Shown: piece by piece, positions 1 to 44,318 of the stretch
Numbering within the stretch: position 1 is the first letter of the stretch
How the letters are laid out: the number at the start of each line of letters is the position of its first letter
NCBI RefSeq assembly: GCF_016907055.1
Contig: NZ_JAFBBG010000013.1
Span: 1-44,318, forward strand
Direction: 5' to 3'
From: Paracholeplasma morum
GTDB lineage: Bacteria > Bacillota_I > Bacilli_A > Acholeplasmatales > UBA5453
DNA: 44,318 nucleotides
Made by a program: the position numbers and the translations under genes
Notes under the pieces: model-generated
Seen by the model: only the letters and a program-made list of their open reading frames with translations
What the model was told of the DNA's origin: nothing
The model's database searches: none

Positions 1-252
1 ATAATAACTTCCAGCACCATTCCTATATGATTCAACAACTTCATTTTTTAATGTTTCAGTATAACTTTGATTCATACCTTGCATACGTAATGCTTCAGCA
101 CCAAACTTACTATATTTGAAAATCAGTACCTCTATTGCGCTTTTGCTTACGCCAAACTGACTTGCTAACTGTCTAAGTGACCCTTCGCCTTTCTCATATA
201 TCGTGCAAATAAGTAATTTTTCTTCATAACTTAATCGTTTGTTTTTTCTCAA
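1..252 (-). CDS. IS3-family transposase OrfA (partial, 5' end only)
   Basis: An open frame of 84 codons runs off the window. It starts at a TTG (252-250) with a GGAGG ribosome binding site about 8 bases upstream. The product begins MRKNKRLSYEEKLLI and continues with GSLRQLASQFGVSKSAIEVL, a helix-turn-helix typical of IS150-type OrfA proteins, which bind the element ends. The end of the visible part, VVESYRNGAGSYY, is also typical of these proteins. OrfA normally works with a frameshifted OrfB carrying the DDE catalytic domain, which would lie outside this window. No internal stop is seen in the visible part. Confidence 0.7.
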   Translation of the reverse strand, partial: MRKNKRLSYEEKLLICTIYEKGEGSLRQLASQFGVSKSAIEVLIFKYSKFGAEALRMQGMNQSYTETLKNEVVESYRNGAGSYY

Positions 253-330
253 AATAAAATACCTCCAAGTATTAACAGTAATAATATATATTTCTTTATA
301 TTATTTCCTGTGTCTACTTTAGAGGTATCA
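1..330 (-). mobile_element. End of an IS3-family (IS150-like) insertion sequence, cut by the window edge
   Basis: The minus strand carries the start of an OrfA-type transposase. Upstream of it lies a terminus of the form TGATACC...AAAGTAGACACA, with its outer TG at about 330. A TG/CA terminus and a following AAAGTAGACA-type sequence are usual for IS150-group IS3 elements. Only the orfA-proximal end lies inside the window, so length, orfB and the other inverted repeat cannot be judged. The element abuts the 3' end of the neighbouring dehydrogenase gene, whose stop lies about 40 bases away. The exact boundary is inferred. Confidence 0.6.
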
Positions 331-368
331 TATCAAATAGTCTTCTTTTTTCTTATGTATGTATTAAG

Positions 369-1202
369 TTATTTGTTAATATAGGACTCAATGATGGCTT
401 GAGTACCAAGTTCTAACTGGTTTAACCTAGCATAGAGTCCTTCAGCATATTTAAGGATCGGAAGGTCAGTTTTCATTTCATCAAGGGCAAGTCTTAAGTC
501 TTTGATGAAATGCTTAATAAAGAATCCCGGTTTATAATCTTTAATAATCATTTTTGGTCCGTTGTTTGCACCTTGCCAAGAATTAGCACTACCACCTGTA
601 ATGACAGCTAGCGCTTTATCTAAATCAAGACTATTATCCTTGGCAAACGTTAGACTCTCAGCGATTCCGACAATGTTTGCTGCAATCGCTATTTGGTTCG
701 TTAGTTTCATCATTTGTCCGTTACCAGAAGCGCCCATATAAGTGATGGTTTTACCCATAACTTCCAAGAAAGGAACCACTTTAGTATAGGTTTCAAAGTC
801 TCCTCCCACCATAATGGATAAAGTCCCTTTGATTGCCCCTAAATCACCACCTGTTACAGGGGCATCTAGTAGGTGTAATCCCATTTTTTTGCCTTCTTCA
901 TAAAGTTCTTTTGCGAGTTTTGGTGAAGAAGTGGTCATATCCACCAAAATGGCATCTTTCTTACATAATGGCATAATTGTCTTATAAAGTTCTAGTACAT
1001 CACTTGGGTATCCTACTATCGTGAATATAATATCTTTACCCTCTATAACATCTTTGATATTATCTGTAATTTTAATTTCATCTTTATAAGGTTCTATTTT
1101 TGAATAGGTACGGTTGTATAGTGTTACATCAAACCCAGCCTTACTCAAGTTTTTGGCCATCGGTAAGCCCATAATGCCTCCGCCAATAAATCCAATCTTC
1201 AT
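369..1202 (-). CDS. NAD(P)-dependent beta-hydroxyacid dehydrogenase (3-hydroxyisobutyrate dehydrogenase/GarR family)
   Basis: A 277-aa cytoplasmic oxidoreductase of the beta-hydroxyacid dehydrogenase family, which oxidises or reduces small 3-hydroxy acids with NAD(P). The N-terminal Rossmann motif GFIGGGIMG (about residues 4-12) binds the cofactor. DAPVTGG (about 113-119) is the substrate-binding signature, and the conserved catalytic Lys lies in MMKLTNQ (about residue 166). The length is close to the family norm of 280-300 aa. The start has a GGAGG site a few bases upstream. It is divergent from the 2-hydroxyacid dehydrogenase gene. The actual substrate (3-hydroxyisobutyrate, tartronate semialdehyde, succinic semialdehyde) cannot be told from sequence alone. 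Confidence 0.85.
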   Translation of the reverse strand: MKIGFIGGGIMGLPMAKNLSKAGFDVTLYNRTYSKIEPYKDEIKITDNIKDVIEGKDIIFTIVGYPSDVLELYKTIMPLCKKDAILVDMTTSSPKLAKELYEEGKKMGLHLLDAPVTGGDLGAIKGTLSIMVGGDFETYTKVVPFLEVMGKTITYMGASGNGQMMKLTNQIAIAANIVGIAESLTFAKDNSLDLDKALAVITGGSANSWQGANNGPKMIIKDYKPGFFIKHFIKDLRLALDEMKTDLPILKYAEGLYARLNQLELGTQAIIESYINK

Positions 1203-1313
1203 ATCATCGCCTCCAATATAAGTATATCAAAATCCTATAAGATAAGAAAGAAAACACCTAGATATGGTATACTAATAATGATTAATAATAGGACAAAAGA
1301 AAGAAGGTTAGTC
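1203..1313. promoter_or_regulatory. Divergent promoter region between two dehydrogenase genes
   Basis: On the plus strand an extended -10 (TGG TATACT, hexamer at 1268-1273) lies about 40 bases before the preferred start at 1314. On the minus strand a TATACT-like hexamer lies shortly upstream of the GGAGG of the other gene. Neither has a convincing -35. The plus-strand -10 sits almost on the alternative ATG at 1278, which argues that translation starts at 1314. Confidence 0.4.
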
Positions 1314-2228
1314 ATGATTATTTATGTTGATAAATTTGTAAGTAAAAATCCATTTTTTATAGAAATGAAACAAAACTTCTCAGAAGTCATTTTTGTGACT
1401 GAACCTAATCCTAATGTGGAGGCATGCTTTCTTTCACCTTTTAAAGTAACGAAAGAATTCATCGATCAATTGCCTAACTTAAAGTGGATTCAACTATCAA
1501 CCGCAGGGTATAATCAAATCGATTTAGCTCTACTTAAAGAAAGAAAAATCACACTTACCAACGCAAAAGACGTTTATTCTATCACAATCGCTGAAGACAT
1601 TATTACAAAAATGCTAGTGATTAATAGAAATGTAAAAAAATACATTAAGCAAATGCATGATAAAGAATGGTTACCGCACCAAGAAGAACCAGAAATCTAT
1701 GGTTCAACCATCGGATTCTTAGGTTCTGGCAGCCTAGCCGTTCATGCGAATGAGCGATTAAAAGCATTTCAAACGAAAACACTCTGTTACCGTCAAAGAC
1801 CAATTAAACATGAGGCCTTCGATGAGACCTATTTTGAACAAGAAGGACTAGAGACCTTGCTTAGAGAATCAGATTATGTCATCAACACGCTTCCTTTATC
1901 AAAAGAAACCTATCATTTACTGGATCAAAAACGATTATCACTAATGAAGAAAAGCGCTGTATTCATTAATGTAGGTAGAGGTGAAGTAGTTGACCAGGAT
2001 GCGTTAATTGAGCGATTATCAAAAGGCTTAATGAGGGGTGCTGCCCTAGATGTAATGACACCTGAACCACTTCCAAAAGAATCGCCATTATGGGAAATGG
2101 ATAATGTATACCTAACGCCTCATAATGCGCCATCAAGCCCAAATATGATGTATAGGTTACATTCACTTCTTAGTGATAATCTAGCGCGTTATTTAAACCA
2201 AAAAAAGCTTCTCAATATCATAGAATAA
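1314..2228 (+). CDS. D-isomer-specific 2-hydroxyacid dehydrogenase, NAD-binding
   Basis: A 304-aa enzyme of the D-2-hydroxyacid dehydrogenase superfamily (relatives of phosphoglycerate and glyoxylate/hydroxypyruvate reductases). The dinucleotide-binding loop is GFLGSGSLA. The NVGRGEVVDQDAL block carries the conserved region after the catalytic Arg, the Glu follows in MTPEPLP, and the catalytic His is in LTPHNAP. The N-terminal catalytic domain is short and variable, as usual. The ATG at 1314 is preferred over an in-frame ATG at 1278 because AGAAGG lies 6 bases upstream of it and the -10 box overlaps the earlier codon. The substrate is unknown. Confidence 0.8.
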   Translation: MIIYVDKFVSKNPFFIEMKQNFSEVIFVTEPNPNVEACFLSPFKVTKEFIDQLPNLKWIQLSTAGYNQIDLALLKERKITLTNAKDVYSITIAEDIITKMLVINRNVKKYIKQMHDKEWLPHQEEPEIYGSTIGFLGSGSLAVHANERLKAFQTKTLCYRQRPIKHEAFDETYFEQEGLETLLRESDYVINTLPLSKETYHLLDQKRLSLMKKSAVFINVGRGEVVDQDALIERLSKGLMRGAALDVMTPEPLPKESPLWEMDNVYLTPHNAPSSPNMMYRLHSLLSDNLARYLNQKKLLNIIE

Positions 2229-2264
2229 ATTAAAAACACTCACTACGAGTATTAAGGACCCTAT

Positions 2265-3581
2265 ATGCAAAAAATTAAAGTAGAAAAAATGACCCCAGAA
2301 GGATATGCAGTTATTACACTAGATAAAACTTATTTGCTTCCAAATCTTATGATGGGAGAAGAAGCATTTGTGGATGTCACCAAAAAAGGCATACGTATCG
2401 AAAAGAGATTATCAAGTAATCCAGATAGAGTTAAAGCTAAATGCCCAATTTATGATGTATGTGGTGGATGTCAACTTCAACACATCAGTTATGCTAAACA
2501 GCTTGATTTAAAATCAACGTTAGTAGGTTTTTATTTAGAGAAAGAATCCATTAAGACAGAAGTATTACCCGTTATTGGATCTAACTTACCTTATAACTAC
2601 AGAAATAAGATTCAAATGGTATTTGGAGTAAACAAAGGTAAGATTGTTGCCGGATTTTATGAAGAAAACACGCATAAGATTGTGAATGCGACCAATTGTG
2701 ATATTCAAGATGAAGTGTCCAATGAAATCGTTAATACCATCAAATTGCTGATGAAAAAGCACAAATTGATGCCTTATAATGAAGATACAAAAGAAGGAAT
2801 CATTCGTCACGTAATGATTAAACGTAGTAGAAAGACAAACCAAGTTCTGGTTATTTTAGTCACACCTTCTAACGTTTTCCCAGGAAGAGGTAATCTCGTT
2901 AAAGATTTATTAAAAGCACATCCTTATATCACGTCCATTGTTCATAACGTTAATCCTAAGGATACATCTTTTGTACTAGGTGATCAAGAAAGAGTATTAC
3001 ATGGAAAAGGCTTTATTGAGGATGTTTTACTCAATAAACGTTTTCAAATCAGCAGTAAAACATTCTATCAAGTCAATAGCGAACAAACCGAAGTTCTATA
3101 CCAAAAAGTGATTGATTTCTTAGAATCAAAGAAAACCGACATTATTTTAGATGCATATTCTGGTGTGGGGACAATCGGGATTATTTTATCTGATTACGTC
3201 AAAAAAGTATTAGCAGTAGAAATTAACCCGGATTCAGTTATGAGTGCGAAGAAAAATGCACAACTTAATAAAGTTACAAACTTTGAAACCATTGCCATGG
3301 ATGCCAAAGAATACATACAGTATTTGACAAATGATAAGAAATCCTTAGATGCGATTGTTGTAGATCCACCTAGAGCAGGGCTTGATAAAGCATTTGTTGA
3401 TAGCATCCTTCAAATTAAACCGAAGAAAATGGTGTATGTTTCATGTAATCCTGAAACATTAGCAAGAGATTTAAGACAATTATCAGGCAGTTATCAAATT
3501 GTTAAAGTCCAGCCTGTAGATATGTTTTCACAAACATACCACGTTGAAAACATCGTATTGCTTTCTTTAAAAACAGCTTAA
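2265..3581 (+). CDS. rlmCD: 23S rRNA (uracil-5-)-methyltransferase, RlmCD/RlmD (TrmA) family
   Basis: A 438-aa SAM-dependent RNA methyltransferase that places C5 methyls on uridines; in Gram-positives this family modifies 23S rRNA. A short TRAM-like N-terminal part is followed by the iron-sulfur cysteines CPIYDVCGGC (C60, C66, C69). A central RNA-binding part and a C-terminal Rossmann methyltransferase domain follow, with LDAYSGVGTIGI (SAM binding), VDPPRAGL and YVSCNPETLARDL, where the Cys is the nucleophile. Length and motifs are complete. The start has an AAGGA site. It is a single gene closed by a strong terminator. Which uridine is modified cannot be decided from sequence. Confidence 0.88.
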   Translation: MQKIKVEKMTPEGYAVITLDKTYLLPNLMMGEEAFVDVTKKGIRIEKRLSSNPDRVKAKCPIYDVCGGCQLQHISYAKQLDLKSTLVGFYLEKESIKTEVLPVIGSNLPYNYRNKIQMVFGVNKGKIVAGFYEENTHKIVNATNCDIQDEVSNEIVNTIKLLMKKHKLMPYNEDTKEGIIRHVMIKRSRKTNQVLVILVTPSNVFPGRGNLVKDLLKAHPYITSIVHNVNPKDTSFVLGDQERVLHGKGFIEDVLLNKRFQISSKTFYQVNSEQTEVLYQKVIDFLESKKTDIILDAYSGVGTIGIILSDYVKKVLAVEINPDSVMSAKKNAQLNKVTNFETIAMDAKEYIQYLTNDKKSLDAIVVDPPRAGLDKAFVDSILQIKPKKMVYVSCNPETLARDLRQLSGSYQIVKVQPVDMFSQTYHVENIVLLSLKTA

Positions 3582-3605
3582 CAAAGCCATTCATATAATA
3601 ATAGA

Positions 3606-3650
3606 AGAAGTATCTAACCTCTTAAATCAGGGTTAAATACTTCTTTTTTA
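3606..3650 (+). terminator. Rho-independent terminator after the rRNA methyltransferase gene
   Basis: Inverted repeat AGAAGTAT (3606-3613) and ATACTTCT (3637-3644), extended inward by TAACC/GGTTA, followed directly by a T-run. Confidence 0.85.
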
Positions 3651-3660
3651 CTTTTTGCCC

Positions 3661-3695
3661 AATGTGGAAACATATCGAAATCAATGTGGAAACAT
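3661..3695. repeat. Two direct copies of a 13-bp sequence
   Basis: AATGTGGAAACAT occurs at 3661-3673 and again at 3683-3695, a 22-bp (two helical turn) spacing. It could be a tandem operator for the downstream ABC gene. It could also be the remains of an IS end, since some IS21-type elements carry repeated terminal boxes of this look. Neither can be shown here. Confidence 0.45.
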
Positions 3696-3742
3696 CAAAC
3701 TATGCTCTAAGCATATATTTTCTTGAGTGTGAGAACATCTTT

Positions 3743-3784
3743 TTGCTAAAAAATTAGGCCCTTTATATAATAATATGCTATAAT
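3743..3784 (+). promoter_or_regulatory. Promoter of the ABC transporter gene
   Basis: TTGCTA (3743-3748) and TATAAT (3766-3771) are separated by exactly 17 bases. A second overlapping choice is an extended -10, TGC TATAAT (3776-3784). A palindrome shared with two prophage sites (3701-3717) lies just upstream. Confidence 0.6.
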
Positions 3785-3821
3785 AATAACGTTGAAAATC
3801 TGCACATGGGGGATAAAATGA

Positions 3822-6656
3822 ATGTTAGAATTAAAAAATATATATAAAAAATACGCCACGAAAAAAGGTGTGGAAGTCCATGCTTTAAAAGATGTAAGCA
3901 TAGTTTTTGGTCAAACTGGTCTTGTTTTTGTTACAGGAAAATCAGGAAGCGGAAAATCAACCTTACTGAATTTAATTGGTGGTCTTGATATATATGATTC
4001 AGGCGATATAATCATTAATAATAAATCAAGTAACGACTTTAAACAAAGAGATTTCGATTCATATAGAAACACGATGGTAGGGTTTATTTTTCAAGAATAC
4101 AATATACTAGATGAATTTAATGTATCTCAAAATATTGGTCTAGCACTTGCACTACAAGGTCAAAAAGTTGATGATGAGAGTGTTAACAAATTATTAAAAG
4201 ACTTAGATATAGAAGGCTTAGGTCAAAGAAATCCTAATGAACTATCCGGAGGTCAAAAACAAAGAGTTGCTATTGCAAGAGCATTAGTGAAAAATCCTAA
4301 AATAATTTTAGCAGATGAACCAACTGGAGCACTAGATAGTACAACAGGAACACAACTAATAGAAACATTAAAAAAATTATCTAAAGATCGATTAGTTATC
4401 GTTATCTCACATGACTTAGAATTTGCAAGAAAATATGCTGATAGAATGATTCATTTTATAGATGGTAAAATCGACTACGATATTACCTATACAGGAAAAA
4501 CAGTAGAAGAAAATGAACCAATTAAGATTACAAATGAAGGTATCTTAATAAAACCCAAATATCAACTAACGCCCAATGATTTAGAGATTATTAACAACTA
4601 CTTGAAAGATAAAGACAATCTTACAAGTATTAAGTTAAATAAATCAAGTAAATTCCATGATGGTTTTGAATCGACAGATGAATCTTTAATTAATAAAAGT
4701 ACTGAAGAATTTGAACTGATTAAATCAAAACTTCCATTAAAAGCATCATTTTCAATGGCACTTAATGCCTTATCACATAAAAAGCTAAGATTAATATTTT
4801 CGATTATATTATCCTCAATTGCACTCATTATGTTTGGTGTTGTTGATACCTTTTCAAATTATGATGCTAGAAATAAGTCATACCAATCAATTATTGATAA
4901 TGGACACGAAACAATTGTATTAGGTTATGCAAAAAAATCAGTTGGAGACTGGGTATATTATAATCCGGAGATAATGAATAATAATCAAAAATTATTATTA
5001 GAATCTAAATATGAAAATCAAACATTTTTACCTATTTATGAAGACATTCGATTGTTTTATAGTTCTTTTATAGATGCAAAACACGATGATATGACATATT
5101 ATGATTATGATGGTTTAAGACAATATATTGAAGCGGATAAAGAGTTTCTTGATAATACTAATTATGAACTTATAGGTGAATTACCCAGCAATTTAGAAGA
5201 AGTAGTTATCCCGATGTATCTATTTGAACAGTTTAAGACATATGGATATATTGATGAATCAGATAATAAATTTGAAATTGATACACCAGAAGATATAATA
5301 GGAAAAACAATTTCATCTAGTTATTTTGAATTTACAATTTCCGGTGTCATGGATTATAAATATGACTTATCTAAATATGAAACATTAAAAAATCATCCAA
5401 GAAACGAAAGTATATCAGGAAATTTATACTGGGAGTTTAGGGAATTTATGGATAAATCACCTGCAGGACTATTTATTTTGGGTAAAGGCATAACACAAAA
5501 AGTAAATGAATTTCAAAGCAAAAATACATCATCAGTACTCATCCACACGAGTTTAACAAATAACGTATTTTTTAGCTACATAAATAAAATAAGTGAACTT
5601 AATTTAAGTGATATCGTCACTTTTAAAGATTCATCAGTAAATGATAAAACACCTTTAGACATTGTAGTTGATCAAAATACTATGGAATACATTGCAAATC
5701 AAATAATGGGTCTTGACATTAAGCATGACATTGGACTAAATTATGTATTAAGTAATTACTATGATGAGGCAACAGCACTTTTAGATATATATTATCCGCA
5801 ATACGCAAATCTTGAATCAATCCCGGTTGAATTCAAACAAGATATAATCTATCTTTCTTTAGGCTCACAAGTTTTAACTCAAGATGATCAAAAGTTAATT
5901 TCTGCCCTATCAATTAAGTATTATTTAGATAATTTCGAACCAATTACATATACAATGAATATTAATATGGTTAATAATGGAAGTGATGTTATTTATGAAG
6001 AATTTAGAGTTATCGGCTATTCTAGTGATGCTAGCAGGTCAACATTTTATGTAAGTGATACCAAATTTGATGAAATAGTAGTTAAGCCAGATGCAAAATA
6101 TTTTAGTCTAATAACACCTACAAAAACTTTAACAAAGAAAAACTTTTATCAAATGATTGAAGAAAACATGGATAAGTCACAAGACTACCGTTTTGAGGTT
6201 ATGGATGCAGATGTTAACTATTTAGTTTTTTTAAGTGAAAATATATATAGTATGCAAACATTTTTCTTTTACACTGCACTAATTATGGCTTCATTTGCAG
6301 GGCTTTTAATGTTTAGCTTTATGAGTTCTAGTGTTGCCTATAAAAAGCAAGAAATAGGCATATTACGTGCCATTGGTGCAAGTAGTAAAGATGTCTTAGG
6401 TGTCTTTTCTAAAGAAACATTAATGATTTCTTTAATTAATTTAATGATTTCTATTATTGGTACAATAATTGTTTCTGATTTACTAAATAAAACGATGATT
6501 CAATCACTTAATTTAAAAACTACATTATTTGATTTTGGTATAAAACAAATTATATTACTAATGATAATTTCGTTAAGTATCGGATTTATATCAAGTGCAC
6601 TACCAGTACTTAAAACAGCAAATAAAAAACCGATCGATGCAATTAAAAATAAATAA
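3822..6656 (+). CDS. ABC transporter: fused ATPase and FtsX-type permease (MacB-like)
   Basis: A 944-aa protein that joins an ABC ATPase (about residues 1-225) to a permease. The ATPase has Walker A GKSGSGKST, signature LSGGQKQRVAIARA, Walker B IILADEPTGALD and a switch His in VISHD. One membrane segment lies near residues 328-346, followed by a large external domain of about 450 residues. Three C-terminal segments, starting near 812, have the FtsX fold features (KKQEIGILRAIGAS; KKPIDAIKN at the end). This is the MacB/LolE-type mechanotransmission class, used for peptide or antibiotic export or resistance, or cell-wall signalling. No two-component system lies beside it, so the cargo is unknown. 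The ATG at 3822 follows GGGGGA with good spacing. Confidence 0.85.
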   Translation: MLELKNIYKKYATKKGVEVHALKDVSIVFGQTGLVFVTGKSGSGKSTLLNLIGGLDIYDSGDIIINNKSSNDFKQRDFDSYRNTMVGFIFQEYNILDEFNVSQNIGLALALQGQKVDDESVNKLLKDLDIEGLGQRNPNELSGGQKQRVAIARALVKNPKIILADEPTGALDSTTGTQLIETLKKLSKDRLVIVISHDLEFARKYADRMIHFIDGKIDYDITYTGKTVEENEPIKITNEGILIKPKYQLTPNDLEIINNYLKDKDNLTSIKLNKSSKFHDGFESTDESLINKSTEEFELIKSKLPLKASFSMALNALSHKKLRLIFSIILSSIALIMFGVVDTFSNYDARNKSYQSIIDNGHETIVLGYAKKSVGDWVYYNPEIMNNNQKLLLESKYENQTFLPIYEDIRLFYSSFIDAKHDDMTYYDYDGLRQYIEADKEFLDNTNYELIGELPSNLEEVVIPMYLFEQFKTYGYIDESDNKFEIDTPEDIIGKTISSSYFEFTISGVMDYKYDLSKYETLKNHPRNESISGNLYWEFREFMDKSPAGLFILGKGITQKVNEFQSKNTSSVLIHTSLTNNVFFSYINKISELNLSDIVTFKDSSVNDKTPLDIVVDQNTMEYIANQIMGLDIKHDIGLNYVLSNYYDEATALLDIYYPQYANLESIPVEFKQDIIYLSLGSQVLTQDDQKLISALSIKYYLDNFEPITYTMNINMVNNGSDVIYEEFRVIGYSSDASRSTFYVSDTKFDEIVVKPDAKYFSLITPTKTLTKKNFYQMIEENMDKSQDYRFEVMDADVNYLVFLSENIYSMQTFFFYTALIMASFAGLLMFSFMSSSVAYKKQEIGILRAIGASSKDVLGVFSKETLMISLINLMISIIGTIIVSDLLNKTMIQSLNLKTTLFDFGIKQIILLMIISLSIGFISSALPVLKTANKKPIDAIKNK

Positions 6657-6715
6657 GATTTATATAAAGGCCCTTTAAATAATATGGAGGTTTAATCCAT
6701 ATAGGCCTATCAAAA

Positions 6716-8227
6716 ATATGGAGGTACACCACACCTATCTAAGATGTGGAGGTACCTCCTTTTTGTATAGCCATAACTATGTTCTTTTTATTGAATTTAG
6801 TTTTTAAGTGGTGTATCCTTGTTGATGGAATACATAATTTTGTTTCTTAATCTTCTAAAGTCTCTAATTCCATTAGAGGCTTTGATAATAGTCTTTATTT
6901 TAGAGTTTGTAGATTCAATAGGTCCATTAGATATACGTCTGCCTCTAGAAGTTATAAAGGAATTTTTAATCTCTACTTTCTAGTTTTGAAGCATTCGACC
7001 AAAGTCTCTAAATTCTTTGATTGGGTTTGATTTAAATTCATCAATCAATTCATCTAATGTTTCACCACAGGAGTGATATTCGGCTGTTAAATTAAAGTAA
7101 CGATACTTTTCTTTTAACTTAAAACATCGCGCTAGGGTATCATCAATATCCAATAAATACTTAAGAATGGTTTGCTTATCCCAGTAGGCATTTAATTTAG
7201 CTATATAAACGGGCTTAAAATCTCTTAGACGGTCTAAATCTATCTTAAAGAAGAAATGAAATTTCTTTAACATGTAATAATACATGTCATTATTAATAAG
7301 TTTACTACGTTCTAATTTAAATTTATTCATGGTATTAATTCGAATCCGATCCATTGCTCTGTTGAGGTTTGCTATGACGTGAAAGGAATCCACAGCGATT
7401 AATGCTTTAGGAAATACTTTTTGAATAACATCCTTATAACTTTCCCACATATCGATGATAAAGACGTTTACACGGTCTTTTTCATCGATTGGTATGCGTA
7501 AGAAGTACTGATTCAAATAGTGCTTATGTCTAGTTGGTATGATATCAATAATCTTTTTAGAATCAAAATCATATAACACACAGGCATAAGGTGATTTCCG
7601 TTTTTTACTAATGAATACCTCATCCATACAGATTGTTCTGCCAAGTTTTAGACGTCGAGCATCTACAGCTTGATCAAATATATTAATCACACTTTGGGTG
7701 GAAATATGATGTTGGGCTGCTACATCTGTAAATGTGCGATTAGGTTGTTTAATACTTTCTAAAATAGAGTGTTTAGTCATGGTAGATAAATTCGTATGTT
7801 TTTTATTAAATGGATTGGGTTCTGATTGATATTTGCCACAGGAGATACATTTATATCGTCTGGAGTTGTATTCAATTATATAGGGTTCATGATTACTAAT
7901 ACCGTATTTAATATGCTTCATTCTATAACTATGAAACTTAGTCGTACAATGACATGTTGAACATAAGATATCTTGTTTAATAAGTTTAATATGAATATAA
8001 AGCTTGTTGTCTGACCTAAAAGTGTCAAGTGTTTCTATTTTATTTTTAATTGAATCTAAGAATAATAGTTGTATAATATTATTATGCATAGAGTCTCCTT
8101 ATAATCATTGTTATGGCTAACTTTAATTATAAGTGAGATTCTTTTATTTTTAAACAATAAAATCCGCCTATAAAAAATATGGAGGCCTACCTCCAAATAA
8201 TTTATAGGGTAGTTGTAACCTCCATAT
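6716..8227 (-). mobile_element. ISL3-family insertion sequence with a broken transposase
   Basis: The ends are imperfect inverted repeats. The left end reads ATATGGAGGTACACCACACC from 6716 and goes on to GGAGGTACC near 6748-6756. The complement of the right end, from 8227 inward, starts ATATGGAGGTTACAACTACC and continues to GGAGGTAGG near 8187. The total of about 1.5 kb fits an ISL3 element carrying one transposase gene. No clear 8-bp target duplication was found by eye, so the outer borders may be off by a few bases. The palindrome GGAGGTACCTCC (6748-6759), followed by T's, may also act as a terminator for the upstream ABC gene. Confidence 0.7.
6797..8089 (-). pseudogene. ISL3-family (IS204/IS1001/IS1165) transposase, interrupted by an in-frame TAG
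   Basis: The minus strand encodes an N-terminal zinc-binding part (CSTCHCTTKFHSYR, CISCGKYQSEPNPF), a helix-turn-helix (TFTDVAAQHHISTQSVINIF) and the DDE domain (CMDEVFISKK; VFIIDMWESYKDVIQKVFPKALIAVDSFHV given by its key residues D and D). A TAG at 6980-6982 stops translation after FGRMLQN. The same frame then continues for 60 codons to a TAA at 6797-6799. That tail holds SNGPIESTNSKIKTI, the family motif with the third catalytic residue Glu. Without readthrough the 369-aa product lacks this Glu and should be inactive. An AAGGAG site precedes the ATG at 8089. Confidence 0.8.
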
Positions 8228-8245
8228 ATTTTATATACCTAAAAA

Positions 8246-9964
8246 TTATATCACTACAACCCGGTATAACATCTTAGCTAAGCCATCAGGTGCGTGATAT
8301 GTTTCCACAATGATTGGTTCAGTTTTTAAGAACTCAAAACGTCGTTCTTTGAAATCATTGTCTGAATAATTCTTGGTTCCAGCAATACAGTATACGATCT
8401 CATTTGGACTGACTGATATCATTTTATAGATGAATGTACTTAATATCTCTGAATCAAGTTCATCGATGACTAAATTCTTTTTACCTAAAATTTCATTGAT
8501 TTTATCCATACGTTTTTTGGTGTCGTAATTTTTTACGTGTTCAAGTTCAAGCTTGTTAATCTCAGCTGTTAGAACTTTAAGGCGATCGGAGTATTCTCTA
8601 TACTTGGCATTAAATATTGATTCTGGAATATCTGGTGTTTTTACCTTTGTATCAATTAGATTGGATAATGCTATTTCCTTTTCGTCTCTTTCTAATGTTA
8701 ACTTTTCAATGATACTTTCAACATCATCAACCTTGATGGTTGATTTAATTACCCTTTGAATGGTTGACATGATATCTAGATCTTTTAAGAAGACTTTGTT
8801 TAGCATGTGGATTGTGGTTGCTTCAATAAGATCTTGACGACTTGCCTTTGCATTACAATTTGCCTTACCCTCAATGTAGCTACCACACTGTTGCATCACC
8901 CTTTGTGATGGTTTACCGTAGTTCCAGTAACGTCTTTTTAGCGTTCGACCACATTCGCTGCATATAATCATTGCTGTTAAAGGATATGTTCTACTATATT
9001 TTGAGAGGTTCTTATCTTCACCAATTCTAACCTTAGCTCTATCTTTTCTGATGCGTTGAGCTAGTTCGAATGTTTCTCTATCGATGATTGCCTCATGACT
9101 GTTTTCTGTATAATAAGTAGGTGCATGATTTTTATTCTTTACTCTTGTGTGACTCAGGTAGTCAACACTAATCGTTTTTTGCTGCAGCATATCACCCATG
9201 TATTTTTCATTTTTTAGAATGGTTGTAATTGTTGAAAGTCGCCATTCTGTTTTACCAGCACCTGTCTTTGCACCCATTGCAATGAGTTGCTCTGCAATTT
9301 TAGCTGGACCAACACCACTAATGTATAAATTGAATATGAGTTTAACAATCTGTGCTTCCTCAGGTACAACCACTAGGTTTCCACCTTTTTTATCTTTCGT
9401 ATATCCAAGGAAGCGTTGATGGTTGATAATAGGCACACCCTCTCTAAAACGACGTTGAACATTCCATTTGACGTTTTCTGATACGTTTCTGGCTTCCTCC
9501 TGTGCCATTGATGACATGATGGTCAGAAGAAACTCTACTTTAGGATCTAGGGAACTAATGTTTTCTTTTTCAAAAATAATCTCTACATTGATTTGTCTTA
9601 ACTCTCTAATGTAGTTTAGTGCATCGACTGTATTTCTTGCAAACCTTGATATTGACTTGGTAAGTATAATATCAACTTGGCCAGCACGTGCTTTATCAAT
9701 CATTAAATTAAACTGTTTTCTGTTCTTTGTGCTAGTCCCACTGATGCCCTCGTCTGCATAAATGCCATCAAATATCCAATCTGGATTCTTTGTAATTCGT
9801 TGTGTATATTCATCTCGTTGAGCTTCATAACTTGTTTTTTGTTCTAAGTTGTCTGTTGATACTCGTACATAGGCACATACTCGTTTTCTGGTAATTGGAT
9901 TATTGATTTGATCCAAAGTGTAATGTGTCTTTGGTTGGATGATTCTTACGGTTTTGTTTTTCAT
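8246..9964 (-). CDS. Large serine recombinase (phage integrase type)
   Basis: A 572-aa site-specific recombinase. The N-terminal resolvase domain has AYVRVSTDN with the nucleophilic Ser at about residue 36 and the conserved ADEGISGTSTKNR and TKSISRFARNTVD blocks. The recombinase domain follows, then a zinc ribbon (CSECGRTL...CGSYIEGKANCNAKA) and a C-terminal coiled-coil region (IEKLTLERDEKEIALSNL). This is the full architecture of phiC31/A118-type integrases. An in-frame ATG at 10003 exists, but the ribosome binding site AAAGGAG lies after it and serves the ATG at 9964. Its minus orientation beside the repressor fits a lysogeny module; it probably integrates the prophage. Confidence 0.88.
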   Translation of the reverse strand: MKNKTVRIIQPKTHYTLDQINNPITRKRVCAYVRVSTDNLEQKTSYEAQRDEYTQRITKNPDWIFDGIYADEGISGTSTKNRKQFNLMIDKARAGQVDIILTKSISRFARNTVDALNYIRELRQINVEIIFEKENISSLDPKVEFLLTIMSSMAQEEARNVSENVKWNVQRRFREGVPIINHQRFLGYTKDKKGGNLVVVPEEAQIVKLIFNLYISGVGPAKIAEQLIAMGAKTGAGKTEWRLSTITTILKNEKYMGDMLQQKTISVDYLSHTRVKNKNHAPTYYTENSHEAIIDRETFELAQRIRKDRAKVRIGEDKNLSKYSRTYPLTAMIICSECGRTLKRRYWNYGKPSQRVMQQCGSYIEGKANCNAKASRQDLIEATTIHMLNKVFLKDLDIMSTIQRVIKSTIKVDDVESIIEKLTLERDEKEIALSNLIDTKVKTPDIPESIFNAKYREYSDRLKVLTAEINKLELEHVKNYDTKKRMDKINEILGKKNLVIDELDSEILSTFIYKMISVSPNEIVYCIAGTKNYSDNDFKERRFEFLKTEPIIVETYHAPDGLAKMLYRVVVI

Positions 9965-10032
9965 ATTTTGACCGCTCCTTTCGTTAGTATATACATCACT
10001 CAAAAAGCAATGAATAGCAAGTCATTAGTGAC

Positions 10033-10197
10033 TTAATCATTGCTTTTTCTAATATCACTTGTAATACCATAGGCTGACGCTAACTTATTGATGATAATAC
10101 TGAATTCATCGATTGTGATAAGTTTTTGATTAAATAGCTTCACTATGATTGACTTAGCTATATTGAACTTCATTTCTGGACTGATAATAATACTCAT
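10033..10197 (-). CDS. Small 54-aa protein beside the serine recombinase (SHOCT-like)
   Basis: A short frame starts MSIIISPEMKFNIAKSII and contains FNQKLITIDEFSIIINKLA, a pattern of a helix, a loop with LIT.DEF and a second helix. This is like the small SHOCT-type proteins often found beside serine recombinases in Firmicutes. It lies 69 bases upstream of the recombinase in the same direction and downstream of the repressor terminator. No strong ribosome binding site is visible, which lowers certainty. Its role is unknown; an accessory or directionality role is only a guess from position. Confidence 0.55.
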   Translation of the reverse strand: MSIIISPEMKFNIAKSIIVKLFNQKLITIDEFSIIINKLASAYGITSDIRKSND

Positions 10198-10210
10198 TTT
10201 TTATTATAGA

Positions 10211-10246
10211 TGCAAAGAAAAAAGGAATCGCCTAAGCAATTCCTTT
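10211..10246 (-). terminator. Rho-independent terminator of the repressor gene
   Basis: Stem AAAGGAATcGC (10221-10231) and GCaATTCCTTT (10236-10246). Read on the minus strand it is followed by TTTTTTCTTT. It separates the repressor from the small ORF and recombinase. Confidence 0.8.
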
Positions 10247-10330
10247 AAAGGGATCTATCGTCAATTTGATCATATGACAACAACCGTCTGATTTACCAAC
10301 ATCAGTTTATCACATTATAAAAATCAAAAC

Positions 10331-10347
10331 TATATGCTTAGTGCATA
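10331..10347 (-). promoter_or_regulatory. Copy 2 of a shared 17-bp palindromic site
   Basis: On the minus strand this reads TATGCACTAAGCATATA, one base different from identical copies at 3701-3717 and 22451-22467. It lies just after the stop of the repressor gene. See the findings for discussion. Confidence 0.5.
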
Positions 10348-10351
10348 ATCG

Positions 10352-10951
10352 TTAGAAGAAGTTTTCAATAACTAAATCTTTTTTAAGTGTTGAAGCATAT
10401 ACACCTTTAAAGATAAGATTTTCAGCATTAGCTTTTGTGAAGTATAGAGGCTCTTCATTGATGAAAAAGAAACCCCCATGGTCTTTGTTGAAATATACTT
10501 TTGAGACATAAACTCGATCGTAGTACTCAAATAACATTACACGGTTCTTTTGATTCTTTTGAGTTCTCCAGAAGAAGTCGATTTCAAGATCACTTTTCTT
10601 AAATGCGATCATATCATCATTTATGGTTGATATGGATATCTGAACTGACGGTACAATTTTTTCTTCTATATGTTCAAAGGTTCTAAATGTTAGAGCCTTT
10701 TCGTTTCTGTTTGAATAGGGATTACCAATAATGTCATCTACTCGGACATTATAAAAACCTGACAGAGTTATTAGATCATGAATACTAATTTCTCTAGCAC
10801 CTGACTCATAGTTAACATAACCTTGTCTAGATTTACCTATTATTTGTGCAACTTGAACAGTAGATAAATTATTCGCTAGTCTTAGTCTTTTTAAGTTTTC
10901 ACTAATGAAAAGATTATTAAAATCATCATCAGATAATAGTTGATAGTTCAT
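10352..10951 (-). CDS. Xre-family phage repressor (CI-like)
   Basis: A 199-aa DNA-binding protein. The N-terminal HTH spans about residues 14-75 (LKRLRLANNLSTVQVAQIIG, then RQGYVNYESGAREIS). The C-terminal half has no Ser/Lys peptidase motif of LexA/CI type and is otherwise unrecognised. It is transcribed away from a Cro-like HTH gene, the usual immunity switch layout, and has an AGGTG ribosome binding site and a good promoter upstream. Without a self-cleaving domain, induction may depend on the antirepressor encoded at 12525. It could also be a regulator of another type, but the position makes the repressor role likely. Confidence 0.75.
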   Translation of the reverse strand: MNYQLLSDDDFNNLFISENLKRLRLANNLSTVQVAQIIGKSRQGYVNYESGAREISIHDLITLSGFYNVRVDDIIGNPYSNRNEKALTFRTFEHIEEKIVPSVQISISTINDDMIAFKKSDLEIDFFWRTQKNQKNRVMLFEYYDRVYVSKVYFNKDHGGFFFINEEPLYFTKANAENLIFKGVYASTLKKDLVIENFF

Positions 10952-10979
10952 TATTCACCTGTTTAACCTTTCTATTTAT

Positions 10980-11009
10980 ATTATAGAGCAACAAATGTGG
11001 CTTGGTCAA
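10980..11009 (-). promoter_or_regulatory. Repressor promoter
   Basis: On the minus strand TTGACC (complement of 11004-11009) and TATAAT (complement of 10980-10985) are separated by 18 bases and lie about 30 bases upstream of the repressor start. The perfect palindrome TTGTATACAA (11015-11024), just upstream, is a possible operator. Confidence 0.65.
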
Positions 11010-11187
11010 GGTTTTTGTATACAATAATTAACACGGCATGCGTCTTTAATATGCAAACATAGGAAAGTTATAACTCTCTTTGTTGCAACTCATCAAATAA
11101 GTATATAAGTCATTTTTTGAATGCTTTTCTTTACTTATAATCATAGGCACCAGGTGAAATGTGCAAGAAAGGAGAAATCATTAACGA

Positions 11188-11499
11188 ATGTATGAAGAGG
11201 ATTCCACGCACTTAAAACAGAAATCACATGTGCCATTAGTCCGTGACTATCTTAAAGTTTATCGCAACAAAATGGGTTATTCAGCTGAATTCTTATCTAG
11301 AGAACTCGATGTATCTGCAGTCTACTACAGACAAATTGAAGGCGGACAAAGAGGTAAAAGGCTGCCTATAGAGTTAGTGATTAAACTAATCATATTGCTT
11401 CATGTGGAACCACTAGAGTTTCTAAAAGCAGAAGCCTTGTATTTAAGTTCATATGAAGAGCTTAATGGCATTAAGAAATACAAAAAAATTAGATGGTAA
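11188..11499 (+). CDS. Cro-like HTH (Xre) protein
   Basis: A 103-aa protein with a single HTH of Xre type (YRNKMGYSAEFLSRELDVSA, then VYYRQIEGGQRGKRLPIEL). It is the first gene of the rightward early operon, divergent from the repressor, with GGAG 13 bases before the ATG. The position and small size suggest the Cro role, repressing the lysogeny promoter. The last residues, after LYLSSYEEL, are not conserved-looking. The binding site is unknown. Confidence 0.7.
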   Translation: MYEEDSTHLKQKSHVPLVRDYLKVYRNKMGYSAEFLSRELDVSAVYYRQIEGGQRGKRLPIELVIKLIILLHVEPLEFLKAEALYLSSYEELNGIKKYKKIRW

Positions 11500-11569
11500 C
11501 ATAATCACCATTTATCTTGTTTTTCAAAAAAAACATAGAATCAAAAATTTGATACAGAAAGGTGAAAAG

Positions 11570-12496
11570 ATGTCATCAAAAGAAGGGTTTAAGCTGCTTA
11601 CAAAAAAGTATCTAGATGATGCCGATGTAAGTATGACGACTAAGCAATCCTATGAAAGGATCCTTCAGCAATTTGTAGATTATGCCAACACACTGTCTGA
11701 TTTACCAACTCGCAGTGACGTTATGGCTTATCGAGACTATCTTTTTAAACGCAAGCTAGAAGAAACGACCATTAAGTATCACCTGGTAGTGGTACGAAAT
11801 TTCTACCGTTGGTATCACACGAACGGTCATGGAGCAAATCCATCGGAGGGGATTAAGAGTCCAAAGATTGAAAAGAAGTTTAAACGTGCGCATTTATCTG
11901 AAAGTGAATCAAGACAGTTATTAAAACTTGCTCAAATCAATTCAAATAAGAACATCATTAAATACAGAGATTATGTTATGGTTTTACTTATGCTAACAAC
12001 AGGTATGAGGACAGTAGAAGTTGAACGTGCTGATGTTAGTGATTTAAATGTGATTGATGACGGTGAAATTCTCTATGTTCATGGAAAAGGCAAAACATCG
12101 AAGAGTTCATTCGTTCGACTCTCGCCTTTAGTGAATAAAGCAATTGAAACATACATCATGAAAAGAAGCGACCAGTATGAACCGTTATTTATTGACCATA
12201 AACCTAAGTATTTAGGCCAAAGAATGAAAACCAGAAATATTAGACGTATTATCAAGGATCTACTTAGAGATATCGGATTTGATGATGATAAACATACAGC
12301 ACATAGTTTAAGACATACAACTGCAACATTAGCAAGACAATATGGAGCAAACAAGGATGACACTCAAAAGATTATGCGTCATTCAGATCCAGCAACAACA
12401 GAGATTTATATGCATGCGGAAATCAAGAGTGTGCATGTTTATGAACACGTAATTGCACAAAAGCTACTCAATCAAGAAGAAGATGAAGACAACTAA
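11570..12496 (+). CDS. Tyrosine recombinase (XerC/XerD-like phage integrase)
   Basis: A 308-aa protein with an N-terminal SAM-like core-binding domain (SYERILQQFVDYANTL, TIKYHLVVVRNFYRWY) and a complete C-terminal catalytic domain: Arg147 in GMRTVE, His245 and Arg248 in HSLRH, His271 in MRHSD and Tyr280 in EIYMHA. The chosen ATG at 11570 has AAAGGTG upstream; the frame is open further upstream (to 11453) but overlaps the Cro-like gene and has no site there. It is expressed with early genes rather than with the repressor. Since the phage already has a serine integrase, it may be a second integration system, a resolvase, or a leftover of recombination between mobile elements. Confidence 0.85.
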   Translation: MSSKEGFKLLTKKYLDDADVSMTTKQSYERILQQFVDYANTLSDLPTRSDVMAYRDYLFKRKLEETTIKYHLVVVRNFYRWYHTNGHGANPSEGIKSPKIEKKFKRAHLSESESRQLLKLAQINSNKNIIKYRDYVMVLLMLTTGMRTVEVERADVSDLNVIDDGEILYVHGKGKTSKSSFVRLSPLVNKAIETYIMKRSDQYEPLFIDHKPKYLGQRMKTRNIRRIIKDLLRDIGFDDDKHTAHSLRHTTATLARQYGANKDDTQKIMRHSDPATTEIYMHAEIKSVHVYEHVIAQKLLNQEEDEDN

Positions 12497-12524
12497 AAAT
12501 TGAAAAGAAATGAAAGGATAAATT

Positions 12525-13271
12525 ATGATCAAAGAGTTTCACAACAACCGGTATGGGAAAGTTCGAACAGCGATCATTGATGATCAACCCTGTTTTAACT
12601 TGAAAGATTTAACCCATATTTACGGTATAAAAAATATCAACGATTTTCGCTCTAGAATCCCATCAAATGCAGTCAAAACCCTTGAGGTAAAAGACTCAAA
12701 CGGAGCTTCTAAAAATAAGTATTTCATAATTGCTGACTATTTAAGTAGTTGTTTGTTTCAGTCAACCAAGACTGATGCTGAAGCAATCAGTGATTGGTTA
12801 TACCGTACTGTATTACCAAATTTGATTAAATACCAAAAATATAATGTCGATGAATTTAAAGATCCAGATGTTGCATTAAAATTTTTAGAAGATTTTGAGG
12901 ATTTAAGAGTTAGACATAGTGTTGTTGAAACACAGCTCAAACTCAATGCACCAAAAGTTAAATATATTGATCGTCTACTAGGTACTGGTAGTGCGACAGA
13001 CCTAGATATGGTTCATGAAGTTATTAGATATCATGGACTAAAAAGTACTGAACTCTTAAAAATACTTAGAGCTAAACGCATCCTAGATGATTCCAATGTT
13101 CCACACCAGGAGTATTGTGACAAGAAGTATTTCAGAGTTGTTGAAGCCAAAGTTGTAAGTGGTGGGAGTACTGTAACCTCACAAAGAACTTATGTATACC
13201 GAAGTGGTATTACATTTATTGAACGCATACTAAAAGAATACCAGGGAGCAAAAGATGATAAACGAAACTAA
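12525..13271 (+). CDS. Phage antirepressor (BRO-N plus KilA-C)
   Basis: A 248-aa protein. The N-terminal BRO-N domain (YGKVRTAIIDDQPCFNLKDL, then ISDWLYRTVLPNLIKYQKY) is followed by a C-terminal KilA-C/ANT-type DNA-binding domain (LLGTGSATDLDMVHEVIRY, then LKSTELLKILRAKRILDD). Such proteins bind the CI-type repressor and lift repression, or bind DNA themselves. It lies 28 bases after the tyrosine recombinase with an AAAGGAT site. Its presence fits the lack of a cleavage domain in the repressor. Confidence 0.78.
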   Translation: MIKEFHNNRYGKVRTAIIDDQPCFNLKDLTHIYGIKNINDFRSRIPSNAVKTLEVKDSNGASKNKYFIIADYLSSCLFQSTKTDAEAISDWLYRTVLPNLIKYQKYNVDEFKDPDVALKFLEDFEDLRVRHSVVETQLKLNAPKVKYIDRLLGTGSATDLDMVHEVIRYHGLKSTELLKILRAKRILDDSNVPHQEYCDKKYFRVVEAKVVSGGSTVTSQRTYVYRSGITFIERILKEYQGAKDDKRN

Positions 13272-13467
13272 GCGTCAAGAACCAACACGAGATTATTACA
13301 AATTAGAAGAAGTTGCAGACATATTAAGGGTATCAAGAAGAACGTTATCAACCTATATCAAAAAAGGAAAACTACATGCATTTAAGATCGGACCAGGGTG
13401 GAGAGTATCGAAAGAAAATCTCGTAAAGTTTATTGATGAGCTTCATAAAACAAGCAAAAATAAATAA
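13255..13467 (+). CDS. Excisionase-like HTH protein
   Basis: A 70-aa winged-helix protein of the MerR-like HTH_17/Xis family: YYKLEEVADILRVSRRTLST, then the wing IKKGKLHAFKIGPGWRVSKE. It overlaps the antirepressor gene by 17 bases, with GGGAG upstream, so the two are translationally linked. These proteins bend DNA at attachment sites and can direct a tyrosine recombinase toward excision, which suggests partnership with the recombinase at 11570. A simple regulator is the alternative. Confidence 0.7.
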   Translation: MINETKRQEPTRDYYKLEEVADILRVSRRTLSTYIKKGKLHAFKIGPGWRVSKENLVKFIDELHKTSKNK

Positions 13468-13470
13468 TGA

Positions 13471-13535
13471 TTTATTACGCCGATAATGTGTGTATCAGGG
13501 CTATGAAAATGGAAAATGCAGGAAACAAAAGATAA
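13471..13535 (+). repeat. Intergenic repeat, copy 1 (GCCGATAAT type)
   Basis: The segment TTACGCCGATAATGTGTGTA, followed by TCAGGGCTATGAAAATGGAA, matches a segment at 22328-22385 with few changes and one gap. It lies just after the excisionase-like gene. It is not coding in any convincing frame. Confidence 0.6.
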
Positions 13536-13545
13536 TGACATACAG

Positions 13546-13586
13546 AAGCATGCTATCGATAGAAACCTAAAAATGGCATGCTTTTT
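13546..13586 (+). terminator. Rho-independent terminator after the excisionase-like gene
   Basis: AAGCATGC (13546-13553) and GCATGCTT (13576-13583) with T's after the stem (13582-13586). A loop of 22 bases makes it weaker than the others. Confidence 0.6.
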
Positions 13587-13608
13587 GTAATGTGAAAGGA
13601 CTAAAATA

Positions 13609-14532
13609 ATGGCGAGACCGTTCAAAATGGGACTGCAGTACTTCCCACTCGATGTGAATTTCTTTGAAGATGAAAAGATAACGGATTTAAATTTAATGTA
13701 TGGTGTCATGGGCGAGATGGTATACATCCGCCTTTTAACAATGATTTATGCGCATGGTTATTTTTTAGAGATGACAACAGAGCAAGCAGCAAAAGCACTC
13801 ATAAAGAGTATTGGTAATGCCTGGGCTCCAAGTGTGAATGAAATAGAAAAAATCATTTTAAGAGCCGGTTCTAACGGGCTATTCGATAAAGAATTACTAA
13901 GTGTCGGTGTGTTCACTTCAAAAGCGATACAGCGGCAGTTTACGCTTTCTACAAGGCGCAGGCGTGGGATTGAGCATCAGAAGTATTGGTTATTGGATCA
14001 ACATACGATGTTAGAGCTTAATAATTTCTATAAAAAAACGCCACAAGTTAATGTAGACAATAACCAGAGTTCAACCGCAGTTATTGATAACAGTAATGCT
14101 ATTTCAACTGATGTTATTGATAGCAATAATGACACTTCAAGTGAGGTTATTGCATACAAAAGTACACAAAAAGAAAAAGAAAAGAAAAAAGAAAGAGATA
14201 AAGAGGATAAAAAGGATAAAGGGGTATATTCATTACCTAATTATCACTACATCACAAAAGCAATCATCAGAAGCCAATATATTGAAGATGGAACACTGGA
14301 AATTGGTAAATACAATAAGCTTTTTGATGAAGCAGTATCAATATATGGATTCGATGATGTCCTAGCAGCAACTGATTATATTGTAAGTTATTCAAAAAGA
14401 ACTGAAACACCAATTGAAGATAAGTTTAGCTTTATGCGTAAGTCTTTAATGAACAATCTGGAGATGTTCCAAAGAAGAAGGGAGAATAGTCATGAATCAA
14501 TCGAAGACTGGTTTAAACGACTCGTTTTATAG
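13609..14532 (+). CDS. Phage replication protein, DUF4373/Lin1244-type N-terminus (DnaD-like)
   Basis: A 307-aa protein. It starts MARPFKMGLQYFPLDVNFFE and continues DEKITDLNLMYGVMGEMVYI, the N-terminal winged-helix signature of DUF4373 (Lin1244/Lin1753) proteins. A low-complexity lysine-rich linker follows (KEKEKKKERDKEDKKDK, about residues 187-203), then a C-terminal part with weak DnaD-like character. Proteins of this type act as replisome organisers or helicase-loader partners in temperate phages. No helicase or loader gene follows in this window. The linker-coding run of A's is a possible slippage spot but the frame is intact. Confidence 0.65.
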   Translation: MARPFKMGLQYFPLDVNFFEDEKITDLNLMYGVMGEMVYIRLLTMIYAHGYFLEMTTEQAAKALIKSIGNAWAPSVNEIEKIILRAGSNGLFDKELLSVGVFTSKAIQRQFTLSTRRRRGIEHQKYWLLDQHTMLELNNFYKKTPQVNVDNNQSSTAVIDNSNAISTDVIDSNNDTSSEVIAYKSTQKEKEKKKERDKEDKKDKGVYSLPNYHYITKAIIRSQYIEDGTLEIGKYNKLFDEAVSIYGFDDVLAATDYIVSYSKRTETPIEDKFSFMRKSLMNNLEMFQRRRENSHESIEDWFKRLVL

Positions 14533-14914
14533 ATGGATAGATCAAGTGAGAAGATCTAAAAGAAAGCTTCCTGAACTTCAAGAGAAACTTCGATTCTATA
14601 ATATGAAGTTTATAGGCTATAATGGAGTATCTTATGAATTTTCCGGATCAAAGTCTGGTAACTCAAAAGGTGACGAGAACTTGCTATATTGGATGGATAA
14701 AATTGATGCTGTCAATAAAGAAATACAAATTCTAGATGAAATAATTAGGAAGTATGATGATTTCTTCGAAACATTAAATGTAATAGAACAAAAAGTGTTA
14801 ACACAGTTGGTTTCACTAAGTAGCTTAAAAGTCATGAGTGTTCAATCAGATGTAAAAATGGAATCACTGATTCAAATTCGAACTAGGATAGCTAATAAAT
14901 GGTACAGATTATGA
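14492..14914 (+). CDS. ArpU/DUF1492-like phage late-gene regulator (putative)
   Basis: A 140-aa basic, helical protein that overlaps the replication gene by 41 bases, with AGGGAG before the ATG. A coiled region (YWMDKIDAVNKEIQILDEII) is followed by a C-terminal part (IEQKVLTQLVSLSSLKVMS, then ESLIQIRTRIANKWYRL) shaped like the sigma-4-type HTH of ArpU and related late activators. In other Firmicute prophages such genes sit just before the late region; here the restriction-modification/STAND cassette separates it from the next phage genes. Assignment is by pattern and position only. Confidence 0.5.
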   Translation: MNQSKTGLNDSFYRWIDQVRRSKRKLPELQEKLRFYNMKFIGYNGVSYEFSGSKSGNSKGDENLLYWMDKIDAVNKEIQILDEIIRKYDDFFETLNVIEQKVLTQLVSLSSLKVMSVQSDVKMESLIQIRTRIANKWYRL

Positions 14915-14941
14915 AAGATTTTGCGTGAAAATGATAAAACT

Positions 14942-15002
14942 AATTCGATGGACAAATTCGATGGATTTATCTGTTTAATTATGTTAGTATTAATGGTACA
15001 AT
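14942..15002 (+). promoter_or_regulatory. Candidate promoter of the restriction-modification/STAND cassette with an upstream direct repeat
   Basis: AATTCGATGGA occurs twice (14942-14952 and 14955-14965), 13 bases apart. Downstream, TTTAAT (14974-14979) and TACAAT (14997-15002) with a 17-base gap form a plausible promoter before the first methyltransferase. The repeat could be an operator, but no controller protein gene is visible in the cassette. Confidence 0.45.
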
Positions 15003-15029
15003 ATAAATGAGATTAACGAGGTGGAACAT

Positions 15030-16058
15030 ATGGCGTTTAATATTAATAATAGGAGATACACTGGAAGTAAGAGTAAACTATCTGAATGGATTAGGAACAT
15101 AATAATCGAAGAATGTAAAGACTCTGAATCTTTTTGTGATATATTTGCTGGAACTGGTGTAGTAACATATACCATGTTTGATGATTATAAAGAGTTTATT
15201 ATAAATGATTTTCTATATTCTAATGAAGTAATTTATAATGGTTTTTTTGGCAATAAAAGTTATGATTATGAGAAGTTAATCAAAATAGCAAAAAAATATA
15301 GAACTTTGAATGTGGATGAACTAAAACCAGATTTTGTGACAAACAACTACGGAAACAAGTACTTTTCTATGGAAGATGCTTTGAAGATTGATTACATTCG
15401 AAATGATATTGAGAACAGACATAAAAATCTAACAAAAATGGAGTATTATATTCTTTTAACATCACTAATATATTCTTTTGATAGATCAGCAAACACGGTA
15501 GGACACTATGATGCCTTTATAAAAGCTAAGAACTTGAAAGCATCTTTTAAATTTGAGTTGATCTCACCAGTTATTAAAGATGAAGATAATCGTACTGTAA
15601 AAATATACAGAGAAGATGCAAATAAACTAGCTCGGAGAATTTCTGCAGACATTGTTTATATTGATCCACCGTATTCTTCCAGACAGTATAGTAGATTTTA
15701 TCATGTTATTGAGACTATTACAAAGTGGGATAAACCGGAGTTGTTTGGTGAAGCATTGAAACCAGAACCAGAAAACGTTAGTGAATATTGCAAAACCAAA
15801 GCGATAGATTTTTTTAATGAACTGATAGTTGATTTAAGAGCTAAATATATCGTGGTATCGTATAATAATACATATACATCAAAAAGTAAGTCATCAAAGA
15901 ATAAAATGACTCTAGAAGAAATTACTGAAGTTCTAAATAGAAAAGGTCCTACAAAGATTTTTTCAATGAATCATAGAGCTTTTAATGCAGGTAAGACAGA
16001 ATTGGATAATCATCAAGAGATGCTATTTGTTACGAAAGTGAGGAACCAAAATGATTAG
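15030..16058 (+). CDS. Type II N6-adenine DNA methyltransferase 1 (D12 class)
   Basis: A 342-aa DNA methyltransferase. RRYTGSKSKLSEWI (motif X-like), FCDIFAGTGVVTYTM (motif I, SAM binding) and DIVYIDPPYSSRQYS (motif IV, catalytic DPPY) come in that order, as in the D12/alpha group. The ATG at 15030 is chosen because GAGGTGG (15018-15024) precedes it; a GTG at 15021 is inside that site. It overlaps the second methyltransferase by 8 bases. Asymmetric type IIS sites need one adenine methylase per strand, which explains the pair. The recognition sequence cannot be read from the sequence. Confidence 0.85.
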   Translation: MAFNINNRRYTGSKSKLSEWIRNIIIEECKDSESFCDIFAGTGVVTYTMFDDYKEFIINDFLYSNEVIYNGFFGNKSYDYEKLIKIAKKYRTLNVDELKPDFVTNNYGNKYFSMEDALKIDYIRNDIENRHKNLTKMEYYILLTSLIYSFDRSANTVGHYDAFIKAKNLKASFKFELISPVIKDEDNRTVKIYREDANKLARRISADIVYIDPPYSSRQYSRFYHVIETITKWDKPELFGEALKPEPENVSEYCKTKAIDFFNELIVDLRAKYIVVSYNNTYTSKSKSSKNKMTLEEITEVLNRKGPTKIFSMNHRAFNAGKTELDNHQEMLFVTKVRNQND

Positions 16059-16941
16059 ATCACCATTTTTTTATGTTGGAGATAAATATAAATTAATGCC
16101 GCAACTAAGAAAGCATTTTCCTAAAAAGTATAAGACGCTTATTGAACCTTTCGTTGGTGGAGGGAGTGTATTTTTAAACACTAAAGCTGATCATTATGTG
16201 GGTAATGACAAGAATACACATATGATTAAACTTCATAACTTCTTGTATTCATATAAAAACAATAGAGTCAAGTTTTTCCAGGAATTTGAAAAAATTATAA
16301 TCGAATATGGATTTTCTGCTTCTTATCTTGGTAATACAGTATCGGACGAGTTGAAGCAAAAACATAAAAAAACATACTATGCAGTATTTAATAAGAAGCC
16401 TTATATGAAATTAAGAAGTGATTTCAATAAGGATAAAGAAAACTATATGTTTCTGTATTTACTGTTAATTTATGGTTTTAATCATATGTTAAGATTTAAT
16501 CGAAGTGGAGATTTCAACTTGCCTGTTGGAAATGTAGATTATAATAAGAACGTTTTCAAAGCTTTAAATGTCTATTTTGATTTTATTGATAAACATGAGG
16601 TTAAATTCTTTAATTTAGATTTTAAAGATTTCTTATTAAATAGAGAATATCAGTCAGATGATTTTGTATATTTAGATCCTCCATATCTGATTAGCGCATG
16701 TGAGTACAATAAAGGTTGGACTGAAGATAGTGAAATCGAACTTTTAAATGTAATTGATAAACTTAATGATATGGGTGTCAAATTTGCACTTTCAAATGTC
16801 TTTATTCATAAAGGACAAGAAAATCGATTATTGATAGACTGGGCAAAAAAATATAAAGTAGAACAGGTCAAAAGTAACTACATTAGTTACCACGATAACA
16901 CAATCAAGGAAACCGTAGAAGTTTTAATTATGAATTATTGA
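16051..16941 (+). CDS. Type II N6-adenine DNA methyltransferase 2 (D12 class, Dam/DpnM-like)
   Basis: A 296-aa methyltransferase with PFFYVGDKYKLMPQL (motif X), LIEPFVGGGSVFLNT (motif I) and DDFVYLDPPYLIS (motif IV DPPY), the layout of the Dam/DpnM group. It starts within the end of the first methyltransferase gene, with a GTGAGG ribosome binding site. It probably methylates the other strand of the same asymmetric target. Both enzymes need S-adenosylmethionine, which a MetK encoded further along the prophage could supply. Confidence 0.85.
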   Translation: MIRSPFFYVGDKYKLMPQLRKHFPKKYKTLIEPFVGGGSVFLNTKADHYVGNDKNTHMIKLHNFLYSYKNNRVKFFQEFEKIIIEYGFSASYLGNTVSDELKQKHKKTYYAVFNKKPYMKLRSDFNKDKENYMFLYLLLIYGFNHMLRFNRSGDFNLPVGNVDYNKNVFKALNVYFDFIDKHEVKFFNLDFKDFLLNREYQSDDFVYLDPPYLISACEYNKGWTEDSEIELLNVIDKLNDMGVKFALSNVFIHKGQENRLLIDWAKKYKVEQVKSNYISYHDNTIKETVEVLIMNY

Positions 16942-16953
16942 GTGGGGGATTTT

Positions 16954-18492
16954 ATGTCGAGAAAAATAGTAAAACAAAAGCCTAGATATAAACAAATGTC
17001 ATTGGAGACAGCTGTTAGAAACCCTGAAAGATATAAAGAAATACTGAGCATTCTTATTGAATATGAGAATGCTGTTTTAAATGATGACAATCTACTAGAA
17101 ATAGTCACTCATTTATATAGAGAAGGTATTGTATCAGCATTAAGACAAGATTTCAATCAAATGACTATTGCACAGCAAAAGAAGACTGTTAAGAAAGTAA
17201 ACTTAACACGAAAAGCAGATGGTGGCTTTCCTATGGGTTATGCATCTAGATTTTGGACATATGTGAGAACTTTATCTGAGTTTGGTTTTCTTTATGCAAC
17301 TTATAATGATAAACTTATTATTTCTGATATTGCAAAACTATTAGTCAAAGAAGAAATTGATGATCAAATCGCATTTGCTACACAAGCAGCAATCTATAAT
17401 AGAAAGTCTCCTTTTAGAAACGTATCAAATGATTATAATTATTTCAAATTTATCACAAATGTACTCATCAGACTGAACGAAAGCAATAAAACTTTATCAT
17501 ATGAACAGTTTGTCGTATCTTTATTTAATAAAGAAGGAAATGTGGATGATTTTATTAATGAAATCAATTCAAACTCATTTAGCAATGATGATTCTGTTTA
17601 TGATTATCTTGTGGAAAAGTACCAGGTTAATAACAAAATAGGTACAGTTACCAAAGACTATCCTGATGCTGTGCTAAGATTACTCAAAATTACTGGTTTT
17701 ATTTCTATAAAATATGCTGGTAAAATAAGAATAATGATTAACCACGATAAGTTGCAGTTTATTGAACAAATTTTTTCAAATGATTATGTTTTTTCAGAGG
17801 AGCAAAAGTCAGATCGCAAATTATTCTTTAATCAGTTTATCCTTTACTCAAAACAGTTAATAAAGACAACAGCAAGTTGGACTGTAGAAAGCCAAGAAGA
17901 CGTTCATATCAAACTTAAGAAGGTTGTGGATGAATACAAGATAGATATTGAAAAAATTGGTCAATTACTAGCAAATTTTGTAGCAAATAAAGATCGTGAG
18001 TTTAAATATGTTCCTGATCCATTGAAATTGGAGTTTTATTTATCTCTTTTGCTGTATTTAGTATACGGAAAAGACCATATTATTGCGCCAAATTATAAAG
18101 TGGATTCGTTGGGAATGCCTATCTCTCATGCACCGGGTAATCACGGAGATATTTATGTTTATTCAGATGTTATCAATTGGCTAATTGAAGTTACCATGAT
18201 TAGGAATAAACAACAACAACTCAATAATGAAACAACTAGTGTAATTAGACATTTGGAAGAAGATACTAGAGATAGTTATTTATCATTTGTAGCCCCTTTT
18301 GTACATCCAGATACTCAAGCATTCTATGATAATGAAATAATTAGGATGTTATTAACCGACAAACTTGTTTATCTTGAAACTTATAGCATAAGTGATTTTG
18401 TAGACAAGGTAATGATGAATCAAGTACATGATTCAATGAAGAACTATACAAATAATATCTTTACTAATGTCAGAAAAAAATTGAACATTTGA
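16954..18492 (+). CDS. Type IIS restriction endonuclease, AlwI family
   Basis: A 512-aa protein. Early residues SLETAVRNPERYKEILSIL and the C-terminal block PLKLEFYLSLLLYLVYGKDH, followed by APNYKVDSLGMPISHAPGNH, are typical of the AlwI/PleI/MlyI group. The nuclease core is GDIYVYSDVINWLIEVTMIR, where Asp of GD and Glu of EVT are spaced 13 residues apart, as in related enzymes. These cut a few bases outside an asymmetric 5-bp site; some relatives are nicking enzymes. The ATG at 16954 is preferred, since GTGGGGGA just upstream is the ribosome binding site. Its neighbours are the two matching methylases. Confidence 0.8.
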   Translation: MSRKIVKQKPRYKQMSLETAVRNPERYKEILSILIEYENAVLNDDNLLEIVTHLYREGIVSALRQDFNQMTIAQQKKTVKKVNLTRKADGGFPMGYASRFWTYVRTLSEFGFLYATYNDKLIISDIAKLLVKEEIDDQIAFATQAAIYNRKSPFRNVSNDYNYFKFITNVLIRLNESNKTLSYEQFVVSLFNKEGNVDDFINEINSNSFSNDDSVYDYLVEKYQVNNKIGTVTKDYPDAVLRLLKITGFISIKYAGKIRIMINHDKLQFIEQIFSNDYVFSEEQKSDRKLFFNQFILYSKQLIKTTASWTVESQEDVHIKLKKVVDEYKIDIEKIGQLLANFVANKDREFKYVPDPLKLEFYLSLLLYLVYGKDHIIAPNYKVDSLGMPISHAPGNHGDIYVYSDVINWLIEVTMIRNKQQQLNNETTSVIRHLEEDTRDSYLSFVAPFVHPDTQAFYDNEIIRMLLTDKLVYLETYSISDFVDKVMMNQVHDSMKNYTNNIFTNVRKKLNI

Positions 18493-18518
18493 TGTATTAA
18501 TTATATAAAGAGGTCGAT

Positions 18519-21500
18519 ATGTCTATTATAAGCAGAATTCAGAGTTCCATAAAACAACTTAATGGTGGAGAGTTTCAAAGGTTTGCTGATGCATATGTGG
18601 CAAGAAGATTAGTGTTTAAAAGTATGCATAGTTTGGGAATGCAGGCTGGAACCGAAAAAACTACAAAAGGAGTACCGGACACATATTTTATTGATAATTC
18701 TGACAAATACATTTTTTTGATGTCAACAACTGATAGTAATGTGTTTAGTAAACTGAAAAAGGATTTGAATGATGCGTTAGACATAGGTAAGACAAAAATA
18801 GATAACTTATTAATCAAAGAAGTTATATTGGCACACACATCATCAAATTTGACAGTAGAACAAACGAATGAGCTAATGAATATAGCTCGTGAGAAGAAAA
18901 TAGATTTAAATATATATGGGATCGATCAAATTTCACAGGATTTGTATTATAGATATAAAGACTTAGCAAGAGATTTCTTAGGTATAAAACTTGACACAAA
19001 TCAAGTGTTTCAAGTTCAAGATTTTATTAAGTATAACGACTCAAACTCTATTGCTGCACCACTTGATACTAAGTTTTTGAAACGAGATAATATTTTTAAT
19101 GAATTATATAATAAAGTGAATCGAAGTAATTATGTTATTGTATATGGTAAAGCAGGATCGGGAAAAACTAGGATATCCTTAGAGTTCTGTAGAATATTCA
19201 GTAAAGAAAATAATTATAAATTGATATGCATTAAGAGTAACGATTTAGATATCTATGAAGACATCATTACTAACTTACAAGAGCCTGGTGCTTATTTGAT
19301 TTTTATAGATGATATAAATATGTTAACGAAAGTAGGTTTTGTTTTAGATTATTTATATAAAAATGATACTGGATATAATGTAAAGATTATAGGGACTGTT
19401 CGAGAATACTCTTTAACACAATTAATCAATAGGACAGCATCAATTGCCACGCCTGAAACACTTAAAGTCGACTTAATGAGTGATGATGAAATTGGCCTAC
19501 TAATTAAAGAAAATTTTGATATTCACAATTTGGTATATATTAAGCAAATTCAGCGCATTTCAAATGGCAATCCTCGATTAGCTATGTTAACAGCAAAACT
19601 TGCAGTGGATAGTCAAGATTTATCAAAATTACACAGTGTTTCAAATTTATATGACGCATATTACGGAAAATACATAGATAATTGCAATTCTTTGACCAAG
19701 GAAGATCTTTTAGTTGCTAGTTTAATATCTATTATAGGTAATTTTGATTTAAATTACTATGAAGTATTTGAGAGCTTATTGGAATCAATGAAGATAGATG
19801 AAACACAGTTTTATTTGAGTGTGAAAAACCTTGAAGCAAATGAAATGGTTGATATATACGAAGATCAAATTGTCAAAATTGCTGATCAAAACATGGGTAA
19901 TTACTTAATCAAGTATTCTCTAGTTGATAAAAAATTAATTGAATATAGTGACTTGATCGTTTTAACTTATCGTAAGTTCAACCGACAGTTAGTTGAAAGT
20001 ATGAACGTTTTAAGTAATATATTTTACTCTGATGAGATATTTGAGTTTGTTAAATCGTCAACTGTAAAAGCTTATAAGTTAAATGTTTCTAGAGAATCAA
20101 GTGAATTAAAATGGTCATTCTTAACATCATTTTATGTGTTCTTTCCGGATGAAATCATATCATTAATACATGATGCAATTGAAAAGGTCAAAGATGACGG
20201 ATGTGAGTTCTCACTTAATAATGTTTCGATAAATCAGTATTATGAGATCCTATTTGGACTATATAGTTCAAACAATGATTTAACTCCTTTAGAATTAGCT
20301 ATAAATTTACTTGAAATTTATCCTGAAACACACGAGTCATTTTATAATGAACTAGTAAATAGATGTGGTGTGAATTCTGATAGTGACTATTACGGAAATC
20401 TCTCTTTAGTTAAGCTAACAGAACATCTCATTTCACATTCAGATAATTATCAGATTAAACCATTGCGTCATATTTTTTGTAAATTAGCTCAATACCTATT
20501 GAAATTCGAATTTAATCCCACAGAACATGAGAGATCAAAAATAATCTACTATACAATTTTCGCAAAAGATAGAGATGATTTTATTCAATTAAGGAAGCTT
20601 GGATGGAAATTGATTGTTTCTTTAGTTAGTGATAATGAGTTTAGGATGGATGCTCGGAAAATTTTATACAAATATCATATTAATCAGGAGTATGCAAAAT
20701 CTAACCTGGGTAAAATTGATTTAGAGAACATATGTCTTGTCATTAAGTTATTAAGTTATGAAGATATAAATGATTGCATTATAGCTGTTGGGTTAGGTGA
20801 ATTTTTTAAAGATCATGTTCAGATCAAATCTAGTTTAGCTCCATTTTTTAATAATAGAGAATATATTGTTTTTCATACTGTGGTTGGATATAAATACTCA
20901 CGAACATATGATTATGTAGACATTAATGAGAAAATTGATTCAGATATTAAAATAATGTTGCAAAATGAGGATATCAAATTCATATTAAATTTTATTGAAA
21001 ATGCCAGTGAAATCTTTAATGACTCACAACATATTCAATCATTAATTTCGGGGCTTAATAAGATGATTGAGATTTGCTATCAAGATGAGGTTACATTAAA
21101 AATCATTTTAGACTATATTTTTAGAAGTAACCAATTGATTGACAAAGTGAATCCATATATCGTTTTGAAAGGTTTATATACACTTTATAATAATAAGACA
21201 AAAGCAAAAAACGAAATTGAAAGAATTACAAATACCTCATCGCATAAATATTTGTTTGCATATTTCGAAATGCTCAGTAGTGATGAATTTGACAAGGAAG
21301 ACTTAGAAAGTCTTATAACGTTGATGAATGAAAGATATTGGTATGATTCTGAATTTAATTTCCATATAGATTTTAGGTTTTTACTTAAACACCATGATAA
21401 TTTTCCAAGTATTGTAGATGACATATTCAAGGTAATTCTCAATAAAAGTCTGGAGTTTAATGTGAATAATATATTAGTTAGAAGTGTTTTTAATGAATAT

Positions 21501-22229
21501 TTGATGCCAAGAGAAGTTATCAATTTAGTTACTGGTGATACACTTACCTTATTGTTTGATACATATTGCTATAAGGTAAAGTCAGACCCAAACACTGATT
21601 CAAATGGAAAACTGCTAATGTACTTTTATAATATTGACTCCAAATATTTATATAGATATATTGATTTATATGCTTCATTAGATAAACATACATTCTACAG
21701 TAGAATTTACTTTATTTGGTCTACTCCCGAATATTCTAAACTTGTTTCCAAGATATTTGACATAGTGATTTCGTCAAGAAGTGTTCATGATATGACCGGT
21801 TACTATCTTAGTGATTTCTTTGTAAAACAATCTAGAGTTAATACAGTTAATGATATGCAAAGAAAAAAAATAGAGTTGATAGAAAACTATTTAAAGGACA
21901 ATGTTAATGTTTTAGAAAAGCTTGAACTAATTTTTAGTATTGTTTCGTATTATCCAACTGATGTAAAACTAAAGTTTTTCACTATTCTAGCAGAAAATAA
22001 TATTGAATTTTCTATTTTTGACAGACTGGATTTAGAAAAAAGATTGTCTTCCTGGACCGGCAGTGCAATCCCCTATCTGGAGGATAAAATTAAATTCATA
22101 AAAGGATTACAAGATGTTTTTAGAGGATTGAAGTTCATAAAGCATAGAGAGAAACTTAATCGATTTTTGGTATCATATGAAAATGACATCAAAAAAACAA
22201 GAATTGAGGAACTTACAAGAAGTTTTTAA
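18519..22229 (+). CDS. Large STAND-type NTPase with N-terminal nuclease-like domain (candidate anti-phage sensor)
   Basis: A 1236-aa protein, 26 bases after the restriction enzyme gene with an AGAGG site. Residues 1-150 start with QLNGGEFQRFADAYV, then GTEKTTKGVPDTYF and YIFLMSTTDS, the pattern of a restriction-endonuclease-like (Mrr/PD-D/ExK) fold. In this family pattern an acidic residue is expected before TT, but here it is Met-Ser, so activity is uncertain. Residues about 180-370 form an NTPase: Walker A YGKAGSGKT (209-217), Walker B LIFIDDI (260-266), GTVREY (292-297) and SNGNPRLAML, as in nSTAND3-type domains. The remaining 850 residues look like helical sensor repeats. By analogy with Avs proteins it may sense a phage protein; this is inference. 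Confidence 0.65.
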   Translation: MSIISRIQSSIKQLNGGEFQRFADAYVARRLVFKSMHSLGMQAGTEKTTKGVPDTYFIDNSDKYIFLMSTTDSNVFSKLKKDLNDALDIGKTKIDNLLIKEVILAHTSSNLTVEQTNELMNIAREKKIDLNIYGIDQISQDLYYRYKDLARDFLGIKLDTNQVFQVQDFIKYNDSNSIAAPLDTKFLKRDNIFNELYNKVNRSNYVIVYGKAGSGKTRISLEFCRIFSKENNYKLICIKSNDLDIYEDIITNLQEPGAYLIFIDDINMLTKVGFVLDYLYKNDTGYNVKIIGTVREYSLTQLINRTASIATPETLKVDLMSDDEIGLLIKENFDIHNLVYIKQIQRISNGNPRLAMLTAKLAVDSQDLSKLHSVSNLYDAYYGKYIDNCNSLTKEDLLVASLISIIGNFDLNYYEVFESLLESMKIDETQFYLSVKNLEANEMVDIYEDQIVKIADQNMGNYLIKYSLVDKKLIEYSDLIVLTYRKFNRQLVESMNVLSNIFYSDEIFEFVKSSTVKAYKLNVSRESSELKWSFLTSFYVFFPDEIISLIHDAIEKVKDDGCEFSLNNVSINQYYEILFGLYSSNNDLTPLELAINLLEIYPETHESFYNELVNRCGVNSDSDYYGNLSLVKLTEHLISHSDNYQIKPLRHIFCKLAQYLLKFEFNPTEHERSKIIYYTIFAKDRDDFIQLRKLGWKLIVSLVSDNEFRMDARKILYKYHINQEYAKSNLGKIDLENICLVIKLLSYEDINDCIIAVGLGEFFKDHVQIKSSLAPFFNNREYIVFHTVVGYKYSRTYDYVDINEKIDSDIKIMLQNEDIKFILNFIENASEIFNDSQHIQSLISGLNKMIEICYQDEVTLKIILDYIFRSNQLIDKVNPYIVLKGLYTLYNNKTKAKNEIERITNTSSHKYLFAYFEMLSSDEFDKEDLESLITLMNERYWYDSEFNFHIDFRFLLKHHDNFPSIVDDIFKVILNKSLEFNVNNILVRSVFNEYLMPREVINLVTGDTLTLLFDTYCYKVKSDPNTDSNGKLLMYFYNIDSKYLYRYIDLYASLDKHTFYSRIYFIWSTPEYSKLVSKIFDIVISSRSVHDMTGYYLSDFFVKQSRVNTVNDMQRKKIELIENYLKDNVNVLEKLELIFSIVSYYPTDVKLKFFTILAENNIEFSIFDRLDLEKRLSSWTGSAIPYLEDKIKFIKGLQDVFRGLKFIKHREKLNRFLVSYENDIKKTRIEELTRSF

Positions 22230-22327
22230 CTCGACCATTCTAAAAAATTAATTAGTATTGAATCATTTTGAAACTACATAAGGAAACAAGTCATGTTTCA
22301 GTATTCTCAAACGGCTAATTAGCACAG

Positions 22328-22385
22328 ATTGTTATGCCGATAATCTGTGTATGTGGGCTAACAAAATGGAAACAAAAAGAAATGT
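22328..22385 (+). repeat. Intergenic repeat, copy 2 (GCCGATAAT type)
   Basis: TTGTTATGCCGATAATCTGT and the following GTATGTGGGCTAACAAAATG match copy 1 at 13471-13535; a nine-base gap lies in the A-rich end. The core here, AGATT...TTAT-GCCG-ATAATCT, is close to palindromic. The two copies flank the replication gene, the ArpU-like gene and the defence cassette. Confidence 0.6.
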
Positions 22386-22450
22386 AATACAATAAGTAAC
22401 TAAAGGTTGTTATTGGTTGGAAAAGACCAAGAATGATACACGATTTCGAT

Positions 22451-22467
22451 TATGCTCTAAGCATATA
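22451..22467 (+). promoter_or_regulatory. Copy 3 of a shared 17-bp palindromic site
   Basis: TATGCTCTAAGCATATA, identical to 3701-3717, lies about 25 bases upstream of a candidate extended -10 promoter (TGC TATAAA, 22491-22499). A repressor binding here would cover the -35 region of that promoter. Confidence 0.5.
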
Positions 22468-22490
22468 GATAAAAGTTGACTATTTTGATA

Positions 22491-22593
22491 TGCTATAAAT
22501 AACATGGAATACTGGCTTTAAAACCAGCCTAGAAATAATGGGAATTCAGAAATGAGTTCCTTTTTGTTTTTGCAGAGATACTTGTAGTATTCC
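22491..22593 (+). ncRNA. Candidate structured leader RNA with internal terminator before the late-region genes
   Basis: An extended -10 (22491-22499) precedes a segment in which GGAATACT (22506-22513) can pair with AGTATTCC (22586-22593). Enclosed are a small hairpin CTGG/CCAG (22512-22515, 22524-22527) and GGAATTC/GAGTTCC (22541-22547, 22554-22560) followed by TTTTTG, which is a terminator. The closing stem and the terminator are compatible with each other, but CTGG partly competes with the closing stem. This could be an attenuator or a riboswitch-like element, or simply a short terminated RNA. No known riboswitch class was recognised. Confidence 0.4.
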
Positions 22594-22649
22594 AACTGGT
22601 AAACTATTACAGTTTTAAGCAATGACAGTTGTACAGTTGGAGTGATTAA

Positions 22650-23174
22650 ATGAAAGGGAAAATGCTAGATCTGTATGAGCGTTGGGAAGAATCTGGGCAC
22701 CTAAACAGTAGATTAAAAGCCATATCTGAAATGATATCTAAAAGAGCAACACAAAGACAGGTTGCAGAATACTTAGGTATCACAGAAAAGACACTCATTA
22801 AGTTAAGAAAAGCTCATCCCAAGTTGAACAAAGCATTTCAATATGGGGATGAGGAACTAAAAGAAAAGTTAGTTGATGCTATGTATCAACGAGCAATCGG
22901 ATTTGAATATGAAGAAACACAAACTGTGATAGAAGAGACTAAATCAGGGACAAAGAAACGAATCACAAAATACAAGAAGCAGTCACTTCCTGAAATCACA
23001 GCTATTAAATACTTACTCATTACAAAGTTCGGTATTGAGTATAACGAGAAAAAAGCAGAAATAGAACTGATGACCAAACGTTTAGAAAAAGGTGAAGAGG
23101 TATGGATAAATGAATATAGTGATGAAGAAAGTATCAGCACTCCAAGAGTACGAAAACAATCCAAGAAACAATGA
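22650..23174 (+). CDS. Phage HTH protein (small-terminase-like or regulator)
   Basis: A 174-aa protein with a helix-turn-helix near residues 32-60 (SKRATQRQVAEYLGITEKTL, then IKLRKAHPKLNKAF). After that come YQRAIGFEYEETQTVIEETK, ITKYKKQSLPEITAIKYLL and a charged end. Proteins with an HTH followed by such a YEE.Q...E tail resemble some phage small terminase or terminase-like DNA-binding proteins. A separate P27-type TerS exists at 28633, so its job is not clear. It starts after GGAGTG and overlaps the ParB-N/methylase gene by 65 bases. Confidence 0.5.
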   Translation: MKGKMLDLYERWEESGHLNSRLKAISEMISKRATQRQVAEYLGITEKTLIKLRKAHPKLNKAFQYGDEELKEKLVDAMYQRAIGFEYEETQTVIEETKSGTKKRITKYKKQSLPEITAIKYLLITKFGIEYNEKKAEIELMTKRLEKGEEVWINEYSDEESISTPRVRKQSKKQ

Positions 23175-24321
23175 TGCTGCAATCGATGCGGTTGCAAAGA
23201 GTATAGAAGAGTTTGGATTTAAAGTTCCGATTGTGATCACTAAAGATCATGTCATTATTGCAGGACACACAAGACTTAAAGCGAGCCTTAAACTTGGACT
23301 TGATGAAGTACCTTGTATTATTGCTGATGATTTAACAGAAGAACAAATCAAAGCATTCAGACTTGCAGATAACAAAACTGCAGAGCTTGCGACCTGGGAC
23401 TTTGCCAAACTTGAAGAAGAGCTTGCAAACATTGAAATGGATATGTCTCTCTTTGGGTTTGAAGAACTTGTAGCTGATGTACCAGACAATGCGACCGATG
23501 ATGACTTTGATCCAACAGATGATCTATCAGATGCACCATATACACAAAAGGGCGATATCTATATCTTAGGTAATCACCGAGTGATGTGTGGTGATTCAAC
23601 TTTAAAAGCGGATGTTAAGAAACTAATACAAGACGACCTTGTTGATCTGGTTTTTACTGATCCACCATACAACGTCGATTATGAAGGTACAGCTGGAAAA
23701 ATTATGAACGATAAGATGGAAGATAATACATTCTATCTTTTTCTTTTTAAAGCCTTTGAGAATATGTTTGAACATACAAAACCAGGTGGCGCTATATATG
23801 TGTGTCACGCTGATACGGAAGGACTCAATTTTAGAAACGCATTCAAAAATGCTGGTTATAAACTTGCAGAGTGTCTTATATGGGTTAAAAACGCACTAGT
23901 TTTAGGTAGACAAGATTATCACTGGCGACATGAACCAATTCTTTATGGTTGGAGAGAAGGTGCCGCTCATTACTTTGTGGATGACCGTACTCAAGATACG
24001 ATATGGGAATATAACAAACCAAAACGAAATGAAGAACATCCTACGATGAAACCATTAGAACTCGTCGGTAAAGCTATCGCTAATTCATCCAGAGTGAATG
24101 AGATAGTCCTAGATTTATTTGGTGGTTCTGGATCAACCATGATCGCATCTGATCAACTTCAAAGAAGAGCAAGAATCATGGAACTGGATGAACGATTTGT
24201 GGATGTGATTGTAAAACGCTATATAAAGTACAAAGTTTCGCTTGATGATTGCCATCTCATTCGTAATGGAAAAGAGATACCACTTAATCAAATCAACGAC
24301 TTTCAGATATTGTCACTATAG
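23110..24321 (+). CDS. ParB-N/DNA adenine or cytosine-N4 methyltransferase fusion
   Basis: A 403-aa phage DNA modification methylase. Residues 1-110 are a ParB/sulfiredoxin-like domain (ENNPRNNDAAIDAVAKSIEE, then VIIAGHTRLKASLKLGL). The catalytic part has VDLVFTDPPYNVDYEG (motif IV) and, near the end, EIVLDLFGGSGSTMIA (motif I), so the order is that of the beta group. This fusion is common in Firmicute prophages, where it modifies phage DNA, perhaps against host restriction. The start at 23110 has GAAGAGG upstream; an in-frame ATG at 23122 is an alternative. Confidence 0.85.
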   Translation: MNIVMKKVSALQEYENNPRNNDAAIDAVAKSIEEFGFKVPIVITKDHVIIAGHTRLKASLKLGLDEVPCIIADDLTEEQIKAFRLADNKTAELATWDFAKLEEELANIEMDMSLFGFEELVADVPDNATDDDFDPTDDLSDAPYTQKGDIYILGNHRVMCGDSTLKADVKKLIQDDLVDLVFTDPPYNVDYEGTAGKIMNDKMEDNTFYLFLFKAFENMFEHTKPGGAIYVCHADTEGLNFRNAFKNAGYKLAECLIWVKNALVLGRQDYHWRHEPILYGWREGAAHYFVDDRTQDTIWEYNKPKRNEEHPTMKPLELVGKAIANSSRVNEIVLDLFGGSGSTMIASDQLQRRARIMELDERFVDVIVKRYIKYKVSLDDCHLIRNGKEIPLNQINDFQILSL

Positions 24322-24411
24322 TGAGCAAATCTTGTCGAATTGACTTGCTATTTAAAGCCTTTAGAGTGATATATAGTAGTAACCAAAAAAGGTTAGAAAG
24401 AGGCAATAGCG

Positions 24412-24738
24412 ATGAAAGTCAAATTTGAAACGAGAGCATTCAAAGAACAGATTATTCCACAGGATGATTTTGTAGTTGAGAAAGTCGTTGAGATATCACA
24501 AAGACGGTTTAATAAGTTCTTAGATGATATGCTTGGCGATTATGATTTCATAAAGGCTCACAAAGATTTAATGTATACAGACAGCAACAACGTATGGCAT
24601 GCAATATTAGTAACAGCTAAAGAATTAGACTATGGAATTCTTGTTCAAGCAGATGGTTCAAGTTATGCTAGATACTCCGCATTTATAAGAAAAAGTGAGA
24701 TTGGAGGATTGAACAATGGAAAAACAACTATCGCTTAA
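24412..24738 (+). CDS. Small phage protein, DUF6329-like, copy 1
   Basis: A 108-aa acidic protein. The pattern IIPQDDFVVEK, a central LGDYDFIKAHKDLMY, then WHAILVTAKELDYGILVQAD and SYARYSAFI is shared with the gene at 25526. Such proteins are common in Firmicute prophages upstream of the terminase and have no known function; I recall the label DUF6329 but could not check it. It is preceded by a GAAAGAGG site and overlaps the next gene by 23 bases. Confidence 0.6.
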   Translation: MKVKFETRAFKEQIIPQDDFVVEKVVEISQRRFNKFLDDMLGDYDFIKAHKDLMYTDSNNVWHAILVTAKELDYGILVQADGSSYARYSAFIRKSEIGGLNNGKTTIA

Positions 24739-25150
24739 AGATTGGATTCAAGAGTTCAATAATGGAAGCTTTGAATCAAATGATGCAAAAGTTCAAATTA
24801 ATGCTGGATGGTATGATTGGTTTTGTAAAGACTCAAGTTTACAGAATAAAACCAAACGCATGGGTAACATCATCAAGCAAATTAAATCAGGTGGTAAAGT
24901 TGATTTGGAAAACAGTTATGTCTGGTTCAAAAACAACTGTCCACTTGAAGGTAATCTATATGATGATTTTAGAATTGCAGATTTAGAATCTAATGTCACA
25001 TTGATCGTCGTTCAACTAAACTCACCATGGCATGATAAGACCTACACAGTCTATGAACGATTAACACATTATGAAAAGGTTGTATTCTCAACAGACTCAG
25101 TTAAAGAACTTATTAATTGGTTAAATGAAGGGTGGGAAACGCATGTATAA
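24716..25150 (+). CDS. Phage protein of unknown function
   Basis: A 144-aa protein starting MEKQLSLKDWIQEFNNGSFE, with GWYDWFCKDSSLQNKTKRMG and a strand-rich centre (YVWFKNNCPLEGNLYDDFRI). The end matches a pattern seen in short phage proteins (YERLTHYEKVVFSTDSVKEL). It overlaps both neighbours, so it belongs to a translationally coupled run of small accessory genes. No catalytic motif is visible. A GGAGG site precedes the start. Confidence 0.6.
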   Translation: MEKQLSLKDWIQEFNNGSFESNDAKVQINAGWYDWFCKDSSLQNKTKRMGNIIKQIKSGGKVDLENSYVWFKNNCPLEGNLYDDFRIADLESNVTLIVVQLNSPWHDKTYTVYERLTHYEKVVFSTDSVKELINWLNEGWETHV

Positions 25151-25529
25151 CTATTACAACAGACATCCTAAAGGCATTAAAACTGGTGACTGTGTGGTTA
25201 GAGCGATATCAACAGCATTTGATAAAGACTACATGGAAACAAGAAGAGAACTCAATCAGAAAAAGCGTGAATGGAGTTTCACCAGTTACAAGGATACAGA
25301 GTTTATTTATAAGTATTTAGAGAATCGCCCAAGATACATTTTTAAAGCAGTTAAGGGTGAACCAAGAATTAAAGGTACAGACTTTGCACAACTACATCCA
25401 AAAGGAACGTTTATATTAAAGATGGCAGGACATATTAGTGTTTGTAAAGATGGTGTTATTCTAGACATTTGGGATTGCACCTATAGAAGTGTTTATACAG
25501 CATGGAGAATTGACGAGGAAACAACATGA
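25143..25529 (+). CDS. Phage papain-like (C39-type fold) protein
   Basis: A 128-aa protein. RHPKGIKTGDCVVRAISTAF places a Cys at the start of a helix, and GHISVCKDGVILDIWDC provides a His and an Asp, the Cys-His-Asp arrangement of papain-like folds seen in many phage accessory proteins. Activity has not been shown for the family to my knowledge. The ATG at 25143 is chosen because GGGTGGG lies just upstream and the earlier ATG at 25125 includes that site. It overlaps the neighbours by a few bases at each end. Confidence 0.65.
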   Translation: MYNYYNRHPKGIKTGDCVVRAISTAFDKDYMETRRELNQKKREWSFTSYKDTEFIYKYLENRPRYIFKAVKGEPRIKGTDFAQLHPKGTFILKMAGHISVCKDGVILDIWDCTYRSVYTAWRIDEETT

Positions 25530-25831
25530 AAGTAAATTTTATTAGAAAACCAACACCAGAGGAACTTATCCCTCAAGATAAGTTTATAGTTGAAAAGACA
25601 ATAGTTCTAGAAAGTGACGTATTTGAAGGATTCATCAGAGAACCATTAAATGATTATGATTTCATCAAAGAGCATTTAGAGCTGATGTATTGTGACAAGG
25701 AGGGTATATTTCACTGTTTGTTAGTCACATCGGATAAACATGACTTTGGTATCCTGGTTGAAAGTGAAGGATATCATTACGCAAGGTATGCAGCATTCAT
25801 ACCACTTATTAAAACCAAAACAGAAAACTAA
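25526..25831 (+). CDS. Small phage protein, DUF6329-like, copy 2
   Basis: A 101-aa paralogue of the protein at 24412: ELIPQDKFIVEKTIV, NDYDFIKEHLELMY, FHCLLVTSDKHDFGILVESE and HYARYAAFI line up with the first copy, with an extended and different N-terminus. It overlaps the previous stop by 4 bases. A short hairpin GGAAGC...GCTTCC with T's follows (about 25832-25855) and may end this transcript. No function is known. Confidence 0.6.
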   Translation: MKVNFIRKPTPEELIPQDKFIVEKTIVLESDVFEGFIREPLNDYDFIKEHLELMYCDKEGIFHCLLVTSDKHDFGILVESEGYHYARYAAFIPLIKTKTEN

Positions 25832-25856
25832 GGAAGCGAATCAAGCTTCCTTTTTA
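25832..25856 (+). terminator. Possible terminator before metK
   Basis: GGAAGCG/AAGCTTCC inverted repeat (GGAAGC near 25833-25838, GCTTCC near 25846-25851), followed by TTTTTAA. Stem of six base pairs, short T-run; likely weak, with some readthrough into metK. Confidence 0.55.
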
Positions 25857-25879
25857 ACTAATATAAGCGAGGAAAAGAA

Positions 25880-27028
25880 ATGAAGATTATAACAAGTGAA
25901 TCTGTCTTTAAAGGACACCCAGATAAAATATGTGACCAAATTAGTGATGCAATTTTAGATGCACATTTGGAACAAGACAGAAATGCAAGAGTAGCAGTAG
26001 AAACAGCTATCAAGGATGATGTTGTTTTTATTTTTGGTGAGGTAACTTCTAAAGCTTCAGTGAATTATAAAGAAGTGGCCCTAAGCACATTAAAAGAAAT
26101 CGGATATGATGATCCATTCGATGTGATTGAAAAGATATCCAAACAGTCCGATGATATTGCACTTGGTGTGAATCATACGAATGATCATGAACAAGGTGCA
26201 GGTGATCAGGGCTTAATGTTTGGTTACGCTTGCAAAGAAACGCCCGAATTAATGCCTTTACCAATCGTAGTGGCACATGACATCGCAAGAAACATTGATG
26301 AGCTTAGAAAGGCAAAATATGGCCACGTGTTTGGTCCAGATGGTAAGTGCCAAGTATCTGTAGTATATGAGAATGATGAACCGATTGCATATGAAACAAT
26401 TGTAGTGTCTGCTCAAACAAAACATGGTATTCAACTAGACTATGCAAAAGAGATTATTCTAAATGAAGTGTTAAAGCCTCTGATTGGTGAAGACCTTTCA
26501 CACATTCAAGTCTTAATCAATCCAACAGGTGCTTTTGTCGTAGGTGGTCCTTATGGAGACTCTGGATTAACTGGTAGAAAGATTATAGTTGATACCTATG
26601 GTGGTTATGCAAAACATGGCGGTGGCGCATTCTCTGGCAAAGATGTGAGCAAGGTAGACCGCAGTGCGGCTTACTATGCCAGATTTGTAGCAAAAGCCCT
26701 TGTAGCGGCAAATTTAGCCGACAGGTGCGAAGTTAGCGTGTCCTATTCCATCGGTGTAGCAAACCCTGTAAGTGTATCCGTTGATACCTTTGGAACAGGG
26801 GTTACCTCTGATGACATTCTATTGAAGTTAATTAAAGAGAACTTCAACTTTACACCTTCAAGTATTATCAAAGAACTAAACCTGGACAAAGTGAAGTTTA
26901 AAACTTTAGCATCCTATGGACATATTGGTCGTGTAGATCTTGATGTAGCATGGGAACAAATAGATGCTAAAGCAAAACAACTAAGTGAATCTTATGAGCA
27001 AACCAAAAGAGCTGCACAGGTTTTATAA
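25880..27028 (+). CDS. metK: S-adenosylmethionine synthetase (methionine adenosyltransferase), phage-encoded
   Basis: A 382-aa enzyme that makes S-adenosylmethionine from methionine and ATP. The signatures HPDK (13-16), GAGDQGLMFGYA (from 106), PTGAFVVGGPYGDSGLTGRK and GGGAFSGKD (from 247) are all present, so it should be active. Length is close to the usual 380-400 aa. It lies inside the prophage between small accessory genes and the HNH/packaging genes. SAM feeds the three DNA methyltransferases of this prophage, which is a likely reason for carrying it; this role is inferred. GAGG precedes the start. Confidence 0.9.
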   Translation: MKIITSESVFKGHPDKICDQISDAILDAHLEQDRNARVAVETAIKDDVVFIFGEVTSKASVNYKEVALSTLKEIGYDDPFDVIEKISKQSDDIALGVNHTNDHEQGAGDQGLMFGYACKETPELMPLPIVVAHDIARNIDELRKAKYGHVFGPDGKCQVSVVYENDEPIAYETIVVSAQTKHGIQLDYAKEIILNEVLKPLIGEDLSHIQVLINPTGAFVVGGPYGDSGLTGRKIIVDTYGGYAKHGGGAFSGKDVSKVDRSAAYYARFVAKALVAANLADRCEVSVSYSIGVANPVSVSVDTFGTGVTSDDILLKLIKENFNFTPSSIIKELNLDKVKFKTLASYGHIGRVDLDVAWEQIDAKAKQLSESYEQTKRAAQVL

Positions 27029-27278
27029 GTCGAAGGCTTGGTTCATTGCTCGCAATATAAAAACAAACGCCACACAGGGCAAGTGTGAGCGGTGTGGCGC
27101 GATTGGTGAAGAGGTTCACCATAAAATTAGATTAACTGTAGATAATGTTAATGATAGTAATATTAGTTTGAATCAAGATAACTTGGAGTTGTTATGTAGG
27201 GACTGTCACAATAAAGAGCATGGACGATTCAAAAAGAAAGATGTTTTGTTCGATGACGATGGCAATTTCATTGGCTAA
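26994..27278 (+). CDS. HNH endonuclease (packaging-associated)
   Basis: A 94-aa HNH protein: FYKSKAWFIARNIKTNA, CERCGAIGEEVHHKIRLT with the first CxxC and the HH pair, and NLELLCRDCHNKEHGR with the second CxxC and the N and H of the motif. HNH proteins next to terminase genes work with terminase at the cos cut in HK97-like phages. It starts within the end of metK; the ATG at 26994 is preferred over a GTG at 26985, although no strong ribosome binding site is seen, which suggests coupling. Confidence 0.82.
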   Translation: MSKPKELHRFYKSKAWFIARNIKTNATQGKCERCGAIGEEVHHKIRLTVDNVNDSNISLNQDNLELLCRDCHNKEHGRFKKKDVLFDDDGNFIG

Positions 27279-27315
27279 CTGATATAATTTAAGAAAAGAT
27301 AAAGGAGTTGCTCTC

Positions 27316-27621
27316 ATGCCACTATATTTAGAAATTATATTTACTATTATTGGATTTGTAATATCAATATTAGGATTGGTTTTTGGTTCAAAAGCTCTTT
27401 TTAGTATTAAAAAAATTAACAAACAAAGAAATGAACATGGCGATAATTATCAAAACAGCACAATTAATCATGGTTTAAATGCAGATGACATAATTAAGAT
27501 CATCAACAATCTTCCAAAATCTGAAATTGAGAAAGTAAGAGAAGGTATAATAACTACTTTTGGTAAAGAGCAGCCTAAGAATCCAAAAGAAGGAGATATT
27601 TGGATTAAACCAATTGATTGA
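27316..27621 (+). CDS. Small membrane protein of unknown function, next to the cos-like region
   Basis: A 101-aa protein with one N-terminal membrane segment (about residues 3-29, LEIIFTIIGFVISILGLVFG) followed by a cytoplasmic-looking helical part (ADDIIKIINNLPKSEIEKVR) and a C-terminal KEGDIWIKPID. An AAAGGAG site precedes the ATG. It lies between the HNH gene and the cos-like region, a place where phages often keep extra genes. It may be a superinfection-exclusion or immunity protein, or a partner of the HEPN protein across cos; these are guesses. Confidence 0.6.
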   Translation: MPLYLEIIFTIIGFVISILGLVFGSKALFSIKKINKQRNEHGDNYQNSTINHGLNADDIIKIINNLPKSEIEKVREGIITTFGKEQPKNPKEGDIWIKPID

Positions 27622-27727
27622 TGTACCCCCCATCCCAATACTGATGTTATTCCTTAAGGTACCGCATGGGTGGGCCTTTAAAAAATGAAAGCCCAAATTT
27701 TTGAAAATCCTGTTTTTGGAGGGGAAG
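27622..27727 (+). other. Candidate cos/packaging region
   Basis: A GC-rich island in AT-rich DNA between the HNH gene and terS. CCCCCCATCCC (about 27626-27636) faces TGGGTGGGCC (about 27667-27676), and GGGCCTTT/AAAGCCC forms a hairpin (27672-27694), with GGTACC in between. GC-rich inverted segments between an HNH gene and terminase genes are typical of cos sites in HK97-like phages. The exact cut cannot be placed by eye. Confidence 0.5.
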
Positions 27728-28165
27728 ATGATTATGCAAGACCTAGAATTAAGTTTCTTAAATGTCTTTTTACTAACTCATGGGATCACTGAAAAGATAG
27801 AAAAGAAGTTTAATGAGTCAAAATTGAGTAAAATTGAGTTCATTAAAGAATATCCTTCATATGCAGATTTGAATCAGCTGATGTATCAATCAGCACTTCT
27901 TCAAGCACGCAAACTTTGGGAAGCTAAACTATACTATAATTTGACAGAAGACGAGTGGTTCAAAATTAGAGATTGGAGACATGAGATTGCTCACTCAGAT
28001 AAAAAGGATAAGCAGACCCTCAAAGCAATAGGTGATTTAAACTTAGAATTGATTCCTATTTTAAACAAGTTAAACGAAGCGATTTATAAGAAATACAATC
28101 TTGACGGCAATTTAAAATATGAGGAATACGTTAATAAATATCTAAAGGATATAGCGAATCTCTAA
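27728..28165 (+). CDS. HEPN-motif protein (putative RNase toxin or defence protein)
   Basis: A 145-aa helical protein. RDWRHEIAHSDKKD contains Arg84-x4-His89, the RX4-6H signature of HEPN ribonucleases, in the usual place at the end of a long helix. The frame is open upstream to a TTG at 27701, but GGAGGGG (27718-27724) serves the ATG at 27728. It sits between the cos-like region and terS, where a packaging gene would be expected, and is closed by its own terminator, so it looks like an inserted accessory gene. Many abortive-infection and toxin proteins use HEPN domains; activity here is inferred. Confidence 0.6.
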   Translation: MIMQDLELSFLNVFLLTHGITEKIEKKFNESKLSKIEFIKEYPSYADLNQLMYQSALLQARKLWEAKLYYNLTEDEWFKIRDWRHEIAHSDKKDKQTLKAIGDLNLELIPILNKLNEAIYKKYNLDGNLKYEEYVNKYLKDIANL

Positions 28166-28173
28166 AACTATCA

Positions 28174-28194
28174 AGTCACTATAGTGGCTTTTTT
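28174..28194 (+). terminator. Terminator after the HEPN gene
   Basis: AGTCAC (28174-28179) and GTGGCT (28184-28189) around a TATA loop, followed by TTTTTT. Confidence 0.75.
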
Positions 28195-28203
28195 CAATAA
28201 AAA

Positions 28204-28246
28204 AACAATGTTTGAATTGAATTATTCATTTCAACTAAACATTGTT
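28204..28246 (-). terminator. Terminator of the minus-strand cassette
   Basis: Perfect 10-bp arms AACAATGTTT (28204-28213) and AAACATTGTT (28237-28246), with a further TTGAA/TTCAA pairing inside. On the minus strand the stem is followed by seven T's. It lies 9 bases after the stop of the small hydrophobic peptide gene. Confidence 0.85.
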
Positions 28247-28255
28247 AATTTACAG

Positions 28256-28348
28256 TTATTTTTTCTTCTTGCAATTAAGTAATAAATTGAGAATTGAGAT
28301 CAATAAACTTATTAAAGAAATCACTACTCTTAGAGAATCTAGACTCAC
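28256..28348 (-). CDS. 30-aa hydrophobic peptide, type I toxin/holin-like (hidden small ORF)
   Basis: On the minus strand a GTG start (28348-28346) has AAAGGTGA six bases upstream. The product starts MSLDSLRVVISLISLL, continues ISILNLLLNC and ends in four lysines, then TAA. A short polar start, one membrane helix and a lysine tail are the features of Gram-positive type I toxins (TxpA/Fst/putative holin-like toxin group). It is followed at once by a strong terminator and preceded by a promoter-driven RNA with its own terminator. No antisense antitoxin was identified. Small size makes the call uncertain, but signals and protein pattern agree. Confidence 0.6.
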   Translation of the reverse strand: MSLDSLRVVISLISLLISILNLLLNCKKKK

Positions 28349-28384
28349 AGCATTTCACCTTTTTCTAGAGGTTATGCATTGATA

Positions 28385-28419
28385 AAATAAAAAGCAATGC
28401 AAAAATTTAACTTTGCATT
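28385..28419 (-). terminator. Terminator or attenuator between the minus-strand RNA and the peptide gene
   Basis: AATGCAAA (28396-28403) and TTTGCATT (28412-28419) form the stem; on the minus strand it is followed by GCTTTTTATTTT. It separates the structured RNA from the peptide gene, so the peptide would be made only by readthrough or from an unseen promoter. Confidence 0.75.
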
Positions 28420-28582
28420 ACCCGACATACCCTTTTTTTACCTAGTCAGTTTCTAGTTCTATGTCCGACGTTTTTACCTCTGTCGATGAGTAGTGATTTC
28501 TTTCGAGTTTGACCTGTTCTCTCAGTTTAAAAGCCTTTTACCTGTATGGTCAGTTTCTTGGTAATATTTAGAGTTATCCTCT
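28386..28582 (-). ncRNA. Candidate structured RNA of about 195 nt, antisense to the phage late operon
   Basis: It starts after a consensus promoter and ends at an intrinsic terminator. Predicted by eye: hairpin TAGAG-GATAA-CTCTA at the start; TGACC/GGTCA; CGAC/GTCG; CTAG/CTAG; GACATA/TATGTC. It contains two AGAAACTGAC copies (plus-strand 28549-28558 and 28445-28454) and three GGTAAAA copies (plus-strand TTTTACC at about 28436, 28472 and 28537). No frame of useful length was found. I do not recognise the RNA family. Confidence 0.55.
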
Positions 28583-28588
28583 ACTGAT

Positions 28589-28617
28589 ATTATACTAAAA
28601 ATACTACGTAAAATCAA
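28589..28617 (-). promoter_or_regulatory. Promoter of the minus-strand RNA/peptide cassette
   Basis: On the minus strand TTGATT (complement of 28612-28617) and TATAAT (complement of 28589-28594) are separated by exactly 17 bases. It points away from terS, against the late operon. Confidence 0.75.
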
Positions 28618-28632
28618 ATATCACTATACTGA

Positions 28633-28977
28633 ATGAGCGAGGTAATGAGCTATATGAATAAAGTGAAAGTTGAATATGAGCGACTTCGGTCGCTTTTTTC
28701 GTCGGTTGATGAAACAAAAACAAAACTGGTTGACAATCTTATTGAACAAGCAGCGTTTATGAAGATTGAACTTGGAATCCTTCAGGACCAAATAAGAAAA
28801 CATGGAGCTATTCAGATATCAAATAAAGGTGCTCAAAGACAAACTGAAGCAGCGAAGTATTATACAAAACTAGTGAATTCATATGGAACAGTCATCAAAA
28901 CACTTAATTCAATTATGGGTAAAAACATTATTGATGAAGATGATGAGTTTGACAAGTTCATAGGTAGAATGTCATAA
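28633..28977 (+). CDS. terS: Terminase small subunit, P27 family
   Basis: A 114-aa DNA-recognition subunit of the packaging motor. VDNLIEQAAFMKIELGILQD, then HGAIQISNKGAQRQTEAAKY and YTKLVNSYGTVIKTLNSIM, is the P27/TerS pattern seen directly before TerL in HK97-like phages. The first ATG (28633) has no clear site; ATGs at 28645 and 28654 lie after GAGGT (28640-28643 region) and may be the real start. A strong hairpin with a T-run lies within its first 25 codons (28679-28698), which is unusual. It overlaps terL by one base. Confidence 0.8.
   Translation: MSEVMSYMNKVKVEYERLRSLFSSVDETKTKLVDNLIEQAAFMKIELGILQDQIRKHGAIQISNKGAQRQTEAAKYYTKLVNSYGTVIKTLNSIMGKNIIDEDDEFDKFIGRMS
28679..28698 (+). terminator. 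Terminator-like hairpin inside the start of terS
   Basis: AGCGAC (28679-28684), loop TTCG (28685-28688), GTCGCT (28689-28694), then T's to 28698. A C(UUCG)G tetraloop is exceptionally stable, and the stem plus T-run is a textbook intrinsic terminator, here within codons encoding RLRSLF. It could act as an attenuator of packaging and structural genes when translation or antitermination is absent. Confidence 0.6.
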
Positions 28978-30614
28978 TGAACTATTTAATGAAATATTAT
29001 GATGAGATTCAAAAGGGAAATATCATAGTTGGAAAAGAACTATTGACAGTCTTAGAATCACTCATTAAAGATATTGATAACCCAAGATACATTTTTGATG
29101 AACGTCCTGGGAATATTCGAATCGAATTTATTGAAACTTTTTGTAAACATACCAAGAGTCCATTTAATGGTGAACCATTTATTTTAGAACTATGGGAGAA
29201 AGCAATCCTTCAAGCAGCCTATGGATTTAAGATGGCAGATACCAATCTACGAAGATTCAATGAAGTAATACTACTCATTGCTAGAAAGAATGGAAAGACA
29301 ACATTCATTGCAGGTATAGATCTTGCAGAGTTTTTTCTATCAAAGGGTGGTGTCGATATTGTATGTGCCTCTAATACATCAGAACAAGCTAACATCTTAT
29401 TTGATGAAATCAATAATATGCGAGAAGGCTCAAAAGCTCTATCGAATGAAAAAAGAAGTAAGAAAAATATCTTCCACATATACTCGCCAAAAACGAAAAA
29501 CAAGATAAAGAAACTATCTGCTCAATCAAGAAATAAGGATGGCTACAATATTGAGGTTGGTTGTATTGACGAAGTTCATGAAATGACGGATTCAAAAGTC
29601 TATGATGCCATAAAACAAAGTCAATCAACTAAAGAAGAGCCGTTAATCTTTATCATTACAACTGAAGGCAATACAGTAGGTGGTTTCTTAGATAGTAAAC
29701 TTGATTATGTTAGAAAGATGATCAAAGGCGAGATTGAAGATGAACGTGTACTTCCTTGGTTATATACTCAAGACTCTATTAATGAAATTTATGAAGATAA
29801 GAGTTCATGGCAAAAAAGTAACCCTAGCTTAGGCACTGTTAAAACTTACTCCTATCTTGAGGATTTAATGAATAAATCCAGACATGACCTAGCAACAAGA
29901 GTTACGATGCTTTGTAAAGACTTCAACATTAAACAATTAGAACAAGGATCATGGTTAACTTATAATGATCTAAATAATGAAACAACCTATGATATCAATG
30001 AACTAAGAAACAGTTACGCCATCGGAGGTGTTGACTTATCATCGACAACAGACCTGACAGTTGCACTCTTGCTCTTAATCCAAGATGGTAAAAAGTATGT
30101 TATTCCACAATTTTTTATGCCTAGTGAAGTTATTAAACGTAGAAAAGAAGAGGACAACGTTCCATATGATATCTGGGTTCAAAGAGGATTGATTACAGTA
30201 ACTGAAGGTAATCAAAATGACTTCACACTTGTAACACAATGGTTTCTAATGATGATTAGAACCTATGAGATTAGACCGTTATGGGTAGGATATGATCCCT
30301 GGAATAGTCAGTACTGGACTAAAGAAATGGAAGAGTTAGGATTTGAGATGGAAAAGGTCAGACAAGGGATCTACTCCTTATCAGAACCAATGAAACAACT
30401 CGAAGCTGATTTGAAGAATGGAAATGTAATCTATAACAATAATCCAATAATGAAATGGAACTTATCGAATACTCAAGCTAAGATTGATATTAATGGAAAC
30501 ATTCAACCATCAAAGCTTGGAAGTAAGTATAAACGGATTGATGGAGCTGTAGCTCTTATTATCGCCTATGCAGTTCTTAATCGATATAAAATCGAATATG
30601 AAAACATGCTATAA
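28977..30614 (+). CDS. terL: Terminase large subunit
   Basis: A 545-aa packaging ATPase/nuclease. The ATPase has a Walker A variant in LIARKNGKTTFIAGID and Walker B in VGCIDEVHEM. The C-terminal nuclease has AIGGVDLSSTTDLTVALL with its catalytic Asp, GYDPWNSQYWTKEMEELGFE and a final acidic site in YKRIDGAVALIIAY. Length and order are complete. It drives ATP-dependent DNA packaging into the prohead and cuts concatemers, probably at the cos-like region together with the HNH protein. It overlaps terS by one base. Confidence 0.92.
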   Translation: MNYLMKYYDEIQKGNIIVGKELLTVLESLIKDIDNPRYIFDERPGNIRIEFIETFCKHTKSPFNGEPFILELWEKAILQAAYGFKMADTNLRRFNEVILLIARKNGKTTFIAGIDLAEFFLSKGGVDIVCASNTSEQANILFDEINNMREGSKALSNEKRSKKNIFHIYSPKTKNKIKKLSAQSRNKDGYNIEVGCIDEVHEMTDSKVYDAIKQSQSTKEEPLIFIITTEGNTVGGFLDSKLDYVRKMIKGEIEDERVLPWLYTQDSINEIYEDKSSWQKSNPSLGTVKTYSYLEDLMNKSRHDLATRVTMLCKDFNIKQLEQGSWLTYNDLNNETTYDINELRNSYAIGGVDLSSTTDLTVALLLLIQDGKKYVIPQFFMPSEVIKRRKEEDNVPYDIWVQRGLITVTEGNQNDFTLVTQWFLMMIRTYEIRPLWVGYDPWNSQYWTKEMEELGFEMEKVRQGIYSLSEPMKQLEADLKNGNVIYNNNPIMKWNLSNTQAKIDINGNIQPSKLGSKYKRIDGAVALIIAYAVLNRYKIEYENML

Positions 30615-30641
30615 TTAACATATAGAGGAGATTCAATTTAA

Positions 30642-32069
30642 ATGAAAATTAAAGATCTTGATGACATTATAAGGAAAGTCCCCTTATCAAAAAGACTAAA
30701 GGCATGTCAAATCGAATCTTATGATAGAATAGGTGCTAATTCACCAATTATCCTTAGTAATGAGAGTCATTCCAATAGACCATCAAATTATGAATTAGAA
30801 TTGATCGCTTTTAGATCAATCATTAATTCCCCTTGTGAAAACTATAGAGAAAGAAAGAGTAATTGGTTATTTGAAGCAACTAAGTTATTAAGAAATAACG
30901 ATTTTTTTAATGCTGAAAATATATCAACTGACGAGATATTTTCGCGAATATTGTTCTTACAAATGGAGCCACAAATTAACTACAATATTTTATATTATAG
31001 ATACAATTATTTTTTCAACTTCGAATCAGAACAACTTGATATGAAAGAAGAGTTTTTTAATAAATTTGGTGTAAACTATAAAAGTTTCGTTAATCTCTCT
31101 TTTTTTACACTGGCTTTTGCACAATCATTAAAAGATGATAGCTTTAATTATGCATTAGAATTAATTCTTGATGATGAAGACAAGATAGCACTTAAATGCA
31201 TAACAAGCACACCTGATAAACTACTAGAAAAGCACGAGGAACTAGTATCACGACTAAGTGAATCACGAAATGAGTTTTTTGATCTAAATTTATTATCACA
31301 ATTTCCTATTGTTGATTATATGAATCAACGATTTATTCCTTATATTCCATATATCCCATATGCTTGTACTCGGAGCTTAATGTTTAGATTAACTGAGAAT
31401 AATGATGCTCTAAGACAAAAAATAGGAAAGTCTGTTTTAGAAAACTATCTAGAATATTTAGTAATGAAATCAGAAGTTACGAACAAATTTCGACATATAA
31501 AAGAATTCAAGTATTCAAAAAATAACAAAGATAGTTCAGACTTAATGATTCATTCAGATGATGAACTTATTTTTATTGAGGCTAAATTATTTAATCAAAG
31601 TCTTAAACTCAGATCACTTGAAGTTGAAGAAATTACTAAGTCTCATGAGAGAGTATCGGATGCTATTGTTCAGATACTAAGAAATATTGTTGACATGAAA
31701 AATGGAGAAATGAATGAATATTTAAGTGTTTTTGAATTAAATAAAACATATGGTATTGTCGTATTATATGATGAGTTCTATTTTAACAATAACGAAACTT
31801 ATCAGTTAGCGTACAGAAAAAGCAAGGAAAAAGGATATGATTTCACGAAAAAGCAAATCGAGGACATGATAAAAATTTATTCACTAACAATGCTCGAGAA
31901 TAACTTGAATATATATGGAGGTCATATTTTTCAGTTATTGAAGGGGTTGGAAATGAAATCACCTGTCAGCAGATTATTAAATTTTGAAGCAGTATGCAAA
32001 TCACTCATTAGTCATGATGAAGAAGAAATTAAGAAGAGGGTCACAAAGAATAAGGTGATGATCAAATGA
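30642..32069 (+). CDS. Accessory protein with PD-(D/E)XK nuclease-like core, inserted between terL and portal
   Basis: A 475-aa protein with no phage structural features. SSDLMIHSDDELIFIEAKLF contains Asp300...Glu313-x-Lys315 on neighbouring strands, the PD-(D/E)XK core. The upstream part is helical and rich in Asn and Glu; RFIPYIPYIPYACTR (about residues 228-242) has three IPY repeats. The part after the core is a long helical region. It has its own AGAGGAG site and overlaps the portal start by 4 bases. TerL and portal are usually adjacent, so this gene looks like a moron. An anti-phage or competitor-exclusion role is inferred from position and the nuclease motif. Confidence 0.6.
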   Translation: MKIKDLDDIIRKVPLSKRLKACQIESYDRIGANSPIILSNESHSNRPSNYELELIAFRSIINSPCENYRERKSNWLFEATKLLRNNDFFNAENISTDEIFSRILFLQMEPQINYNILYYRYNYFFNFESEQLDMKEEFFNKFGVNYKSFVNLSFFTLAFAQSLKDDSFNYALELILDDEDKIALKCITSTPDKLLEKHEELVSRLSESRNEFFDLNLLSQFPIVDYMNQRFIPYIPYIPYACTRSLMFRLTENNDALRQKIGKSVLENYLEYLVMKSEVTNKFRHIKEFKYSKNNKDSSDLMIHSDDELIFIEAKLFNQSLKLRSLEVEEITKSHERVSDAIVQILRNIVDMKNGEMNEYLSVFELNKTYGIVVLYDEFYFNNNETYQLAYRKSKEKGYDFTKKQIEDMIKIYSLTMLENNLNIYGGHIFQLLKGLEMKSPVSRLLNFEAVCKSLISHDEEEIKKRVTKNKVMIK

Positions 32070-33280
32070 TTTTATTCAAACGAAAGAAAAAACAGGGTTC
32101 AGCTGAGTCTTTTAAATTTGTTAATGAAATAAATCTACCACTTACAAGTTTTGGAAATAACATCTCAAAATCAGATGTCGTAAAGATTGCGATTGATAGG
32201 ATAGCAAGTCAGTGTGCAAAACTTAAACCTAGATACATTAAGAAAGCGAATGATAAGACAGTTACAGAGAAATCTGGCAAACTGTCTTTTATTTTAAAGC
32301 ACCAACCAAATGAGGTCATGACTCCTTACCAATTTATTTATATGGTGATTACGACACTACTCATGAACGACAATGCATTTATCTATCCTATGTTTGATGG
32401 TGCAACCGGTGAAATTAGAGCTCTTTATCCGCTTAAACCATCCATTGTTGAACCAATCATAGATTCAGGTGGTAGTTACTATTTAAAGTTCAGCTTTGAT
32501 AGAGAAGAATCCTTCACGATTCCATATGAGAACATTATTCACATTAAAAGGTTTTATCATACGAATCAGATCTTTGGTGGATCAAGTTCAAAAGGTGACC
32601 AAGAAGCACTCTTAAAAACAATTCAAATCAATGAGAATGTGCTTCAAGGTATTGATAATGCTCTTAAAAGTTCAATGCAAATCAAAGGGCTACTTAAAAT
32701 GAGTGCCATGTTAAGTGAAACTGACAAAAAGAAACAACTGGATTCATTTAACGAGATACTTAAAGAGTCGATTAGAAATAAGGGGAGTTCGATTATTCCG
32801 GTGGATTTAAAAGGTGATTATGTACCTTTAACAACAGATCCAAAGCTAATAGATAAGGATACCTTAGAGTTTTTACAATCTAAAATCCTAGATTACTTTG
32901 GAGTGTCAGTTCCAATATTCAATTCCAAATATACAGAAGATGAATTCAACTCATTTTATGAACAAACCATCGAGCCTTTAGCCATTCAAATGTCTGAGGC
33001 TTTTTCTTTAGGCTTGCTTACTCAAAATGAAATCATGCGTGGTGAAGAGATTATCTTTTACAGTGAAAGACTTCAATATGCATCCTGGAACACAAAGGTT
33101 ACAGCAATAGAAAAACTCATGGGGTTAGGTATTATGTCACTCAATGAATCAAGAGGGTTGTTGGGACTTGAACCAGTTGAAAACGGTGATAGAAGATTAC
33201 AATCACTCAATTATGTTGATGCTACAAAAGCAAACGAATATCAAGTAGGGAAGGATGATTTAAATGAAGGTAACGATTAA
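32066..33280 (+). CDS. Portal protein, HK97 family
   Basis: A 404-aa portal monomer; twelve form the ring through which DNA enters the capsid. MILFKRKKKQGSAESF, VVKIAIDRIASQCAKLKPRY, YIVITTLLMNDNAF-like YMVITTLLMNDNAFIYP and the late NEIMRGEEIIFYSERLQYAS and NESRGLLGLEPVENGDR blocks fit the HK97 portal group. The start overlaps the nuclease-like gene by 4 bases with GGTGATG before it. It overlaps the next small gene by 17 bases. Confidence 0.88.
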   Translation: MILFKRKKKQGSAESFKFVNEINLPLTSFGNNISKSDVVKIAIDRIASQCAKLKPRYIKKANDKTVTEKSGKLSFILKHQPNEVMTPYQFIYMVITTLLMNDNAFIYPMFDGATGEIRALYPLKPSIVEPIIDSGGSYYLKFSFDREESFTIPYENIIHIKRFYHTNQIFGGSSSKGDQEALLKTIQINENVLQGIDNALKSSMQIKGLLKMSAMLSETDKKKQLDSFNEILKESIRNKGSSIIPVDLKGDYVPLTTDPKLIDKDTLEFLQSKILDYFGVSVPIFNSKYTEDEFNSFYEQTIEPLAIQMSEAFSLGLLTQNEIMRGEEIIFYSERLQYASWNTKVTAIEKLMGLGIMSLNESRGLLGLEPVENGDRRLQSLNYVDATKANEYQVGKDDLNEGND

Positions 33281-33458
33281 CGGTAAGGTTTCAAAAGATG
33301 TATTAAATACTGTTTTAGAAGAACAAAAAGAAAAGATTAATACAATCGAAACCTTTTGTAAGACACACAAGATTAGTGAGTTTTCATACAAGGACAATGA
33401 GCTTGAATACGTGTATGAAAAACAAGTAGCAAAACCTAAGGAGGTTGAGAAGCGATGA
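33264..33458 (+). CDS. Small phage protein between portal and protease
   Basis: A 64-aa charged protein (MKVTINGKVSKDVLNTVLEE, then KTHKISEFSYKDNELEYVY). It starts inside the end of the portal gene with GGATG nearby and overlaps the protease gene by 4 bases. A short gene at this place is common in Firmicute siphophages and has no known function. The frame is supported by the overlaps only. Confidence 0.55.
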   Translation: MKVTINGKVSKDVLNTVLEEQKEKINTIETFCKTHKISEFSYKDNELEYVYEKQVAKPKEVEKR

Positions 33459-34051
33459 AGAAAGAAACTAGAATAGCAGAAGTCAGGTTAGAAGAAATCG
33501 ATGACAAGATGATCTTAGAAGGATATGCGATCGTTTATGATGAACCCACTTTAATTGGTGATGAATCGTATGGATTTATCGAAAGCATTAGTAGAAGTGC
33601 AATTACTGATGCAGCCATCAAAGATGTGCCAATGAAGTATAACCACATGGATTCATTCTTAATCATTGCTCGAACTAAAAACGGCTCACTTACCTTAACG
33701 AGTGATGATGTCGGATTAAAGGTTAGAGCTGAGTTACTTGATACACAAAGCAATCAAGACATTTTTAAGATGGTCAAATCAGGCTTATTGGATAAGATGA
33801 GCTTTGCTTTTGTGGTGAGTGAACAGGAATGGAATCGTGATGGTGATATTCCAAAAAGAACTATTAGAAAGATTGAACGTTTATATGATGTTTCAATCGT
33901 TGACACACCTGCTTATGATAAGACTTCGATTTATGCTCGTTCTTTAGAGGCTATGGACTTAGAACTAAAGACTATGGATTTAGCAGAGCAAAATAAGAAG
34001 GCTGAACTTATAAGAAAAAAACTAAATTTGAAAATAAAAATAGGAGAATAA
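33455..34051 (+). CDS. Prohead protease, HK97 family (S78)
   Basis: A 198-aa serine protease that trims the capsid scaffold during maturation. LEGYAIVYDEPT is the N-terminal strand, KYNHMDSFLIIARTKNGSL holds the catalytic His, and GLLDKMSFAFVVSEQEW holds the catalytic Ser. IERLYDVSIVDTPAYDKTSI is the usual C-terminal block. It stands just before the capsid gene, as expected. An AAGGAGG site precedes the ATG. Confidence 0.88.
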   Translation: MKKETRIAEVRLEEIDDKMILEGYAIVYDEPTLIGDESYGFIESISRSAITDAAIKDVPMKYNHMDSFLIIARTKNGSLTLTSDDVGLKVRAELLDTQSNQDIFKMVKSGLLDKMSFAFVVSEQEWNRDGDIPKRTIRKIERLYDVSIVDTPAYDKTSIYARSLEAMDLELKTMDLAEQNKKAELIRKKLNLKIKIGE

Positions 34052-34055
34052 GAAG

Positions 34056-35183
34056 ATGAATTTAGAAAAAAGAAGTAATGAAATTAAAGCACGCATCACT
34101 GAAATCAAAGGTTTGATTGGTGCGGAAGTAACACTTGAAGTGTTAGAACAATTGGAAGCTGAAGTTGATGAACTCAATAAAGAGAAGGATACGATTGAAA
34201 GAAAACTTGCTATTCAAAACAAGACGAAAATCAATCCAGTCGTTATTGAAAGATCGAATCAAGTGGATAAAGATCAATTAGAAACTCGTGGTAAGAACCT
34301 AAGAGAAAGCAGAGTCGTTCAAGTTTCAAGTGAAGAAATTCTATTACCTGAACACATTGCTGATGGCATTACACCGCATCCATTTGCACAAGTATCTGCC
34401 TTAGTTGACAAGGTAAAAGTTGTAAACCTAAACGGTGGTGAAACTTATAAAAAGTCATTTGTTAAAGGTAGCGGTATTGCTGGTTTAACTGGAGAGGGTG
34501 AACCTTATTCAGAAACTGAACCTGAATATGGTTATTTAACGATCACTAAAGTTAAAGTGACAGCTTATACAGAAATCACTGAAGAGTTAGAAAAACTACC
34601 TAACTTACCATATCAAGCCGAAGTTTTAAAGAACATTAATCTATCCCTTAAGAAGAAGATTAGTGAACAAATCCTAAGAGGTCCAGGTACATCAAATACA
34701 TTCACAGGAATCTTCAGTGATAAAGCAATCGCTCTATCGGATACTGCTGATTTAGAAATCACATCGATTACCGATTCAACCTTAGATGATATCATCTTTG
34801 CTTATGGTGGCGATGAAGAAGTCGAAGGTGGAGCGTACTTAATCCTTAACAAGAATGATTTAAGAGCATTTGCTGGCTTACGTACTGCAGAGGGTAGAAA
34901 AGTACACACGATTGACTATATCAACAACACGATTGATGGTATTCCTTATATTATCAACTCACATTGTAAGGCTATTTCAGATACCAATACGGTAGCTGGA
35001 GAATATGGTCTTGCATATGGATCCTTACTCAATTATGAAGTGCCTGTTTTCTCACCTGTTGAGATTAGCAAGTCTAATGATTACAAATTTAAAGATGGCA
35101 TCATCTGCTACAAAGCGTCCGTATTTACAGGCGGTAACGTTGTCGGTTATAAAGGCTTCCTAAGAGTTAAAAAGAAAGCCTAA
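34056..35183 (+). CDS. Major capsid protein, HK97 fold
   Basis: A 375-aa capsid subunit. The N-terminal 70-80 residues are a coiled-coil scaffold domain (RITEIKGLIGAEVTLEVLEQ, EVDELNKEKDTIERKL), removed by the protease. The mature part has EGEPYSETEPEYGYLTITKV, TAYTEITEELEKLPNLPYQA and the E-loop and A-domain strands ending in KDGIICYKASVFTGGNVVGY. It follows the protease gene by 4 bases, after a TAGGAG site. Complete. Confidence 0.9.
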   Translation: MNLEKRSNEIKARITEIKGLIGAEVTLEVLEQLEAEVDELNKEKDTIERKLAIQNKTKINPVVIERSNQVDKDQLETRGKNLRESRVVQVSSEEILLPEHIADGITPHPFAQVSALVDKVKVVNLNGGETYKKSFVKGSGIAGLTGEGEPYSETEPEYGYLTITKVKVTAYTEITEELEKLPNLPYQAEVLKNINLSLKKKISEQILRGPGTSNTFTGIFSDKAIALSDTADLEITSITDSTLDDIIFAYGGDEEVEGGAYLILNKNDLRAFAGLRTAEGRKVHTIDYINNTIDGIPYIINSHCKAISDTNTVAGEYGLAYGSLLNYEVPVFSPVEISKSNDYKFKDGIICYKASVFTGGNVVGYKGFLRVKKKA

Positions 35184-35208
35184 GCAAGACTAGAATAGAG
35201 GTTAGAAT

Positions 35209-35499
35209 ATGGGACTACTTGAAACAGTAAAAAAATCATTATTGATTCCGCTCAGTGAAACCTATGCTGATGATGAATTAAATAATCATATCAGTGCATG
35301 TAAAAACTTACTCGTATCTACAGGGATTACACCAGCAGTTGTAGAAAACCATCCATTAGCTCATTCGCTAGTGGTTATTTACTGCAAGACCTTCTTTGGT
35401 TTTAAATCAGATGGTTCAGTTAAAGACTTACCTAAGAGTTTTGACATGCTCTTGAATCAACTATCATTATCATGTGGTGATTATCATGTTTCCGAGTAG
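35209..35499 (+). CDS. Head-tail connector (gp6-like) protein
   Basis: A 96-aa helical protein, MGLLETVKKSLLIPLSETYA, with DDELNNHISACKNLLVSTGI, the pattern of HK97 gp6-type adaptors that bind the portal ring after packaging. It stands directly after the capsid gene, as in related phages. GAGG precedes the start, and it overlaps the next gene by 14 bases. Confidence 0.75.
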   Translation: MGLLETVKKSLLIPLSETYADDELNNHISACKNLLVSTGITPAVVENHPLAHSLVVIYCKTFFGFKSDGSVKDLPKSFDMLLNQLSLSCGDYHVSE

Positions 35500-35821
35500 T
35501 CCTAATATTCGACTGACTTTATTAAAGATCAGATTAGTTAAAGATGAGATCGGCAATCAAGGTTATGGTTTCATTTCTAAAAAAGAAGTCATTGGCATTT
35601 CAAAGTCAGTAACTTCTAAAGAGTATTATGAAAGTAAGAAGAACGAATACAAATTAGACATGGCACTTAAGATTCAAAGCTTCTTGTATGACGGCAGCAA
35701 GTACGCAATCATCGATGACTTGATTTATCAAATTGAACGAACATATCTACAAGGACAGTTTTTAGAACTCTACTTGATGGAAACAAAAATGAAGGTGAGT
35801 GATATAAATGGCTACGCTTAA
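35486..35821 (+). CDS. Head closure protein (head-tail joining, gp16-like)
   Basis: A 111-aa strand-rich protein (IRLTLLKIRLVKDEIGNQGY, KYAIIDDLIYQIERTYLQGQ). Size and position, second after capsid, match head-closure (stopper) proteins of the SPP1 gp16/HK97 gp7 class. The ATG at 35486 is preferred over a GTG at 35474, since GTGGTGA lies between them. It overlaps both neighbours, so expression is coupled. Confidence 0.65.
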   Translation: MFPSSPNIRLTLLKIRLVKDEIGNQGYGFISKKEVIGISKSVTSKEYYESKKNEYKLDMALKIQSFLYDGSKYAIIDDLIYQIERTYLQGQFLELYLMETKMKVSDINGYA

Positions 35822-36185
35822 TGACTTTGTAGATGAAATTAATCATGAAATATCAGAATATGCAGAATCAGTTAAAAAAGAACTTGAACAAAAACTTGAT
35901 GAAACGGCAACATTGATATTAGAGTATGTCATTTCTAACACACCAAGAAGTGGTAGAAAAGGTGCAATGGCAGATGAGTTTATAAAGACTGATATTGGTG
36001 AAGGTCACACGAAAACTATTGTCATCCATGCAAAAGAAAAGGGTAGATTGGTTCATTTGATTGAATTTGGTTTTCAACATAAGAGTGGAAAGTATGTCGC
36101 TGCAAGACTGTTCATGAGACCTGCATTTGACTACTTTACACCTAAAATGCTGGATGATATCAGGAGGATTATACGTGGGAACTAA
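35808..36185 (+). CDS. HK97 gp10-type tail completion protein
   Basis: A 125-aa protein: ESVKKELEQKLDETATLILE, then VISNTPRSGRKGAM and KEKGRLVHLIEFGFQHKSGKYVAARL (key residues LxHLxEFG..H..G) ending FMRPAFDYFTP. This is the gp10/HK97 family that caps the tail tube at the head end. It overlaps the previous gene by 14 bases with GGTGAG before the start. Confidence 0.82.
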   Translation: MATLNDFVDEINHEISEYAESVKKELEQKLDETATLILEYVISNTPRSGRKGAMADEFIKTDIGEGHTKTIVIHAKEKGRLVHLIEFGFQHKSGKYVAARLFMRPAFDYFTPKMLDDIRRIIRGN

Positions 36186-36528
36186 AGAAAGATTAGCGTA
36201 TATTTATGGACTCCTTAATGACGTACTACCTGGTAATGTTCATTATGCTCTTTATGTAACTGATAACGCTGAACCACCTTTTATTGTCTACCAAGAATTG
36301 AATAAAAATCCAAAGTTCTATGCAGATGATTCGTATTTAATTAAGCAAGTTACGATTCAAATCACACTTGTTACCAAAACAAAAGATACAACAATTGAAT
36401 CTAGTTTAGAAGAAGTATTACAAAATGCAGGTATTGATTTTAGAATGATTAGCGAATATTCACTGATTGATACAGGCATTTATCGAATTTATGAAATAAA
36501 GATGGAGGAATATAAAAATGAGCAATAA
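36175..36528 (+). CDS. Minor tail / tail terminator-like protein (DUF3168-like)
   Basis: A 117-aa protein following gp10. It starts at GTG 36175, since AGGAGG lies eight bases before it, while the open frame upstream is not preceded by any site. RLAYIYGLLNDVLPGNVHYA, then EPPFIVYQELNKNPKFYADD, matches the pattern of small tail-completion or tail-terminator proteins. It overlaps gp10 by 11 bases and the major tail gene by 11. Confidence 0.7.
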   Translation: MGTKERLAYIYGLLNDVLPGNVHYALYVTDNAEPPFIVYQELNKNPKFYADDSYLIKQVTIQITLVTKTKDTTIESSLEEVLQNAGIDFRMISEYSLIDTGIYRIYEIKMEEYKNEQ

Positions 36529-37087
36529 AGTAACATTTGGACTTAAGAACGTCCATTATGCAATTGCAACACCAACCGAAGATGATACATGGGATTTTGG
36601 TACACCTAAGAAACTACACGGAGCTCAAGAACTTAGTGCAGAAGTCATTGCAGGTAAAACTGATGTTTATGCAGATGATAAAATTGTCGCTACCCTAGCA
36701 TCAAGCAGTGGATCTAATATCACCTTAAAGTTAACTGAACTTGACGATGATTTCAAAGTGGATATTTTAGGGTTTGCAAGAGATTCTAATGACAACCTTG
36801 TAGAGATTGTTAATCATAGAACTAAAACATTCGCACTTGGATATGAGATTCAAGGTGATGTGAAGTCAAGACGTATTTGGTATTTCTTGTGTACTGCAAG
36901 TCCAGTTAGTGATGCGACTAAAACAAAAGCAGAATCAATCGAACCGAATGCGGTTAGTATTACAATTACAGCAAGACCTATTGAGGTTGGCAATGTATCT
37001 GTGATTAGAACGATAGCAAAATTTGGTGACACAAATTATCAACAGTTCTTTGCACAAGTTCCGACATTACCTGTCATAGGTGTATAG
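36518..37087 (+). CDS. Major tail protein (phi13-type)
   Basis: A 189-aa tail-tube protein: VTFGLKNVHYAIATPTEDDT, then GAQELSAEVIAGKTDVYADD and KTFALGYEIQGDVKSRRIWY are the signature of phi13/Lactobacillus-type major tail subunits. Hexameric rings of it form the tail tube. A GATGGAGG site precedes the start. It is followed by the tail chaperone genes, as usual. Confidence 0.85.
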   Translation: MSNKVTFGLKNVHYAIATPTEDDTWDFGTPKKLHGAQELSAEVIAGKTDVYADDKIVATLASSSGSNITLKLTELDDDFKVDILGFARDSNDNLVEIVNHRTKTFALGYEIQGDVKSRRIWYFLCTASPVSDATKTKAESIEPNAVSITITARPIEVGNVSVIRTIAKFGDTNYQQFFAQVPTLPVIGV

Positions 37088-37088
37088 T

Positions 37089-37424
37089 ATGGAAAAAACA
37101 ATTAATCTAAGAGGTGAGGATCTTAAACTAAGGTCTTCACTTTTTACTATTATCTCTTATCGCAGTGTATTTGGAACTGAGTTATTCAGTGACATTAAGA
37201 AGCTTGAAAACTTGAATAAAGATGAAACGGATGCAGCATTAGTCATCGATATTCTTTTTAGAATTATCTACATTCTGCACAAACCATACACAAAAAAGAG
37301 CTATGATGAGTTCTTGATGGACTTGGATTTTAGCGTATTATCTGATGTGAAGGAACTTGAAAACATTTCAAATACAATCACCTTAATGTTAGGTGGTAAT
37401 GAAGGTGAACAAGACCCAAAGTAG
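37089..37424 (+). CDS. Tail assembly chaperone (gpG-like)
   Basis: A 111-aa helical, acidic protein. It is the short product of the chaperone pair that coats the tape measure during tail assembly. The last codons contain a slippery heptamer CCCAAAG directly before the TAG stop. AGGTG lies six bases before the ATG at 37089; a GTG at 37080 is an alternative. Position between the major tail and tape measure genes is decisive. Confidence 0.75.
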   Translation: MEKTINLRGEDLKLRSSLFTIISYRSVFGTELFSDIKKLENLNKDETDAALVIDILFRIIYILHKPYTKKSYDEFLMDLDFSVLSDVKELENISNTITLMLGGNEGEQDPK

Positions 37425-37618
37425 ATATACAAGATGAGCAAAACACAACAGCCAATATCATTTATAATCTTGCTCATCTTGGCATCTCAATTAAGGACAC
37501 AGAATATTTTGATATTGATGTATATGCAATGCTGATTGAACTCGAGGTTAAAACACTATCCAATGAACCACAAACAAAAAGAGCAACTCAAAGGGACATA
37601 GATTTATTCTTATTATAA
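37089..37618 (+). CDS. Tail assembly chaperone, long -1 frameshift product (gpGT-like)
   Basis: At 37415-37421 the heptamer C CCA AAG fits the X XXY YYZ rule. A -1 shift there avoids the TAG at 37422-37424 and reads on for 65 residues (VDIQDEQNTTANIIYNLAHL, then DIDVYAMLIELEVKTLSNEP) to a TAA at 37616-37618, six bases before the tape measure start region. The extension has no start codon and site of its own with a good fit. Lambda gpG/gpGT and most siphophages use this. Which fraction shifts is unknown. Confidence 0.7.
37415..37421 (+). promoter_or_regulatory. -1 ribosomal frameshift slippery site
   Basis: CCCAAAG in frame as C CCA AAG directly before the zero-frame TAG. No clear downstream pseudoknot was identified by eye. 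Confidence 0.7.
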
Positions 37619-37630
37619 AGGTAGGTGAGT

Positions 37631-39772
37631 ATGATGGCAGAGACAATTAAAGGCATAAATATTAAGTTGAGTCTTGATGGCAAGGATCTTGATAACGAAT
37701 TAAAAGAGATAAACAAAGAACTTAAAGAACAGCAAAAAGACTTGCGTGCCATTAATACAAACCTAAAATATGACAGTTCAAACGTTGAGCTTTGGCGTAA
37801 GAAACAAACCCAGTTAAATGAGATGCTTGAAACGACTAAAAAACGCTTAGATACGCAAAATAAGGCGTTAGAAAAGGCTAAACAAGGTCTTAAACTTGGT
37901 ACAACTTCAGACGCTGAATTTAGAAAAGTTCAACGCAATGTTTCATACAGTGAATCAGAAGTAAAACGACTTAATAACGAACTTGATAAAACAAAATCTA
38001 AGATCAAAGATTTAGGCAATGCTAAGTTTGACAATATCGCTAAGGTTGGTAGTACCTTAACCAAAAGTCTGACGGTTCCTATTCTAGGTGCCGTTACTGC
38101 TTTAGGTGCACTTGCTAAAAAAGGTGCTGACACTGCTGATGCACTTAACGATACTGCTCAAAAAATAGGGATGTCTATTGAAGCTCTACAAGAATGGAAT
38201 CATGTCGCAACTATTGCCGGAACAGAAACCGGTAGTTTGGAGCGTGCCTTTGTTAAGGTGAATTCAATTCTAGCTGATATTGCCTTAGGTGATGTTAAAA
38301 ATATCGCAGGTCCGCTTCATGCACTTGGCATATCGATGGAAGACTTAGAAGGTAAAGACACGAGTGAAGCTTTCGAGATTATGAGAGATGCCTTATCTAA
38401 AGTAGAGGATCAATCTTTAAAGACTGCACTTGCTAATCATTTATTTGGTGACAAGTTAGGTTCTGAGTTGCTTCCAATGCTTAATATGGAATCAGAAGCA
38501 ATAAACGAGTTAAGAGAACAAGCAAGAGCACTTGGTATCATTACAAGTGAACAAGCTGAAACAACAGGTGCATTTAATGACTCGCTGGATAGACTAAAAG
38601 TATCAACAACAGCACTTTCAGTCGAACTAGCGGTAGCGCTTGTTCCAGCTATGCAGTCTGTCGTTGAAGCAATCACCAATAAACTCATTCCTGCAGTAAG
38701 TAACATGATTTCATGGTGGACGAATCTTAGTAGTGGCACACAACAACTGATTGGTTTCTTAGTTGGACTTGCAGCTGCTGTTGGACCCGTATTAACTATC
38801 ATCGGTAAAGTTGGTCCGATACTAAAGGTAGTAGCAGTTGCTTTAAAAGGCGTCGGTGCTGCTGGTGCTATTGCAGGGATTGGTATTAATGCTGCAACCT
38901 TAGGCATTGGTGCTTTGATTGCGATTGTAGTTATGGCTCTAATGCGTAGCGAAAAGTTCAAAGAATTATTAGAAAAACTCATGGAGACTTTTATGAGACT
39001 CCTAGAACCTATCATGAAGATAGTTGAAGTTTTAATGGATGCATTAATGCCTATCGTTGAGATAGTTATCAATATATTCACAAGACTTATCGACATATTA
39101 GTGCCGATCATCGATATGATCTTAGCTCCAATGATTAAACAACTCGAGTTTTTAGGTAATATTTTTGAGATGATATCACCATTAATTGAAATGGTTGGTA
39201 ATGTTTTACAAGCAATCCTAGTTCCTGCATTTAAGGCATTAGAGTTCATTTTAAACCCGATATTAGACATATTAGAAACGATTATTGGATTCTTCACAAA
39301 GATATTTGATTTTGCTGGTAGTGTTGGAGATGTTGTTGGTGGTGCATTAGGCGGTATTGGTGATACGATTGGAAATGTTGTCGGTGGTATTGGTAATTTT
39401 ATCGGAGATGTTGCAGGTAAAGTTGGCGATTTTGTTGGCGGTGTAGCTGATAAAGTCACTGGAATTGCTTCAAATGTGGTTGATACGGTATCGAACTTTG
39501 CAGGTGGTGCAATTAAAGGCGTAACAGATGTTGCAAACAATATCGTCGATGGCGTTTCTAACTTTGCTAATAACACCAAAGAAAAGGTCGGTGGCATATT
39601 CGGTAAGGTTGGCGGTTGGTTCAGTGATACATTTAATCTGAAAAAGACTTCGAATACAAGTAACCAAACGTCCAATAAGAGCACAACCAATAATGCAATC
39701 ACCATCAATACATCATCATCCACATTCGATATTGATTCAATCAACAGAGCGTTAGGTGGTAAGTTTATATGA
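37631..39772 (+). CDS. Tail tape measure protein
   Basis: A protein of about 713 aa that sets tail length. A long coiled coil (about residues 10-125; ELKEINKELKEQQKDLRAIN) is followed by a phage-tail tape measure domain (NDTAQKIGMSIEALQEWNHV, FGDKLGSELLPML). Hydrophobic segments at about residues 370-430 (LIGFLVGLAAAVGPVLTIIG, IGALIAIVVMALM) come next, then a Gly-rich repeat region (VGGIGNFIGDVAGKVGDFVG). At roughly 0.15 nm per residue the tail would be about 100 nm. ATGs at 37631 and 37634 are both possible; AAAGG precedes them. Confidence 0.88.
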   Translation: MMAETIKGINIKLSLDGKDLDNELKEINKELKEQQKDLRAINTNLKYDSSNVELWRKKQTQLNEMLETTKKRLDTQNKALEKAKQGLKLGTTSDAEFRKVQRNVSYSESEVKRLNNELDKTKSKIKDLGNAKFDNIAKVGSTLTKSLTVPILGAVTALGALAKKGADTADALNDTAQKIGMSIEALQEWNHVATIAGTETGSLERAFVKVNSILADIALGDVKNIAGPLHALGISMEDLEGKDTSEAFEIMRDALSKVEDQSLKTALANHLFGDKLGSELLPMLNMESEAINELREQARALGIITSEQAETTGAFNDSLDRLKVSTTALSVELAVALVPAMQSVVEAITNKLIPAVSNMISWWTNLSSGTQQLIGFLVGLAAAVGPVLTIIGKVGPILKVVAVALKGVGAAGAIAGIGINAATLGIGALIAIVVMALMRSEKFKELLEKLMETFMRLLEPIMKIVEVLMDALMPIVEIVINIFTRLIDILVPIIDMILAPMIKQLEFLGNIFEMISPLIEMVGNVLQAILVPAFKALEFILNPILDILETIIGFFTKIFDFAGSVGDVVGGALGGIGDTIGNVVGGIGNFIGDVAGKVGDFVGGVADKVTGIASNVVDTVSNFAGGAIKGVTDVANNIVDGVSNFANNTKEKVGGIFGKVGGWFSDTFNLKKTSNTSNQTSNKSTTNNAITINTSSSTFDIDSINRALGGKFI

Positions 39773-40593
39773 CAAGAAGATTTTACTTAGAGAATGAACA
39801 TGGCCAACAATTCCATTTTAAGTATCACAGTGGTGTCTTACTATCGAATGTTATAGGATTAGGTTTTCAACTCAATATGACGTACTTGAAATATGGCAAT
39901 ATCCATAAAACAGTCAAAAGAGAAACGCCTTTAACAGAAATAAGTGGACTACTAAACTTCATGGATGGGTATCAAGGTTATCAACGATTTATCGACTACT
40001 TAAATCAAGGTCGAGATAATTTGAAACTATACTATGTTTCCAATGACATAAAGTATGTTCACGCTGACGTGGTTTCATTAAGTAAAGCAGAGATAAAAGC
40101 TGGATTACTAAGCTGTGAAATCACATTGAATAAGAAGAGTTATTGGATTAAAGAAAGACAAATCATCATTGACATAACTGAAGTCCTTGATGGCAAAGTT
40201 TATCCTTACCCATATGATTACACGTATCAGATTACACAAGAAGGACAAACCACGATTGATGTGGGTGGTTCATTTAATGCAAATGTGATTATTGAAATGG
40301 AAGGGTCAGTCGATCATCCAGAGATCAATGTGATCCAAAATGGGACACTAGTCTCAAGTCTAAGACTGAACTTAGTTGAAGAAGATATCAAAATACAAAT
40401 ATCATCCGTAGCAGACAATAAGTATTTGAAGATGATTAAGAATGACATTGAAACAGATATCTATGCATATCAGGATTTTGAGAAGGATAATTTTATCGAA
40501 TTAAAACCAGGTAGAAATACATTAGAGTTTAAATCTGGTGTGATGGAAGATACGTTATGTAAAGTTCATATCTTTGAATACCATCTGGGGTGA
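39769..40593 (+). CDS. Distal tail protein (Dit)
   Basis: A 274-aa baseplate hub protein: RRFYLENEHGQQFHFKYHSG, then GFQLNMTYLKYGNIHKTVKR and TEISGLLNFMDGYQGYQRFI match Dit proteins of Gram-positive siphophages, which form the hexameric ring at the tail tip. It overlaps the tape measure stop by 4 bases. The C-terminal part (GRNTLEFKSGVMEDTLCKVH) is the galectin-like half. An AGGTGG site precedes the start. Confidence 0.8.
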   Translation: MTRRFYLENEHGQQFHFKYHSGVLLSNVIGLGFQLNMTYLKYGNIHKTVKRETPLTEISGLLNFMDGYQGYQRFIDYLNQGRDNLKLYYVSNDIKYVHADVVSLSKAEIKAGLLSCEITLNKKSYWIKERQIIIDITEVLDGKVYPYPYDYTYQITQEGQTTIDVGGSFNANVIIEMEGSVDHPEINVIQNGTLVSSLRLNLVEEDIKIQISSVADNKYLKMIKNDIETDIYAYQDFEKDNFIELKPGRNTLEFKSGVMEDTLCKVHIFEYHLG

Positions 40594-40598
40594 TTGTT

Positions 40599-41717
40599 AT
40601 GGACTTAATTATATTAGATCACTTGAGTTTCACATATAAAGATCATGCTTACATTGGTGATGATTTTGAAATTATCCATGACATCGTTATTACACAAAAA
40701 TCCCATTTCAAGATTAACAAAAGCAAACTAAATGTTGCAGTTGGTGATTATGTTTATGTAAAAGAAGATGGTGGTTACTTTGGTATCGTAGAAAATATCG
40801 AAGATGAAAAAACGCATCTTGTTATTGCAAGTGTTGATTTCAAAGAGCTATTAAAAGTTGAAGTGTTAGTCGAAAGTTTCAACGGTAATGTGGCAACATA
40901 TATAGAAGAAATCATTAGAAAAACATATCTTCAAAACAGTGACACCAAACAAAACTTAAACTACCTAAGCATCAGTGTGGAAACATCGAAGCTGGGTAGT
41001 TTTGTTTTTGATGCTGATAAAGTTATGACGATTTATGAACTGTTGGAACTGGCTAACCGGATGTATGGTGTTTATATCAAACATGAAGTGATATTTAATG
41101 ACGGAAGTTTTAGTGGAATATTAATAAGAATCGTTAATGTGACAAGAGGCTTAAAAATAAAAGCAGATAGCCTCATCTTAGAAGACTTAATCATCAATGA
41201 TTCAAGCAAAGAAAGCACGAATAAAGCCATATATTATCCAAAGACAAGTAACTTATTTTTTAAGGATACGGTTATATATTACCTATTAACCGATGGCACT
41301 ATAACAAAAGATAATACAAGTAATCTAAGATATCCAAAAGTCATATCAAAAGTTGAAACATATTCAGATAATGATTACTTAGATTTGGATACAAAAGTTC
41401 GCTCAGTTCTCAGTATTGATAAAACAGATCATCAAATTAGTTTTATGATCCAAAAAAAGAATCACTCATTAGATATCTTAAGAACATTAGAGATTGGTGA
41501 TTTTGTTGAATTCATTCATAAGGGCAAACGGTATGATTCATTGGTTACCGGTATTAAGTATGTGAGCACTTTTGAAGTAGCAACCATCACACTTGGTGAG
41601 TATCGTTTAAAACTCACTGAGAAGATTCAAATTTTAAGCAAAAACGTAAATAGTAAGGTAGGGAATGTCACAGTGAATAATAGTGGATATTCTGATTTAG
41701 ATGGAGGAGAGTTTTAA
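40599..41717 (+). CDS. Tail-associated (Tal / gp27-like) baseplate protein
   Basis: A 372-aa protein after Dit: MDLIILDHLSFTYKDHAYIG, SHFKINKSKLNVAVGDYVYV and late GDFVEFIHKGKRYDSLVTGI are the pattern of Siphoviridae gp37/Tal N-terminal hubs. It lacks an extended peptidase C-terminus, so it is a short Tal. The ATG at 40599 is chosen because GGGGTGA, which overlaps the Dit stop, lies five bases upstream. It overlaps the next start by one base. Confidence 0.7.
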   Translation: MDLIILDHLSFTYKDHAYIGDDFEIIHDIVITQKSHFKINKSKLNVAVGDYVYVKEDGGYFGIVENIEDEKTHLVIASVDFKELLKVEVLVESFNGNVATYIEEIIRKTYLQNSDTKQNLNYLSISVETSKLGSFVFDADKVMTIYELLELANRMYGVYIKHEVIFNDGSFSGILIRIVNVTRGLKIKADSLILEDLIINDSSKESTNKAIYYPKTSNLFFKDTVIYYLLTDGTITKDNTSNLRYPKVISKVETYSDNDYLDLDTKVRSVLSIDKTDHQISFMIQKKNHSLDILRTLEIGDFVEFIHKGKRYDSLVTGIKYVSTFEVATITLGEYRLKLTEKIQILSKNVNSKVGNVTVNNSGYSDLDGGEF

Positions 41718-42496
41718 TGGGAGTTCAAAAAATAACCTTTGATGGTTCAAGCGTCACATCAAAACATGATGCAGATTTAAATGACTTTATATTTTCAGTT
41801 GGAACAGGTGTCCTCTTAGGTAGTAGGAATAGTGTGTTTTATACGCTTGCTAATAACACCATTACATTTGAGGATGGTTATGTCATGGTTCAAGGTAGGT
41901 TAATCTATATTGAAAATAATACCCAAGTCATCGTTACACCAAATGCAAATCGACTAGGATATGTGGTTTTGAATGTAGATTTAACCAATAATGAAGTCTC
42001 AATCTATGTAAAAGAACAAGCATCGACTTATCCTAATTTAGTTCAAAATGACTTAAGTAGTGGTCAAGGTCAGTATGAGTTTGCATTATGTGCCTATTCC
42101 AAAACAACCACATCTGTAACACTAAATAACCAGTTTAATAGACAAACCTTATTGAATGCGGATAGTCTGGTCTACAACCTTGAACAAAAGATTAGAAATC
42201 AAACATCACCAACCATCATTAATCCGACATTCATTTCTCAAGGTGTGTATAGGATAAGTAATTATTATTCAAATGACTTAATGAGAGCATTCATCATGAT
42301 TGTATTAAGCAATGGAACGGTCGTGAATTTACCAGGACCTTTGATATTTGAAGTGCTGGGTTCTAATACTTCTGTAGGTTACACTTACAACGGTATGTCA
42401 TACTCAATGTTTGTTTCATATCAAAATGGCAATACAACCTTTTCATGTGGTTCGACTACACATACAATTAGTCGAGTTGTTATATATCGTTTCTAA
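41717..42496 (+). CDS. Baseplate/tail protein, upper part of fibre module
   Basis: A 259-aa strand-rich protein: GVQKITFDGSSVTSKHDADL, then GVLLGSRNSVFYTLANNTIT and GYVMVQGRLIYIENNTQVIV have the pattern of baseplate upper proteins that link the hub to receptor-binding proteins. The C-terminal 80 residues have Asn/Thr-rich strands. GGAGGAG lies before the ATG, and it starts at the last base of the Tal-like gene. Confidence 0.65.
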   Translation: MGVQKITFDGSSVTSKHDADLNDFIFSVGTGVLLGSRNSVFYTLANNTITFEDGYVMVQGRLIYIENNTQVIVTPNANRLGYVVLNVDLTNNEVSIYVKEQASTYPNLVQNDLSSGQGQYEFALCAYSKTTTSVTLNNQFNRQTLLNADSLVYNLEQKIRNQTSPTIINPTFISQGVYRISNYYSNDLMRAFIMIVLSNGTVVNLPGPLIFEVLGSNTSVGYTYNGMSYSMFVSYQNGNTTFSCGSTTHTISRVVIYRF

Positions 42497-42510
42497 GGAG
42501 GAAATAAAAC

Positions 42511-43197
42511 ATGGCAGTTATACAAATTAAAAGAAGAACGTCTGCTGGTACAGGACCCATTGTAGGCACAGCAGGCACAATTAAAGCCGGTGAACCATTA
42601 GTTGACTTAAACGGCACGAATTTATATATCTCAAAAGCAGATAAAACAGGTTCTAGTGCGAATCCATTAACAAGTAATGATTATATCGAATTTGCAAGTA
42701 AAGCTAATGCTGAAGCTACGATGGATTCAAAGATTAGTGCACTTGGACTTGGAACAGCATCCAAAAAGAATACAGGTACAACAAATGGTACGGTGCCTTT
42801 AATTGGTGCAGATGGAAAACTTCCAACCTCAATCATTCCAGCAGTGAGCCCTGTAACAAGCGTTAATAGTAAAACTGGTGCTGTAGTTATCACATTATCA
42901 GAACTAGGTGGAGTTGCAACATCTACTTATAATGCACACGTATCAAGTAATCTTCACTTAACTGATGACCAAAGAACAAAGATTGCTAATGTGAAAAATG
43001 TTGCCTTGATGCAAGGTGTAGGTGCTAAGTTCGATACGACAAAGGCATCATTCGATGCATCAGTTCTTGATAATGGATTAGTACTCCATAGTATTCAGGA
43101 TACAAACTATAATCCAGTTAAAACTTTTTATTACATTGGTATTGATAAAACAAAAGTACTCACACCAACATCGGTTATTGATGGTGGAACATACTAA
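42511..43197 (+). CDS. Tail fibre / receptor-binding protein 1
   Basis: A 228-aa fibre-like protein. The N-terminal block MAVIQIKRRTSAGTGPIVGT is the hub-attachment segment also found in the next gene (MAIIRVKRGTS). A middle GTASKKNTGTTNGTVPLIGA and SVNSKTGAVVITLSELGGVA, then NLHLTDDQRTKIANV are typical of phage fibre repeats. TAAGGAGG precedes the start. It overlaps the next start by one base. The host receptor is unknown. Confidence 0.7.
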   Translation: MAVIQIKRRTSAGTGPIVGTAGTIKAGEPLVDLNGTNLYISKADKTGSSANPLTSNDYIEFASKANAEATMDSKISALGLGTASKKNTGTTNGTVPLIGADGKLPTSIIPAVSPVTSVNSKTGAVVITLSELGGVATSTYNAHVSSNLHLTDDQRTKIANVKNVALMQGVGAKFDTTKASFDASVLDNGLVLHSIQDTNYNPVKTFYYIGIDKTKVLTPTSVIDGGTY

Positions 43198-43742
43198 TGG
43201 CTATCATCAGAGTTAAAAGAGGCACATCGGTTCCAACCACAAGCCATTTGACTCAAGTTGGTGAGCTGGGTTTCGATACAACAAATAATGAATTATATAT
43301 TAGAGGTAACAGTAGTGTTATTAAAATAGGTGGTGGATTCTCATTGCTATATGAGGGCAATCTTTCGATACCTACGACCATTACAGCTAATAACATTACG
43401 CTCAATAGATCGATTAATCTATATGATAAGATCCTAGCGTTTGAGGTTAGAGCAGTTACAGCCACAGATTCTTATGAAACACATATTGTTTACGGTAGGA
43501 TGGGTACGAATAGCACAACATCAGCAAGTCCAACATACGATAGACTTTATTCATGGACTACCTTCGATGGCCAATATTTCAAAACACATTCATTCAAAGC
43601 ATATGTTTCAAACTCAATCTCAAATACGATGACGATTGGATATTTAAGACATTTGATTGGAAACTTTAGTGGCACATCAATCGCATGGACTACGAACACA
43701 TCAACAACTGTTTACTTAGAACGTATTTGGTTGGTTAACTAG
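43197..43742 (+). CDS. Tail fibre / receptor-binding protein 2
   Basis: A 181-aa protein with the same N-terminal attachment block as the previous gene (MAIIRVKRGTSVPTTSHLTQ, GELGFDTTNNELYIRGNSSV), then a strand-rich domain (ITANNITLNRSINLYDKILA, TTSASPTYDRLYSW). It is likely another fibre or fibre tip. No ribosome binding site of its own stands out; it is coupled to the gene before. Confidence 0.65.
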   Translation: MAIIRVKRGTSVPTTSHLTQVGELGFDTTNNELYIRGNSSVIKIGGGFSLLYEGNLSIPTTITANNITLNRSINLYDKILAFEVRAVTATDSYETHIVYGRMGTNSTTSASPTYDRLYSWTTFDGQYFKTHSFKAYVSNSISNTMTIGYLRHLIGNFSGTSIAWTTNTSTTVYLERIWLVN

Positions 43743-43743
43743 G

Positions 43744-44166
43744 ATGGCATATACTTTAACGATCCATAGTATAAGTCCTACAACTGCATCAAATACAGGA
43801 AACATTGGTTTAGTGATTAATTTCACATTATCAGGTAGTGGGTTTTCACTTCCTGGTTTTTCTTTAAGTCTGTATGATGCACTAACCGGTGGTACCTATG
43901 TAAAGTCTCTATATTATGATGACACTAATGATTTACAAAGTGGTATGGCATATAGTGTTTCATTTTCTGGAGTTAGCCCAGGAACCTATTATATTGAAGT
44001 ATTTTTTAAAGCACCAGGATCAACAAGAAGAGCCATCACGATTACAGGTTCATCGAGTGCTACTGAACTCATTACACTAAATGGTAGTAAAGTCACATCA
44101 AACTCGCTAAATGGGAGTCAAATTACAAATGAAACAGTTAATGGAGCCAAAGTATATGGCTCTTAA
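43744..44166 (+). CDS. Ig-like (TIG) structural protein with C-terminal repeats
   Basis: A 140-aa protein. MAYTLTIHSISPTTASNTGN, then GLVINFTLSGSGFSLPGFSL and SGMAYSVSFSGVSPGTYYIE form an Ig/TIG-like fold common in phage appendages. The end has three imperfect repeats of about ten residues (LNGSKVTSNS, LNGSQITNET, VNGAKVYGS). It starts two bases after the previous stop. It probably decorates the baseplate or fibre, but the precise place is unknown. Confidence 0.6.
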   Translation: MAYTLTIHSISPTTASNTGNIGLVINFTLSGSGFSLPGFSLSLYDALTGGTYVKSLYYDDTNDLQSGMAYSVSFSGVSPGTYYIEVFFKAPGSTRRAITITGSSSATELITLNGSKVTSNSLNGSQITNETVNGAKVYGS

Positions 44167-44184
44167 TAAGAGGAGGAATATAAA

Positions 44185-44318
44185 ATGGCAATAATTAAAA
44201 ACTTACAATCAAGGGTAGGGGTAGATGTTAGTTATCACCGTATCATCGGTATCAACATTAATTATCGAAGTAGAAAGATTATACTTTGTGTCGCATCCTA
44301 CATTTCAAAGGATAAAAG
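44185..44318 (+). CDS. Phage protein, partial (cut by the window end)
   Basis: A frame of 44 codons starts at ATG 44185 after AGAGGAGG, the best ribosome binding site of this region. The visible product is MAIIKNLQSRVGVDVSYHRI, then IGININYRSRKIILCVASYI. It has no stop before the window end. Genes with such a start follow the fibre genes in several Firmicute phages, without known function. Confidence 0.6.
   Translation, partial: MAIIKNLQSRVGVDVSYHRIIGININYRSRKIILCVASYISKDK

Follow-up and report, generated by a model that had tools for sequence, protein, structure and literature searches.

A predicted Avs-like STAND NTPase carried as defence cargo in a Paracholeplasma morum prophage

STAND proteins that combine C-terminal repeats with a TIR, SIR2 or Mrr effector are known from prophage and satellite hotspots, and the gene described here occupies a cargo site like those of P2/P4 elements (PMC9122126). 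We characterized this gene in the window, a stretch of 44,318 nucleotides from Paracholeplasma morum (contig NZ_JAFBBG010000013.1, positions 1–44,318). It encodes a protein of 1236 residues that we predict, with a probability of roughly 0.72, to sense phages in the manner of Avs (STAND/NLR-like) proteins, to belong to the defence cargo of a prophage and to act independently of the restriction–modification (R-M) genes next to it. A literature search found no paper describing this STAND family.

The STAND gene (18519–22229, + strand) has an ATG start directly preceded by a Shine–Dalgarno sequence (AAAGAGG) and begins 26 bases after the AlwI-like reading frame, which ends at 18492. AlphaFold models built on 18–19 homologues (pLDDT 84 and 81) revealed an N-terminal α-β-β-β-α-β-α-β domain, an NTPase, a winged-helix region and a long α-solenoid. 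On the coding strand these correspond to a PD-(D/E)xK-like domain, assigned by model topology and conserved residues (residues 1–162; 18519–19004), a STAND NTPase (residues 189–375; 19083–19643), a helical/winged-helix region delimited by the model and by NLR alignments reaching residue 470 (residues 381–470; 19659–19928) and a divergent, all-helical solenoid modelled with a pLDDT of 81 as putative sensor (residues 471–1236; 19929–22226). The protein carries the sequence and model features of STAND NTPases, namely a Walker A motif (GKAGSGKT, residues 210–217, with G210–T217 conserved in the family), an hhhhDD-type Walker B motif (LIFIDD, residues 260–265, with D264 and D265), the arginine of the TVRxY motif (TVREY, residues 293–297, with R295 kept in the family) and a winged helix after the NTPase, seen in the model and in alignments to NLRs over residues 164–470. 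A sequence-only reading of this DNA had announced the frame and its 26-base distance from an AlwI-like nuclease, the two Walker motifs and a helical C-terminus of about 850 residues, all of which our analyses bear out. The best Pfam matches of the window protein stay below the gathering cut-off (nSTAND3, 1.2e-5, 25.4 versus 27.2 bits; nSTAND_NTPase5, 4.5e-5, 23.7 versus 34 bits), and the homologues at L044 and L045 narrowly pass nSTAND_NTPase5 at 34.5 bits.

Foldseek analysis of residues 1–470 gave Avs4 (8dgf, bound to a phage portal protein) as the top match (E = 2.2e-12), with EfAvs5, Avs3, SAMD9 and NLRs ranking after it and Avs5 as the third-ranked match. The VIA alignment to Avs4 runs from residue 3 to residue 470 against residues 2–483 of the chain, covering both the N-terminal domain and the NTPase, and NLRC4, NOD2, NLRP3, Apaf-1 and Avs5 align over residues 159–470 with Z scores of 14–16. 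The Avs4 superposition has a large overall rmsd, reflecting different domain packing, and the comparison therefore supports a common domain order, not a common rigid structure. Models and fold searches together show the Avs (AVAST) architecture of an N-terminal effector, a central STAND module and a C-terminal repeat sensor. The Avs-type assignment of the sequence-only reading thus holds for architecture and best structural match, and fails for placement by PADLOC or Pfam: no PADLOC 2.0.0 model matches the window protein at E values up to 1, and the homologues give only weak P-loop matches. The solved Avs3, Avs4 and Avs5 structures, including 8dgf, were not among the matches listed for the family profile against PDB sequences, and a BFVD search returned mostly AAA/RFC proteins. 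For the solenoid, the fold search yielded generic HEAT/karyopherin-like shapes alone (Z 8–11). The solenoid also diverges more than the first 480 residues (mean identity to homologues of about 18% beyond residue 480 versus about 37% for residues 1–360), as would be expected of a diversifying sensor.

The N-terminal domain is unrecognised by Pfam. Its modelled secondary structure (H16–30, E35–38, E55–58, E64–70, H75–87, E99–106, H113–125 and E129–133), read within the larger model and not from the domain alone, fits the α-β-β-β-α-β core of PD-(D/E)xK proteins, and from this topology and the family motif G(T)PD(T/S)...KY(I/V)FVEYTTQ we infer a nuclease. In alignment A8, G44, P53, D54, K78, D82, E101 and further residues are invariant and E68 is near-invariant. 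The window copy keeps D54, K78, D82 and E101 and reads KYIFLMSTTD, in which E68 is replaced by Met (codon ATG, 18720–18722). The catalytic pattern of an Asp followed by E-x-K is consequently incomplete in this copy (D54 retained, M at position 68 and T70 at the Lys position); relatives read E-Y-T across the same positions. The nuclease-like domain claimed from the letters alone is thus backed by the fold model and family conservation, and lacks both a Pfam match and E68. With Met in place of E68, the effector reaction could be weaker, different or absent altogether, and cleavage is the weak point of any mechanism proposed for this copy.

The same residue is Met in L006 and L026 and Ala in L014/L008 and L025, and the genes of the window, L014, L025 and L026 are uninterrupted reading frames. 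In the tree, the window copy adjoins the split of L014, L026 and L006, a placement made unsure by long branches. It is possible, if tentative, that this lineage has a catalytically dead domain and a protein that works without DNA cleavage, either through binding or sequestration or as a nuclease whose active site has moved; the substitutions in open frames and the retention of D54, K78, D82 and E101 are consistent with such a change, whereas the role of E68 is deduced solely from conservation and strand position. Active sites of the PD-(D/E)xK fold tolerate residue migration, which also counts against a dead domain. The gene could further be a decaying passenger without current function, as remnant or interrupted family copies occur elsewhere (L007, L019, L056, L054 and L041) and the terminal branch of the window copy is long (1.84). 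We consider decay unlikely, however, given that the 1236-codon frame is fully open and colinear with its homologues, with Walker A, Walker B and Shine–Dalgarno sequences intact. At L052 (9821–11949), the same N-terminal domain is joined, in place of the STAND module, to a NACHT NTPase (PF05729, 5e-15) with NLRC4/NOD2-like helical domains, and the contig ends inside the gene; on the basis of this fusion, the domain appears to be portable between NTPases.

The genes around the block encode an integrase, an anti-repressor, a replisome organiser, small and large terminase subunits, a portal protein, a major head protein and a distal tail protein, in line with the prophage location suggested earlier. 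A cargo block of four genes on the + strand (two methyltransferases, as also predicted before, an AlwI-type endonuclease and the STAND gene) separates the replication genes from the small terminase gene; its successive junctions are an 8-base overlap, a 0-base gap and the 26-base gap. The first methyltransferase is a D12-class N6-adenine enzyme (15030–16058; PF02086, 3e-35; PADLOC MTase_II, 8e-123; DPPY motif) whose frame opens with GTG at 15021; we corrected the start to ATG at 15030, which follows AGGTGG and is likelier. The second (16051–16941; PF02086, 4e-35; DPPY motif), which overlaps the first, is a D12-class/Dam-family N6-adenine methyltransferase that scores above the cut-off of TIGR00571 dam (154.6 versus 114.85). 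The endonuclease (16942–18492) matches RE_AlwI (PF09491, 4e-60) and PADLOC REase_II (8e-41). GGATC specificity is a criterion for AlwI-type type IIS R-M systems; the block shows their gene content, an RE_AlwI nuclease with two D12 adenine methyltransferases bearing DPPY. A hairpin with a T tract (22540–22561, + strand) closes the block upstream of the small terminase gene. Our scan found four terminator-like sites in the region versus 1.8 expected by chance, of which the good one in the cargo block region is that at 22540; the STAND and R-M genes are probably co-transcribed.

The block is AT-richer than the rest of the prophage (28–29% versus 34% GC). A second, closely related prophage of the same genome (G000:C11; L086 and L087) has the small terminase, ParB-methylase, packaging and head genes and is devoid of the whole block, on account of which we regard the STAND gene as prophage defence cargo. 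The location inside a prophage would also suit a housekeeping or phage-intrinsic AAA/STAND regulator. Such a role is very improbable given that the sibling prophage dispenses with the gene while retaining packaging and head genes, that the gene is missing from 12 other genomes of the host's family and that homologues are patchy, occurring in 7 of the 392 genomes of a phylum sample. Housekeeping contexts, which the sequence-only reading had named as contrary evidence, were not seen for the homologues, whose loci lie near defence systems instead.

Other features of the two prophages were also recorded. The end of the window prophage carries a large serine recombinase (8246–10003, minus strand) and a tyrosine integrase (11453–12496), adjoined by an ISL3 transposase gene (6980–8089). 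Insertion of this prophage in rumA was considered and rejected, as rumA (2265–3581) is intact. A frame at 25880–27028, near the ParB-methylase gene (23110–24321), resembles frames in both sibling prophages (L079 and L086) and has an S-adenosylmethionine synthetase-like start (SESVFxGHPDKxCDQ). On the C11 contig (L087, 5149–11696), a C5-cytosine-methylase-like gene (369 residues) and genes of 550, 843 and 417 residues stand in a row, possibly representing another defence system.

The arrangement of the cargo block raises the question of whether the STAND protein and the AlwI-type enzymes form one functional system in which the former guards or uses the restriction nuclease, as a two-layer or effector-outsourcing defence. 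The common strand, the 8-base overlap with 0- and 26-base gaps and the single good terminator-like site at 22540 would fit this arrangement, and the adjacent nuclease could compensate for the loss of E68. Tested from both sides, however, the pairing does not recur. AlwI systems are absent from all 28 homologue loci, where no R-M protein of the window matches anything, and the STAND gene is absent from all six AlwI-type neighbourhoods of other genomes that contain methyltransferases and endonuclease (on two of these contigs the sequence stops after a few kilobases). Moreover, a prophage of G104 with the same replication genes has AlwI-like R-M genes at the same place without a STAND gene. We therefore judge a single coupled system to be distinctly unlikely. 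Narrower still, and highly unlikely, is a composite NLR/restriction system in which the STAND protein of this lineage, having no nuclease active site of its own, would, on sensing a phage, recruit or unleash the type IIS nuclease whose gene lies 26 bases before its own, or guard the R-M system against phage anti-restriction. The link between the two looks accidental, and the coupling proposed by the sequence-only reading is not supported; its two-layer defence could apply at most loosely, as two systems that share a cargo block. At the corresponding position of the same-order prophage of G104 (L085, G104:C30), the AlwI-like R-M genes are accompanied by D12 and other methyltransferases.

About 25 full-length, colinear homologues emerged from tblastn and pattern searches, distributed over Bacillota, Fusobacteriota, Bacteroidota, Ignavibacteriota, Kiritimatiellota and Leptospira plasmids (the last at 24–25% identity and 88–92% coverage), with Lachnospiraceae, Vagococcus, Rossellomorea and Streptobacillus (Fusobacteriota) among the sources, and a contig-truncated homologue in a cyanobacterial bin. 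The single protein gave no hits in collection scans, and alignment A1 gave few in genome searches; homologues were recovered by the N-terminal alignments A4, A5 and A7. Two viral contigs hold the start of the STAND gene, behind serine recombinases (L022) or phage tail genes (L023), and tblastn searches of INPHARED phages with the STAND protein, one homologue and the AlwI enzyme gave no match. A domain swap that would place the STAND C-terminus in another frame (L029/L088) was rejected, the locus being a remnant fused to a glycosidase-like frame, as was a second STAND-like protein adjoining L038 as a close relative.

The Fusobacteriota locus L040 and the Bacillota locus L041 have 4281 bp in common at 98.1% DNA identity, which points to movement of the family between phyla. 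In the Lachnospiraceae group, the STAND gene lies about 28 bases after a rumA extension of about 85 codons, as would be expected where a serine-recombinase element has its attachment end; rum is an established hotspot of integration (PMC4288039). STAND homologues at L039, L040, L041, L022 and L033–L037 mark the attachment end of such elements in the 3′ end of rumA/rlmD, and the extension of about 85 codons that precedes them is a replacement of the gene end.

Known defence systems are found near several homologues: ietAS at L034 and the same gene pair adjoining L040, Hachiman HamB and a SAVED nuclease (Hachiman/CBASS) at L042, PD-Lambda-4_A at L002 (2e-273), GmrSD at L037, a McrB-like AAA gene at L048, Mrr_cat_2 at L055 and RhuM (PDC-S05) directly adjoining the STAND homologue in about eight loci. 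The survey of neighbours envisaged in the sequence-only reading thus turned up defence genes and no AlwI-type linkage. Homologues often appear beside defence genes or on integrative elements in rumA, which is an association and not a measured enrichment; that rumA is a general integration hotspot counts against the neighbour argument for a sensor. On the Leptospira plasmid pLiSL2 (L002, 13842–19934), the PD-Lambda-4_A homologue (1264 residues) and two more genes lie directly 3′ of the STAND homologue. Five Bacteroidota loci (L047, L048, L049, L051 and L053; approximately 8680–9825) have two small membrane-type genes directly upstream of the STAND gene, encoding 136–145 residues and 236–260 residues (the latter with TIR/deoxyribosyltransferase-like similarity), in a conserved three-gene operon.

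By analogy with Avs and NLR biology, the predicted anti-phage sensor would bind a conserved product of an incoming phage through its C-terminal solenoid, ATP binding would make its NTPase domains oligomerise, and the N-terminal domains, brought together, would trigger the effector reaction, which in the family at large may be DNA cleavage and in the window copy is possibly altered. This reaction would stop the infection and protect the lysogen (abortive infection), the protein acting independently of the adjacent restriction system even though both are probably transcribed together. The homologues form a coherent family of Avs-like sensors of about 1240 residues in at least six phyla, built like known Avs sensors and like animal and plant immune receptors, that PADLOC 2.0.0 and Pfam do not recognise as a family. 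The loss of a near-invariant acidic residue in several members asks how an NLR-like protein can function when its effector is degenerate, and the solenoid sensors and nuclease-like effectors of the family are open to direct testing.

Among described systems, Avs4 (AVAST type 4, 8dgf) has the same domain order and a helical C-terminus, whereas the STAND protein is about 300 residues shorter, has E68 replaced and gave no sequence-level match in the profile search of PDB chains or with PADLOC models. Avs5 (SIR2-STAND; EfAvs5, 9jap; PaAvs5, PMC12931631) likewise joins an nSTAND3-like NTPase to divergent helical repeats at the C-terminus, and differs in its effector, which is SIR2 and not PD-(D/E)xK-like. 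The STAND proteins with Mrr_cat or BpuSI_N effectors from P2/P4 prophage hotspots (PMC9122126) resemble ours in architecture, with nuclease, STAND and repeats in a phage cargo site, but belong to other hosts and other phages. Animal and plant NLRs (NLRC4, NOD2, NLRP3 and NRC2), Apaf-1 and, by Foldseek, SAMD9 have the STAND NTPase and winged helix in common with it, combined with unrelated effector and sensor domains. The AlwI type IIS R-M system directly upstream, an endonuclease with two D12 methyltransferases, is a separate system that is unlinked to the STAND gene elsewhere.

What the first reader, a model, noticed from the sequence alone, without database searches (positions are those of the whole stretch)
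28204..28617. Hidden antisense cassette: promoter, structured RNA with internal repeats, attenuator, toxin-like peptide, terminator
On the minus strand, inside the rightward late region, all parts of a separate unit occur in 410 bases: a TTGATT-17-TATAAT promoter, an RNA of about 195 nt with two AGAAACTGAC and three GGTAAAA copies, an intrinsic terminator, a GTG-started 30-aa peptide with a membrane helix and lysine tail, and a second strong terminator. The peptide looks like type I toxins, but the layout (repeat RNA, terminator, then toxin) recalls type III toxin-antitoxin operons, whose toxins are large RNases. This mix is not one I know. It may be a phage addiction or superinfection element, or leader-controlled holin-like killing.
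Basis: partly seen in the sequence, partly recalled or inferred. Interest (0 to 1): 0.75.

Follow-up and report, generated by a model that had tools for sequence, protein, structure and literature searches.

The report
Prophage peptide gene with same-strand antisense RNA
A small gene cassette in a prophage of an Acholeplasma-like bacterium encodes a toxin-like membrane peptide and, just upstream on the same strand, a perfectly conserved RNA complementary to the start of that peptide's own message, which looks like an RNA-silenced toxin in a layout for which I found no precedent in the papers I searched.

Summary
The upstream RNA ("RNA-A", about 28582-28388, minus strand) contains a 16-nt perfect complement (21 nt at 90%) of codons 7-12 of the 30-aa ORF, with weaker pairing beyond. 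None of 1500 shuffled pairs reached 16 nt; the pairing gain is -26.8 kcal/mol (z -5.4), and a read-through transcript folds with z -5.9.

Between the window and four other alleles, RNA-A has 0 substitutions in 194 nt, while the flanking phage genes vary at 13-17% of sites and the ORF at 9%. The promoter hexamers and 16-nt arms are invariant. The cassette stays beside terS while the cargo gene upstream changes, and two relatives lack it.

Best reading: a type I-like toxin-antitoxin element whose antitoxin RNA lies in tandem on the toxin's own strand, i.e. type III geometry with type I pairing. Type III membership fails (repeats near chance, toxin not an RNase). Transcripts, toxicity and cleavage are untested; coding of the ORF is only weakly supported; no separate toxin promoter was found; the cassette occurs only in close phage relatives.

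The parts
28589..28617 (-). Promoter TTGATT-17-TATAAT for RNA-A; start predicted at A28582
   Evidence: 10 of 12 consensus. In the alleles both hexamers are invariant while the spacer (28609, 28608) and the -10/+1 gap (28586-28584) vary. Spacing fits mapped A. laidlawii promoters (PMC5138195).
28388..28582 (-). RNA-A, the predicted antisense (antitoxin) RNA, about 195 nt
   Evidence: 0 variable sites in 194 among 5 alleles, against 43/328 in terS and 280/1638 in terL; one 1-nt indel at 28432.
28483..28503 (-). Antisense arm in RNA-A (16 nt perfect at 28488-28503)
   Evidence: Inverted repeat; mean unpaired probability 0.73 in RNA-A; invariant.
28385..28423 (-). Terminator 1: 13-bp stem and T tract, ends RNA-A
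   Evidence: stem invariant in the alleles.
28357..28362 (-). Shine-Dalgarno-like AAGGTG region before the GTG start
   Evidence: Sequence.
28256..28348 (-). GTG-started 30-aa ORF MSLDSLRVVISLISLLISILNLLLNCKKKK: hydrophobic helix and lysine tail, toxin candidate
   Evidence: Open in all alleles with 3 conservative amino-acid changes; coding not proven by substitutions.
28314..28334 (-). Target arm in the ORF, codons 5-12 (16-nt core 28314-28329 = codons 7-12)
   Evidence: Inverted repeat; 0/1500 shuffles reach 16 nt; core invariant.
28198..28252 (-). Terminator 2: hairpin followed by seven T
   Evidence: Inverted repeat I2; sequence; one substitution (28249) in the alleles.

Best explanation
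A type I-like toxin-antitoxin cassette carried as prophage cargo, with the antitoxin RNA encoded upstream, in tandem, on the toxin's own strand. (1) A conserved sigma-70-type promoter makes RNA-A, most of which stops at terminator 1 (inferred from sequence). (2) Some polymerases read through, or an undetected weak promoter starts downstream, giving an mRNA for a 30-aa membrane peptide (inferred). (3) RNA-A pairs through an exposed 16-nt arm, and then further along the ORF, with that mRNA (complementarity shown; pairing in the cell inferred). [quoted passage not shown] RNase III is present in the genome). In an uncut read-through RNA the same arms pair in cis, so that transcript is born silenced; a processed or separately started mRNA needs RNA-A in trans. 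(5) If the prophage is lost or RNA-A synthesis stops, the peptide is made and damages the membrane: prophage addiction or exclusion (inferred by analogy with prophage type I systems).
For: Inverted repeat linking RNA-A and ORF. 16-nt perfect complement, 0/1500 shuffles; pairing gain -26.8 kcal/mol against -9.8 +/- 3.2 (z -5.4). Read-through transcript folds at z -5.9 with this pairing. Gain kept in other alleles, -22.1 to -27.7. RNA-A invariant while flanks and ORF diverge. Among 720 SD-preceded small hydrophobic ORFs in 2.1 Mb of fetched sequence no other has such an upstream same-strand complement beyond single 12-nt matches. The cassette sits next to terS with two different cargo genes upstream and is absent in L046 and L057. 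RNase III in the genome. Precedent for RNase III silencing of prophage peptide toxins: PMC3531473.
Against: No transcript or toxicity data. No toxin promoter of 9/12 or better between terminator 1 and the ORF, so it is unclear how free toxin mRNA would arise. The pairing begins about 20 nt after the start codon and does not hide SD or start in the model. RNA-A is conserved over its whole length, more than pairing alone needs. Substitutions do not prove the ORF is translated. Alleles are few and closely related.
Confidence: 0.6

Rival explanations
1. One attenuated transcription unit: RNA-A is only a cis leader. Terminator 1 limits transcription, and in the read-through RNA the leader arm folds onto the ORF, so a peptide (toxic or not) is made only when an unknown signal opens the hairpin. 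RNA-A has no role in trans.
For: Only one promoter found; the read-through RNA folds at z -5.9; RNA-A is conserved over its whole length, as a sensor leader would be.
Against: No leader or riboswitch family match. The pairing arms enclose the terminator rather than compete with it, so it is not a classical terminator/antiterminator switch. RNA-A alone folds no better than shuffles.
Confidence: 0.2
2. RNA-A is a phage regulatory RNA with other targets or a protein partner, and the 30-aa ORF is incidental or merely its decoy target.
For: RNA-A is invariant over 194 nt, far beyond the pairing arm; coding evidence for the ORF is weak.
Against: The 16-nt complement to the start of an SD-preceded hydrophobic ORF is far from chance; the ORF stays open with conservative changes only; the cassette ends with its own terminator just past the ORF.
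Confidence: 0.12
3. A type III toxin-antitoxin relative: repeat RNA, terminator, then toxin, with RNA neutralising a protein.
For: Same order of parts.
Against: Repeats near chance; ORF is a 30-aa hydrophobic peptide with no family match; the adjacent HEPN gene is on the other strand and is replaced by another gene in alleles with identical RNA-A.
Confidence: 0.03

Closest known systems
Non-overlapping type I toxin-antitoxins (tisB/istR-1, shoB/ohsC, zor/orz, dinQ/agrB)
   Same: Small hydrophobic peptide and a neighbouring RNA with a short complement to the toxin mRNA.
   Different: Those RNAs are transcribed divergently and pair with the long 5' UTR (PMC4147584). Here the RNA is upstream on the same strand, separated by a terminator, and pairs inside the ORF.
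Prophage type I systems of Bacillus subtilis (txpA/RatA, yonT/SR6, bsrG/SR4)
   Same: Prophage-borne small membrane-peptide genes silenced by RNA pairing, with RNase III destroying the duplex in txpA/RatA (PMC3531473).
   Different: There the antitoxin overlaps the toxin's 3' end on the opposite strand; no sequence relation was found here.
ralR/ralA
   Same: Complementarity lies within the toxin coding region (PMC4147584).
   Different: RalR is a DNase, regulation needs Hfq, and the arrangement differs.
Type III toxin-antitoxins (ToxIN, CptIN, TenpIN)
   Same: RNA, terminator and toxin gene in that order on one strand.
   Different: Type III RNAs are tandem repeats that bind an RNase toxin protein (PMC4147584); here repeats are near chance, the ORF is a membrane peptide, and the RNA is antisense to the mRNA.

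Membership tests
Type I toxin-antitoxin | RNA antitoxin complementary to the toxin mRNA | tested here: met
   16 nt perfect, 21 nt at 90%; pairing gain z -5.4; 0/1500 shuffles.
Type I toxin-antitoxin | Small (<60 aa) hydrophobic toxin peptide | tested here: met
   30 aa, hydrophobic core and KKKK tail; toxicity itself not tested.
Type I toxin-antitoxin | Antitoxin encoded on the strand opposite the toxin (overlapping or nearby) | tested here: not met
   RNA-A and ORF lie on the same strand; criterion from PMC12390103. So it is not filed as a standard member.
Type I toxin-antitoxin | Antitoxin and toxin RNAs transcribed from separate promoters | tested here: inconclusive
   Good promoter for RNA-A; none of 9/12 or better for the ORF, but consensus scans miss weak or regulated promoters.
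Type I toxin-antitoxin | Peptide toxic, toxicity relieved by the RNA | not testable with these tools
   Needs expression experiments.
Known type I toxin families in Pfam, NCBIfam, PHROGs | Sequence match to a family model | tested here: not met
   No match at E up to 10.
Type III toxin-antitoxin | Tandem-repeat antitoxin RNA followed by a terminator | tested here: not met
   Terminator present, but repeats near chance, P 0.05 and 0.09.
Type III toxin-antitoxin | Endoribonuclease toxin downstream | tested here: not met
   Downstream ORF is a 30-aa hydrophobic peptide with no family match.
Rfam RNA families | Covariance model match of RNA-A | tested here: not met
   No hit near any gathering score in 27600-28700.

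The most novel reading that the evidence does not exclude
A toxin-antitoxin layout not yet described: an antisense antitoxin RNA and its toxin in tandem on one strand, split by a terminator, so that every read-through mRNA carries its own antidote in cis while the terminated RNA acts in trans. The full-length invariance of RNA-A would further mean that it has a second role, such as binding a protein.
Probability: 0.4. Interest if true: 0.68.

Novelty: new variant of a known kind. Interest (0 to 1): 0.55.

Why it matters
De novo searches for type I systems look on the strand opposite the toxin (PMC12390103), so a same-strand layout would be missed. If confirmed, it adds a geometry between type I and type III, gives a simple test of how a terminator sets the toxin/antitoxin ratio, and adds a candidate maintenance element in phages of Acholeplasma-like bacteria, where my literature search found no described type I system.

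Tried and rejected
Rfam on the region: nothing. DNA search in phage records and protein search of the peptide in phage and plasmid records: no match. DNA search in 13 family genomes: only the own copy. A repeat-motif pattern in viral contigs gave the known alleles plus chance matches inside coding regions; the 16-nt core alone occurs in many unrelated contigs by chance, and only the known alleles have it twice. Peptide profile over 160 order genomes: one true match (G040) and weak unrelated hits. RNA model over the same genomes: the same true match and a chance hit in G049. De novo screen for other tandem cassettes in 2.1 Mb: none. RNA duplex prediction without intramolecular folding was uninformative, since unrelated segments scored as well; dimer folding and longest-complement tests replaced it. 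The idea that RNA-A serves the adjacent HEPN gene was rejected, since an identical RNA-A sits beside another gene. The substitution test for coding was inconclusive.

Full report
What is there. The window is one contig of a 1.56 Mb genome and holds a prophage with a serine recombinase and a repressor-like gene on the minus strand and late genes on the plus strand (names by reading the sequences). Named relatives of its terS gene come from Acholeplasmataceae, Tenericutes and Izemoplasmatales bins, and from Acholeplasma laidlawii. Between a plus-strand HEPN gene (27737-28165, PF18737, E 6e-6), which has its own terminator at 28173-28190, and plus-strand terS (28633) lies the minus-strand cassette. 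The promoter is good, and its distance to A28582 matches mapped A. laidlawii promoters, which have a TTGACA box and usually 6 nt between the -10 box and the start (PMC5138195).

A repeat search finds a 21-nt inverted repeat (90%) between 28314-28334, inside the 30-aa ORF, and 28483-28503, inside the upstream RNA. Because both lie on the same transcribed strand, the upstream RNA is antisense to the ORF's mRNA. The core is 16 nt of perfect Watson-Crick complement covering codons 7-12. None of 1500 dinucleotide shuffles reached 16 nt, and no control segment of the window exceeded 13. The gain from dimer folding is -26.8 kcal/mol against -9.8 +/- 3.2 for 200 shuffles of the mRNA (z -5.4), with 54 intermolecular pairs, mostly reaching on towards the ORF's end. 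A read-through transcript folds at z -5.9, whereas RNA-A alone is unremarkable (z -1.1). The antisense arm lies in an open part of RNA-A (mean unpaired probability 0.73 against 0.52 overall).

Conservation. The cassette is found in viral contigs L021, L022, L023 and L025, in part in L024 (the contig ends inside it), and in MAG contigs L082 and L083. It is also in one genome of another family of the same order, G040. Comparing the window with L021, L022, L025 and L083, RNA-A has 0 variable sites in 194, the ORF 8 in 90, the promoter stretch 5 in 35 (all outside the hexamers), terS 43 in 328 and terL 280 in 1638 (terL without L083). Fisher p for RNA-A is 8e-5 against the ORF and 1e-9 against terS. 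The 16-nt core is invariant on both sides. Of the changes further along the predicted duplex, A28309G and A28300G keep their pairs as G-U, while U28285C breaks one; the pairing gain stays between -22.1 and -27.7. The ORF stays open in all alleles with three conservative amino-acid changes, but the counts do not prove coding (P 0.08, or 0.41 if only transitions are considered). The alleles are related by descent, so these tests treat sites, not independent events.

Context. The stretch between the HNH gene and terS is a variable cargo site: relatives carry different genes there. The cassette stays on the terS side, with HEPN upstream in the window and a 394-aa gene upstream in L021, L022, L025 and L083. 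In L046 a HEPN gene and its terminator lead straight to terS, and L057 likewise has no cassette. So the cassette is a separable module and RNA-A is not tied to one neighbour.

Specificity. In 2.1 Mb of fetched sequence with 720 SD-preceded small hydrophobic ORFs, only this cassette has an upstream same-strand complement longer than a single 12-nt match.

Mechanism. Most likely RNA-A is the antitoxin of a type I-like pair. Shown here: complementarity, conservation, genetic layout, and a ribonuclease III gene in the genome. Inferred: transcription, termination, pairing in the cell, cleavage, toxicity and addiction. The pairing starts about 20 nt after the start codon and leaves SD and start as open as before in the model, so mRNA destruction by RNase III, as shown for txpA/RatA (PMC3531473), is more likely than a pure block of ribosome binding. 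A gap in the model is the source of free toxin mRNA, since no second promoter was found. Read-through followed by processing between the arms, or a weak or regulated promoter, would fill it.

Comparison. Type I antitoxins are described as encoded on the opposite strand, overlapping or nearby (PMC12390103), with divergent genes in the non-overlapping cases (PMC4147584). Type III loci have the same order as here but repeat RNAs and RNase toxins (PMC4147584). The repeats here are near chance, so type III membership is rejected. For type I, one stated feature (strand) fails while pairing and peptide features are met, so I file it as a new variant that works like type I. My literature searches covered only openly licensed papers and found no same-strand example and no Acholeplasma type I paper.

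Noticed in passing
window 26985-28633 and loci L021-L100 upstream of terS: Variable cargo site between the HNH gene and terS in this phage group: HEPN, a TIR/SEFIR-like ORF (L067), a 394-aa gene without family match, and other unrelated genes; likely an accessory or defence hotspot.
   Followed up: partly
window 28353-28345 (-): A two-codon ORF ATG-CTG-TGA overlaps the GTG start of the peptide; the only variant there (L021, C28350T) is synonymous. Possibly a start-stop leader for coupled translation.
   Followed up: partly
window 25880-27028: The phage carries a full-length S-adenosylmethionine synthetase-like gene downstream of a ParB-like/DNA methyltransferase gene (23110-24321).
   Followed up: no
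window 15021-22229: Two DNA methyltransferase-like genes, an AlwI-type restriction enzyme (PF09491, E 4e-60) and a 1236-aa protein with weak nSTAND NTPase matches in a row: a probable defence island inside the prophage.
   Followed up: partly
window 30642-32069: A 475-aa ORF without Pfam or PADLOC match between terL and the portal-like gene, perhaps further cargo.
   Followed up: no
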